The notes beneath the pieces were generated by a model. It was not told the DNA's origin and searched no databases. It was given only the letters and a program-made list of their open reading frames with translations. Of a DNA stretch of 64,000 bases, positions 1 to 64,000 are shown piece by piece; position 1 is the first letter of the stretch; each line of letters opens with the position of its first letter. The position numbers were made by a program, and so were the translations under genes. Source of the DNA: Branchiostoma floridae (taxonomy: Eukaryota > Chordata > Leptocardii > Amphioxiformes > Branchiostomatidae); the NCBI RefSeq assembly GCF_000003815.2, contig NC_049996.1, forward strand, positions 6,898,647 through 6,962,646, read 5' to 3'.

Positions 1-155
1 GAAAAAAATCTTAACTGATATCTACAGAAATTTAGATTTTTCAGTGCTTGTAAATTTGACAACTTTTGCTGTGCGAATACTGAGCTAATCATTTCACAAC
101 CTTTCCCCAGGGTTTTGATTCTACATGTAAGTTATAAGCCAGTCCTGTAAAAATA

Positions 156-644
156 CAGTCAAACCTGTCTATAGCAGCCACTCAAGGGATTGTAGAAATA
201 TGGCCACTATAGACAGGTGGCCACTATAGAGAAAATTTTGATCAATTGACCATGAGCAAGCTACACATGATTTCAGTTCCCACTAATCTTTCTCACCAAG
301 TAACATTGTCTCGATCGGTAAATTCCCCAACAAAGACTTGCACTTTAATGCTCAAGGCATCCGTACCTTCTGCTGCCGCCAAAATAACCCTGTCAGGAAC
401 TCCAAATCCTCGTAAACTAGAATTTCAAACTCGTTGCAGGGTGACATAAGGCTGCGGTATGGTTGCAATAGGCAGTGTTTCTGTATCAACAGGACCGGAA
501 ATCGTGTGGCTGTGGCCGCGTTGGACAGGTGGCCGCTAAGCCTATTTCTTTAATAATCATTACGAATCCAAGGGACCGACAAAAAGTGGCCACTATGGCC
601 AGGTGGCTGCTATGCAAAGGTGGCCGCTAATACAGGTTTGACTG
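156..644. mobile_element. TA-flanked inverted-repeat element (Tc1/mariner-like, nonautonomous)
   Basis: The termini are CAGTCAAACCTGT (left) and ACAGGTTTGACTG (right), each next to TA. Subterminal blocks of GTGGCCACTATAG and GCCACTATAGACAGGTGG recur inside in both orientations. No transposase is present. Related ends or fragments occur at about 8380-8425, 44219, 44519 and 51850. Confidence 0.75.
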
Positions 645-2396
645 TATAGCCTATTCCCTTACCTGGAGTGGTTCGGTCCTGTGGTTTGTCTGGTACCTTT
701 CTTGTACTACTGGTAGACATCATCAAGCTTGCAGCCAATCATCGGACACTAGCAAGGCCTATGAAATAATATGTTATGTTTATGGGTATGCCATACTGAA
801 TCAATGATTTTATGGATGACTTCTGCACATGCATTACTGATTTTGCCTGTTCTGAAAACAAACAAAAAATCACCTCCACTCATATTGCAGTCTAAGGCCA
901 GCATGTGCCAGCTTGTGTAAAACTAATAATCTATGTGCCTGCTTGTGTAACCACAAAATGCGTTTAACTTATTTGGTCAAACTGCCCTTTGGTGTACAAA
1001 ATGTATATATTCACAGTAAGGTACTAAATTTGAACTGAACTGAACTGAACTAAATTTCACCCTAATTTCTTTGCATTTACTTTGCAAGAAAACTCCTCTC
1101 TTTTTAACAATTCACAAAAGTCACACATTACGGACAAGAGGGGGTCCTATGTCTCAGAAAAAAGAACCCAGTAATTTTTAGAGCCTGCTTTTTATAGTTT
1201 ACTTAATCATCTACACTATTTGTCCATCCTTTCATGTTACCTATGATTAGCCTTCAGTAAGTATTTACAATAAACTTATTAAATATCATTGTCGGGAAAT
1301 GTATCTTGCAACACTTACCATTGGTTGGTATTCCTTATGCAAAGGACACTACTGATGATCAAGAACACGATCTGGCTGTCTATGAGAGACAGATTCCTCA
1401 CACTCGAGCTGGTGACAAACAGCTCTCTGGCAGCACTGGGTAAGGTGTGGTACTTAGAACAAATGGTAGACTAATAACTAAGATGAAAATTACTGATTGT
1501 ATGACGCAACATCTTACATGTATGTAAAAGTCATAATTCACAAGTCTTTAACCATATAAGGGTATGCGCTGGTCCAATAGCTGTTTGCCATTTGGGAGCT
1601 TTAAAATGAAAAAAAAAAGACTAATACTAGTTTGGACTTTTTGAAGAATAAGATCATAAAGTCATGTAATTGTTTACGCAGACAGTATATTGCAAAATCA
1701 ATAAAATAGTAAATAGTTTAATACAGAAGCATGATAATGTTAAGATAATTAAATTCAGCGCTATTTGATGTAAAAGCACAGTGCAGTGCAGTAGAAATTC
1801 CATAATGAAACTAGAGTTCCACGAACCCATATCTTTGCTCAGCAGTTTTAACATTAATAACTGACATAGTATGTGTGTTTGTCACTTATAATTTTTATTG
1901 TGCAAATAAGGTCCTCAAATATATAATTTTTTTTTTAGTTGATCTGGATCCTAACTCACAGAGGGCCAAAAATTTAACTGTTTCAAAGCCTCATCAAAAA
2001 CTACTCACATACAATATATCAATACAATCAATCCAGGCCTTCTAGAGTTATGTTGTCCATAAGCAAACATACAGACACACACATTGATTTGCAAAATTTT
2101 CCTCTGCACCCAAACATCTAACTAAGGGGATATTTTTCATTCAAGAATTGATCTTGATGCCGTTTTTCCACCATGTATAGGAATGTACATGGAACCAACC
2201 ATTTTTCTCCATGGGGAGGTTATGGATATACATGTACTGTGTGATGTACATGTATACAGTAGTACCAAATGGTAATTGTCAGGTATAGGATCCAGAGGGG
2301 GTTACAATTTTGAATGGAGAACAGGTATTAAATGATTTTGGGTGATGTCCTTAGTGCTGAAGTGGGAGTTATGGGCATGGCATGTTATGGTCATAA

Positions 2397-2690
2397 TTAG
2401 GGGTGGCTCCTGGTACAGAAATTCAGGTACAGGTACCATCCAGGCCCAGGTACACTAGGTCTAGACATGAACTTGTACCTAATTGTTTTAGAAAACTTGA
2501 GAATGGTCGATAATCAAAGCAATGGTCCATTTCGCTAGTTAGGAATCTGTTTTGGGGAGTATCCTATCGTCACATAAACAACGCTACTACTAGTAACTGC
2601 CTTGTTTACTTAGACCAAGTTTGACCAAGAAATTTGGTAAAATGACTGTCAACTCTCCTCTACTTCACTTTTGTTATTTTCTTGGACCAA
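2397..2690. mobile_element. Partial copy of the TAGGGGTAGGTACC family
   Basis: AGGGGTGGCTCCTGGTACAG, then CAGGTACAGGTACC, AAAACTTGAGAATGGTCG and GAATCTGTTTTGGGGAGTAT, align in order with the copies at 14091 and 54558. The following TTAGACCAAGTTTGACC also matches the right half of those copies. The 3' limit merges into the SINE-like sequence after 2690. Confidence 0.5.
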
Positions 2691-3010
2691 TAGACCGATG
2701 TGACGTCCATTGACAACCATATGTTGCGAGTTCGAATCCGCCTGCCGTGTTACTGATCTTGTGCCCTTGGGAAAGGCACTTAACACGGCTTTCCTCACTA
2801 TACTCAGGTTAAAATGAGTACCTAGCTTCGGCTCACGGTGATTTACATCATTCACCCGGACGGGAGACCTGGCGCATATGAAAGGGTATGTCACCCCGTA
2901 AGGGGCGGTATAACCCCGTCGTGTGTAAACATGTGCGAACACGTTGACCGATGATGTTCGTCTGTATCTCTGTGGATCTGCCGCTACCAGCCCAAAGCTG
3001 CCTAGGCAGA
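2690..3010 (+). mobile_element. tRNA-derived SINE-like sequence
   Basis: A pol III B-box match (GAGTTCGAATCC, 2728-2740 region) is followed by GTGCCCTTGGGAAAGGCACT and TTAACACGGCTTTCCTCAC, the kind of body sequence that follows the tRNA-like head in many invertebrate SINEs. The A box is not convincing. A 129-codon open frame on the minus strand here is a shadow. Confidence 0.55.
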
Positions 3011-3019
3011 TCCGTGTAA

Positions 3020-4400
3020 TGAGTTGTATCATTGGCAAATAAATAAAAACAAGAGTTCGTAGACCTCAGGCCTGCATGAAATGTATTGGGTTTCTGTAGA
3101 CCTATTGTGTTTTTTTGCCTTTTTGTCTGTGGTACGTGGTTGGAAAAATGAGCTTTTTACCGTGTTGGTTGTGCACCATGCAAAAGTCTGACTCTGAAAT
3201 TCCATTTTCTGAATTTGTAAGTTTGGACATGGATGAACATTACTTATTTTGGATTTCTTAAGTATGTAACCAACCACAGTACTTTGAAGTTGTTGAGACG
3301 CTACCTTTTTTCGTCTCAGATGGCCCATGCACATGTAGTTACTCTGTCACATGATATACTAATATCTTCCTATTTCAATGTACTGACCTAATGCAGCTGC
3401 TAAGTCTCCTTGGTTTGTGTTCTTCCAATGATATTCATTAAAGATTTATTTCTGGGGTGTTATTCACTTGACATCGGAATGTTACTCGCATAATTTGACC
3501 AATGATACTTTTATCTGTAGTTCCATAGACATTAGACAATATGAATAGTGGTAGCCCCCATGCAGCAGCAACAGTTAGTCCCCAGGGTGGTATGATATTT
3601 TCATTCAATCCATCCAACCCAAACCTAAATCTCCTGTAGTATCTAAGCCAAATTTAACAGCATGATTTACTATGAAAAATGTCCTTGTCAATCCCATTTA
3701 TAGATGGCAAGCTGCTGGCAATGGAAGCTTTGAAAAGTTCAGAAGCTGTTGTAGTCAGAGCAAACACCCAGCAAACATCCCCGCAAACCAATGAGCAGTT
3801 GCTTAGAAGGGGAATTTCATCATATATTTGCCGCGACAAAATGCAACAAACGATACTGAATTTAAAACAGAACAAAGCTAAGCCTCCACCACTTAACCCT
3901 GCCTGTACCATAGATTAAGCAGGCCCAAAAACCAAGCGAATATGACTAGCCCAAAACAACAAATTACCTGTATACAGTATGGAAATGGCATTACCAAAGA
4001 AACAAAAAGAAACACAGGACAAATCATACACATACCTTTCTCTTATGCCCACACTCTATACAGTTCTCCTCCACATTAGAAAATTGCATCTTCTTCTGTT
4101 TAAGTTCAAGTTCAACCATGATTGCCAACAGGGTAAAGGAACTTGTACCGAAACTTAAAACTCAGTACTATACAGCTCTAGAAACACCACAAAGAGTAAT
4201 AAGCAAACTCCAATTATACCTGACCAACAGATATATAATCTTGTACACTCCCGTCATCTGGCAAACTGTCAGTGCCACTAAGTAACCTGATACATTGAAG
4301 GTGGCCCAGGCCAGATGATGGTTCTACACCCAACCATAATCTGTTTTTAAAACCAAGCAGATATTGGGAGGATGCCCCAACCACACAAAAACAGGGTCAA
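3020..4400. other. No supported gene
   Basis: Between the SINE-like sequence and the 150-bp tandem repeat I see no supported feature. The open frame 3679-3918 follows an acceptor-like TTATAG but has no usable donor, and the opposite strand is open across the same interval. Confidence 0.4.
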
Positions 4401-4411
4401 CCTATACAGTA

Positions 4412-5040
4412 TCAAGTTCAAGCACTAGGAGGCCCAAAATCAAACCTGACCACCAGGACACCACAAACAACTCACGTACCAAATAGCAACACAATGGTAC
4501 CTTGCGTTCCGGAGATACAGCGCACGCCCCGTGCCCGCACAAAAGGTAACCTAAAATGTCAAGTTCAAGCACCAAGGGCGCCAAAATCAAAATTGAGCAT
4601 TATTCAGCCACCGCCGACACATGTGCCAAATATCATTGCGCCAGCACCAGCCGTTCAGAAGATATAACTCCGGAAACACCCCTCCCGGACACAAAATTCA
4701 ACCTGCCGGGTCAAGTTCAAACGCGACAAGGCCCAAAGTCAATCCTAGGCAACAGGCAACAACCCCCCACCCATGCACCAAAAATCGTCGCAATCGCGCG
4801 TATCGTTCCGGACACACAGCGCCAAAAGTGCCCAAAAAACACCAAAAATGCCACCTGCAATGTCAAGTTCAAACGCCAGGAGGCCCAAAATCAAACCTGA
4901 GTGTTAGGCTACCACCCCCAACCCACGTACCAAAAATCGTTGTGCTCGCACCATCCGTTCACGAGATACAGCGCCCTACATCCCCGGCTACCGAAAAGTT
5001 TCCACCAGCATCAAAACCATACCTGCATACATGCAGGTAA
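4412..5040. repeat. Diverged tandem repeat of about 150 bp
   Basis: TCAAGTTCAA followed by a variant of GC.C.AGGAGGCCCAAA recurs at 4412, 4559, 4712 and 4862 (spacing 147, 153, 150). GTTC.GGA.ATACAGCGC recurs at a fixed offset. The repeat is GC-rich relative to its flanks and gives spurious plus-strand ORFs. Confidence 0.8.
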
Positions 5041-5815
5041 TAAATATGTAAACAACACTAACTGCCTCAGCTTTAGACCAAGTTTGACTGTAGGAACTTG
5101 ATATAAAAGTAAAGAAAGAGCTTTATAGATTGAAGTGGCCGACAAGTTTTCAAAATGAAATTTGAGGACAAAAAATTCAAACGTTCACCCTTATGTTTAT
5201 GTTTAGATTAAAAGAGTCAACCTCCATATAGAAATGTATGGCCGTATATGCCCATTATGGTTGATACTGTAGAGACATGACAATTTATTTACCATAGATA
5301 TGTATAGTATTACATTAAAGGAATTCAAATATCTGAATCTTCATACAGTATTTACTTGTATGCTATAAGATAAATATAATCCTATTCAGAAAGTATTTCA
5401 AAGTGCAAGCAACCAGATGCAAATATCTGCATTTGTAAAAAAATCTTACTACAAGAATAGCATTCTGGAAGTGACTTTCCGGTACAAAGTACATGTAGGA
5501 GCTTGTAAGAAGAAAAATCTCTGTTCAAGAAAGGTGCCATAAGAAAAAATTGCTTATTAGAAAAAAGATCATTAACTCGTGGACAAATTGTTTTTCTTAA
5601 ATACAGAAAGATTTTTTCTTTCAAGATTTTTTTCTGTTTTAAGGATAAACAAGAAAGATAAGGGTTTTTTGGTAGTGTAGGAAAAAGGGGAAAATGATGA
5701 GAAAGAAAAACATCATCCATTTATCAAAAAGATATGCTTTTCTATGACTTGCTCACTGTAATTTTTATATTTCAGCCATACATAGTATGGTGAAATATAT
5801 TGTATTCGTAATGTT

Positions 5816-5841
5816 TCTTTCTTTCTTTCTTTCTTTCTTTC
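5816..5841. repeat. (TTTC)n microsatellite
   Basis: Six to seven perfect TTTC units immediately before the 163-bp tandem repeat. Confidence 0.9.
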
Positions 5842-5869
5842 TCCTGTCAAATCTTCAAAGTGATTCATC

Positions 5870-6590
5870 TCCGCTGTTCCTGGACCGAATGAGCTGAAAT
5901 TTGGCACAGGGGTAGAATGGGCCAATACCTTGATGCTTTTTTCTCAGTTTTTTCATATCTGCCTCTAAAATGATTTTATTGAGATTTTTTGGTCAATTTT
6001 AGACCAAAACTGTATATTTTGGCCCCTGTACCCTGGTATTACAACCAAATGAGCTGAAATTTGACAGAGATGTGCCTTGATAATGCCCCCATATAAATTC
6101 GATAACACTTTTGGTGTACAGTACAACAAAATGCTTATTTTTGCGATTTTTTGACCAATTTTTGACCAAAAAAGGACACTTTTGGCCCCTGTACCCTGGT
6201 ATTACAACCAAATGAGCTGAAATTTGACAGAGATGTGCCTTGATAATGCCCCCATAAAAATTCAATAACATCTTTGGTGAACAGTACAACAAAATGCTTA
6301 TTTTTGCGATTTTTTGACCAATTTTTGACCAAAAAAGGACACTTTTGGCTCCTGTACCTTGGTATTGCAACCGAATGAGCTGAAATTTGACACAGATGTG
6401 CCTTGATAATCCCTTCATATAAATTCAATAACACTTTTGGTGTACAGTGCAACAAAATGCTTATTTTTGCGATTTTTGGCCAATTTTTGACCAAAAAAGG
6501 ACACTTTTGGCTCCTGTACCCTGGTATTAAAATTAAATGACCTGAAATTTGGTATAGATAGGCATTAGATACTTGGTAACAAGATTCAAG
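5870..6590. repeat. About 163-bp tandem repeat, four-plus copies
   Basis: CCCTGGTATTACAACCAAAT (or close variants) recurs at 6031, 6194, 6357 and 6519, giving periods of 163, 163 and 162. Each unit holds GAGCTGAAATTTGACA, ATGTGCCTTGATAAT and GACCAATTTTTGACCAAAA. A partial unit precedes at about 5885. Because the unit is not a multiple of three, minus-strand open frames here are by-products. Confidence 0.92.
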
Positions 6591-7880
6591 TAAAATTTTT
6601 GACATAAACAACTTTAGAATGATTAATTTTGGCACTTTTCTGAGGGGAAATTTGTTTTCTTTTGGCCTCCTGACGTGACCTTCCGTGACCCCGCACAGAG
6701 CCACACCTGTGCGCGTCAGCCGGAGAGTAAATTGAATCAAAGACCTAGCCAATCAGCGAAGAGGAGGCCAAAGGCTAATTAATATTCATAAGCGGGGCCT
6801 CATGATCCCGTATATAGCCGTGTTCCCGCCAGGGGGAGCGAAGCCCGCCTAAGGCTCTCGCATTTTAGACTATTCAGAAGGCTTTATATTGTATCAGTTC
6901 TTAGGGGCATATGCATATCTATGATAATCGCAGCAGTCACTTAACTTCTCTTCAGGAGTTTAGCGTAACACTATTTCAGGTCAAACCGTCAAAGGCAACT
7001 AAAAACAAACTTTAACGTTACTGAGTTCAACAGTACTTATAACTTGTTATCCGAAGTTGAAACGCTAGCGATGGTATTTTCGCTGCGCTGTTAGCTCCGT
7101 GCGACTGTTGTTGACGGTCTTATAACGGTATATTTTGCACCCCTGTACCCTGGTATGAGTAACATTTGGTATAGATAGGCATAAGATAGTTGGTAAAATG
7201 ATCCAATTAAAAGTTTTGGCATAAAGTACTGTAAAAGGCTTAATTACAGCACCTTTTTTAGGGGAAATTTTTTTTCGTTCTCCATGCCATGACCTTTCGG
7301 ACGTTCACCCCACAGAGCCGACATCTGCACCTGCGTCTAGCCGACAGGAAGAGTTAATTCAATTAATGGTTCAGCCAATCAGCGAAGAGGAAAGCGAAGG
7401 CTAATTAATATTCATAAGCGGGACCACACAATACGTTAACTTGAAGACTCAGGCCGTACAGACTTCTCGCTAGGATTTTTTCAAAGCGTCGGACAGGGGT
7501 CCGGGGGCCGCCGAATGTCCCTGGCGGGGTCCAAGGGCAGGGCCACTGTGGGGGGGACCCAGGTGAGCGAAGCCCCCCCGGAAGCTCTTGCATTTTAGAC
7601 TATTGAGAAGGCTTCTTTTATCAGTTTTTTTAGGGCCATATCTACGATAATCGTAGCAGTCACTTACTTCTCTTCAGCAGTTTGACTTTAAAATATTTCG
7701 GGTCAAAGCTTCAAAGACAACTAAAACCTCATAAACAACAAACTTTACTTAGCTCAACAGTATACAAAAAGATTGTACGGGTTGCCATCCTTAGTTGAAG
7801 CGCTTATTTATAGCGCTAGTATCTTCGCTGCGCCGTTAGCCGCCGTGCGACTTTTGTTGACGGTCTGATATCCCTACCTC
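6530..7880. repeat. Two diverged tandem copies of a 0.6-0.7-kb unit with CCAAT-box segment
   Basis: The segments 6530-7140 and 7150-7880 align in order: TTTGGTATAGATAGGCAT, AGCCAATCAGCGAAGAGGA, GGCTAATTAATATTCATAAG, GCATTTTAGACTATT.AGAAGGC, and GTGCGACT.TTGTTGACGGTC. The AGCCAATCAGCG block followed in the first copy by TATATAGCCG (about 6821) resembles a CCAAT/TATA promoter, but no gene follows. Confidence 0.8.
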
Positions 7881-7889
7881 GCCGCCTCG

Positions 7890-9100
7890 CTGATATTCCC
7901 ACGGGCATGTTTCAAGAAAAATACCCAGCAAAAAACGCTGTTCTGCGTCAAATTCTATTCTATAAAACATGTGGGACTCAGTGTTACAGTCTAAATATTT
8001 TGTAGAAGCACCGCTGTAGGAAAGAAGGTCCAAGCAATGTAAAACATCACGTAGCATGAAGTTCGCTGTCAACTGGCACACAGCACATGACTGTTTGAAA
8101 CTCTAAGTCTAATCAACAGCCGTGTTTGATTGATAGCCGGCGGTCCTTTGATGAAGTCGGCGAAAGGTGCGTTAGTTAGAAAATCTGCGTTTAGTTTTGA
8201 TACGTAATCATAAGTTAGACAGTGGCGAGAATAATTATTTTCTCATCAATATTTCTCTTCAGAATTATTTGAACTTAATTGTACAACTAAACAATTGGCT
8301 TACCTGTGCAATGTTTATATGATTAATGATCAGTGTACTGAAATCATGTGTAACGTATGGCTCCTAGTCAATAGATCAGCATTTTCTCTATAGTGACCAC
8401 CTGTCTATAGTGGCCACATTTCCTAGTGCTGTTGTTGTTTGACATAAACATTTAAATTGTAAGTAACTTTAAACTGCCAGAGTTTCAGCCCAATAAAACA
8501 CTCTCAGCGCCAGGGTATGAACAGACTGACCAGACAGACGAAAATAAATCCTCGAACAAGGTTCAATCGTATCTTCCGGGTCTGGCAGGAAGTTGTTAAA
8601 CTAAAATAAGAATAGGCTCGATGGCTGGTTGCATACAAAGTAAAACAGTTTAACAGTTTTACAGCTTGAAGAAAACAAACGCTCCTACAGTACCTGCACC
8701 TGTTTGATAATTATTAAATCGTATGCCCTACTTGAATAAAAAAAGTTCACTGCAATAATAAATGTACCCACATCACAAGGAGCTTATACTTTTTTAAACT
8801 TACACCTAGTTATCGTACTGAAAATTGTTAATGACATTACATGAAGTCATTCAACAATTTTCAGTCATGATGAAAATTTTCTGAATGGAAGGTGTGATTA
8901 TTGTCATTTTCTGAAAAATAGAAGCAAGCTCTGTTTTTACCTGGAATCAATTCACAATACCAGTCCACTGTTAAGAGGATGTTCCATTTTTGCGCAGGGG
9001 TAATTTGGAACAGTCCAATGTTGCGTGGGAAGGGGTATGGCTGAAATATGCTGTATTTGCTCTTAAGCAAATGTCGGCCTTTCTAGTTAATGTTTTCTTT
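7890..9100. other. No supported gene; fragment of the TA-flanked repeat
   Basis: Only a fragment of the GTGGCCACTATAG repeat (8380-8425) is recognisable. No exon with consistent splice sites was found. Confidence 0.4.
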
Positions 9101-9105
9101 TTTAG

Positions 9106-9156
9106 GATCCAGAATCCAGTGAGTTTTGTTCATGCAACAGTGCAGCAGGAGAATGA
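9106..9156 (+). CDS. Possible terminal exon (DPESSEFCSCNSAAGE-stop) of an unseen gene
   Basis: A strong acceptor (TTTTCTTTTTTAG) is followed by a 16-codon frame ending in TGA. A canonical AATAAA lies about 510 nt downstream at 9668-9673, before more repeat-free sequence. The rest of such a gene is not evident; upstream exons could lie anywhere to the left, including outside the window. The alternative is chance. Confidence 0.25.
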   Translation, partial: DPESSEFCSCNSAAGE

Positions 9157-9983
9157 AACCTGTGTGAACTCAGCCAACAATGCTTTCACTGGTGTATCTG
9201 TTTATACCCAGCAACTTTCTGTCTTATTTAGTTAGGGCGAATTATATGATTTAGGGCACCACCTTTTATAATTTGTATTTGTGATAGCTTTGTAGACTTA
9301 GTTACTGTTGTGAGTTTAGATATACATGGGGACTCAAATCCATACACATGTAGTTAGAAACTGCAAAATTTAATGCACACTTTTATTCTCAGTATATTTC
9401 ATTGCACATGTATAAACATATTTTATTTTACATTAATTATATACATGTATCAACAGCAGATGAATAAGGTCTAAAGGTTATATAAAATCACTGTAAATAT
9501 CAAGCAATTCACAAATATGATATGCCATAGCACAGTGCATGTTACACTAGCCAGATCCTATCACTTGCCTCACATTGACATGTACATATTGTATGTTCTT
9601 TGTCAAATTTGAGAAATGAAGAGCAATGCTAGCCTCATATAGATGCAGTTGCATATCTTTTATGATCAATAAAATGTTGAAATGGCAGAACTTACCTCAG
9701 TTGGTTTACAATGGCATTCCTTGTTACAAGTTTTGAATTATATCAAAGAATTCTAAACAGACAGACAGACGGACGGACCAGAAACACAAGTTTTATTCTT
9801 CATTTCAAACAAACACAAGAAATGTACATGAAAAACATTAAGCAAAGGTTCAATCTACTTGTAGTAGTTTGAATGGAAAGATAAATGGTGAAACCCTGGT
9901 GTATAGCATTACGAACAGGTGTGTTTACCTGTGTTTGGATGGTGCTGAGCACAAAGGTATGTTTGAATCTGTGTGGATTCCAT

Positions 9984-10860
<877 letters not shown>

Positions 10861-11653
10861 GTGTGAATGGTGTTTAGAGTTACATAAATGATACTTACAC
10901 TTATTATTGATGTAAATTGATATGTTTGCGTTGATTTCATATGTGCAATTTTTTTCGGTGAGCTCTCCGTCCCTAGGTGGTCTGTGCTGTGTCACGCAAA
11001 CTCCGATTTCCGGGAGGTGTTGCTTTATCTGTCCCTATCCGGCGATTCAATCAATTTTACCCCTAAACCAGCTTATTTCATATAGAATAAGTAACGGTTA
11101 CTTCTATTGTGTCCTACTGAATTGCTTCTACCGCGAAATCAAGTTCCACTAAAGTGTACGGTTTCCAAAAAATACGAATATCGAGTATTTTTTTTTCTTT
11201 TAACGTTACATTTCAGCGTGTGGTCGTACAGAAGCCTACACGCAAAAACTTTGTTGGTAACAGAAATGTTCTACTCATTCTATAGCTGTATTTTGAGGTT
11301 GTTTAAAAACGGTTTCTGGGATTTGAGTTGTTTCTAATTGCATTAGTAACTCCAGACCAATCAGACAGGCCGTTTTGAACACCTGTGTAAAAACAAAAAC
11401 GTCTGGCGCAGTCCGTTCAAAATGGCGTTTCTGTACGAAAGGCATGCTCTGGAATTATTATTTTTTTGCAAACTTTCTAGTCCTCCTAAGAGTTTTTGTC
11501 GGTACAACGTTTATCCAAAGTGTGCAGCAAATCATTTGGAATTTACCACGGTGGATTCATGCCGCTCTCTGGATGTTTTGAGGAGAAAACGTGGGTTTCC
11601 TGCAGAACAGTGACTTGGTGAATTTGGAGAAGACAAGAAAATGGCGAGGCACG

Positions 11654-14600
11654 ATGCAGTTACTAAGGATGAGGTGCGCCATGTGTTTGGACACAGCCTT
11701 GCTCGTTCTTACAGGTAAACTAACAATTTCTTTCCCTTGTACTATTCCGTAACAGCTACTTAGAGTATGTAAAGTTAATGTTTCATTTATAAACTTGGTA
11801 TAGTTCTGTACGTTCCGAGCGACCGTTCCTTATTCAAAACAATCGTTGAAAGAGTCAATTTGTCCCGTTTAAAAAAAAAAAATTTCCATGTATGATTTGC
11901 TTGTAGAGTGTTGAATGTAGATTATGTGTTGCTATTTGTCCATTATAGAACGTTTTACGTTAATTTCTGCAAAAAATTCTCCTTTGTCCCCACCAAGATA
12001 AACACCTATTGGAATGCGCATATGTGCAAGGTTAGGTTGTTTTGATGTTCCCGCCAAAACAATGCAGGCCCCAAGCATTAAGCGTAAACTTTAAATGAAA
12101 GCGGAGAATGCGTTTGAAAATTTCAGTTCAGTCGATCATATTTCCATTGATCCTTTGTTGTTATAGCAATATTGTTGCAAATGTTTTGTGCCATTCCGTG
12201 CCAGTACTGCAGCCAGGCCACAGCCTTCTGATTAGCTTCTAGTAGGTCCTGGTTGGAGATGTTGGGGCCTAATATATAGTTACACATTCCTGTGTATTGT
12301 GTCCCATAGTTTGGGTAGGATGACCACAACGACACTCATCTGAGTTCACCCGTCCCCATTCTTCTTCTTTTTGTACTGCTCAGCCCCCTTGACGGGGATT
12401 AATAGCAGTGCGCATGTTTGTTAGTTACGGGTGATAGTGCCTTAAAACACAGGGAAAATAAAGGCAAAACACAAAAGGAACATAAACAACTGATGGGTGC
12501 AAGGGACAAGACAAGTGAGTGCGGTGAGTTAGTGTTATTTACATATATACAAAGACGTGTAGGGGCGACTCAATGCAGCAGGGCCCTCCCCAGTTCGGTT
12601 TTGAACTGGGAGAGAGACCCCGCCTCCGCCACACCAGGCTCAAGTTCATTCCACTCCTGGATGGTACGAGGGAAGAACGAGAGCCTATAGAAGTTGGATT
12701 TGCTCGCGATGGCCCGTCCCCATTTCAGTAGGTTGTCTCTGGTCCTACCTACTCCACACCTGGCTCTTAATATGACATCACTCAGGTGTAAATGAGTACC
12801 TAGGTTCTCCTTAGGGCCATCCCTCCAATAGGACATATGAAGCATGTACAATGTAAATGATCCCATATCTAGAATTCTTATGGGGACCTCTCCTTTCTGT
12901 TGTGACTGGATCAAATAAATCTATCTGGATATGCATCTTGTACTTTTCAGTATAAACTTAGTGTTACATCCTGATGTGGTTTACCAGATATACATAAACA
13001 AACAAAAACTGAAATACATTGTATAATTGGGTATGTTGATTGCAGGTGTCTTAAAACCTGATGAACAAAATTGGATTGGACCCGGTAATTTGAAGACCCA
13101 AGAGGATACAAATATTATCAAGGTTAGAAAAATCTTAATTCTGCATTTTGCCTGTCATTTTCTCTGTGCTCTTTGTGACAAATGCATAAATTGTAATGTC
13201 TGTATAGTTAGGTAGCTGCTGACTGCTGCAGTAGTCAGGACTCCTGTCTGAACCTGACAAGACTGGATTGGACCAGACCATATCAGGTGATGTGAAGACC
13301 CAAGAGGAAAATCAGGTTAGAATAATCTGAAGTTTGTATTTTTCCTACTATTTTCTTCATACCATTTGTAACAAATTTGTAACTTGTAATGTCTGTATAG
13401 TTAGGTAGCTGCTGACTGCTGCAGTAGTGAGGACTCCTGTCTGAACCTGACAAGACTGCATTGGACCAGACCATATCAGATGATGTGAAGACCCAAGAGG
13501 AATATCAGGTGAGAAAAATCTGAAGTCTGTATTTTGCGTGTACTACCATTTTCTTCATACTATTTGTGACAAAAGTGTAACTTGTAATGTCTGTATAGTT
13601 AGGTGCATGCTGACTGATGCAGTAGTGAGGACTCCTGTCTGAACCTGTTAAGATTGGACCAGATCAGACCAGTAGTGAAGACTGACCTGTCCAGAATAAA
13701 CCAGACAGGCTTAAGACTGTGAAGACATGCACAGACTCTGAGGAAGATGAACAGTTTCTACAGGTAAGAGAATGCTACACAAGACATTAATGGTTAAAGA
13801 CACAATTACTATAAGATTCATTTACTATTTTTATTAAGGCCATGTTGATTTGATTATATGGATGACATCCGCGCTCGCATCAATTTTCGGCAGTTTCAAA
13901 AAAAAAAAGTTTTCGACCACACAGTAAATTGTGCAAAGCAGCTGTAAAATGAGCACATATATGCCCTAGATTGAAAAAAAAAGGATCAGAAAACAGAATA
14001 ACTAATGCCGTAGAATGCCAAAATAAATCTAAAGTGAAAGAATAAGATGTGAAAGGACAGAAAGAAAAAAATCTATTGTTGGTAGGGGTAGGTACCAGTA
14101 CAGAAAATTCAGGTATAGGTCCCGTTCAGGTCTAGAGGATCAGGTCCAGGGCCGGATCTCAACCTGGACCTGATTGTCTGTGGAAACTTGAGAATTCGCA
14201 ATACTCAAAACAATGGTAATTGGTCAATTTTGCTACAAAGAAATCTGTTTGGTGGATTATCCAACTCCCTCTGGCGTTTTAAGATCCCATCTTCATGTAA
14301 TCAAGGCTAACTGTCTCTGTACCTTTGACTGTAGAAACTTGGTACAAATGACTATAAACTCAAGTCGACTTCGCTCTTGACTTCTTGGCCCGGCAAGACC
14401 CCAAACGCCTGCCGACATAGTGTGTCCATTTTCTAATTGGCGAAATCTGTTCCACTGATTTTTTTCAGGTCTGTTTTTTTCGGATCGGTCCTCGTCCGAG
14501 AAGAAAAAAAACATTTTGCACCCGTACGATGTACTGGTCCCTACACTTAATTGTTGGTATACCATACTATGTGTTGTTAGTCCTATGTTCAACCTTCCTG

Positions 14601-17600
14601 ACCACTTAGATTTCATACTGAAGGCAACTTTTTTTTTTGGCCAAACTTTTTTTTATTCAGTTTTGGAGTTCCCAGAGGATGTCATCTATATAATCAAATC
14701 AACATGCCCTAAGGATTAAATGAATAAGATCCTTGACTTTGTAGAAATATAAGAAATATGTTTGGTTTCCTTATGAACTCAATGAAAAGCAGCTTGCAGT
14801 CCGATTTGAGCTTTCATGAACGAATAAAGGTTCAAACAAACACTCAAACATGAAGATCTGAAATCTCACGTAGTTGTAGATAATATTACTAAGCATTGTT
14901 CAGATTTTCTACCAACTTGTTATCACTAGAAATGGCTGTTTTGATCAATACACTCAGGCAATGCCCCAAAACTGATGATTATGTTTGCACATGCAGGGTT
15001 GAACAAGTTTCCTAAAATCCACTTGTCCTATCGGGCAAGCACATGAAAAATGTACTTGCCCGAACCAATTTTTCACTTGCCCAAAATTCAAATGTCACTG
15101 TTACTAGTATATGCATTTTCACTTCCAGCAATGGAATTCTCTGTAGACAATTGCTTGATGACTGTAAAAAGTAACAAGTATATCAAAATTGCACTAAAAT
15201 CAATGGAAAATCTTACTTGCCCGATCGGACAAGTTGGGTAGGACATGCACTTGCCCGAACAGCACTTTCACTTGCCCTGGACAATAGGGCTAGTGGACTT
15301 GTTTATCCCTGACGTGTGCAGAGGGTGTGAGCTGTGACCAGTCCATACCGCAGTGTTGCTGAGGAGCGGAATAGTTTCTACAGGTAAGCTTAAAGTCTAC
15401 TATCATTAAATCATTGTAACAGTTGATTTCTTGTAAAATATGAACATGGAAACACTAGTTTTAGTACACAGTGTATAGTAGCTTGCCAATGAAATTTATT
15501 AAGCAAATAGATACTAGTAAGTGTAAACTAAGGAACATGTGCTGTGTAGATTGCTCAGGTTTAGATTTGTTTTAGTGAATAATTTCAGACAAACTTGTAG
15601 TCATCAAAACATTTGATTCATGGATGACAATCCCTGGGAATTTCAAAAGTGATGCAAATAAAAAGTTTCAATTGATGCACATGCTGATGTCATCCATGAA
15701 ATAAAAATCAACATGGCCTTATCATTAATGTGCTTAACTGATTGTTGTTTTCCTTGTGTCTGTCCAGAGAGTCTGAGTGAGTTGCATGCTTCACAGGACG
15801 GACAATATCAAGTAAGCAAAATACTGAGGTAAGTTTAAATATCTGTTCTATGATGGTCAGGTGTAATAATATGCTAACTTTCCTGTGAGATACAAACCAA
15901 GAAAAGACTAGCTTAGTAGTGCGAAAGAAAACTTAAGTACTTCAATCGGAGAGAGCATGCCAATAACTGCCAGCTGTGCAGACTTTGTTTCCTATAATCA
16001 TATGTTGCCATTGTCAATTCACTAAACAGTTTATTATTTAATTCTACATAGAAAGATGACACTGTGTCTGGAGGACCTCAGCCCAGGGATTCTTGTACGG
16101 ACCAGACTCAAGTCAAGAACTCAAGGAGCCCAACAGATTCAGCGGATAGAGGTGAGAAAGACTGTTTTGGTTTCTAAAGAAACTTTATTTCAATTATACT
16201 CTATAAATGGATTGGGATAATTCTAGCTCAACATACATTCTTCGCACTTTATTCACATCTGTCATAATTAAGGCCATGTTGATTTGATCATGGATGACAT
16301 CCGTGCGTGCCTCAATTTTGGGCCATTTCCAAAAATAAAAAGTTTTCAACCACACAGTAAATCGTACTAAGCAGCTTCAAAATAGCCACATATATTCAGT
16401 GGATAGCAAAAACAAATTGGAAAACGTCATAGAATATTCCAAGGTCAAAGAATATATGAAAGAACAAAAATAAATAATCTATTATTTGGTACGCATATAC
16501 CACATTCTGTGTGTTTTCTTTTCAACCTTCCTGATGACTTCAGTTTTGTGGTTCTCATAGGATGTCATCCATTAATGGCATCTCAATAACGTGTCATCTT
16601 TGGTGGGAAGTTGTTGTCTTTCTGGACAAAATTCGATGATATGTGCATGCCACAAGTAGATAATATTGTTGTGGACACTTGGAGTTGATATCTTAAAGAT
16701 GATTTAGAATGTGAGGGGTCGTGTTTTCCATCATAGCAGCATTTCTTTTTAATGCCACATTTTAGGTGTCCACTGAAAATATTGACTTAAAGTCCTTAAT
16801 ATGCGGATATTTTTCCTGTTTAAGTATAGAATTGCATTCAGGAACATCTAGAACATTGCCGTGCAAAACAATTTTAAGAAACACAGAAATCACAGCCCCT
16901 CCTACACTCGCCATTATATTTAAAAAAATCATAAATCAAGCCACCAAAATTCTACACAGAAAATACATGTCCACCCTTTCACATAGTTATATTACTTCAA
17001 GCTGCTGAAATTCTGCTAGTTTTCTACCCTAAAGTACCTACAGCCAATATTTTATTTTAAGGTGGTTTTATTTATCGGAAATGTAAAATATTGCAGGGCG
17101 AACGCGTAAAGAAGTGCTACAGAAAATACAGCCACTCCACTCACATACTTTGAACCCTCAAGCTTAGAGTCTTGGCATGTAGAAAGTGGTCAAAGAATTC
17201 ACCAAATTTCTTACCCATTTTGTGCAATTGAAATCTAAAATATGGCTGTGCAAAGAAACCCTACCAAAAATCCACATTTTTTGTCAAATTTTTGTCGAAG
17301 AAGAGTACAATTTACACTTTTCTCACAAGGCGGACATAACGGAACAAAAATTAGGCCAATGAGACAAACCAAAAATGTTCATAGAATCGTTTTGAATTCG
17401 TTTTTTCTCCCAAACTGTATCTAATTTTCTACATACAAGTTATCAATATATGTAGTGGTAATGTACAGTACAGAAAAGATGTGCTTGGAAGCAATTTAGA
17501 GTAGTGTAGATGCAATAATAATGCAAATTATTTGACAAACATGCAGCCATTCTCTTTTTTGATCAATTGACATGTCCGCCACATGAGAAAGGTGCATTTT

Positions 17601-18295
17601 TCACCAAAGATTACCCGCTAGCGCTTGTGCCACAGGTTAGAATGCAGTCTAATTCATAATTCTAATTCATTCTGCTCTTGGCGACCAGCACTTGTCTGGA
17701 AAATTGTAGATTTATTTCCGTTATGAATACACTAGCTCTTGCTTCTCTGTCTTCAAGGCCTGAAAACTGGACTGCAGCCTGGTGGTAGGAAGAATACTGA
17801 GCTGTGAAAGAAGATGAGAGTTGTGAGTATGGTCTCTTTGTTAACACAAGACAACACAGATTTTCACTTGAACATCAGAACCACTTAGCCAAAATTTTAT
17901 GCAGTAGGTCACATTCATTTTCACTTGATTCCCTACATCAGAAACACCTATCCAAACACTTTGATTTTGACACAGAAGACTGCAGTCCACTCAGTAAATG
18001 GCAACACAACCTTTTCGAACTTCACTTCATTCCTCAAACATTCAGCCAAACTTTTACGCAGTACATCACACCTTCATCACACCTTCATGCAGTCACTTTA
18101 CCATACTTAAAACCTCTACGCTTAAATTTTCACATTGACTTATACACCAGACCACTACATCGTAATTAGTTGTTCAAACACTTAGAATAATTTTGACTCC
18201 TTTCAGCAATGCATACAGTATGCTTCCCAGGGAAGGTCTTTGCTAAGCTGAAGACCCGGTGCTTCGAAACACCAGCATACAAGCACATTGACTGA
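11654..18295 (+). CDS. Tentative 7-exon gene for a small secreted protein of unknown function
   Basis: Phase-compatible candidate exons are 11654-11714, 13046-13122, 13235-13315, 13695-13763, 15770-15811, 16052-16151 and 18207-18295. Together they give 519 nt, 172 residues. The start would encode a signal-like peptide (MQLLRMRCAMCLDTALLVLTG region), followed by acidic, Gln/Asp/Thr-rich sequence such as LKTQEDTN and TDSEEDEQFLQ. The last exon ends CFPGKVFAKLKTRCFE..YKHID. A competing ATG at 11641 (AAGAAAATGG, MARHDAVTKDEV) has a stronger context but its phase runs into a stop in the next exon. Exon 15770 needs the second of two adjacent AGs. No known domain is recognised. The whole model is inference from splice signals. 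Confidence 0.28.
12340..12914 (-). mobile_element. 3' remnant of a LINE (reverse transcriptase C-terminus)
   Basis: Read on the minus strand, the frame 12914-12570 ends in a motif typical of the C-terminus of LINE reverse transcriptases: NFYRLSFFPRTIQEWNELEPGV, here split as FYRLSFFPRTIQEWNEL plus SLSQFKTEL. It is followed by a 3' tail containing CCCCGTCAAGGGGGCTG, a hairpin, and GAGCAGTACAAAAAGAAGAAG near 12360. The 5' part is missing, so this is a 5'-truncated copy. Confidence 0.75.
13046..13763 (+). repeat. About 195-bp tandem duplication containing exon-like segments
   Basis: The block TGTCTGTATAGTTAGG recurs at 13198, 13390 and 13588. It is followed each time by CTGACTG.TGCAGTAGT.AGGACTCCTG and, in two copies, by GTGAAGACCCAAGAGG before a donor-like GTTAGA or GTGAGA. 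The earlier segment at 13046 is a diverged relative. The unit thus looks like an intron plus exon duplicated in tandem. The copy at 13427 would begin with TGA in the frame used by the copy at 13235, so it may be a dead exon. Confidence 0.7.
13838..14709. mobile_element. Inverted-repeat element (GGCCATGTTGATTTGAT ends) interrupted by another MITE
   Basis: The left end CATGTTGATTTGATTATATG then GATGACATCC and the right end GGATGTCATC then ATATAATCAAATCAACATG are inverted copies over about 30 bp. A second element (14091-14550) sits inside it. A related but less complete copy lies at 16271-16590 and a short one at 15598-15722; only a right-end-like piece is seen near 49896-49933. Confidence 0.75.
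14091..14550. mobile_element. GGGGTAGGTACCAGTAC element nested in the 13.8-kb element
   Basis: The left end is GGTAGGTACCAGTACAGAAA; the right end in reverse complement is GTAGGGACCAGTACATCGTA. It shares internal blocks (GATCAGGTCCAGG, CTTGAGAAT, ATACTCAAAACAATGGT) with copies at 2397, 53320 and 54558. Confidence 0.7.
14994..15311. mobile_element. CAGGG-ended foldback element rich in CTTGCCC
   Basis: The left end CAGGGTTGAACAAGTTTCC and the right end in reverse complement CAGGGATAAACAAGTCCAC are imperfect inverted repeats. The interior repeats CACTTGCCC and its neighbours several times in both halves (ACTTGCCCGA at 15053 and 15218). CAGGG termini suggest a hAT-like MITE, but no clear target duplication was found. 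Confidence 0.6.
15598..15720. mobile_element. Short copy of the GGCCATGTTGATTT family
   Basis: ATTTGATTCATGGATGACA near the left and TGATGTCATCCATGAAATAAAAATCAACATGGCC (in part: GATGTCATCCATG, CAACATGGCC) at the right form inverted ends of an approximately 120-bp foldback. Confidence 0.6.
16271..16590. mobile_element. Further copy of the GGCCATGTTGATTT family
   Basis: The left end AAGGCCATGTTGATTTGAT then ATGGATGACATCC matches the 13.8-kb element, including the inner CCACACAGTAAATCGTACTAAGCAGC. The right end retains GGATGTCATCCATTAAT, but the outermost part is degraded. Confidence 0.65.
16600..18200. other. Presumed intron of the tentative gene; nothing recognised
   Basis: AT-rich sequence. 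A 121-codon plus-strand frame at 17804-18169 has no recognisable domain and overlaps a second open frame, so it is probably chance. Confidence 0.35.
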
Positions 18296-19439
18296 TCAGG
18301 TAAATAACTTAATAAATTAAAAAAAAAACTTAGTAAATAAAATGAATTATTAACTTAGCTATATATATATACTTAATAAATGAATTGAAAAACATATACA
18401 CACAAACCAACCACCCCCTTACTATTTTGAGAACGTGTATATTATGCGCACTATCTCCCAGGAATACTGACATCAAGCAACCAAACCTAGCGTCGAAGCC
18501 TGGAGAAGAAAACCTCTGGGCCAGGGTAAAAAAAAATCCACAAAGCCCCTCTCCTTTAGCGTAGTAGGCCTGATGACAGACAGAGCTGTTTGTCAACAGG
18601 TCTACTACGCAGAGTCAAGGCATGTGTAAGTTAGAACCCTGGGACAGAAGTTCCTCCTCCAGGCTAAGCCCAGGAAGTAGAAATAGAACATACAGAAAGA
18701 GAGGAATTGTGTTGTCATGCAGTGATGGAAACTCTCTTCAAACTTTGTTATCACTATTAATGTACTTGTAACAATTCAAACCTCCTGCTCCAAAACCCAG
18801 GCCTAGTCTCAAGCTGATCAAATAAAGTCTGTCAAAGTTTCAAAGTTTCAAACATCACTGTCAAACTCTACTAGATCAACAGGAGACGAGGCCTAAATCT
18901 TGCAACAGGCAATTTGGATTGTCACAGCTACATAAACAGAGACAACAAAGTCTGATACCAACATGACTTAAAAGAAATCGGCCAAAACTAAACCTGTCAT
19001 TTCCTCAGAGATTATTAACTCAAAAGTTCTTTCCCTAGATTTACAAATTATTGTCTGTTCTCCTTTGTGTCAAACAATACTCGCTCTATACAGTCGAATT
19101 TTTATAGTTAAAATTATCTAGTACCTAAACTACTTGTTAAAATTGCCTAAAAAATCTTGAATTCTGTTAAAACAGGTCAACCTCAAACTGCAACTCTGGG
19201 TCTGTCTAAAGTACATAGTCTAAGAATTAACTATCTATTAAACTATTGCTACAATTGCCTAGAAAAACCAATCTCACTGCAGCTGTCTGTCTTAAGTACC
19301 TCTTATTTATTAAATCTATCCCTGACTACGTTTCAAGTAGAGAGAAACTTAAGAGTAATATAATCCTTAAAGAAATTACAGACATATTTTTGTTCGGCCG
19401 ATTTCTTACACCCAAACATCCAAGAGGGAATGATAGGTG

Positions 19440-22400
19440 GCGCTTTTAGGGGCTGCCACGATTTCTTTCGTGTCCCCTAACTTGATGATTTTTAGTTGTT
19501 TGCTTATGTGTTTTAAGTTACTTTATGACCACACAAGCGTGTAAAGTACTGCTGAAGATGCTGGCAACTTGTTTGGATTGACTTTTACGTGCGACAGGCT
19601 GTTTTTGTGGTGATTCCTCGGACCTTTTCTGTGAACTGTTCACGACGAATCATCATGGCGTCGCTCAGGACCTACAGCGCTCTCTTTCTACGTGCCTGCC
19701 GGACTGCAACTAAGCCCCTGCTACCCCAAGAGAAGGCAACCCTGCGGGAGGTAGGCATTCTCAAGTCACTGGGTAGGCCTAGAGGCAGTAAAGGCGGAAT
19801 TCATCGTATAAGGAAAATTGAAACTGTTGTTGGGAACAGGCCATCTTCTCTGTTATGCAAATCTCACGTGCCGACTGTGGAATGTTCTGATGTGAAATGC
19901 CCTGTCCTGACTCGAATTCCTTTAACTCACCCGGCTAAGCCAAAACCATGTCTTCCTGGATTTCTGCTCACAAATGTTCGTGCTCTGCGCCACAAGACTG
20001 ACGAGCTTCACACCGTGTCCTGTATGAATAACGCGAGTATTGTGGCAGTCACGGAAACATGGCTGAAGGAAGACATTCCTGACGCGGTAATTGCGTTACC
20101 AGGATACGATGTTTACAGAAGGGACCGGGCAGCACGTAGAGGCGGCGGGGTGGCCATGTACATTCGTTCTGAGCTCCAGTGTAAGCGACTAGAGGATCTG
20201 GATCACGATGACCATGAAGCATTATGGATGTGGGTAAGGCCAAGTCGTCTCCCCCGTGGTTTTAACTCTCTGATCGTCGGTACTCTCTATATTCCACCGA
20301 AGTCATCAGACTCATCCAGGCCAGACACTGAGATATCGGAATACCTGGGACACTGTCTCGATCACATCGAGCGCAACTTCGCACAATCAGGTATAGTGAT
20401 CCTTGGAGACACCAACAGGTATAAATGCCAATCCCTGTGCTCGAGGTTCAGCTTGAAACAAGTAGTCACCCAAGCCACTAGAGGTGTTAACCAGCTTGAC
20501 TCTATTTACACTAACATTAAGTGTTTGTACCCTGCACCTGTTCATCTTCCGCCGATTGGTACCTCAGATCACCAGTCCATTCTACTGCCTGCTGGTTCAT
20601 GGCCATACACGCGTCCCAAGCACATCACGCGGAGGCAGTGTAATCCTGAAGCGATGAGGAGGTTGGGGTTACTGATGAACACAACTGATTTTGCACCTGT
20701 CTTCCAGACCACAGAGCCTTCCAGAAAGGTGGCAGTTCTGACAACCATGCTAAAAGGACTACTTGACAAAGCTGTACCTGTTAAGAAAGTCAAGATTTCC
20801 ACCGCTGATAAACCATGGATGACTGTGAGGATTAAGGAGTTGCTTGCAGAGAGACAACAGGCATTCCGCTCCGGAAACGTTGCTCTGTACTCCAAGTTAA
20901 GGAATTCTGTGGCCAAGCATATCAAGAAAGCAAAACGGGAGTACTATGAAAGAGAAGTAGCTAACTTGAGGCACTCCAGCCCAAGGCACTGGTTCAAGTC
21001 CATCAAGTCCCTTATGGGAAAGGACTCTGTTAAGGAGGATGTCTCCAATCCCAACATCACCGTGACACAAAATGAATGTGACACGCTTGCAGAGCATTTC
21101 GGGTCTGTGTGGAGTGAAGTGTTCCGTACTGTTCCAACGTTGGCTGATGTCGAGCACAAGCTCTCGCATGATACACCCACACCGTTCAGTATTGGGCAGG
21201 TTAAGGCCAGACTGCGCAGACTCAATGGGAGGAAAGCCGCTGGGCCAGACCTCATTCCTTCCTGGTTACTAAAGCAGTATCATGAAGAACTTGGTCCTGT
21301 TTTATGTGACGTCTTCAATTCTTGTCTTCAGAACTCCGCCTTTCCGCAGCAATGGAAAGAAGCTGTAGTCACGGCAGTGCCTAAGAAACAACGACCACAG
21401 TTCCCATCGGAATACCGACAAATTTCGTTAGTCAGCTGCGTCGGGAAAGTGTATGAAGGGCTGCTCCGTGATGCTTTGCTACAGGACACTACCAGTAGCC
21501 TCGCACAGTCTCAACATGGCTTCCTGTCAAGAAGATCTACGGTTACTGCGTTGATACACATCCTCCAAACGTGGCACGAAGCGTTAAACAGTAACCCGAA
21601 GTTGGACGTTCATGCTGTGTTCGTTGATTTTTCCCGTGCATTTGATACCATTAGTCATAGTCAACTGCTCATGTGCCTAGCTGACATGGGTATCAGGCGG
21701 TCCTTATGGATGAGCATCAGCAGCTATCTGGAAGGACGTACACAGAAGGTAAAGTGGGGTCCCTGTGTATCTAAGTCCCACGACGTCCTCGCGGGTGTTC
21801 CACAGGGTGGTATTCTATCACCAACACTTTTCGTCATCTGTATAAATACCTTGGATGCAAGGTTGCCAAGGCCCATTGTTCCTGTCAAATATGCGGACGA
21901 TCTGACAACCTCTGAAATGCTAATGGCGTCACTTCCTGGTCAAACGCAGAAGGCACTTGACTCCATTGTTGAATGGGGGGAGGACTACTCTCTCAAGGTA
22001 AACGGGAAAAAGACAATGGACATGGTTATCAGCGCAAGGAAGGAGGTAAACATTCCTGTCCCTCCTCATCCGACAATATCCGGACATGTGATTCAGAGGA
22101 CTACGTCTTTCAAACTACTTGGAGTACACATCACTGCCAACCTTACCTGGGATGAACACGTTCATTTCATGTTGACGAAGTCCCGTCCACGTGTGTATTA
22201 CCTTGCAGCAGCAAAGAAGGCTGGTCTCCCTACTGATGTCTTGCTCCAGATTTACCTAACATTCCTACGCCCCTTACTGGAGTATGCCAGTCCGGTGTGG
22301 GGAGGACTGCCGAAACACCTGTCAGACAAGCTAGAAGCCATGCAGAGGCGCTGTCTTAGAATCATTGGTATCCCATCTGACTCTCTGCCCTCACTATCAG

Positions 22401-22785
22401 ACAGACGGGACGCAGCGACGCTGAAGACTCTACAAGACATACTGCGGGACAGTAGCTCTCCGCTGAGGGAGTTCTTTACTTCACCTCAGGACATTTCGTA
22501 CAGTCTTCGTCGGGAAGCCCGATACAGGGCATCTAGAAGTAAAACGAAGCGACATGAGATGTCATTTGCACCCCGCTCTGTACGATTGCTGTACGAAAGT
22601 GCTAGATGATCGGCAAAGAATGTTGATTCTGTCATGTATATTTTCTTAATCCGATTGTTGTCTAATTTTAAATGTTGTAAATGTATTAATGTTTTAAAGT
22701 TGATTCTGTGACTGATGACGTATTTCATGTGTATATACATGCCAAGTCATCCAGGAATAAAGCTGAATCTGAATCTGAATCTCTT
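19440..22785 (+). mobile_element. Full-length-looking CR1/L2-like non-LTR retrotransposon
   Basis: The element contains one long ORF (endonuclease plus reverse transcriptase), a short 3' UTR with AATAAA at 22756, and a terminal (GAATCT)3 repeat at 22765-22782, typical of the 3' end of CR1/L2-type LINEs. The 5' border is not defined; about 19440 is a guess from the change to GC-richer sequence. No target-site duplication could be recognised. The base composition is clearly richer in GC than the neighbourhood. Confidence 0.9.
19589..22609 (+). CDS. LINE ORF: apurinic-type endonuclease and reverse transcriptase (1006 aa)
   Basis: The N-terminal endonuclease motifs are all present: LLTNVRAL, VTETWL (Glu), ILGDTN (Asp/Asn) and GTSDHQS (Asp-His). 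The reverse transcriptase has AAGPDLIPSWLL, YRQISLVSCVGK, SQHGFLSRRST, VFVDFSRAFDTISH (catalytic Asp), GVPQGGILSP, the YADD box (VKYADDLT) and FKLLGVHI. A C-terminal segment with SPVWGGLPKHL follows, as in CR1/L2-clade elements. There is no frameshift or internal stop. An in-frame ATG at 19655 (ATCATGG, MASLRTYS) has a better context than the first ATG and may be the true start. No separate ORF1 is visible upstream. The unbroken frame suggests recent insertion. Confidence 0.93.
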   Translation: MRQAVFVVIPRTFSVNCSRRIIMASLRTYSALFLRACRTATKPLLPQEKATLREVGILKSLGRPRGSKGGIHRIRKIETVVGNRPSSLLCKSHVPTVECSDVKCPVLTRIPLTHPAKPKPCLPGFLLTNVRALRHKTDELHTVSCMNNASIVAVTETWLKEDIPDAVIALPGYDVYRRDRAARRGGGVAMYIRSELQCKRLEDLDHDDHEALWMWVRPSRLPRGFNSLIVGTLYIPPKSSDSSRPDTEISEYLGHCLDHIERNFAQSGIVILGDTNRYKCQSLCSRFSLKQVVTQATRGVNQLDSIYTNIKCLYPAPVHLPPIGTSDHQSILLPAGSWPYTRPKHITRRQCNPEAMRRLGLLMNTTDFAPVFQTTEPSRKVAVLTTMLKGLLDKAVPVKKVKISTADKPWMTVRIKELLAERQQAFRSGNVALYSKLRNSVAKHIKKAKREYYEREVANLRHSSPRHWFKSIKSLMGKDSVKEDVSNPNITVTQNECDTLAEHFGSVWSEVFRTVPTLADVEHKLSHDTPTPFSIGQVKARLRRLNGRKAAGPDLIPSWLLKQYHEELGPVLCDVFNSCLQNSAFPQQWKEAVVTAVPKKQRPQFPSEYRQISLVSCVGKVYEGLLRDALLQDTTSSLAQSQHGFLSRRSTVTALIHILQTWHEALNSNPKLDVHAVFVDFSRAFDTISHSQLLMCLADMGIRRSLWMSISSYLEGRTQKVKWGPCVSKSHDVLAGVPQGGILSPTLFVICINTLDARLPRPIVPVKYADDLTTSEMLMASLPGQTQKALDSIVEWGEDYSLKVNGKKTMDMVISARKEVNIPVPPHPTISGHVIQRTTSFKLLGVHITANLTWDEHVHFMLTKSRPRVYYLAAAKKAGLPTDVLLQIYLTFLRPLLEYASPVWGGLPKHLSDKLEAMQRRCLRIIGIPSDSLPSLSDRRDAATLKTLQDILRDSSSPLREFFTSPQDISYSLRREARYRASRSKTKRHEMSFAPRSVRLLYESAR

Positions 22786-22789
22786 CCAA

Positions 22790-24480
22790 CATCACACACA
22801 GCTTACCTGTAGTACATTTCACTCTACAGAAAAAAAGCACTACATTGTCTTTTCCATTTTCTGTAGAGCAATGGGACATATTTCCAACAATCATGTGATC
22901 AAAGTATTTTCCCTGAAATCCACTTCATCAATAAAATAATTGTAGACAGAAAAAGTGTGTTTATATGTTTAAATTGTTTTGAAAAAAACTATGAATTTAT
23001 AATTTTTCATAAATTTTGTTTGAATAACGTTGTTTGTGTTTCAGTTACCATCCATGCATTTTCAACAACCAGATGTGAACAAGAGAAAAATATAGACTTG
23101 GGTTAGGTTCTTATTTATCATGACTGTCAATAATAAATCATTCAGTGAATTTGATCAAATCATTCAAAGAAGGGTTGCACTCTTATTACACTGCGCCAGA
23201 AACATGATGAAATACAACATACAGCAAAGTAGATTTGTATTTTAGTTAAGTATTTTAGTTAGATTTGTATTTCTTTAATAATGTCATTGTGTATTGTTTC
23301 CAATCAGTATTGCAAGTACTAACTTTATGTTGTTTTGAAACAGAAGAAAATGTTGGTTAGACAATTTTGTGTCAGTTGTTACTGAGTCACTGCAACTCAT
23401 ACAATGTATATTCCACAATTTTATAGTACCATCTTTGTTAGATTTAGTAATTTTGTGGCTTTCTATTGCTATGTATGACAATTCACAGTATACATATCAT
23501 TCGGTCAAAATCGAAAGTACCAGTAATTGTTTGAAGAAAGTAATTGTTTGAAGAAAGTAATTGTTTGAAGAAAGTAATTGTTTGAAGAAAGTAATTGTTT
23601 GAAGAAAGTAAATGTTTTCCATGCATCTATCCACCAGCATACTACAGCTTTATTCATGATCTGTTGGTTCAATCTTGAATTTTCTTCATTTTTGGCTTCA
23701 AACATTCTGTCTTCCGGACGTGAAACATTTTGTTGCTTTAATGATTGTCTCCCTACGTACAATTTCTTTCTGTCACAAGAACAATTTCAATTTTAGAAAC
23801 GGCTTCAAAAAGGGTGGCTGTGAAGATAATGAAGAGCAATATCAGGGAAAACAGTTTGATTGCAAATGACTTTGAAACTATGCCCCATTACCTTACTGTG
23901 TGAAACAAGAGACAATCAAACAAGTGCTCTCCTTCAATAGGAAAATGTGCTGTGTTCTCCACCATATCTGTAATGAAATATTAGTCACAACCTTAATCTA
24001 GATATTAGTATAAGAATTGGAACTCTTTCAGAAATGACAACAAATAGCTGGGAGGGCTTAAGTTTTAACAATGGAATTCTTAAGAACTAGAAATTCAGAT
24101 GATCGCAGACTTGCCCTACCCCAGCACGTTTATTGTCATTTCTAAGGTTCTGCATGGGAGGTCCCGATCATGCTTCGCGCTAAATTCAGGAGGCAGCTGT
24201 CACGTATTACGCACACTTCATTTGTGCAGGCTGGATGTTTCACGTTAAATCAGAGCATTGTCATTACTTCGAATGTCATGACCTTTAAATTTAAAAGGCA
24301 AGGTGCAGAAAGTGAAACCAACGGCCACGCATTACACTTCTTTCATGCTGGCTAACCGTTTAAGCGCAATTAATGCACGGATTACATTTTACATCAATTT
24401 CAAAATTAACTACAGGATATTACGCCTTGCAGCATACAGACCCCAACTTTTGAAAGAGTTCCAAAAGTAAACGCCAACTC
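22790..24480. other. Intergenic, no supported gene
   Basis: Apart from the 17-bp tandem repeat, no exon or element could be delimited. Confidence 0.4.
23522..23611. repeat. 17-bp tandem repeat, five copies
   Basis: The unit GTAATTGTTTGAAGAAA is repeated five times almost without change, with a sixth partial copy (GTAAATGTTTT). Confidence 0.95.
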
Positions 24481-24529
24481 ACAGTCAAGTCCGATGTACT
24501 GAGATAGCTGACAGGGCCCACAGGCACAC

Positions 24530-25312
24530 AGGATAGCTGACAGGTCCCACAGGAACACAGACAGGTCCTCCTGGAATATGGACAGGCACACAGGATAGCT
24601 GACAGGTCCCACAGGAACACAAACAGGTCCTCCTGGAATATGGACAGGCACACAGGAGAGCTGACAGGTCCCACAGGAACACAGACAGGTCCTCCTGGAA
24701 TATAGACAGGCACACAGGATAGCTGACAGGTCCCACAGGAACACAGACAGGTCCTCCTGGAATATGGACAGGCACACAGGATAGCTGACAGGTCCCACAG
24801 GAACACAGACAGGTCCTCCTGGAATATGGACAGGCACACAGGATAGCTGACAGGTCCCACAGGAACACAGACAGGTCCTCCTGGAATATGGACATGCACA
24901 CAGGATAGCTGACAGGTCCCACAGGAACACAGACAGGTCCTCCTGGAATATGGACAGGCACACAGGATAGCTGACAGGTCCCACAGGAACACAGACAGGT
25001 CCTCCTGGAATATGGACAGGCACACAGGATAGCTGACAGGTCACACAGGAACACAGACAGGTCCTACTGGAATATGGACAGGCACACAGGATAGCTGACA
25101 GGTCCCACAGGAACACAGACAGGTCCTCCTGGAATATAGACAGGCACACAGGATAGCTGACAGGTCACACAGGAACACAGACAGGTCCTCCTGGAATACG
25201 GACAGGCACACAGGATAGCTGACAGGTCACACAGGAACACAGACAGGTCCTCCTGGAATACGGACAGGCACACAGGATACCTGACAGGTCCCACAGGAAC
25301 ACAGGAACATGG
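24530..25312. repeat. 62-bp minisatellite, about 12.5 copies
   Basis: The unit begins GACAGGTCCCACAGGAACAC and continues AGACAGGTCCTCCTGGAATA and TGGACAGGCACACAGGATAG plus CT. Copies differ by single bases (TCCCACAGG against TCACACAGG, for example), consistent with unequal exchange. Since 62 is not a multiple of three and the unit lacks minus-strand stops, all three minus frames stay open. Confidence 0.96.
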
Positions 25313-28300
25313 ACAACAGTATCAGCTTCCCCAAACCTAGGGTATAAAAGAAAAGCTCATTCAGAAAAATATTAACAGAACATGCACATGCCTTTTATCA
25401 GACAATTTACATTAATAATATTCACAACATTTTTCTACAATTCTAAAACCTGCTTTTGGTTGAGGGCAAGAGAACATGACTTTTGTTAGTGAGGTAGGAG
25501 AAGAGCATGGCAAAGTCTGTCAACTTGAATTAAACATAGAATAACCATGACCTCACATACAAATGTACATGTAAGCCAATCACATCAAACAATCCATAAT
25601 TATGACAAATCAACACAGATCTTACATGGACATAACACTCATTGAAAATTTACCTACAGAAATAGAAAAAAAACCTCATACTGACTCTCAAGCAAACATG
25701 AAATTATAACAACATATGGCAATGCAGGTTAAAGATGGTCACATAGCAAATCTCTACAATTCAAGCAAAAGCATACAGCAATCTATTCGGCTGCATGGGG
25801 CATATTGTAAATTTATGAACAAGCCCATACAACACAACTATAAACTCAAGCAAATGGAAGATATAGTCTGAAAAGTAAACATTATCATGATTCAAAATAT
25901 TCCCAACAACACGTAAAGTCATGTCACATGATAATGCATATACATAATACGACACCACATAAAATGTTTACATACATTAATGATCACAGTTGATATAAAA
26001 GTTTGAAAACAACTTGGGCACATACATGTAGATTAACACTGTCAAAATATAACCCATTTACTAGTGGAAGGAAGGTTGTTGGTAAGAAGGTATGTAGGAC
26101 GGTAACAGTCAAGGGCAAATAGATTATAAACTGATGTCAAATCATGACTTTACACAATATCTTGTAGTTTACATTGATACTTAAAGCATATAAACAGAAA
26201 TGAGTGGAATTTAGAAACATTTTCGTTCTGGCAACAAAAGAAGCAGAAAACATGCAAGGTAATAAAGTCATATGGGAAGTAGACATATCGGTTAATGATA
26301 TCATTTCTAAACAACAATATACATGCATATCAAACATGGTAACATGATATTTACAGCACACTGAGCACACCAATTATTGATACAACTCAAACCCAAACCC
26401 TTATTTCTTAAAGCGCATGTGCACAGTTATTGTATTTAAAAGCCTTTTACTGTTATGTTACCTGCCTCCTACTGCTTTGTGTACACTGCTATAGATAATG
26501 TTTCATCTTCCCTTATAGACACAGTACATCAGTTCAGCACCTGGAACAGAGATAGAACTACTTGTACAACTGAAACAACAGACCATTTCTACTAGTAATT
26601 GATTGAGTGACTACTAGTACTATTTGGTGTATCACATTACTACCTAGATATCTTGACTTTCATCAATGAACTACAACATCATACAGGAGAATGTAGAATA
26701 CTAGAAACAAATGTGAACTATCTTACCTTGCCTGCCCTAGTATTAGCCAAGGATAGATAAACCAAATCTACCTGTCCCAATTACATGTTACCTGTTTACA
26801 TGGATAAAAGGGTAAAATCACTTGTATACACGTTACTCACCAGGTGTGACAGGTGATTCAATGTAATGTAATATAACCAGCTGCTGCCACACGCGTAACT
26901 GGTGTGTTAGGCCGAAGGGCAGTTAACGTTATACCGGCTGTATAGATAACGTTACATATGAGAACTGAGGTGACGACATGAAGATTAATGAATAAATGAA
27001 TTAACAAAATACCATGTTTCCTTCATTGTATTTATTTACCAACCTGCAACCAACGTTTTGTTATTCATCTCAAATTGTTGATCTTTCAATGAATGATAAC
27101 ATTAACACATTCAATACTCATGTCATGTGTTCTGTGTAAAAGTACGCCAAATCAGAGGTTGGATGGGAAGATGGGATCTTTTTCTGACTTGCTCCATTTC
27201 CTAACCAGCATATGGGGGTTCTCTGTGCGAAGAAAGCTCGTGATCTTCAGATCAAACCTCCGCTTAGACACTAGTGTGTGGGAACTTTTCGCTCAGCAAC
27301 TGGTCAACATAATTTCCGAACGAAATTGCACAAATACTGACGAGTTCCAGGCATAACCTCTGTTACACTTCTTTAACATGACCTTTGGCGCATTTTCCAA
27401 TTCTTTACTACTTATTACATCCAAGAGCTCTGCACGAAGTTACCTCTGCCCTGGCCAAGTCTTTTGGAGCACAACAACTGTGTTACCGCCCCCCTCCCCA
27501 CAATTCTCGCACCTACCTCGGTCTGTTTCTCCTCTTGTATCACCCCTCAGTTGTCTCCTTCATCAAAACCGGTGTTATCTTGTCCCTGTTACCAACTAGT
27601 GGTCGCGTAATGCTCATTTGTACATCAAAATACTCACAATTCCATCAAAACCGAGAAGAAAATCAACAAAGCTGACAAAAGTCATGTTTTTACCTCGTTT
27701 CAGGTCACGTCAGGGGTCACATGCATTAGGGACATGTAGCGACATAGATACAAACTGCAGCAGCAATAGGTTGTGCACACGGTCTAAAAGCGCCCCTATG
27801 CGGTTCAATTTCAACATGCATGGCTTTAAAGTGGGCTTTGCCTGTGTGATATACTAGTACCTGTACCGGCATTTTATTAACCTTTGCACAGACGGTGATG
27901 AATGAATAACGACAATTTTATCATTGTAGACGCCATTTAAACCGTAATAGAGCGAAAGAAAGAGTAAGACTTGGCCTAAATTGTGATTGTTTGGAATTGT
28001 TTGGCAAAGATCTTAAATCGTTTTGATGGCTTAGGTCAGGCTCTTATTTATTGAATCTAATCTTTAAAAGAATAAAAACCTGCACAATTTAAATCTACAA
28101 AGCCAAAACGATTTTAAAAAACACCCATGGCCGACTGAAGTGCTGTTGTGAAATGCAGACTTGTGGCAGATCCGTTCATTTTCTCGGTTATCGCGCCCAA
28201 AGTGACGCTATAACGTTATGTAGCTAACAACAAAACGTCATAACGTTAGAAACCAAAGTGAAGTATATCAAGCCCTCTTTTAGGTGCCAGAAAGCAGTAT

Positions 28301-28325
28301 TTGATCACAAGAACGTCCATTACGT

Positions 28326-28508
28326 TTTAGATCGACTGTCGGTTATATTGTGCTGCCCAGTAGTGTGTGGGTAATCAGGCATCGTCTGCTGTGAACTTTT
28401 GACCTTTCCCGACTATCCGGATGACCTAGCTCAGGGTCATGATCATTGCAGTGTCCTGATTATCCAGATGAGTGCACGAAGCACAGTATAACCGATTGTC
28501 GATCTAAA
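28326..28508. mobile_element. 183-bp foldback element, copy 1
   Basis: The termini TTTAGATCGAC and GTCGATCTAAA are exact inverted repeats. They continue inward as TGTCGGTTATATTGTGCT against AGCACAGTATAACCGATTG. The inner GTAATCAGG and CTGATTATC also pair. Confidence 0.8.
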
Positions 28509-28935
28509 TCACAACAGACAGTCCTGTAATCGATATCTCCCACTTTTTGTGCATATAAGAGGGCTTGTGCAATCTGGTGGGCTTTGTGTATATTACAAAC
28601 GAACATGGGGATAGTAACAGCATATGGCTAAAAGAGTTTGCTAAAAACTATGACTGCAGTACTTCAGTCAGCCGTAAAATGTCGCTTTCTTGGAACCGTC
28701 CCGACGCCCGTGGGTCGCGGCTGGAAAGCAGACCTCATGCCACTTCAGTTCAGTTCAGTTCAGCCAAACCCGTCTAATAAACTAACTTAATTATCGTTCC
28801 TCAAAATGACGCGAGCAACAATATATCATACAAACCTAAGATATTACATCGCGTATATATACCAAGGGCATTGTTAATTCCTCGTTTAGCTGTAACAAGG
28901 GAGTTATCGAGTGCAACAAACTCCATCTCATTTCT

Positions 28936-29080
28936 GTTCGACCGTCGGTTATATTGTGCTGTCATACTCTGTGGGTGATCAAGCATAGTTTCGCTTTGAA
29001 CTTTAACTTTTCTAGACCGATCATGGTGTCCTGATTAACCAGATGAGTGCATGCAGCACAGTATAACCGATTGTCGCTCT
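28936..29080. mobile_element. Foldback element, copy 2
   Basis: CGACCGTCGGTTATATTGTG at the left and CACAGTATAACCGATTGTCG at the right match copy 1 closely. GTGTCCTGATTAACCAGATG corresponds to GTGTCCTGATTATCCAGATG in copy 1. The two copies are in the same orientation about 430 bp apart. Confidence 0.75.
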
Positions 29081-30054
29081 AAACCACAATATAGACAGAA
29101 ATTGACCAGAAACCAGACAAGAATAGTCCCTAATCAATCAGGAAACGAGCCAAGCGAATAGAATATTGTAGCATTTCAAGGCAAGGTCAGATGATTTAGC
29201 ATTTATACAAAAGCAAACGCAATTGTTAACCGTAAATGGTAGTCGACGTAAGCCTTGCTGAATTCAGTGTAATATACCAACACTTACATAAAAATTGTAT
29301 CATTAGTTTTATTGAATAGCCCTTGGCGTTCCACATGGAGGCGTATCTCTATGTGGAAATCACTAAATAAACCTTATCGAATAGTTGCAATTGGCCGATG
29401 TTCAGACAATGGGAGATATTTCAATGGCACATTTAGAGGACCATACAGCAGCGCCTCTAGCGGATACATTACTAAGTGCAGCATAGAACAAGATGGATCA
29501 GTAATTGGAAGTTATTTTTCGAAATTTTGCGTTTTGCTTTGTTTCACTCCCTGGAGGTTTATCTACAATAGTCCGAGGAGTAGCAAAGACAGTGTTTAGT
29601 ACAACTTACCACCTCAAATGGTCGTGATGCGTCTTTCCGGGTAGATTTTACCCCCTGTATTCTTTGGTTCAATGCTCCTTCGCCATCTTGGCACGACATG
29701 TTCCACACACAGGTGCCACCTGTTCGTTCATCATGGGCAGCATTTGAATTTTGGCAATTAAGTCTATCATTAGATCAACAACAGGCCAATAGACATTTAA
29801 ATCTGTGATGATCTCATTATCTGTTTTTGTCTTACAAATCTAATATTTTTCAACTTTGATTTTTTTAAGAAGAGACCTAAGATATGTTTCAATAAATGAC
29901 ATTTGACTCATTCACCTTTCGAATAATGGCGAGAACTGTTAGTTGCATTTGCAAAAATGTACAATATCTGCCTAAATACCTGTGAATTTTACCTGCAGTA
30001 ATAAAAGTTTTCGTTACATTGCGCTTCTGAGCTGTGAAATACTCGTGCTATTGC

Positions 30055-30371
30055 TTAAGGTGGGTTCACACATGTGTATATATTCAAGTCCGTATGAGGT
30101 CCGTATGGAAGTGTCACTGTTAGTCTCTACCAGTCTCCACAGATCGCTTGTAAAATAATAGAAATTGGTCAAATATAGACAGATAACACTCTAAAGGTGT
30201 TAGTTGGTCGCACAGCATACTCATTGGACAGCTAACTCCTGGCATTTATTGTCTATATTTTTCCAATTTCTGCTATTTTCCTAGCGACCAATGGAGCCTG
30301 GAAGAGGCTGAGAACTCCACACAGATCTCATACGGACTTGAATGTATACGCACGTGTAAACCCGGCTTTAA
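30055..30371. mobile_element. Foldback element abutting the piggyBac-type element
   Basis: The left end TTAAGGTGGGTTCACACATG and the right end (reverse complement TTAAAGCCGGGTTTACACG) are imperfect inverted repeats. The homology continues inward through TTCAAGTCCGTATGAG on both sides. The middle also pairs (AAATTGGTCAAATATAGACA against TGTCTATATTTTTCCAATTT). Its last TTAA is the left target site of the piggyBac-type element. Confidence 0.75.
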
Positions 30372-31278
30372 CCCTCATCCGACCGTTACATTTTTACGAC
30401 GAATCTGACCGTATGGGGTCATTTTTGACCCCATTTTGTTATTTCTATGTATTTACTGTTTCACTAATGTATGAAAAGTATTTTGACAAGTTTTGGTGTC
30501 AGTAGTTATTACTCATTATCATAATTTATGCAGAAAATGAGGAGAAACCAGATTTGCTCTGAAAATCTACCATACTCAACTTACTTAAACAATGTTTTGT
30601 CTTATCAATTTCTAAACAATAATTGTGATGATGCAATAATACTGATAGCATAATAATGTTATTTAGGAAGAAAAAATACAATATTGGTGAAAAGTAACGA
30701 ATCTATTACTTAATTATGCACCATATTCCGCCATCTAAACACATACATACAATAACTCTTGTCTATTTTCCCGCAAAGATTTTTCTTGTAGGTTCCTTCT
30801 GCACATTCTGTCCATATATAGTTTTTTTAATTAATTAGAAACATTTTCACTTTCATTAGCATAGGTAATTAGTGCGTATTATCATAATTTATGCAGAATG
30901 TCGAAAATCTGTGTTTTACACTAAAATACTAAATTTCTTTCAAAATATTCGGTGTTTACTCATCTAAGCAACTATAACTTGTTGCTGTAATAGCAATGAT
31001 GAGGAATGCTTGTCATTTTATTGAAATGTCTTGATATTCATGTAATTAATGATTCAAAATTGGCTGGGGTCATTTTTGACCCCACCGAACAAGACACAAA
31101 CTTTAAAGTATAGCTTATACAATAATGGGCAAAACTCGGTGAAAAATTGGTAGATGTTAATTAGACATGTATACAAACAAATTCATGGAAGGAATTTTTT
31201 CTCTGATGAAAAATGTTGCTATGGCAGATTAAAATATATGCCTGGGGTCAAAAATGACCCCATACGGTCGGATGAGGG
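30372..31278. mobile_element. piggyBac-type nonautonomous element (907 bp) flanked by TTAA
   Basis: The left end reads TTAA then CCCTCATCCGACCGT, and the right end reads ACGGTCGGATGAGGG then TTAA (31279-31282). Both ends also carry the palindrome GGGGTCATTTTTGACCCC (30416-30433, and its counterpart at about 31243-31260). In the left end a 27-nt partial duplication separates the outer and inner parts. TTAA target duplication with CCCT termini is the signature of the piggyBac superfamily. No transposase ORF lies inside, so the element is nonautonomous. Confidence 0.88.
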
Positions 31279-31282
31279 TTAA

Positions 31283-32110
31283 ACACTATCATCCTGTATG
31301 GTTGTGTTTTACTTTCTAGAAGACGATTACATCCGCATCATGCCTGTTAATGTTTACAATATGAGAGTAGCGGCCAAATACCAGAGGCGCCATATTCTAG
31401 ACAATTTCCACTATGTTAAGGTCCTGAGAGCAGTATTGTGGGGACTTCACCCACATCATAATTCAGTCAATATGACGAGAAGAACCTCAGTTAACTTAGT
31501 ATGACTGACAATGGAAATGATCTTTAATGCATATCAATGCAAAACATGGGCCAAATGCATTGGGTTATTCAACTAATTTGTATAGGGGTAACGTTGTATT
31601 ACATCTAAGTTTACGTGTATCTTCCCTCTTTTCAAAACATGACAACATTTCATTTTATAAAACACATGTATATCAAGTTTTACAGCTTATAACAGTTTAA
31701 ATGTACGTTTTCTATCCACGTGGTCACACCAGCACTCTGCAATACAGACAATTAAGTCTACCACTGCGATATGAATCTGAAATAGATCAGAAACATTCTC
31801 GTAGAAAATTAAGTTCTTTGATCTTCGAACCACACATATTCTCCGTGCAGACTCCGGTGGAAGTTATTTTTCAATTTGTGCCTGGGTAGGCTGCTTGAAT
31901 ACAGTACATTTGAGGTCGTTGTGCATTGTGGATAAGCATGGAGAATTGAGAAACAAACCTGGGCATTGAATAACAACACAACACAATACAACAATTGCAC
32001 ATAAAGCCTGTGAATCTTAGTCTAAGAAAGGTTGGAAAGTGTTTGAATTGTAAGACCTACTACATGGATGAAAAATAACACCGGGAAGATGGGGGTCGCT
32101 ATGCGTGCGT
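31283..32110. other. No supported gene
   Basis: Between the piggyBac-type element and the TG-rich tract no coding or repeat structure could be supported. Confidence 0.4.
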
Positions 32111-32117
32111 ATGTGTA

Positions 32118-32119
32118 CA

Positions 32120-32152
<33 letters not shown>

Positions 32153-32297
32153 GTACATGTGTGTCTGTGTGTGTTTGTGCGCGTGTGTGTGTGTGTGTGT
32201 GTGCGTGTTTATGTGATCATGAGTGCGTGTGTTTGTGTGTGTACCTGTGTGTCTGTGTCTATGTATGTATATGCCTGCGTGCGTGTGTGATTGTGTC

Positions 32298-32328
<31 letters not shown>

Positions 32329-32470
32329 GTATGTATGTGTGTGTGCGCGCGCGTGTGTTGTGTGTGTGTGTGATTGTGTCTGTGTGTCCGTATGTGTGTG
32401 TCTGTGTGTGTGTGTGTGTGTCTGTGTCTGTGTGTGTGCGTGTGAGTCTGTGTTTGTGTGTACGCGTGCG
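32118..32470 (+). repeat. Impure (TG)n microsatellite, about 350 bp
   Basis: Long runs of TG broken by TA, TC and CG steps; the sequence can adopt Z-DNA. Plus-strand frames rich in Val/Cys and minus-strand frames rich in His/Thr are artefacts of the repeat. It ends about 180 bp before the putative first exon of the LRR gene. Confidence 0.95.
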
Positions 32471-32649
32471 CGCAGTTGGCTGGTGAAGGAAGTCGAACCT
32501 TCGTAGATCTACTACTGTCAATGAAAATGTGCTACGTTTACTGTACTGAGCGGTATTTTGCTTTTAATTTTGTGCCTGCATTTTCTTTTCATCTTTCAAT
32601 TCTTGGGGATTTGCCTTGATTTATTGAATATGAATTACCACAGCAGAGT

Positions 32650-32937
32650 GCACAGAGCGCCGTCTAATCCGACAAAGCACTTCGTGTGTGGCTGCTAAGA
32701 TTGCCAATAATGTTCCCAATATTCCACCACCACATTAGTGACATAGCACACCTTAGGGCTGATGTCTGTAGCGTTGCCATGGCTACAGACTGAGAGTGTT
32801 GAGAGGAGTGCGGCACGTCGGGAAGAACAGACCAGAAACAGGAAAGTGCAGAGACGACAACTTTCGTTTTCATGTCCCGAGGAACGTATTAAAGATGCAG
32901 CAATGAGAACAAACAACCGCCGCCGCCTGATCCACCG
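32650..32937 (+). other. Probable noncoding 5' exon 1 of the LRR gene, with a short upstream ORF
   Basis: A strong donor (CCACCG|GTAAGTC) follows 32937. This exon can be joined to the exon at 33331-33424 and then to 36768, which carries the LRR coding start. The exon's 5' limit is not visible; 32650 is an estimate. It contains ATG CAG CAA TGA at 32895. A second ATG at 32903 would read across the splice and stop at 33421, giving a 41-codon upstream ORF. Such uORFs usually lower translation of the main frame, which is an inference here. Confidence 0.45.
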
Positions 32938-33330
32938 GTAAGTCTTCCATGGGACACGACGAGAATTTTGGGCTTCATCTTACCAATACTTAAAAAAAAA
33001 AACACTTTCTTTTGTGCGTTGATGTCGTTCTATATATGCAACTTAGTGCATGTATCGTTGTGAATATATTACGTTTTTTTTTTTCAATGAGATGTGCTTG
33101 TCTTGAATTGTTTTGACAGTCCATGCTATTGATGCTGAAGAAAGAGTGATGGATGTCACTCATAACGTCCGGAAATTCTTTATCCAGCTGTAGAGATTGA
33201 CTTGTCGTTAAATGATTTCTTTACCCAAATGTTTACGAATAGAAAGTATAGAAAATTCAATTTTCAGTCAGGTCAGTCTTTTTAAGAATAAGGAAGGCTA
33301 TAAACTAATTTTCTTCTCCTTTTTTTCCAG

Positions 33331-33424
33331 CGACTGTTGGCCGTTTTCGGGGCTGTTCCTGTTGAGACGCAGCACCCCTGCCGCACAAGACCGTGGTGGA
33401 CGGGAGGGGCGACCTCCGTAGCCG
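33331..33424 (+). other. Probable noncoding 5' exon 2 of the LRR gene
   Basis: The exon is bounded by a good acceptor (CTCCTTTTTTTCCAG) and a good donor (GTAGCCG|GTAAGAA). It is GC-rich relative to its surroundings, as expected of an exon. It ends the 41-codon upstream ORF with TAG at 33419-33421. Linking it to the LRR coding exon at 36768 is inferred from order and spacing and needs a transcript. Confidence 0.5.
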
Positions 33425-35368
33425 GTAAGAACCCAACTATACTCCGATAACTGTGCTTGTAGATCCAGCGGGTCTACAGTATTATCCGCCTACCCACCTA
33501 TGTCCGCCCTATAAGTTAGACCGTAAGGTGTACATAGAAAGAGATGGTAGGCGGCTCATAGGGCCGGACGGCAGGTCCGCTGAAGTCTGACAGGTAAACT
33601 GTAAAACAGAAAATGTTCGCTGCAGTTTATTTCGCGGTAAGGGAGAAATCTGTCATGCAGGGTTTTTTTACTGTAAATGCAAAATTTTTGCGTAAAACTT
33701 AAACATAAAACCAACGCGAAAATGTTCCTTTTTACATGTACAATAGCGTCTGACTCGTAGTGTCAACTGGACTTCGATAGTTACTTTCTACAAGGTTTTT
33801 GTACCGGTCAGTTGGTCGCTTTGTTGTCTTGTCTTGAGCAGGCTAGTCTGATGAAATTATTTGTATTTTCAAAGTAAAAATAGATAAACAATAATTCATT
33901 ATAGATTATACCCATCTGAATTGATAATAAAGACTGCGTTTTACCATGTGTATTTACTGTCAAGATACAGTTTTGACTTTCTAATATAAACCTAACACAA
34001 AAGAATGTAGAAACTAGATTTTGGTTTATCATATTTCTGATGCTGCATTTGATTCATTGATTATTTTATATTACAAATCAAATTGATAAGCACCAATGTT
34101 GCTAAGGTTAGTGGTCACCGAAATATTACAAAGCAGTACCTCAACCATTTCTCTGTCTATTTCCAACTCCGTTAGAAATGGGAGTGGCTCCTTTTTTTTT
34201 AATGTGAAAAATCATATCAGCAGACTTGATATTGTTTATTGTTTATTGATAGAACGTGTACAAGCACCATCAAAGCTTTCTTCATATTCACACAAAATGT
34301 ATTTTGCTTTACGAAAACGTACCACAACAATTAGTATTTGGTTGATGACTTGAAAGAAATCACAGGCGCAATATAAGTTCTTCTCGGTTCAAATTAAAGT
34401 GAATGTCACTTCAAAAGACATGAAAAAGGCAGCCTAAAACGTAACGATTCATTTCCCAGAATTTTTTTTGGCTGATCTTGTACTAATTTTAAAGGAGTTT
34501 TCCTACTAAACTCCAGAAGAGAGTGTTATTATATTTTCCGATAGATATTAATTTCAGAAACAAAAAAATGCATACTACTTCACATTATACGATAAAGTAC
34601 CCACTAATCTAGCGTTCACCCAAAAGCATTCTGTACTATGCTAAAACTCCTCGAGTACTATGTGTAATGTCAGCTGAATGCAATGTGTCTTTCATCATGG
34701 CTTGACAAAAGTTAGGTTACAAAACCAATTTGAGGGATGATGTTAAAATCCCGTCTTGTTAATATGCAATGCCATTCTTTGATATTTTGTGAACACTTGG
34801 CTTTCTTGTTGTAAACATCGCCACTCATTTATGCCGAAAATATGCACAATGACGTAAGTGTCTATGTATAGGAAATACTTGGGTAGGGTCTGCATGGGTT
34901 TAGTGAGTGTCATATTGTTTTACAAATTAAACACACGTTGCGTTTCACCACAAGTGAAATAATGCACTATGTCGGCTGATTGTGTATTCAGAATTGACAC
35001 AGACTCCCCTCTGGAGTTTGCATGTAATTCTTTTCATACTGACCGAGGTGCTGGAAGTACATTCATGACATACATTACGTTTACCGCTTAAGCTTCTAGT
35101 GATTTTACAATTGTCATTTTCCCCATGTTTCCAGACTTCCCTGTCCCCCAGGTGTTCAGCACTGTTTTCACCTGCCTTACTTTGTCTTCACAAATTGGAG
35201 GTGGTTTTTCGTTCCTGACTTTAGGGGCATTGAATGTCTCCTTTGATGATTAGCTAGGTGCAACGAGACTGATTTCTTAGGTGGAATGCACAAAATGGGC
35301 CAAAATTTCTTTTCCTATTCCTATGTTGGCAGTTTTTTTTCATTTTCTTGGTGTGTCTGTTTTATGTG

Positions 35369-35384
35369 GGGGGGGGGGGGGGGG
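35369..35384. repeat. Poly(G) run
   Basis: Sixteen consecutive G residues upstream of the 35.4-kb MITE. A second G run of about 12 lies at 59941-59953. Both could form G-quadruplexes. Confidence 0.9.
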
Positions 35385-35411
35385 CTTACATAACATAGTC
35401 AGCCTTGGCTA

Positions 35412-35660
35412 AAGGCCCCCTCTCACTTGACGTGCGGCACGCTTGCGGCATTGCTGCGTTCGTTCACTGCGTCACTGTTTTGTTATTTTCTTCGATTTTT
35501 TATGATTCAGATATTGCGCAATACGTAAAAGTATAACATAAAAGACGACGAAATATACAACAAGTAAGAAAATTCGTTCTTTATCTCTGAAATTCGTTGA
35601 GCATGCTTCCGAACGCAGCAATACTGCAAGCGTGCCGCACGTCAAGTGAGAGGGGGCCTT
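35412..35660. mobile_element. About 249-bp MITE with long terminal inverted repeats
   Basis: The left arm AAGGCCCCCTCTCACTTGAC continuing GTGCGGCACGCTTGC is repeated inverted at the right end, with only a few differences over about 50 bp. The centre is AT-rich. There is no coding capacity. It lies upstream of the LRR coding exon, within the inferred second intron of that gene. Confidence 0.88.
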
Positions 35661-35689
35661 AAATGAACACACGATCATAACATATGGGA

Positions 35690-36055
35690 TACCCTTGTAT
35701 GATGCTAATGATCTGTCGTTATTACAAAATAATTGTTTTCATCTAATTAAAAAAAATCATTTTCTAATAATTATAGATCATTAGCAGATATCGATTGGCG
35801 CAAACAAGAGCTTGTAGCCTTCATCATTATGCACATGAAAAACATAGTTTCATTGCAGTGGCATGTACCAAAGTGCTGTATTTTCCCATAGCAAAAATAA
35901 TATTTGGGGGCAATAAAACCTGATGACGTCATCCATATGACCCCAAAAAATCAGATTTAGAATTCTTTCATGCCGATCTATCAATATTCGTTACAGTTCC
36001 ATTCTTTCTTAATTCATTAATTAGAAAACGATGGAAAGTCAAAATGCCAATGTAG
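35690..36055 (+). repeat. About 360-bp dispersed repeat with a TGACGTCA core, copy 1
   Basis: It shares ordered blocks, in reverse orientation, with 46630-46985: AAAGTGCTGTATTTTCCCATAG, the GATGACGTCATC palindrome, AAATCAGATTTAGAATTCTTT and TTCTTAATTCATTAAT (each shown in part). No ORF is present. It lies in the inferred second intron of the LRR gene. Confidence 0.75.
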
Positions 36056-36767
36056 CCAACCCTGTAACCTTAAGCTTAAGCTTGATATCTGGAAATGTAG
36101 TCGATTACAAGTAACAGATAGAATATGATAAACCAGACCTACAGTTTCTTAACGTTAACACGTGGAGCCAGTAGCATACATTTACATCCTCACATTTAGT
36201 AATGCCTTGTAGACTACATATCACATTATGTAAACGCCGGTCAGAAAATAATTTCATTTATCGTGCAATGTTTCTGTAGACGTTTCCTTAAACAAAGATG
36301 GTGGAAGAACTATTACATGTATTATATTATATTTTATTCATGTACAGTATGTTGAACACAACCTTCGCGATCATCATTATGACATAGTATATTATGAAAT
36401 TTAATACGCATTTTATGTTTTTGCCCACTTTTTTGCGCGCACTCGCATCCCGCATCATCTATAGAATAAACGCGGTGTGGCCTAAAGTGACAATCTAAAA
36501 TGAGATTTTCTAGTTCCATGTTGATTCCATATTGTTACGGTGATTATAATTAGTACGTTTATTTTATTGATAATGCATAATTATGCAAGTTGACGTTTTG
36601 ATAACACGAAAAACACAGTTCACTGTACAATTCTCCCTCGTTTTGTTATAATGATACATTTTCAAATTTGATTCATTACAACTATAACGAAAATAGACAT
36701 ATTAAAGTATAGATCTTTTTTGTCACCTTACAAGATTAACAATTATGAGTTTTGATTTGTTTTACAG

Positions 36768-36875
36768 GTGAGCCAGCCGGCTGGTTGTCCGCCCTCCCCG
36801 ACTATAGGGAATAACAACCCTGCAGCAGACAGCGGCACAGACCGTTTAGACAGAACTTAGCTGTTATATAGTTTC
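36768..36875 (+). other. 5' leader of the LRR coding exon, starting at a splice acceptor
   Basis: A pyrimidine-rich acceptor (TTTGTTTTACAG) ends at 36767, so the coding exon begins inside a spliced transcript. The 108-nt leader is GC-rich at first and contains no ATG before the coding start at 36876 (the context is TTTC before ATGTCTAGC). A second in-frame ATG four codons later is an alternative start; either gives an intact signal peptide. Confidence 0.55.
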
Positions 36876-39800
36876 ATGTCTAGCATGTTAAATGTAGTAC
36901 AGCAGGTGGTAGTTGTTTTCACTATCCTTGTGAGTTGTGCAAATTTAGAACCGACATGTTTTCCTGGGTGCAAGAACACAGAATCCTGGTCATTCTGTTT
37001 TCCTAATAGTAAACCGTACTATGGGCCCAACGTTCAGAGAGGCACCTGTATACTATGCCCCACGCAGCTACAGAAACAGCCAGTACTAAAGAATTCCTCC
37101 CAACCAACCTCAACATGCCTCCCTAACAAGCGCCGTGTAGCCATTCGGGGGTTCTCGTTTGGGATACTGTCAGTTCAGAAACTACGACCACCACAGCAGT
37201 CGAAGATATATGACCTTTCTCTCGTTCAATGTGGAATCACAGATTTGGAACAGGGTGTTTTGGCAGAGTTTCCTGTATTGAAAGACCTGCAGCTCGACTT
37301 CAACAACGTAACTCATGTCAAGCAAACCTGGTTTTACGGTTTGAAGTATCCCTGGCTGTTCCGGACCCTGTCATTGTCACACAACAATATCAGTGATATG
37401 GATTCGAAATGCTTCCAAAATCTCACTTCCCTTGGCACATTACTACTGGACAATAACTCTTTGCAAAGTATCCACCCATCTTGGTTTCATAATCTGAAAT
37501 GGTTAGGCCATCTTTCTTTGAAATCAAATTTTATTGAAATCATCCCTCCACAGGCATTTAAGTCACTGGCACGGCTGTCACACCTGGATTTGAGCAGGAA
37601 TGTGTTGACATGTTTGTCAAGGGAAACTGTAGAGGGGCTACACAGACTTGACACACTGTCACTGGGTGGGAATAGGTTGTTTGCTCTCGATGATTCTGTC
37701 CATTTGGTACTTATGAACTGGTGGTTGGAATATCACCATGGTCTGTTTCAGGGCCATCGCGTTGCAGTAAGGGTTAACGAAGTGCTTTTCTGCATCACTG
37801 AAGTGGTCCAACTGAGGCAATTTTATCATGTCCAGATGCAACATGACACCCGCACACAGGCAGCTCGGCCAAGTGTGGAACCACTCAGTCAATGCATTTC
37901 TCTAAACCTGGGGCTTATAGGAACAAACCAAAGTAAGTACAGCCTGCCACTGATCGTTATATCAGTCAACACAGAATCAGACATACATGCTAAAAACATC
38001 ACCCATTTGTGCAAACATGCTTGGGAAAATGTCTCCCTTGTAAAGGTAGCGTTGCGGGGAGACATTACTCTGCAGATCGTTCCCATGGGTATAGACAGGT
38101 CCTGCAACCCCCAAATTGTTGCAATAGTTCTATCAGATGCCATCTCCAATGAAAACATGACCAAGCTGTATGCTGATAGACTCAGTAATAATGTCAGGGC
38201 CTTTGGTCATGAAGAAATGATGAATGTAACATGTTTGGTCAACACTTGGGCGGAGACCTACCAACACGTCTTCACCACACCCTTGTCCAGCACTCTTGAT
38301 GGCACTATGTGTGCAGAAAAGACCCAATCCACAAGGACCGTGTCCAGCGCTCCTGATGGCACCGTGTGTCCGAGAGAGGGGATGACTCTGACCACAAGAG
38401 AACCTAAGATCAAGACAACAAAGTTGACCCTGAATCAGACGAATCCCAGCACAAATGGAACTGTGAAGGAGAAATCCACACGTGTAGCGATCATCACAGT
38501 AGTTGTAATAGGGGTAGTACTGGTAGCGCTGTTTGTGATGTATGTTGTCAGAAGGCGTTCACGGGGCGACCAAGCACCGGCTGCCGGCTTCCTAGCAGGA
38601 GTCCATGGCACTACACCGGGTAGGACTACACAGCAGTCTTCATCTTCAGGTGATGATCCACAGTACAGTGTAATTCCTGACGAGTACTACAACCAGCGAA
38701 ACACTGGGACTTCTAGTGATTATAGTCAGATTCCTGACGAGTACTACAACTACTACAACACAAGACCAGGGGCGCAACATCCTTACTGGGAGATACCAGA
38801 TGAGTACTACAACTACTACAACACAAGACCATGGGCACAGCACCCTTACTGGGAGATACCAGATGAGTACTACAACGACTATTCTGTAAGGTTTAACATC
38901 ACTACAGCTGAGGTGGTCCTTCCTTCATCAACCAGGCTGGGCGGCAAACATCCAACCTACGATACAGCCCCTCAAGTCTGGAGAGACCCACAGAATTACC
39001 AGATACCTGCCCGTGGTCGTAATACAAACATCCGAACACATGTAATGCCTCAAAATGGCAACAGTCTCGGCCGATATATGGGTTTGATTGGTAACTACAG
39101 ATATAACAGGAGACGCCTATCATACCCTCTGACACTTCGTGTGCCGGAAGAGTATGAGAACTACTCTACAGGCTTTAATGCCAATAGCCCTGCAGCTGAG
39201 GTGGTCCTCCCTTCATCAACCAGGCTGGGTGGTAAACATCCATCCTACGATACAGCCCCTCAAGTCTGGAGAGACCCACAGAATTACCAGATACCCGCAC
39301 GTGGTCGTAATACAAACATCCGACCACATGTAATGCCTAAAAAAGGCAACAGTCTCCACCGATATATGGGTTTGATTGGTAACTACAAATACAAGAAGAG
39401 ACGCCTATCATACCCTCTGACACTTCGTGTGCCGGAAGAGTATGAGAACTACTCTACAGGCTTTAATGCCTCTATCACTACATCTGAGGTGGTCCTTTCT
39501 TCATCAACCAGACTGGGCGGCAAACATCCATCCTACGATACAGCCCCTCAAGTCTGGAGAGACCCACAGAATTACCAGATACCCGCACGTGGTCGTAATA
39601 CAAACATCAGAGCACAAGGAATGCCTGTAGCAGGCAGTAGTAGTGGCCCCCGGTATATGAGTTTAATCAGTGACTATAGCAAAACAACGAGAGCTGCAAA
39701 GTTCAGAATGCAGACAATGCCTCTCTACAACCCCCTTGCCCAGCACAGTAGACACCAGCGTAACGCAAAGTACCAGGCTTCACTTAAAGCTGAACCCACC

Positions 39801-39938
39801 GTCATTACCATTTCTCAAGGTCACAAGAGGGATAGCAACGGTCAAGTTCACAGGTCGAAAACTCTAGGGATTAAAGTATCAAAGTTAATGCAGGATGAGT
39901 CCACAAACAAGACAAGTCATCGCCGCCAGAGCGTTTAG
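36876..39938 (+). CDS. LRR type I membrane protein with tyrosine-rich repeat tail (1020 aa)
   Basis: One uninterrupted coding exon of 1020 residues. There is a signal peptide at about 1-24, a Cys-rich N-terminal cap (FPGCKNTESWSFCFP, then CILCP), and about six leucine-rich repeats at about 109-275 (for example LFRTLSLSHNNISDMDSKCF). A further ectodomain follows to about 536. A transmembrane helix at about 537-557 (VAIITVVVIGVVLVALFVMYVV) is followed by RRRSR as stop-transfer. The tail (about 460 residues) has four IPDEYYN units, then three 96-residue repeats containing STRLGGKHPSYDTAPQVW, PQNYQIPARGRN and YMGLIGNY. No kinase, TIR or Ig domain is visible. The architecture suggests a cell-surface adhesion or signalling receptor that docks SH2 proteins; ligand and pathway are unknown. 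I do not recognise a named orthologue. Confidence 0.9.
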   Translation: MSSMLNVVQQVVVVFTILVSCANLEPTCFPGCKNTESWSFCFPNSKPYYGPNVQRGTCILCPTQLQKQPVLKNSSQPTSTCLPNKRRVAIRGFSFGILSVQKLRPPQQSKIYDLSLVQCGITDLEQGVLAEFPVLKDLQLDFNNVTHVKQTWFYGLKYPWLFRTLSLSHNNISDMDSKCFQNLTSLGTLLLDNNSLQSIHPSWFHNLKWLGHLSLKSNFIEIIPPQAFKSLARLSHLDLSRNVLTCLSRETVEGLHRLDTLSLGGNRLFALDDSVHLVLMNWWLEYHHGLFQGHRVAVRVNEVLFCITEVVQLRQFYHVQMQHDTRTQAARPSVEPLSQCISLNLGLIGTNQSKYSLPLIVISVNTESDIHAKNITHLCKHAWENVSLVKVALRGDITLQIVPMGIDRSCNPQIVAIVLSDAISNENMTKLYADRLSNNVRAFGHEEMMNVTCLVNTWAETYQHVFTTPLSSTLDGTMCAEKTQSTRTVSSAPDGTVCPREGMTLTTREPKIKTTKLTLNQTNPSTNGTVKEKSTRVAIITVVVIGVVLVALFVMYVVRRRSRGDQAPAAGFLAGVHGTTPGRTTQQSSSSGDDPQYSVIPDEYYNQRNTGTSSDYSQIPDEYYNYYNTRPGAQHPYWEIPDEYYNYYNTRPWAQHPYWEIPDEYYNDYSVRFNITTAEVVLPSSTRLGGKHPTYDTAPQVWRDPQNYQIPARGRNTNIRTHVMPQNGNSLGRYMGLIGNYRYNRRRLSYPLTLRVPEEYENYSTGFNANSPAAEVVLPSSTRLGGKHPSYDTAPQVWRDPQNYQIPARGRNTNIRPHVMPKKGNSLHRYMGLIGNYKYKKRRLSYPLTLRVPEEYENYSTGFNASITTSEVVLSSSTRLGGKHPSYDTAPQVWRDPQNYQIPARGRNTNIRAQGMPVAGSSSGPRYMSLISDYSKTTRAAKFRMQTMPLYNPLAQHSRHQRNAKYQASLKAEPTVITISQGHKRDSNGQVHRSKTLGIKVSKLMQDESTNKTSHRRQSV

Positions 39939-40439
39939 GTATGATCACAGGTCATCTCAGGTCATACCTTCCTGACACAGCTCTGTTTAACCTCAACCTC
40001 AATTCTCCCTTAGTGACTGCCTAACCCCATAAGCAGTACACATCTGGTACCAAACGGCTACCTTAGCACTGGCTAAAGGTTACTGCCCCATACATTAGTG
40101 CATGTTGAGGAAACAAAATTGAGAAGTTTTAAATTTTGTCCCTTTACCATGCTGTACGAGTACTACCGAGGACTTTTTGGTCAATAAGCAATTAAGTTGT
40201 TTTTTTTACATAAGTGGTTTAAGTGATTTTCATTCAAACTTAGTTCCCTCCTTAATTACTGAAGATGTTGGCTGCATTTTTTGAAAACTATCTTATCCGT
40301 ACAACCAACAATACCTCTCATACATAGACAAGCGTTTGGCTTGCAAATTCTGCTTTTATTTTGATTACAAATTATAGAAAGTGCTACTATCATTGGCTGT
40401 AAAATCAAAATAGACCGACAGGCTTTACTAATTTGTACC

Positions 40440-41030
40440 TAGGAAATATGGAAGGGTTTGGATTGGTCTCTTGCTGAAGACAATTTGTCTAATGACGTTA
40501 AGCGTAGGAGAAAGTGCAATATTATTGCTGGAATGGGATCTAATAATTGCAGTTTCCTAAAGTAAAAATCTGTGCCTTACATACACTTATGACTGTCAAA
40601 AATAAACTGACTGTACAACAAACCTGAAATTTAAAACTGGACCTTCAGAAAACAAAATCCCCTTAACATGTAAGCACGCCTTCAAATGGTCCGTTACAAA
40701 TTTGATGCTGTGACGGCTGTGAAATTTGAAAAAAGACTCTGTTTGTCTTGTACCCAGGAAATATGCTGTAGATGGACGTAGAATTGGTCGACTCTCTTAT
40801 AATGGATGTGAAAACAAAATAGACATTGTTAATCTTGCACCCAGGAAATATGGATGGATGTAAAATTAGTCTCTTAAAAATGGATGTGAAAAATAATCTT
40901 GCACCCAGGAAGGATGTGGATTGGTCTCTTGCTGAAGACAAGTTGTCTAATGACGTTAAGCGTTGGAGAAAGTGCAATATTATTGCAGGAATGGCATTCT
41001 ATAATTGTAGTTTCGTAAAGTAAAAAATCA
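40440..41030. repeat. Local duplication downstream of the LRR gene
   Basis: A block of about 120 bp (GGATTGGTCTCTTGCTGAAGACAA..TTGTCTAATGACGTTAAGCG, shown in part) occurs at about 40455-40566 and again at about 40916-41030. The phrase CTTGTACCCAGGAAATATG or its variants recurs near 40440, 40750, 40838 and 40900, so the whole interval is a degraded tandem array. Confidence 0.75.
40601..40606 (+). promoter_or_regulatory. Candidate polyadenylation signal AATAAA downstream of the LRR gene
   Basis: This is a canonical AATAAA 663 nt after the LRR stop codon. Further AATAAA-like sites lie near 41658 and 41899. The choice between them cannot be made from sequence alone. Confidence 0.35.
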
Positions 41031-42392
41031 GTGGCTTTACTGAGTCAAGAAGACTAATGTGATACAGACTGTATGTACTGAGTAGAATTGTACTGCAATC
41101 TTGATCCAATTGTAATTCAAAATTGCCTGTATCTTTATAGAATTACATGCATGTAAAATGATATTTTTTCCGGTCAAAATTGCAAAATCATCATTACAAA
41201 ATGCAAATTACAAAATGCTCATAATTACTAAAATGAAAAAGAAAATTTACATCATATATTATTAACATTTAATGTATAACTTTTTTGGAAATTCTATCTC
41301 TTATTATATTTTTAAAAGTGTTGAAATTGTTTTGGACTGACTATAGATCATCACAAAATGACAAATACCTCTGCCCCTGAGGCGTTGCCAAAATAAGATA
41401 GAATACAGAAATTACAATAATTTAGTTCATTTTCTATTGGATGGGTCAATTGACCGGCATTTCTTATTAAAAAAAATTAAAACCTTTGGTAATATCTTTA
41501 ATACTGTTTCCCTTAACTAAATTTATATGACCGTTTACAAAATTCCTGGCCAAATTACCAATTTGAAAGATAAACCCACACCAGAGTGTTCAAGCCTTCG
41601 ATTCTCCAGGCCTTTTACTTGTGAACTACTGTGATTGTACGGTGATGTGTGTGGCTAATAAAGTACAAAATATAGAAATTAGCAATATGTTTTTGTTGTT
41701 TTTCCACTGTAGTTGTAGATACAGTTGTCAGAAAATGTACATTGCCCATAGAGATAAGAACTAATTTGGAGTCCTATACCAGGTTTACCCCTGCCTGATT
41801 CTATGAAGATAAGATATTCATGCCAATTTTTCATTCAGTAGAATCTTAAAATTCATTTTTATATACCTTTATCCTGTAGTAACCATGCAATAACAAATCA
41901 ATAAAACTGTGAAGAAAAAAACAGTGCTAATTCAATATTAATTAGTATTAATTGATACACTATAATTATCCCATTACTACGAGCAAAGGGCAGGACAAAA
42001 GTTAGGGGTTCTAATCTTCTCAGAGCATGCAAGGTAGTCACTACAGTACAGTATTGGAAGGGGTAGCCCATCCACCTTCTTCCATTACTTTTAGCTACTA
42101 CAACCAAAGTTAGCCTGATTAAATCTCGCTTATAGCAGCCCGCCAAACATCTGCCAGCCCCCGCGGGGAGGGGCCAGTTACAGCCCTGGACAGCGGAGTT
42201 TGTGTTACACAGACTAAACCAAATAAAGTCAGGTACCCATTTTAAACCTGGGTGCAGTAAGAAAAGTCCTGTAAAGTATCTTCCTTGAGGACACAAGTTA
42301 GGTAGCATGGCAGGATTCAAACCCATGATGTCTAGAAAGGAATTATACCAGATATCAAACACAAGACCTCTTGATCTTATGTCCACTAAACG

Positions 42393-42635
42393 TGGTGTTT
42401 CACTGCACTCGGGGTACCAGTGTGGCACTGTGCATGGGGTTTGTTCATTGCGGCACTGTTGTGTTATTTTCCATGATTTTTCATAAATTACACAATTAGA
42501 TACATCAAAGAATGACTTGGAAGACACAAAATCATATATACACAAACGTAAGAAAATTCATTCATCTCTGAAATTCAATGAGTAATCTTTCGAAACCACA
42601 GTGTTGCACCAGTGCCCCAAGTGCAGTGAGATACC
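42393..42635. mobile_element. Diverged second copy of the 35.4-kb MITE family
   Basis: The inner parts align with the 35.4-kb element (TTTTGTTATTTTC..GATTTTT against GTGTTATTTTCCATGATTTTT, and GTAAGAAAATTC..ATCTCTGAAATTC in both). Its own ends form inverted repeats (GGT.TTTCACTGCACTCGGGG against its inverse). Spacing and size match the first copy. Confidence 0.7.
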
Positions 42636-42654
42636 AGCTTGACCTAGCCACTCA

Positions 42655-42900
42655 GCTACTATCCACTAACTAGCCACTCAGGTTGTGAGTTCGATCCCCG
42701 GCCGATTCATACCACAGACTTTAAAAATAGTACATGCTGTTTACTCAGCACTAATGAGGAAGAGTATGGGAGTTAAACGCACATCACTACCAGCTGACTA
42801 AGCCTCCAGCTGTAATAGCCTGCACAAATGTGTGGCCCATGGGCTATAGAAATGGAGATGGGCACCACCCTTAAGTTAAGCATCTGTTACAGATGTACGG
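42655..42900 (+). mobile_element. tRNA-derived SINE-like sequence
   Basis: GGTTGTGAGTTCGATCCCCGG contains a good B-box core (GAGTTCGATCC) and is followed by a non-tRNA body with no folding acceptor stem, so it is not a tRNA gene. The stretch before it, CTAGCCACTCAGCTAC, may be the degraded A-box half. Confidence 0.5.
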
Positions 42901-44840
42901 GTAGCTTGAACTTTTTGTAAAAGTCTTTATTCCTTCCCAAATTCCACTATTGGAAACTTAAACAGAAATTTAAATGTTTTCAGCTTAATACTTTTAAATG
43001 TCTTCATATTGCATAGAATTTATTTGAATCTGGACAGATGCAATGTATATACACAAATTATATACAATGTATATGCATCAAAGACACACAGCACATACAA
43101 TGTAGTAATACATATATGGTGCACACATACAATGTAGAATACATAAAATATATGATGCACACATAATACTAGTGTCCTTCTGTCAGAACCTCATTTAAAC
43201 TTGAATCTGATTTTTCATATCTTTCTGTGTTGTTAATTGCTTTGGACCTACTCATGCCACCTTTTATCATTACCAACCAACTACTAATCATAGAACATTC
43301 ATTTAAAAGAAAAAAAAGAAAACCCCATTGAAAGGGTTAAATGTATGCTTGGATACCAAGAAGGACTGAAAATTTGAAGTGAGTTCCGTTTGTTTGTGTT
43401 TAACGTAAGTATATCTTCATCACAGACCCTTGGAATTCCAATTAGAAATGTTATTAATAATATCAAGATACATATTTTTACTCACAATTTTTCAGACAGA
43501 TTGAACTGTATGTTCTGTACTTTCCCCACATTTTTTCTTGCATTTTTCTTCACCTACCTTCTTCAGAATTTCTTAAAACAACTAAAAAGTACCAAAATGC
43601 TGTGCAATTTTATTTTGTTTGATGTCTCATAATTTAATATGTACTTGTTTGAAATGTAAGAAATTCCATAGGCACATATATTATGTATATTTTGTATAAC
43701 ATAGTATCACAATATATTCACAAAACTTACAAATAAATTATGCCTTGTGACTATAATTCCTTCACGCATACTATCCGTTATGCCTTTTAAAATCAAGAAA
43801 AATTATTTCTTAAAGCAGACTAATAAGGGGATAGAGAGTGGATCAAAGAAAATATATGTCATGGAATAAATAACTGTTACAGTATCTTTCTGCTAATATG
43901 TGATTTAGCTTTTCACGTGAACTGCATTGTTGTATCCATTGTTGGAACAATTGAAAAACACACTGTAAGAAGTACATTTTGTATACATATGCATGTATCT
44001 TCAGGCAAATGCAATTCAAAACACATATTTCCACCACCATCATTTCCAATTTAAAGATACAATTTAAAGTCAAAGTACCGTTACTAGTGAGAATAATTGG
44101 TCACTACATGTATCTAGTGGCACTTTAGATAATTATTCCCATTGAACTAAACAGTCAGAATCTTGTCAATAGCAAAAAACTCTCTGCTGTGATTATTTTC
44201 TTCATGTTTGTCGCTTTTGACAGGTTTGACTGTAAATCTACCAACAAAAACACTAACAAAAATCCATCTGCCTCAAAGACATAGCAAACAAATAGACATT
44301 GATCATTCAATGACAAAAAATTCACAAAATATACATGTCAGACTCTTCAATATTTTCTTCATGTTTAATCATCTTCAGTGGTCATATTTTTTACGACAGT
44401 ATATCTAACAAGTCTTCAAACAATAATACTAAAATGCCTTGGCCCCAAAGGCACAACAAAAAAAAATTGACAATAATTCAATATTAAAGATGAATATTTC
44501 TTCATGTAGGCTATAGACAGGTTTGACTGTAACGCTAGTTTACCTTTATCTGTAGGGTTACCTATATCCATTGTACTCACAAATAGGGTATTTAGGGATA
44601 TCAAGCAGATGAACGGTGCTTTCAAACTACAATAGTTAGAAAATACTCTAATTTGAAACCACCGTCACTGTGAAACCCTAAAAACTCTTCTTAGTATAAC
44701 GGATATAGGTTACCCCACAGATAAAGGTGAACTTGCACTATATGTAACAAGAACAACAACAACAACAAAATTGCCTCTGCCCAAAAGGCAAAAGACTGCC
44801 CCCCCCCCAAAAAAAAACAACTTATCTCCCAATCTCTGTA
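42900..44840. other. Intergenic region 3' of FAPP2, no supported gene
   Basis: AT-rich DNA containing two lone right ends of the CAGTCAAACC family (about 44219 and 44519, both reading ACAGGTTTGACTGTAA). No AATAAA for the minus-strand FAPP2 transcript was confidently assigned. Confidence 0.4.
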
Positions 44841-47800
44841 CTATCCTACTACTTCCTGTGAGTCTAGATTATTAGTCACATAAAACTCGTGTAGAATTGT
44901 TGTGAGCGCTCCGAGTGCGTCGGCGTAGGTTTCTGCATCCTGCATGAGCGCCTTTTCCGCCAGCGGCGTGCCCTTGTACTCGTCTCCCGCCGCTGATGTC
45001 ATCTTTGTTCGAAAGTCTTCGTAGAATGGAACTGCTTTCATGGCAAGCTGTTCAAGAGAAAATGAGCAGAAGTTGTCATTTTTCTTCTTTCACTCAAAGG
45101 GCCATTTTGAGGTTACAGGTGCATTGGAAAGGCCTAAAATTCTGTTTTTTCTTGAATTTAGTATGCACCCGGATAGAAATACTGTAAATGCAGAAAGTTC
45201 GCGGTGGCCACTTCACCGTGAACTTAAAACAACCGCGAACATTGTTTAATCATGGCAGTAAGAGACAACAGTGTATGGTGCTACCACTAACTTAAAACCT
45301 CCACAAAAAGTCCTTTTTCCCGCTATCTCAAAATTAAATCTCCGCGAACTTAAATGCATTTATAGTATGCACTCCCAATGCAAGACTTTGCAGCCCTTCT
45401 CCACCAATCTTGAAACAGATAAATTGAAATTTAATTACTTATCTTACAAAACACACTTTGTGTCATTCACCACAATAGGCAACAAAAGGTCTTCTGATTA
45501 TCTAATACTAGTATTCATTGATATCAATCTATTGGAAAATAACACTCCCTTATGGAGAGGATGGAAATTCAATGCCCTTTAGAGCAGCTGGGGCAAATTA
45601 TCACATGGAGGACCTAGCAGATTTCTGGGGTGTAACAGAGAACAAGTTCATATAATATCATACTCACAGCAACCACACCTCGAACTACAAAACCATGGTA
45701 TTTCTTCAACGTCTTCTCATATGCATTACCTGTAAAAACAACATTCAAACTATTAGTTACTTATAATGTAGTTACTATGTAGTTACTATATTAGTTACAT
45801 GATATGTCAGGGTTTGAAATACACATACTTAACTTGCAATTTGCATGTAATTTTTGAGATTTGCACATAAAAATATTCTGAACTTGCAATCTTGCATGTT
45901 GAAAAGACTTGGCCTATAGTAAAAATACTTATGCCACAGTGCCTTTGTTTATCTGACGGGGATCGTCACCGGTCGTCAGTAGGTGTTAGAAATAATCAAA
46001 TTTGGCTTTCTGCAAACTTCCATGCTGATTGTGTGGATATCTTTCCAAAATTTCAAGTTCTGTCTATATATTCATGCACCGATTTCTGTCTGCCAAAAGT
46101 GACGGGCAAGATTTTGAGTCTTTAGCAGCAAAATTCCGCCAAAGGACGGAATGATGGATGCTGGCTAGAACATTGCAGTATAGACTAGTTGTATTTTGCA
46201 TGTAAATTTTTCAAATTGCACGTAAAAATTTTGCCAACTTGCAATTTTGCATGTAGCAAAAAAAAAGGATTTCGATCCCTGTATGTAGTTATATTTTGGA
46301 CAGGCATCTCAAACACACAGTGTCAGCCACTACAACAATACCTGCATTTCAAAGAGGTAATGAAAACTTAGTCATCATGAACCTTTAAAATATCACTTCT
46401 TGAGTTTACTTACCTACAGCTACTGTTAGGTCCCTCTCTCCCTGTACAATCTCTATAAATACTTCTCTCGTAAACTGTAGACCCCTGAAGAAACAAGAAT
46501 GATGCGGTTGTAAATCAGCAACAGGAAATCCTTTTGATTGAAACTATATCAGGTACCATGTATGTGAGTTTGCATTTCAAACTGTTACAATTACTACAGT
46601 AAAACAAGAGGCTGTCTTAAGGTATCTCGGTTGGCTAAATTGGCATTTTGACCTTCCACTGTTTTCTTATTAATGAATTAAGAAAGAATAGAGCCGTAAC
46701 GAATGTTGATAGATGGGCATTAAAGAATTCTAAATCTGATTTTTTGGGGGCCAAATTGATGACGTCATCATTTTTATTGGCTCTGATATTATTTTTTTCT
46801 ATGACAAAATACAGCACTTTGGTACATACCACTGTAATGAAACTTCGTTTTTTGTTGCATAATGATGAAAGCTACAAACGTAGTGTTGCGCAAACTGATA
46901 TCTACTAACGATCTGTAGTTATTAAGAATTAAATTTTTTTAATTAGATAAAAAAAAGCATTTTCTAATTACTAATGCTTAGACACCCCTGAGTATCATAA
47001 GTCCAAATCAAAGAGTATGTATATCACATTTCCAAACCAAGGCCTGGCTTTCAGGAACGAAAAGTATGAAATAAAAGACACCAAACTACATAAAAAATAA
47101 AGAGAATGCAGTTGTGGGCATTATCTGTGTGTATTTTTACATAATTTCTATTTTTTTGTTTCCACACACAGCCTGGTCAGGCCCTGGTTTGGAAATGTGT
47201 CGTTAGCCTATTAAATTTTCGGCACAGAACAGCCATCACAAAGCTCCGCATTAGTTCACATAGACTCCGCATTGAAAAAGGCCGACATAACCACATTCCT
47301 CTGGAAGAAAGAATCTGCCCATACTGTAACTTGAATAAGATAGAGGATGAGTGTCACTTGATTGTTGACTGTACCTTATACAACAACGAAAGAAACGTCC
47401 TTTTTGAAAATATACAACATATGTTCCCAAATGTCCGATACTTGAATACCACGGAAAAATTCATATTTCTCATGCAATTAGATAAACCATATATTATTGA
47501 TTCCATTTGTCCTTATGTTTATAACTGTTTTAAGAAGCGAGAAGAAGTTGAACTTGTACATACTTGAATGTATTAGCATATGTAGAGATAATAAGATACC
47601 TTTTTTGTCAAAATTGTACCTTATCACTAGCGCTACGACCTGTACTTAGCTTGTTTGAGCACAAATGTACAATAAAGGTCATTCATTCATTCATTTATTA
47701 AAAGAGTATTGTACCTTTTTAACCACATGATAGCATCAGTGGCAGAGTTCTTGACCTGAGTGGAGTTAGAAGCCATCTCCTGTTTCACAATGTCCTGTAA

Positions 47801-50800
47801 TGTGCAGTACACTACTGGGTTGGTGGAGTACTTCTGTGTTAGTTTCTGTAGGTGGGATAAAAAAAAAAGATTGCAGCGTGCAAAATACCCACTTGCACAC
47901 TTGCACATTGCAACCACTTTTTGCTTGGTGCAACTTACTTCTAAACTCAGGTTGCACAGGGTGCAACTTAGATTTTGAGCCTCAGAACTCGATTTTGTTG
48001 TCAATTTACTTGGAAGAAATAAATGGACCGAGGCAGCTCCGTTTCATATCAGCCAAACTTGTCAGTAATTGCCAAATATGATCATTAGTAAAAAGGTTTC
48101 AGAAATTAGTGAATTGTAGATGGTGTGACTTAAAATTCAGTTGTGCAACCTAGTTTTTGCCCCAGGTTGCGCACTGTGCAACCTGGCTCATAAAATTATT
48201 TTGTACGCTGGATTGTATAGTTCATTCCTAATGAAATAGACATATGCATCATTACAATGAGTAACATATTGTGCACAAGCTGATGGTACCCTGATAAAAC
48301 TCTGCCATACTTACTAAAAGTTGCAAGTATTGGTATAGTTTTGCTACTGAAGAACATACAGAATTTAGAGAAAAACATAATTATTCAAATCATAGTTTTC
48401 CAGGTCCTGGAAGTAATTGGTTTATTCATTATTCAATAATACATGAATCAAATTGAGTAAAAACTGAATTCTGCCAAGATTCATCGTCTATAATCAACTT
48501 CTACAGTTACTGCATGTAAATCTACGCAATGAATATGTAAAAATAACGTTTACTTGTTAAGGTAACAGAAAACGGTATTTTCCAACCCTTATAAACCTCA
48601 CCCTGATGTTTCCTTGTACGTCCATCTTGACAGGTGCCATGGCTGGTCCTCCTACATGGTCTGAAACATTATCAATCACACATTGGAAAATACAGTAACT
48701 GTTAGTATTGATATACATGTAGTACCTTTCAAATACATAAACAACATGGTTTATTCCTTATGACTGAGGTTCTTGCCTGACCCAGGAAAACATACATTTC
48801 ATTGCAAAATGTGCCAAAAGTTAAGAAAGTTAGTGTCTTAAAACATAACACACACACACACACACTCACTAAAAAGGTAAGAAAAAAAAAATTACAACAA
48901 CAGCAAATTCAAGATTCTGAATCCAGTATTCAGTAATACATGGTGCATTTTAATGATTCTACGGTAGCCCATAGTCACCAACCTGTAATAAACCAAAATA
49001 CCACCCTGTCTAGAACAGTGATATCGACCATTGTTGTGGCTCGGGTATGACTTAAAATGTTAAAGTTATATCCAGGAAGCAAACAATTCAAAACTGTTTG
49101 GAATATCACTGCAAATAAATTGCCTATTGTTCAGGTAAAACCACCACCGATCATATAACCTCAAACGAAAAAACAGTCAATCACATATATTCCAAGATTA
49201 CAATCAGAAATGATTAATCATAAAATCATAGCTAATGTATAAGCAATATACAGAGCATTAGTACCAACCAAAGAAAGGTAGCATGTCGTTGCAGGCATCT
49301 AGGAATGGTCCGGTGGGGATGTCACCATTGACTGTCAGTCGGACATCTGTAAAACTGAGATAACAGACAGAAGCAAAACTTTTAACAGTGTCACATAATA
49401 CTTGCTGTGATTTGACTCAACTGCTTCTTTTTCCCTTTGACTAATCACTTGAAATTTCTTTGCTTGTAAAATCAAGTGTATGTTATAAACGTATGTCTTA
49501 CTTGATTTGATCAAAATGTATGTCAGGTAAAAGACATACTATCTGGTTGACTGTAAAAGAAAACTCCAATATCCTGTGTATGTAGAATATTTGGATTCCA
49601 CTTGTCAAGAAGCAACCTGAACTTGCATGTAGCCTTCATAACTGCTTATCAACTGCAATTCGCTCTTGCATCATCCAATTTTATACTAGATAATCTGTAT
49701 AATCTGCATGGGGCCACAGCACCCTTGTTCATTCTTTAAACAAGAATGCCAATAAAAGCATGATTGAAATGGCTACGATTGTTTCTTACAGTCTTACTGG
49801 AGATGAACATAAGACAAAACAAGCTTGGAAAAGAAGGGACTGGATGTTTAGTCCTGAGTGTGGTTCTAGCAGCTCATTAGTTTTGGGTCTCCAGTAGATG
49901 TCATCCATAAAATTAAGTCAATGTGACCTAAATAATACAACTGCATGCACCTGGTGTCCTGTGCTATATAATAATAACTTACTGGTAGTGTTTAACAGAT
50001 ATGAATCAGAACTACATGCCTATTTGTATCATGAAATTCAGGCGGACAGTTAGATACAGTAACTGTAAGTAGCGATTCTTTATAGTACAAAAACCTAAAT
50101 GAAGGAAATGCTTTTTAAACAACACAAGCTGAACTTGGATAGAGAAGACAGAATTTAGAAAACAGATTGCGATAAAATCAATGAAGACAGCCTTTAGTAT
50201 AAGCCATGTTAGAAAGACAAGCAGTTTAGTTTGCATTAACTTAAGGTAAAAAGCTGGCTATTATCTAGTTATTTAGAGGATTTAAAAAAGGACAAAATAC
50301 TGATCATGATATAGTTAAAAAAGATCATCATGATCAGAACCAAAGGAGTTCAAAAAGGAGAAAATGCCAGAAATTGTCTTCATCAAACTAAAAATGAGCA
50401 AGCAAAATTCAATTGGCACAAATAATTTTTATTACTTATTTGAATCATGCTGAAATCACACTATACAACAAAATAAATTTATATCATCCACTCAAAAAGC
50501 ATTTAGATCCAAATTATTTGAATAGAATTCATTGATAATCACACTTTTATGAAATATTGGTATGGCACTTTATGCTTTCTGGTTTGCATCATTAGAAAAT
50601 AGAAAAAATGCTTTACAGTTGCTGTGAACAATGATAAACAATAGGGGCAGACTATCATTATATCTGACAACATAATACCATGTAGCAATTCTGGCAAATA
50701 CTGATACAAAAAATCAAAGGCTGTCATACAATCTATATTCCTTTGTATAATGTAGTGCCGGTAGGATTGAAACACATATGGCAACGGACAAAGCCAACTT

Positions 50801-52538
50801 CATAGACAGGCATAAACCTTCACTCTATTTAGTATTTGGCTGGGCTTCATGCCCATCTGGATATATTCTTGAAATATTTGAACTGTAATTTCCAAGACAA
50901 AAATTGGACTCACCCATTTGGATATACTTTAGGTACTCAAACTAGCTTTCTATAAATACTACCTATTCCCTATCAATTAATCAATCAATACAAGAAATCC
51001 ACTGTCATATTTTGGAAACTTTAGTGTGTATGTACAATACTAGATGCTGCATTTATGTACCTGTAATCATGTTACATGTACTAGATGATCGTGTGGATCC
51101 CCCCCTTTCTGTCTTTCTGTACAGTAAGCCCTAAGCTAACCCTAGTTTCCCTAACATAGGGCATCCCTTAGAAGTAAATATTACTTCATCCCCATAATTT
51201 CGTGTAAACATAAACATCACATAAAAAGAATAAGATTGTTACATTTTTTGTGGGGTGGTGTGTTCAGATAGTACATTATGGTACTAGACTAAGTATAGAA
51301 TACTGGACAGGTAATTTGAATTTTTTCAGAGATGGAACTACAAGTACAACAACTACAAAATGTTGTACTCTGTAGATCTAAACAATTTCCTGTTATTTTC
51401 CTTATCATGCTACATGCACCCATATATTCTGGCAAGAAGGGCCTATTATTACCCTGTGGCAGGTAGAATACAGACTACCAAATTCTGGAAGGTAGCAAAC
51501 TAGTAATTGTCCCAGGGTTATGTAATACGAAAATGTTGAATGTGTAATAATACTGTATGAAAGAAGCAAAATAACATCAGTTGCTTTCATGCCACATCCA
51601 CCACCACCGATTTGACCAAAGAAAAGAAAGACATTATTACAAAATAAACTACACAATTCAGGATTAGGACTGTAACAGAATAAGACATTTCAGACACATA
51701 TTGGGGCGGGTACCAGTACAGTGTACCAATACCGTCCTGGACCTGAAAAAATCAGTGAACTGGATGTTGGACCAAAATTGGCCAATATGACCATTGTTTT
51801 GGTAGTCCCTTCTATAATTCTTCCCATTGAGACAACCATTAAGAATCCTGTCTATAGTGACCACCTGTCCACATAGACCAGATTTTATTGGTCCCCTGAC
51901 TGGTCTTCTTGGTCAAGTTGGAATGTATCAAAAATGCCTGTTAGAAAGCCATTGAGTTGTTTAATTCATTTTGTATTAATGCAAGCAATCCCCAACCTTA
52001 AACTATTATCTAAAGAAGAGAGAAAGGTTTCTACACTACCTATGATCTACTGCTGTAAAGAAAGTCTTGATTTTTCTCTCTTCATCATCGTCATCATCTT
52101 TTTCCACATTGCTGGCAGGACTGGTGGTTTCTATGGTAGATGGGCGTGGCAGGTTGCTAGGGACATCCGTAACCATGGGCGAGGTCGGCGCACTGGCGGA
52201 GAGTCTTTCGTTGTCCGGCGGCGCTCTTCTGGTGGAGGCAAAGTCTTCGAGGTTTTTGTAGGTTGTAGTGGGGCCCTTAGGAATGGACACAGGTGTAGGG
52301 GAATGTCTGCAAAGAGATTTGAAGAATGGTTTGCAAAACTATTACATTCAGTTTCATTGGTGGAAAATTTGTAATATTCTGTAGTGAAAAACACTTCTCT
52401 CATTTTTCCATATAATTCTTTGAATTTTGATATAATTATAATTATCAAGTTCCAAGTTCCACTTTGATCTTTCTCTAGAAGAAAAGTACAGACTGTAACC
52501 ACATGTCAGTGAAACCCTATTCTACATATTACATTCAT

Positions 52539-52578
<40 letters not shown>

Positions 52579-55500
52579 CATACACACACACATTATCAAA
52601 CACAATACCTAGCAAAAATTTTGACCTTACAGAGTCAATTCAACTTCTATCAGACTCTGTCAATTTGCATGATTTTGAGACTGAAAGTGAAACACAAAAA
52701 AAAGATTATCATATTATACAAATACTATCCCCTGGTATTATCACCAGCAAAGAAACAGATATTGTCGCCATTTGCAAGTGATCCTAAGCAGTACTTCATA
52801 AAGTGCATCATATTTGTAACAAAAAAAGTATAAGCTTACCTATGTTCTGATACAGAAGTTGATCTGTTGTATGGTCTCTGCAAAAGAAAGTGGTAAAATA
52901 AGTAATTTTACTACAGTAACTACATTGGATGGCAAAATAATAATGCTTTGTACACCAACAAGTGCTTTTACCTAGTATAATGTTTCAGTGACCATCTGTC
53001 ACCTTCCTCAGGGCAGTACTTTACACTGCAGCTAGGTGTCACTGCTGCACTGTGAAGAGTGCAGTTCCAAACCTAACTCAGTTTATATCCTCCCTCATCA
53101 CAGTTAATGACTGCAACTAATTTTCTGATCCATACTGAGACCTTAATTTAACAAGTGCATCTGTTGTCCTCTCGGTCAGTAACTTCAGCCCCATTCTCTA
53201 GTCTATTGCACAATCTATTACACACTGTCACCAAAACGTCTGGTGCTAGGTTGTATACAAAGAATCTTTTAATCCATTGATTTAAGGTTCTTGATGAAAC
53301 TATACTAGTAATTCAGAAGGGTACCTGTACAGTAATTTCATGTACAGGTATCTAGAGAATCAGGTCCCAGTCCAGACCTGAACTTTATTTTTATGAAAAC
53401 TTGTGAATGAGCGATACTCAAAATAATGGTCCAATATTCCACAAACTAAATGTAGGAACCAGTATGTATTTGGCTGAGTATCTGACTACCACTGGCATTT
53501 TGAAATCCTGCCCATGGTCTTGAGTTTGCAGTGAAGCAGCCACTGCAAAAACTGCAAAGATAAAACCACTGCAAAAGTTTCTGCATTTACAGTACCTCTC
53601 TATTGTTATGTTAGATAGATATAATGGCTTCAACTTACTTTTGCCAGCATAGCTGACTTCCGTCATACTTTCTCATAAACATTAAACCACCACAAAAGTT
53701 CCTGCATTTAAAGCACTCTCTTTTGTTTAGCTAAATAAAAAAACTTTATATAATATCATTAACAGGGTTGTAGCCAGCCTGAAATTATTTTCCGTCCCCT
53801 TGATTTTGAATCCTATCAAGCGCCCATGGCGCAATGTTCCTAGGGGGTTCTGGGGGCATGCTCCCCCAAAATTTTTGAAATCCAGACTCTGAAATGCTAT
53901 TTCTTGCATTTTGAGGTGTAAATTTTGCTGGTAGACTAAGCTGTTCAACAGCATCTGTTTAGGTGAAAAATTACACAAGGGAGTGTTTGTTTTTATGTCT
54001 TATCATATGGATGTTTGTGTGTCACAGAGGACAGAATGGGCAAAATTGGCTACAACCCTAGACATGAACTTACTTTTGCATGTCTGGTGGGGGTGGGTGG
54101 TAGAGCAGAGTTCATGGAAGTGTTTGGGATCTGTGGGGTGAAGCTGTTGTCTGCCAGCTTCATACACTCGTTCATCGTCCGGATAAACGTGTCGCATGTT
54201 GCCGACAGCAGCGAAGACGACTCATGCAGCATCTGTGGGAAAAAAACGTGGTTATTTATCAAGACATTTCATACACAACAAAATTCACTGGTTCTTGGCA
54301 ACTTTCAAGAATATTGCCTATCACATGGCACAGAATACTGGGTGTTTGTGCACCTTGGTGCATCCAAAATTGGAGCTGTGCACCCAATTTTTTTCTGTGG
54401 GTGCACAAGTTTCTTGGGTAGCAGAAGTGAACACAGCAGCAAATTACAACCCAGTGCCCTCATCCAAAATTTGGACAAGAATTGAATATTCCAGGCATTA
54501 GAGATGCCCAAGTTCACAGGTGGAATAGCAGAGAAGCAACTGTATATAGTGTATACTCTAGGGGTAGGTACCAGTACAGAAAATTCAGGTCCAGTTCATG
54601 TCCAGAGGATTAGGTCCAGGTTCGGACCTGAACGTGATACTAGTATGGTATGTGAGAACTTGTGAATGAACGATACTCAAAACAATGATCCTTTCGCTAC
54701 AAAGAGATCTGTTTTGTGGAGTATTCCACTCCCACTGGCAATTAAAATCTTACAAGTGCCTTTGTACTATGGACCTCAAGCGGTAATTGTAAATGCCTGT
54801 CAGTGATCATATAATCAGTTTGTGTTCATTTTCCAATAGGTCCAACATCCGGTGCACCAAATTTTTCTGGTCCGTCTTTTCTGGACTGGTCCAATAAGAA
54901 AAAAACAGTTTGTACAGGTACACCGTACCGGTACCCACCCCCTAGTGTATAATAAATGTAGGAGCAAACTATCCACGCAGATGGTTAGGCTACAAGCAGG
55001 GCAGTCATTAGTCTAAGAGTTTTTCCTGACCTCTTGGTCCACTTGATCAGGATCAGTTGCAGCAGTTTTAATGTTGGAGACCTGCTGCAGTAGTAAGTCA
55101 CAGTACAGTCTTAATTCTGACATCTTCCCCTTAAGGGTCTCCTTGGATTCCTCCAACCCTGGAGAAAACAAGAGCAAGAAATTTCAATCAGTTGGTGTGT
55201 AAAGTGTGTATTATTGCTGAGTGTGTATTATCACTGAGTGTGTATCATCGCTGAGTGTGTATTATATGACATATGTAATGTATCTTGACTTGCTGTGACC
55301 TGTACCTAGCTTGGTTGGGCAAAACTGTACAATAAAGGTTTTCATTCATTATCGCTGAGTGTGTATTATTGCTGAATGTGTATCATCACTGATTAGAATG
55401 TGTATTATTACTGAGAGTGTACTATCACTGAGCGTACAAAAAAATATCATAGCTAAAGTATATTATAGCTGAGTGTGTATTATTACTGAATGTGTATTAT

Positions 55501-58014
55501 CACTTAGTCAGTTAGTGTGTATTATCTGTGAGTGTGTATTACCACAGAGTGTGTATTAGTATTACTTACTGACTGTTAATCATTACAAGGTGAGAGTAAC
55601 GATGGAAGAACTTCCTAAAGCTTTACGCACCACTGGGTACAGAAGAGGATTGAGTAAGTGAGCGAGAGTAAGATGTACCTTGTTCCTTCCTGTTCCTGCT
55701 GTCAGCCAGACAGGCCTTGGCGGTCCCCAGTGCGACGACCCAGGTCTGGCGCTCAGCAGGCGTGGCCGCCTTCACATAGAAGTGCTGCTCGTGTGGGATG
55801 ATCAGGTCAAACCTGGTCTGGTCTGTCGGGTGGACTGGAGAGATAGAGAGGACATAGAGAAATACTTGGCACCAGTGTTCTAGCCAGCATCTGTCCTTCT
55901 GTTTTCTGACAGAATTTTGCTACTAGGGATGGACAAAAATTTTGCCCATTCTGTCCTCCAAGATGGACAAAAATCAGCATGTAATGATATTAAAACAATA
56001 CCATTGAACAAGCAGAGTCAGTCTACAAGCAAAATTTGCCCTCAAAATGCAGGTAACATCATTTCAGAGGGTCTAGATTTTAAAATTTTCCTGGGAGAGC
56101 ATGCCCTTCTGCACTTGACAGATTCAAAATCCAGGGAACGGAAAAAAAAAATTCAGGCTGCTTGGCACATCAAATGAACTTATAAGATGTTGTGTTGGGG
56201 CTAAAGTGTGCCACTATAAACCTGGTCCATGCCAAAGGGTCCCACATCTGGTCTTGTATTCGCTACATCTTCCCTAGAGCCACTAGCTCAATCATTTTGC
56301 TGGCTATCCGTGGACCTAGCCTGAGTACCATCCTCCGTAGTTAGCAAGCAAAAGTATGTAGTGAGCCAGCGGTCACTACAGAGGATGGTACTCAGGCTAC
56401 CGTGGACCGTGGTTAGCCTACAAGAAGATTGAGTCTGGTTAGCCTACTTAAAGTAAAACCTTCTCTCACCTGCAATTTCACAGACAGACATCTTCAGAGC
56501 TCCCTTGCTCCCCTGGTGCACTTCCTCCTGTGACTTGTAGTACGCCAGAACTCCATTGTCTAGCACAAACCAGCGGGGCTGCCAGCCTGTCAGACAGAAA
56601 GGTGTAATATAGTAGTAAGTCACTGTCAAGGATTGGGCACGAAATCATTGTTGTTCCTTTGTGGTGCCAACTGCATATCAACCCTCAACACTAGTATCTA
56701 TTTATAATGGGGTGAATGGGAAATGATTGGGTTTTCAGATTTCTATGCAATTCCCCAAATTATGCTATTGGCTGTAATGCAATTAGTTGGAGTCTTCTTT
56801 TTTTTTTATTCTCCTGTCGATTCGACAGATGAGCAGGCAGACAGGCATTTATCTGTTTGCCTGACCTATACATGACTTTTTATGCACACTAAGCCTCACT
56901 GTATGCAACGTACGTAAGTATGTAAGTAAGTACAGAACTGTATGCAACGTGTACGACGGCTCCAGCAGATGCAGCTTTGTTGTTCGGAGTATCCATCTCC
57001 TAGGAGGACTTCCGACCAAGATGTAAGGGGGTTCCTCCTACCCCCAACTAGTGTGTCATGGCGGGTGCGTCATGCCCAAACATGCCCCTAAGGCCTGTTT
57101 TCTGTACAACTTACAAGGCTTGTGTACTCTACATTGAATGAACCTGCATATGCAGATGGTATTTCTCATTAAATAAAATGTAAATAATAAAATGTTCACG
57201 GTGAGTTTATTTTTGCCATATAATTCATCATAAAATCAAGACCCATGAATATCTGTAATTGAATTGACATGCACTGTGTATCAACCGCGAAATTAAAACT
57301 CTCTACTGCTAATATGAAGTTACGACGAAGATAAATGAATTCACAGTATCACTGAATCAGTGCAGCTATAAATTTGGGGTCAACGTCCTGCAGGGTCATA
57401 AACCACGCAAAAGGTCACGTCATGACACACGTTTCCTCATTTTCACTAAATAGATAAAATCCAGTTCTTGTCTACGCTTAAAGTGTTTCTTTGTCAGTCC
57501 CTATAGTTCCTTGAAAGTAATGCTTTTCCGGAACGAAGGCATTAAGCACCAGGGTAACGTTTCAAACGTGCTAAGCAAATAAACCGAGCCGGTCACGTCA
57601 AAACCTGCCACGTATACCGGCTACTTACATGTGCAACAACATTTCGCAAAGCAAAGGAACTACAATAAAATATTTGGTATAAAATAAAGCAACTCAACAA
57701 ATGGAAAGTGTTAAGTAATATTCTGCAAGAATATGAGATGTTGATGAAGAATAAAACGTCCAGATTGAAATTTCGTGTAAAACCCGGAAGTAAACACTGA
57801 TTGCGTTATGTCCATTCTGAATGACCTGGTCACCCGACCAAAAACACGTTCTACCGAAAAACTCAGACAAGTGAGACCCTCGCAATCAATCTTGACAACG
57901 CACAAAACACTAAAGTACCGCCAGACACCCTTTAAAAATTTCATATCCTTTCTTACCGCTCAAATAGTTGGTCCATTTCCAAAGAACTCCTTCCATTTGT
58001 GGTCGATCCGACAT
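44841..58014 (-). CDS. PLEKHA8: FAPP2 / PLEKHA8 glycolipid-transfer protein, complete 13-exon gene
   Basis: This is a complete gene with coding exons 57957-58014, 56470-56586, 55679-55834, 55031-55158, 54074-54232, 52840-52877, 52040-52306, 49269-49354, 48602-48660, 47715-47845, 46414-46484, 45668-45729 and 44841-45047. All introns are GT-AG, all phases agree, and the sum is 1539 nt (512 residues plus stop); the human protein is of similar length (about 519). The family carries glucosylceramide at the Golgi, binding PI4P and Arf1 through the PH domain and glycolipid through the GLTP domain; that role is family knowledge. The start ATG encodes MSDRPQ and then [14 protein letters not shown], which matches the vertebrate N-terminus after a six-residue extension. 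The end, LDSQEVVG, matches the family C-terminus. PLEKHA3/FAPP1 is excluded because it lacks a GLTP domain. Exon borders were read by eye and not checked against transcripts. Confidence 0.95.
45820..46290. repeat. Pair of TTGCATGTAAATTTTT repeats in FAPP2 intron 11
   Basis: The phrases TTGCATGTAATTTTTGAGAT, TTGCACATAAAAAT and CTTGCAATCTTGCATGTTG at 45838-45902 are echoed by TTGCATGTAAATTTTTCAAA, TTGCACGTAAAAAT and CTTGCAATTTTGCATGTAG at 46196-46258. They bracket unique sequence of about 300 bp. Confidence 0.6.
46630..46985 (-). repeat. Dispersed repeat with a TGACGTCA core, copy 2 (inverted)
   Basis: This is the reverse-oriented relative of 35690-36055, with TTAATGAATTAAGAAAGAAT, GATGACGTCATC and CAAAATACAGCACTTTGGTA. 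It lies in FAPP2 intron 10. The superfamily is unknown because no clean terminal repeats were found. Confidence 0.75.
47235..47697 (+). mobile_element. LINE 3' fragment with CCHC-like C-terminal motif and (ATTC)n tail, in FAPP2 intron 10
   Basis: Plus-strand translation gives [23 protein letters not shown] followed by [17 protein letters not shown] (each shown in part: CPYC, EDECHL, DCTLY). This is the zinc-knuckle-like end found after many LINE reverse transcriptases. It ends with ACAATAAAGGTC and ATTC repeats at 47681-47697. It is inserted antisense to FAPP2, in the intron between exons 10 and 11, directly beside exon 10. Confidence 0.8.
47860..48190. repeat. Foldback-like repeat rich in TTGCACA/TGTGCAA in FAPP2 intron 9
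   Basis: GTGCAAAATACCCACTTGCAC near the left and GTTGCGCACTGTGCAACCTGG near the right surround a spacer of about 250 bp. Inside, CAGGTTGCACAGGGTGCAAC is partly self-complementary. No clear target duplication was identified. It begins 15 bp upstream of exon 10. Confidence 0.5.
52543..52590. repeat. (CA)n microsatellite
   Basis: An uninterrupted then broken CA run in FAPP2 intron 6. A shorter one lies at 48849-48866 in intron 9. Confidence 0.9.
53320..53530. mobile_element. Partial copy of the TAGGGGTAGGTACC family in FAPP2 intron 5
   Basis: It contains GAGAATCAGGTCCCAGTCCAG, GAAAACTTGTGAATGAGC (in part) and GATACTCAAAATAATGGTCC, matching internal blocks of the 54.6-kb copy; both ends are worn. 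Confidence 0.55.
53764..54061. mobile_element. AGGGTTGTAGCCA-ended MITE beside the FAPP2 exon 5 splice donor
   Basis: The left end CAGGGTTGTAGCCAGCC and the right end in reverse complement CTAGGGTTGTAGCCAATTTT are inverted repeats, about 298 bp apart. The interior has CCCTAGGAACATTGCGCC and GGGGGAGCATGCCCCC on the opposite strand. A related sequence lies inverted at about 55877-56170. Confidence 0.65.
54558..54946. mobile_element. TAGGGGTAGGTACC element in FAPP2 intron 4
   Basis: The left end TAGGGGTAGGTACCAGTAC and the right end in reverse complement TAGGGGGTGGGTACCGGTAC are inverted repeats. This is the best-preserved copy of the family also seen at 2397, 14091 and 53320, with a related end near 51700. 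Confidence 0.75.
55280..55352 (+). mobile_element. Short 3' end of the same LINE family, in FAPP2 intron 3
   Basis: The sequence GACCTGTACCTAGCTTG..GTACAATAAAGGT..TTCATTCATT closely matches the end of the copy at 47630-47697, so this is an extremely 5'-truncated copy of about 70 bp. It is embedded in an array of degenerate GAGTGTGTATTAT repeats (about 55200-55560). Confidence 0.7.
55877..56170. mobile_element. Inverted relative of the 53.8-kb MITE in FAPP2 intron 2
   Basis: The sequence CTAGCCAGCATCTGTCC opens it, and inner blocks (CCTCAAAATGCAGGTAACATC, GAGAGCATGCCCTTCTG, AATCCAGGGAACGG) match the 53.8-kb copy on the other strand. The ends are eroded. Confidence 0.45.
56317..56399. mobile_element. 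Second copy of the TAGCCTG hairpin family in FAPP2 intron 2
   Basis: The termini are TAGCCTGAGTACCATCCTC and its inverse GAGGATGGTACTCAGGCTA. The flanks repeat CCGTGGACC on both sides (56308-56316 and 56400-56408): an 8-bp duplication plus one chance match, or 9 bp. The family match to the copy at 62699 is in the outer 13 bp; the inner sequence differs. Confidence 0.85.
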
Positions 58015-58903
58015 CTTTTTTTATTTTCCTTGCAGCCTCGTTTTCGGGTTACGCGAGTCCTGATTGGTCAGATTTTGGGCGTGACGTATTTCAACTGAAG
58101 TCGCTAACTGCGCAGCCGCAAGAACTTTTCTTCAAATTCAAGCAGATGTTGGGCGGCAAGACGGGATAGTTTCCTGACGGTGTTTGGTTGTTGTTAAGAA
58201 AAAATGCGATGGTCTTAATAGTAGAATGGTCAAATAGTAAAAATGCTTGATAGATCTAATACATAACATTACATAGATACACAGAAATAATCCATTGTAC
58301 AGATGTCTGGTTAGATGTTTCTCACTGTTTCTACAAAACTCTCGGAAGACCTGACATGGCCATAAACATTCTTCTGATCAGCTATATACTAGTACATCTA
58401 TGCTCATAAATCTGTTTTGATATCCTTACAAGAACAGCAAGCATTTGAAGATCAAGTCTCGTGGATCAAAAGCGCCACCTAGCATACCCTATTAGAACTG
58501 TACAAAGAGTCCTTGCGTGCTGGTGCTGTCCTTTTGAAAACTTTGGACAGGAAAACATTTTATGGTTATGATATTCGAGTTTGTCAAATTTTTCCCCTTT
58601 TTGTCAACACAGCGTATGAGTGTGTCCCTCTTCCGGACGTTTCTGTGTTCAAACCCCGCCATACAACGGAAAACACACTTATTGATTGACAACATGAGAA
58701 GCTATGTTCAAGAACCCTTCAACTTTCTCAGCACAAAAGGGCGTCACCCTCCTGCACCCACTCGGACATACCACCCATGGTGGTACGGCACGGTTCCTGT
58801 GTACTTGTTGTCATTTCACGTCAGTTTTCTGGCAGTGAGTAGGCAAACCTGTCAGTCTAATTATAATAAGCGACGTGAGTGAAATAAGCTATCTACATCC
58901 AAC
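58015..58903. promoter_or_regulatory. Divergent intergenic region between FAPP2 and the SEA/mucin-like gene
   Basis: The start codons of the minus-strand FAPP2 gene (58014) and the plus-strand mucin-like gene (58904) lie 889 bp apart in head-to-head orientation. Close to the FAPP2 start there is a CCAAT box (seen as TGATTGGTCAG near 58060) and a TGACGTA element near 58082, both typical of promoters. No obvious TATA box was seen for either gene. The transcription starts are not visible in sequence, so the shared promoter role is an inference. Confidence 0.5.
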
Positions 58904-61900
58904 ATGTTGCGCTCTGTGTTCGTTGTCGTCCTTCTATTATCACAAGGTAAGCTTTTGATTTTCTTTTTCCAGAAGTCTTTCTATAGTTGCTAAGCAGTGA
59001 CGTACCACAATAGATTTTTATTCTCACACATAGATTTTTTCTTTGTCTCAGAATAAGCAACAACGTTAGCATATAGTTGATAATGTATAACCAAATAATA
59101 TTTTAGCGTGGTATCCAAACTTATTATAGCTGCTGAGTTTTCTTCGTTCACTTTTCTTAGAGTATCAGCATCTTTAATAAAAAGCAGGGTGAGTATTACC
59201 ATCTTGATCAAAACTATGAAACAATAGGTTAAGCACGTTACTATCATTTCACTAAGCCACGATATCTCTATTGCCATACTATTTAGTAAAGCGAACAACA
59301 AAGGTTATATATAGAAATATAACTCTACGAATAAAACGCTAACGAATCAATGTTACTAAACAAAAGTTACATTTCTTCTAAGGGTTGAACAACCGATTGT
59401 TTCATAATGAAGATTTAGATCGACATTTAGAAAATTTACTCGGTAAAAGTTCTTGTTGCTACTCCCAAGAATCCAATGACTAATCTTTAAAACATGGTTA
59501 GACGATAAATCAGCACTTTCATATCGATCGAAGGTTGTTAATAGGAATTCCTGAACACTTAATAAGCTTTCCGGGTATGATTCACACGCCAAGTGGCCGT
59601 CAGTAAAATAGAAGCGTTTGAAATTCCATGACTTGGTTATGGTTATAATTAAAAGCGAGCAAAATGACGATAAAGCAATAGCATCACCATGTAGAAAGTG
59701 TTGAAAAATGACTTTGATTTATTCACGTTGCATTTTGAAAAGGACTTTCTAAAGTATGCCATAGGCGGGCGAATTGGTGCGAATCGCCACTTGACATTTG
59801 TACGGTTTAGCGGCACGGTCGATATTTGGCAATGCTTTATAAAAGTAGTGTATTATGTTCTAGTATAGTGGTACATAGATTATACTTAACACTTAGCCAT
59901 TTAGCTTGCCATTCCTTGCGCTTGATGTGTGTGTGTGGGTGGGGGGGGGGGGGTATGGGTGTTCGTAATTAGTTATGAAATTATCAAAATGAAAAGGGAG
60001 AAAGATTGAGAAACTTCAAAGCTTCCGCTATCGTTTTCTAGTCGTTTTGTACAGGTGTACCGTATACCTGGGTGGGTGAGTTTAAAGACTCAGGTGTTCC
60101 AACTTTAAACGTTGTAAAGTGAGAAGGGCTTAAAAGACAGGCGGACGTTTCATGTTAACAAGTACCAAACAACAGACAATGTAGGTCACCACTTAACAAA
60201 CTTCACACAAAGTCCGTCCACTCTTCAGCATCCGTGGGTCGTCTTCGAGTGTCTTGGGTGATGCCTTCTTTTCTTTAGAACCTTTGCGGCTACACTTAAG
60301 GAAGCAGGTGCTGTACACCTGTAGTTACTTAAAGACCACAAACTGACCTGTTCTTGAGTAAAGGTGTGTCCAAGTATTTACTAGTTAACAGAGTCAGACA
60401 AAAACGGGCACAAAACAGAATCGGGCTTATGAGCAAACATGTGTAATTTAAAGGGCAAAAATGTGGACGTCTTTTGGTTTCTATCTGCACCTCCAGCTAA
60501 CAGCATATCTACAGACATGTAAAATGTGTATAAAATTTATAATGTCAGCGTTTGGAAATACGATCAAGTAACTGACTTGATACATAGAACGTGTATAGCC
60601 TGGGTACCAGCCTTTGTAGTAACTGCTAGCTAAATCTTTTTCACTTGCTAACGTGTATCATTATATAGAAGACACATAGCATCACAGTCATGGGAACAAC
60701 TACAACTACCTATATTGGCCATTTTCTTCTAGCCTATACCAGACTGACTACGCTATCTATCAAAGCGATCTACCAGGGGAGTTTTGCTAACAGAGGAGTT
60801 GGAGGCTAACTATCTTCCGAAAAGCTGACAAAAGGGTTGGTTATCTGGAAGTAAATGGCATTGTCTGATAATGTCTTACGATTCGTTTCTTTTATTTTTT
60901 CCAGTAAACTGTAATGGAGGCGAAACAACAACAGCTAATGGTGTACAAGCTGGGCCTGTACCAGAGCTTTACGGGGGACCAACGCCGGTAGGTGAGGCAG
61001 AAATGGAGGCAGAGCCCGAGGGAACATCAGAACCGGAAGCAGAGCCCGAGGGAACATCAGAACCAGAGGCAGAGCCCGAGGGAACATCGGAACCGGAAAC
61101 AGAGCCCGAGGGAACATCGGAACCGGAAGCAGAGCCTGAGGGAACAACAGAACCAGAGGCAGAGCCCGAGGGAATATCGGAACCAGAAGCAGAGCCCGAG
61201 GGAACGTCAGAAGCAGAGCCCGAGGGAACATCGGAACCGGAAACAGAGCCCGAGGGAACATCGGAACCTGAAGCAGAGCCCGAGGGAACATCAGAACCAG
61301 GAGCAGAACCAGAGGGAACGTCAGAACCAGAAGCAGAGCCCGAGGGAACTTCAGAACCAGAAGCAGAGCCCGAGGGAACATCAGAACCAGAAGCAGAGCC
61401 CGAGGGAACTTCAGAACCAGGAGCAGAACCAGAGGGAACGTCAGAACCAGAAGCAGAGCCCGAGGGAACATCGGAACCAGAAGCAGAGCCCGAGGGAACA
61501 TCGGAACCAGAAGCAGAACCCGAGGGAACATCGGAACCCGAGGCAGAACCCGAGGTAACGTCAGAACCAGAGGCAGAGCCTGAGGGTGAGACGGAATCCG
61601 AGGCAGAGCCCGAGGGGGAGTCGGAACCAGAGGCAGAGCCCGAGGGGGAGTCGGAACCCGAGGCAGAGCCCGAGGGGGAGTCGGAACCCGAGGCAGAGCC
61701 CGAGGGGGAGTCGGAACCAGAGGCAGAGCCCGAGGGGGAGTCGGAACCAGAGGCAGAGCCCGAGGGGGAGTCAGAACCAGAAACAGAGCCCGAGAGCACG
61801 TCAGAACCAGAATCAGGAGTGAATCCTGAAGACCAAACCTCGGACATAGGAACAACAAAAGTGCCTGATCAGCGGAACACCAAACCAGGGGGTTCGACTC

Positions 61901-63556
61901 CAGGTATGTGAAATCGTATGTGGATACATATATATAGACTTTATTTGTCTGCAGTTGTATTTTACATTGGCCTTTTTCTGGAAGTTTGTTGATAATCTAT
62001 TGCCTCTGTTTCTATGCTTCAGACGAGCCAGAGAAACTGCTGGGATTCCAGCTAAGCCTGAACAAGACCTTCAACGAAAACTTGGAAGATCCGGAAACAA
62101 CGGAGTACAGGGATTTGGAAACACAGTTCATCGCCACAGTAAGTCTTATTTTAGAATGTAGGAAAGAAGTCAATAGATAGATCATTCGAAAACAAATGTG
62201 ACTAATCTTCCTTGTGTGTGTTACCATTATTTACTTTTGTTGGATTCTAATGCTGCTCTTGTGATTTCTTTTACTTGCCCCATAGTTCACAACCATCTAT
62301 GAAGGATTTGCTGGATTTAAGGGGATCAAAATCATTGGATTCAGGTAAGCCATTGCTACAATAGTTAACAAAGTCTGTTACCTTCCCTGCACTTCGAATT
62401 CACATTACCGCATGCGCACCAGTAACGAACCGTGATGAGGGGTGATAGTAACTTAGTCACGTTTGGGACCGAATTCTTTACACTGCAGTAGCGACACCTA
62501 GCTGCGGTGTGAAGTATTGCATGTCAGTATTGCATTGAGGAAGGTGACAGACACTCATCGATATGTCAGCTTGTAAAACATTTGGCTTGGTTGTGTAGAA
62601 ATACGCTTTATGATCCAATAATTTACCAATCTGATTAAACTTGTCACGGATCACTTCATAATCACACAAGCTGTTTTTGGATGGGCAGAATCCATTATTA
62701 GCCTGGGTACCATTCGTATTCTACCGGGCTCCTTGCACTCTAGGAGTGCAAGGAGCCCGGTAGAATACGGAGGGTACCCAGGCTATCCATTATATGCCGT
62801 ATCGAAAAATGATGCTTTTTCTCTGCGATTTCGGTCATGTACAATGAATCTACATTAGTAACAACATCTTTCCCTGCAGTGCAGGAAGCGTTATTGTGGA
62901 CTACGTAGTCATTTTTGCTGCCGACGAAGCACCCTCGGATGACGTCATCACCAGCAGTGTACAAGAAACGGTGAGTTCTCTGCTGAGTAACGGAACGAGT
63001 GGAGATGACGTCAGCAATCTGGGGGTTACCATGGAAACAGTGGGGACGCTGAGGCGGATGCAACTGTCCCAAGAAGGTATGTGCGCGTCTCTATCTCTTT
63101 TATAACCGTTATTTATAAACTGTATATACATCGTTGAGCCTGTATGTTAGACCTTTTCATATCTGTATTATAGTCTTTTTCTAGAGCTACGTTTTATAAC
63201 AGTTTTGGGGGAATAACCCATTCTGAACATCTGAAACTTGCAGCTGTTCTTATGATCCTATCATTGAACGGTACCACAAATCAATGAGGTTAAAAACTTT
63301 TTTCAATATCCTTGCACAAATAAAGCAGGAGAATTTTCACTCGAGGAAGTAGGAGCAAGCTAATGCATTGTATCCATTTACCAGCTCTGCAGGGTCTGAG
63401 TGGCAGCGCCCTCTGTAGCCTCTCGTGTGGAACTGCAGCGTCCTGTACGTTGCGTGACGTGTACGGTACGCTAGTGGCGGAATGCAGGTGTGACGACGGC
63501 TACTGTCACAACGGCGGCACGTGTGCGTTCATACAAGGAACGGGACCGGTCTGTCG
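58904..63556 (+). CDS. Mucin-like SEA/EGF protein with acidic decapeptide repeats (3' end partial)
   Basis: Exons are 58904-58946, 60905-61903, 62023-62138, 62286-62344, 62880-63076 and 63385-63556, all with GT-AG borders and matching phases (1, 1, 0, 2, 1). Exon 1 is a signal peptide ([14 protein letters not shown]). Exon 2 (residues 15-348) is almost entirely [10 protein letters not shown]-type repeats. Exons 3-5 form a SEA domain (about 350-470) with [14 protein letters not shown], the GSVVV-like site at which SEA domains cleave themselves, between G408 and S409. Exon 6 is Cys-rich and EGF-like ([14 protein letters not shown]). The donor TCG|GTACAA at 63556 suggests more exons beyond. If it is not used, a stop follows at 63588-63590. 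MUC- or IMPG-like shed surface proteins share this order, with a membrane segment expected further on. Confidence 0.8.
58947..60904 (+). other. Intron 1 of the mucin-like gene
   Basis: A 1.96-kb intron between the signal-peptide exon and the repeat exon. It contains a G run at 59941-59953 and a lone TAGCCTGGGTACC end at 60596. No other coding frame is supported. Confidence 0.7.
60596..60612 (+). mobile_element. Lone TAGCCTGGGTACCAG end of the same hairpin family
   Basis: The sequence TAGCCTGGGTACCAG matches the left terminus of the 62.7-kb element exactly for 13 bp. A matching right end was not found within 200 bp, so this is a fragment or a diverged copy in intron 1 of the mucin-like gene. 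Confidence 0.4.
61005..61800 (+). repeat. 30-bp tandem repeat coding acidic decapeptides in the mucin-like gene
   Basis: About 27 copies of a 30-bp unit encode E/P-rich decapeptides. The upstream part has [10 protein letters not shown], while copies after about 61590 switch to [10 protein letters not shown]. One copy near 61210 is shortened by two codons, and all indels keep the frame. The repeat contributes Thr/Ser sites but is mainly Glu and Pro, so the segment should be extended and highly negative. Because the unit is a multiple of three, long open frames appear on both strands here as shadows. Confidence 0.95.
62699..62785. mobile_element. 87-bp near-perfect hairpin element with 8-bp target duplication (hAT-like)
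   Basis: The two arms are about 42 bp each (TAGCCTGGGTACC, then CGTATTCTACCGGGCTCC and TTGCACTC) with almost no loop and only a couple of mismatches. TCCATTAT is duplicated exactly on both sides (62691-62698 and 62786-62793). An 8-bp duplication is characteristic of hAT transposons. It sits in intron 4 of the mucin-like gene, about 90 bp before exon 5. Confidence 0.9.
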
Positions 63557-63599
63557 GTACAAATCTTTAACATATAATTACGTACAGTAGTGCTTGACG

Positions 63600-64000
63600 C
63601 CTATACTACATACATAGAAGCCAAAGATGAAACACAAACTATAATGTGAACGTACCCTGTGATAAATGTGACTTTACCAAGATTTAATGAAATTACCAAA
63701 ATGTACGTTTCTAATATCTATCTCTGTGTGCTACTTTCGTATTATGCTTAACATATGTGAGCTTGCGTCCTTCCTTACTCCCCAGTTTCTTGACATAGCC
63801 ATTGAATAATGTTCAGTGAAAAAGCATGGAAACAAAACAACACTTTAGAAACGAAATAACTGCATGCGATCCGTGTTACGTTAAATTTCTATACTGGGAA
63901 AGCCAACTTCAAAACAAATTGCCAAGGCAATACACAGTTGATGCAACTACATAAATTCCTCTGCGACTGCAATGCTGCTGGGACAGGGGGTGACTGGTGC
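63600..64000. other. Intron or intergenic sequence after the EGF exon
   Basis: No supported exon is seen. The last 40 bases can be read as CDCNAAGTGGDWC on the plus strand, a Cys pattern like the end of an EGF module. However, the phase set by the candidate acceptor (ACACAG before 63930) does not match the donor at 63556, so it is not included in the gene model. Confidence 0.3.

Follow-up and report, generated by a model that had tools for sequence, protein, structure and literature searches.

A family of amphioxus leucine-rich repeat transmembrane proteins with a conserved YxxIPD tyrosine module in a candidate docking tail

In the 64,000-nucleotide stretch of Branchiostoma floridae DNA analysed here (the window), one gene encodes what is, by its sequence, a leucine-rich repeat (LRR) transmembrane protein with a single membrane segment and a cytosolic tail. 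A tyrosine module, YxxIPD, is repeated in this tail and recurs in the tails of many paralogs. We propose, at even confidence, that the tail acts as a multivalent phosphorylation-dependent docking scaffold on a germline-encoded LRR receptor, primed by a Src-family kinase and offering YxN motifs to Grb2/GADS-type adaptors.

As shown in Table 1, the gene (the query, locus L001) has a single coding exon, and positions 36861–39938 (+) of the window were translated as one open frame. The LRR_8 score in Pfam was 101.7 bits against a cut-off of 27, and 12 N-glycosylation sequons and 17 cysteines were counted from the ATG to the N-terminal side of the membrane segment. The tail (462 residues, 38550 to 39935) was hydrophilic, with a mean hydropathy of -1.06 versus -0.13 for the ectodomain, contained 8.4% tyrosine and had no cysteine. 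An earlier note on this DNA had placed the tail at 38640..39620; this interval holds the motifs, but the tail continues to 39935. No kinase domain was detected in a Pfam scan of the whole frame, so the protein does not qualify as a receptor tyrosine kinase, and the same note's picture of a surface LRR protein that lacks a kinase and has a tail of repeated, multivalent phosphotyrosine-type motifs was upheld, with LRR and membrane segment assigned by sequence.

Paralogs were sought in the 513-Mb, 431-contig assembly. dN/dS was below 1 in both ectodomain and tail between the query and L042, L043 and L046, and likewise across 13 pairs, with one exception: L025/L027, a near-identical pair whose ectodomains gave 1.37. 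The putative 5′UTR acceptor was read solely from genomic sequence; it or a close variant preceded the ATG in 9 of 12 loci inspected and was not seen in L020, L037 and L055. This shared acceptor speaks for DNA-level duplication, and an origin of the single-exon genes as processed retrocopies was not favoured.

Table 1. Features of the query gene and its predicted protein (positions in the window)
Feature	Position	Strand	Basis
Putative 3′ splice site (CAG) of a 5′UTR intron; exon begins GTGAGCCAGCCGG	36766..36767	+	Paralog comparison
CDS, 1020 aa, single coding exon	36876..39938, stop included	+	Translation; dN/dS <1
Probable signal peptide, about aa 1–24	36876..36947	+	Hydrophobic N-terminus by eye
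LRR region	37203..37679	+	Pfam LRR_8 E 1.8e-29; PDB sequence matches to LRR proteins
Transmembrane helix, aa 538–558, then RRRSR	38487..38549	+	Hydropathy 3.09 over 21 residues
Four Y-x-x-I-P-D-E-Y-Y-N modules (YSVI, YSQI, YWEI, YWEI), with 6 of 8 YxN	38664..38885	+	Family-wide conservation
Three 96-aa repeats, each with KHP(S/T)YDTAPQVWRDPQNYQIPARG	38895..39758	+	Repeat analysis, paralog counts
RRLSYP, R-x-x-S-x-P site 1	39111..39128	+	Motif scan
EEYEN 1	39147..39161	+	Y at 4/28 equivalent family positions
RRLSYP, R-x-x-S-x-P site 2	39399..39416	+	Motif scan
EEYEN 2	39435..39449	+	Y at 4/28 equivalent family positions
C-terminal RRQSV-COOH (R-x-x-S-x-COOH)	39921..39935	+	Translation; motif search
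Candidate phosphotyrosine stretches of the tail: YSQIPDEYYNYYN, YWEIPDEYYNYYN, YDTAP, NYQIPARG			

Every tail motif counted in the earlier note was found and given a coordinate: eight YxN, at aa 604, 623, 626, 644, 647 and 665 (four DEYYN units, of which two have a second YYN) and at aa 760 and 856 (two EEYEN); three YQIP at aa 708, 804 and 900; and three YDTAP at aa 695, 791 and 887. Four YxxIP sites (aa 597, 616, 637 and 658) were absent from its list, which also lacked R-x-x-S-x-P (the two RRLSYP) and the C-terminal RRQSV. DEYYN was carried by units of 57/63 nt at 38671–38881, and YDTAP and YQIP by 288-nt units at 38895–39758. To estimate chance expectations, the 462-residue tail was shuffled 5000 times with its composition preserved. 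YxN occurred 8 times against 2.70 expected (13 of 5000 shuffles reached 8); YxxP (3 versus 3.15; 3168 of 5000) and Y-x-x-[IVL] (8 versus 5.17; 631 of 5000) were not enriched by number. Since all raw motif counts are inflated by tandem duplication, conservation among paralogs was the better test.

Forty-seven loci were handled, of which 39 had a membrane segment and tail in one frame and 8 were dropped before tail counts; 35 loci entered the feature table and tree, and four fetched loci (L049, L053, L054 and L057) were left out as non-family. Modules were located with an anchor that excludes tyrosines, I-[PEGT]-[DE], and the neighbouring residues were then read, the I of YxxI being fixed by this choice; 120 anchors were found in the 39 tails, a few of them (in L024, L043, L046 and L056) plainly not modules. 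The residue at I-3 was Y in 112 of the 120 anchors and F in 2, whereas Y stood there in 0 of 52 cases with the same anchor in ectodomains and in 0 of 46 with [VLMA]-type anchors in tails. At the YYN pair the first position was Y at 88 and F at 12 of the 120 anchors, and the second Y at 82 and F at 24. Over the same anchors the YxxIPD tyrosine codon had a nonsynonymous difference of 0.063, and the two YYN codons had 0.256 and 0.259; synonymous differences were 0.61–0.79. A set of 114 modules preselected for Y/F gave a nonsynonymous value of 0.013, which is biased by that selection and was not used. Phenylalanine at the last YYN position was seen in 17 loci that fall on several distinct branches of the tree; at the YxxIPD tyrosine it was confined to the sister pair L013/L017. 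By these comparisons the YxxIPD tyrosine is kept as tyrosine, whereas several clades may have a different aromatic residue at the YYN pair. Conservation here means conservation between paralogs of one genome, some of them near-identical (L037/L039, L025/L027), and the sequence counts, Fisher values included, describe related sequences rather than independent events.

The module persisted in members with 25–29% ectodomain identity, at 1 to 7 copies per tail, and its tyrosine was kept in the distant L036 and L038, whose tails have no YxN. The earlier note had made YxN the core of the design; with the YxxIPD tyrosine more constrained and present in tails devoid of YxN, this emphasis was at best weakly supported. 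W was the commonest residue at Y+1 (60 of 112 module sites), and E/Q occupied Y+2 in 95 of 112. Over the 39 tails Y-x-[EQD]-[IVL] was counted 99 times versus 16 expected, YxN 174 versus 51 and YxxP 63 versus 71.

Within the query's clade other tyrosines were conserved as well. All 38 cases of [KQ]HP[ST], which came from 18 of the 39 tails, were followed by Y; 29 of these, from 9 loci, read YD[TA]AP. In a table of the 29 YD[TA]AP units Y is 29/29 by construction, and the later anchor leaves the tyrosine out. All 28 cases of [WR]RD.QN(x)Q, from 8 tails, had Y at (x). For YxxP, the NYQIP tyrosine was conserved in the clade, but the number of motifs in the query (3 versus 3.15) was not above chance. 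The core KHPSYDTAPQVWRDPQNYQIPARG had a pN of 0.044 and a pS of 0.225, compared with 0.271 and 0.378 for the rest of the unit. The tyrosine columns of this unit had a mean conservation of 0.771, equal to that of the other columns, indicating that only particular tyrosines are conserved and not tyrosines generally. Constraint on particular tyrosines was supported among paralogs for those of YxxIPD, YDTAP and YQIP. It was largely lacking for the two EEYEN, put forward as Grb2-type sites: tyrosine was found at 4 of 28 equivalent places after the R(R/P)LSYP segment, twice in the query and once each in L046 and L047, where the form is QNYEN, and other members had H, D, G, N, K or similar. The earlier note had named tyrosines lost among close species within otherwise conserved surroundings as one sign against docking, and this is largely what the paralogs showed at EEYEN.

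Serine motifs accompany the tyrosines. R-x-x-S-x-P, which in the query tail we take to be 14-3-3 mode I-like, was counted 83 times over the 39 tails versus 8 expected. In L036 and 5 of 6 sampled relatives R-x-L-P-x-[L/I]-P, presumably an SH3-ligand-like pattern, lay amid the YxxIP sites; in the sixth relative, L062, the longest frame spans the distal tail alone. In the distal tails of L059–L064 a unit resembling TYWPWEIPGEGTRNTPRRASLPLVTLPN was present in 5 to 10 in-frame copies, with YWPW and RRASLP-like sites both repeated. A juxtamembrane CC was present in 12 of 35 family members. The query's C-terminus, HRRQSV-stop, fits by sequence the mode III 14-3-3 consensus R-x-x-S/T-x-COOH, whose phosphorylated form is R-x-x-pS/pT-x-COOH (PMC4760375). 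A scan of 51 loci for this motif returned 26 rows, and the reversed control 8. We judge 22 of the 26 to be genuine loci with homologous surroundings, the first residue being R in 19 and H in 3, and the other 4 to be chance matches. Strictly, 10 of 35 full frames ended in R-x-x-S-x, and 13 of 35 in a looser form. In L014, L015 and L046 an RRQSI/HRQSI motif lay past a stop codon, and these tails may have been shortened recently.

Protein searches of the same genome, with matches joined at 3 kb, gave 42 place clusters for the query, 47 for the divergent L055 and 43 for L036. Joined at 3, 4 or 6 kb, their union comprised 97, 93 or 87 clusters, spread over 22 contigs. Each search scored its best candidates only, and the counts used 53 of 64, 48 of 60 and 43 of 134 rows, later partial matches being left out. 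Some of the closely spaced clusters are fragments of a single broken gene and others are true neighbours, and a few may be LRR cross-hits. Back-translated YW[EQ]IPD matched 134 places in the genome (reversed control 0), and among the 100 matches listed 64 lay inside family clusters. Four sites outside the clusters were sampled: three were further LRR transmembrane members, so the family is probably larger, and one, L067, was in no long frame. The query belongs to a dispersed family of about ninety candidate loci, probably more, and is not, as the earlier note had suggested, unusual as a single gene. Sites encoding IPDEYY numbered 77 genome-wide (reversed control 0); a non-family origin of this sequence was rejected, with 73 of the 77 in family loci and the other 4 in frames of <=50 aa.

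The ectodomain nearest to that of the query was found in L043 (86% identity), whereas the tail of L043 was best matched by L022 (44%); between the query and L043 identity fell from 0.88 to 0.39 directly past the membrane segment. L043 (G000:C18:12897000-12902500) is a mosaic paralog with its break at that segment, and this single case suggests that recombination or conversion can join the ectodomain of one receptor to the tail of another. A separate observation concerns L042, in which an LRR stretch at about residues 120–180 was 55% identical to the query between flanks of 92% and 87%; conversion or diversifying selection could account for it.

LAT, LAB and LAX are lymphocyte scaffolds, and LAT has a very short ectodomain, whereas the query has a large LRR ectodomain and a tail without a palmitoylation cysteine next to the membrane segment. 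The ectodomain of CD6, another possible comparison, is of the SRCR type. The scaffolds resemble the query in having several YxN in one tail, with variable Grb2 valence (PMC3291652). CD6, like the query, is a kinase-less surface receptor with YxN; when phosphorylated this motif binds the SH2 domains of GADS and GRB2 at micromolar affinity, and a second tyrosine site acts jointly with it, one YxN being discussed in the available passages on CD6 versus eight in the query (PMC5440646). The Src SH2 domain prefers pYEEI, the core of an assay probe being EPQ(pY)EEIP, and that of Grb2 is tightly bound by pYVNV (PMC2888578). Several family modules look like the Src ligand: EPQYSEIP in L009, L016 and L018, EQQYEEIP in L029 and HSYEEIP in L036. 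They differ from it at +1, which is E in pYEEI and mostly W (60/112) in the family.

The closest studied receptor is BbLcLRR of Branchiostoma belcheri (GenBank MW390887), which, in the available passages of its report, was present in Lck immunoprecipitates and was tyrosine-phosphorylated by Lck (PMC8211107). It likewise has an LRR ectodomain, one membrane segment and a kinase-less tail with several tyrosines (DDYATV, HDYSEV, HDYDDP), two of them of the YxxV type; unlike the query it has 699 aa, three mapped tail tyrosines, and WSC and LRRCT domains by SMART. The YxxIPDEYYN array, YDTAP and NYQIP of the query are not mentioned in those passages. Two further amphioxus LRR proteins, the VLR-like Bf66946 (PMC4731796) and FrLRR (PMC10199209), have proposed immune roles, as would the query; FrLRR was present in Grb2 immunoprecipitates and is predicted to be GPI-anchored (PMC10199209). 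The main text on Bf66946 makes no use of the words 'cytoplasmic', 'transmembrane' and 'tyrosine' (PMC4731796), and the available passages on the two proteins describe no YxN tail (PMC4731796, PMC10199209). Open-licence PMC text contained no report of IPDEYY, YWEIPDE, YSEIPDE or YWQIPDE, nor of amphioxus, LRR, ITIM and Grb2 jointly. Amphioxus LRR receptors with tyrosine tails are known in kind, and neither the composite module nor the tail of this family was found in print there.

The phosphorylation of BbLcLRR by Lck, the YxN precedents of CD6 and LAT and the likeness to pYEEI together favour a Src-family-primed docking tail. For the query we infer phosphorylation, partners and their order, the sign of the signal and an immune role. 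Ligand binding or clustering would bring an Lck-like Src-family kinase to the receptor; the kinase would phosphorylate, and be retained by, the Y-[S/W]-[E/Q]-I-P sites (pY-x-E-I type), and could then phosphorylate the DEYYN tyrosine pair 7–8 residues downstream. Phosphorylated YxN might hold several Grb2/GADS-type adaptors at once, with YDTAP and NYQIP as extra clade-specific phosphotyrosine sites. Basophilic kinases and 14-3-3 proteins, acting on R-x-x-S-x-P and the C-terminal R-x-x-S-x-COOH, may control surface delivery or tail availability. Several paralogs have F in place of one or both YYN tyrosines, so not every copy can depend on YxN docking. The genome has genes for SH2 proteins (60 exon hits) and 14-3-3 proteins (21 hits). 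At G000:C8:15588068-15597410 three near-full-length, uninterrupted 14-3-3 matches lay near one another, one with an internal stop.

The module might instead belong to an inhibitory receptor in which phosphorylated YxxI recruits SH2 phosphatases of the SHIP/SHP2 type, a reading we regard as unlikely. BbLcLRR, the nearest studied receptor, was found in association with SHIP1 and, to a lesser degree, SHP1/2; in Jurkat cells it inhibits the activation of NF-kappaB, an effect probably mediated by SHIP1/SHP (PMC8211107). Its YSEV resembles the YSEI/YSQI of the query's family, although the two receptors are likened by their described features. A site of ITIM pattern occurs in 10 of 39 tails and once in the query, as SDYSQI, but the ITIM residues I/V/L/S stood at Y-2 in just 5 of 112 module sites, and a canonical ITIM as the nature of the module was rejected on this count. 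Furthermore, YxN and doubled YYN are, to our knowledge, not phosphatase-type motifs. ITSM-pattern sites occurred in 8 of 39 tails; the ITAM, YxxI/L-x(6-8)-YxxI/L, was rejected, with 0 of 39.

Equally unlikely, in our view, is a trafficking tail, in which Y-x-x-I would be a repeated YxxΦ signal read unphosphorylated by AP-2, with the serine motifs and 14-3-3 setting delivery. The fixity of Y and of I at +3, the two most fixed residues, is explained equally well in this way. The near-absence of F at the YxxIPD tyrosine (2/120) fits AP-2 recognition as well as it fits phosphorylation. The C-terminal R-x-x-S-x-COOH is shared with the potassium channels TASK-1 and TASK-3, where it controls surface transport and reads K-R-R-S/K-S-V versus H-R-R-Q-S-V in the query (PMC4760375); the channels are unrelated to the query, whose 14-3-3 site is putative. 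Trafficking leaves unexplained the DEYYN, YDTAP and NYQIP tyrosines, E/Q at Y+2 (95/112) and the 1 to 7 copies per tail. That unstable tandem coding DNA spread tyrosine-rich units by duplication or gene conversion with little function per site is very unlikely: copy number runs from 1 to 7, units are homogenised and the EEYEN form is found in the query alone, in two of its units, but the YxxIPD tyrosine changes little while synonymous positions vary, the module persists at 25–29% ectodomain identity and control anchors lack Y.

Vertebrate immunoreceptors use ITAM and ITIM tyrosine motifs, the origin of which is debated. We tentatively suggest that some ninety or more germline-encoded LRR receptors of a basal chordate share one composite tail, in which repeated pY-x-E/Q-I-P serves a Src-family kinase, and that ectodomains and tails have been exchanged from time to time. 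Clade-specific additions to such a tail would be YYN/YxN for adaptors, R-x-L-P-x-L-P for SH3 domains, and R-x-x-S-x-P and C-terminal sites for 14-3-3. If so, this receptor repertoire would signal through tyrosines in the manner of immunoreceptors but with neither ITAM nor canonical ITIM, in a lineage that already has an LRR receptor reported as an Lck substrate. The family offers a testable gene set on Src-kinase receptor signalling before, or beside, ITAM and ITIM.

Elsewhere in the window, a 1017-aa open frame at 19556–22609 (+) belonged to a non-LTR retrotransposon, with a reverse transcriptase domain above the Pfam cut-off and an endonuclease-type domain slightly below it. The frame at 60829–61911 (+) was built on a 30-bp tandem repeat (27 copies) and resembled an acidic repeat protein, its one Pfam match, to PARP, being sub-threshold. 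A 62-bp tandem repeat of 12.7 copies with 97% matches occupied 24520–25304. At 9984–10874 CA/TG runs were found together with related 43–48-bp repeats that have CAGGCAAACATGCCTG or its complement in their units, and by its sequence this region looks like a large inverted repeat.
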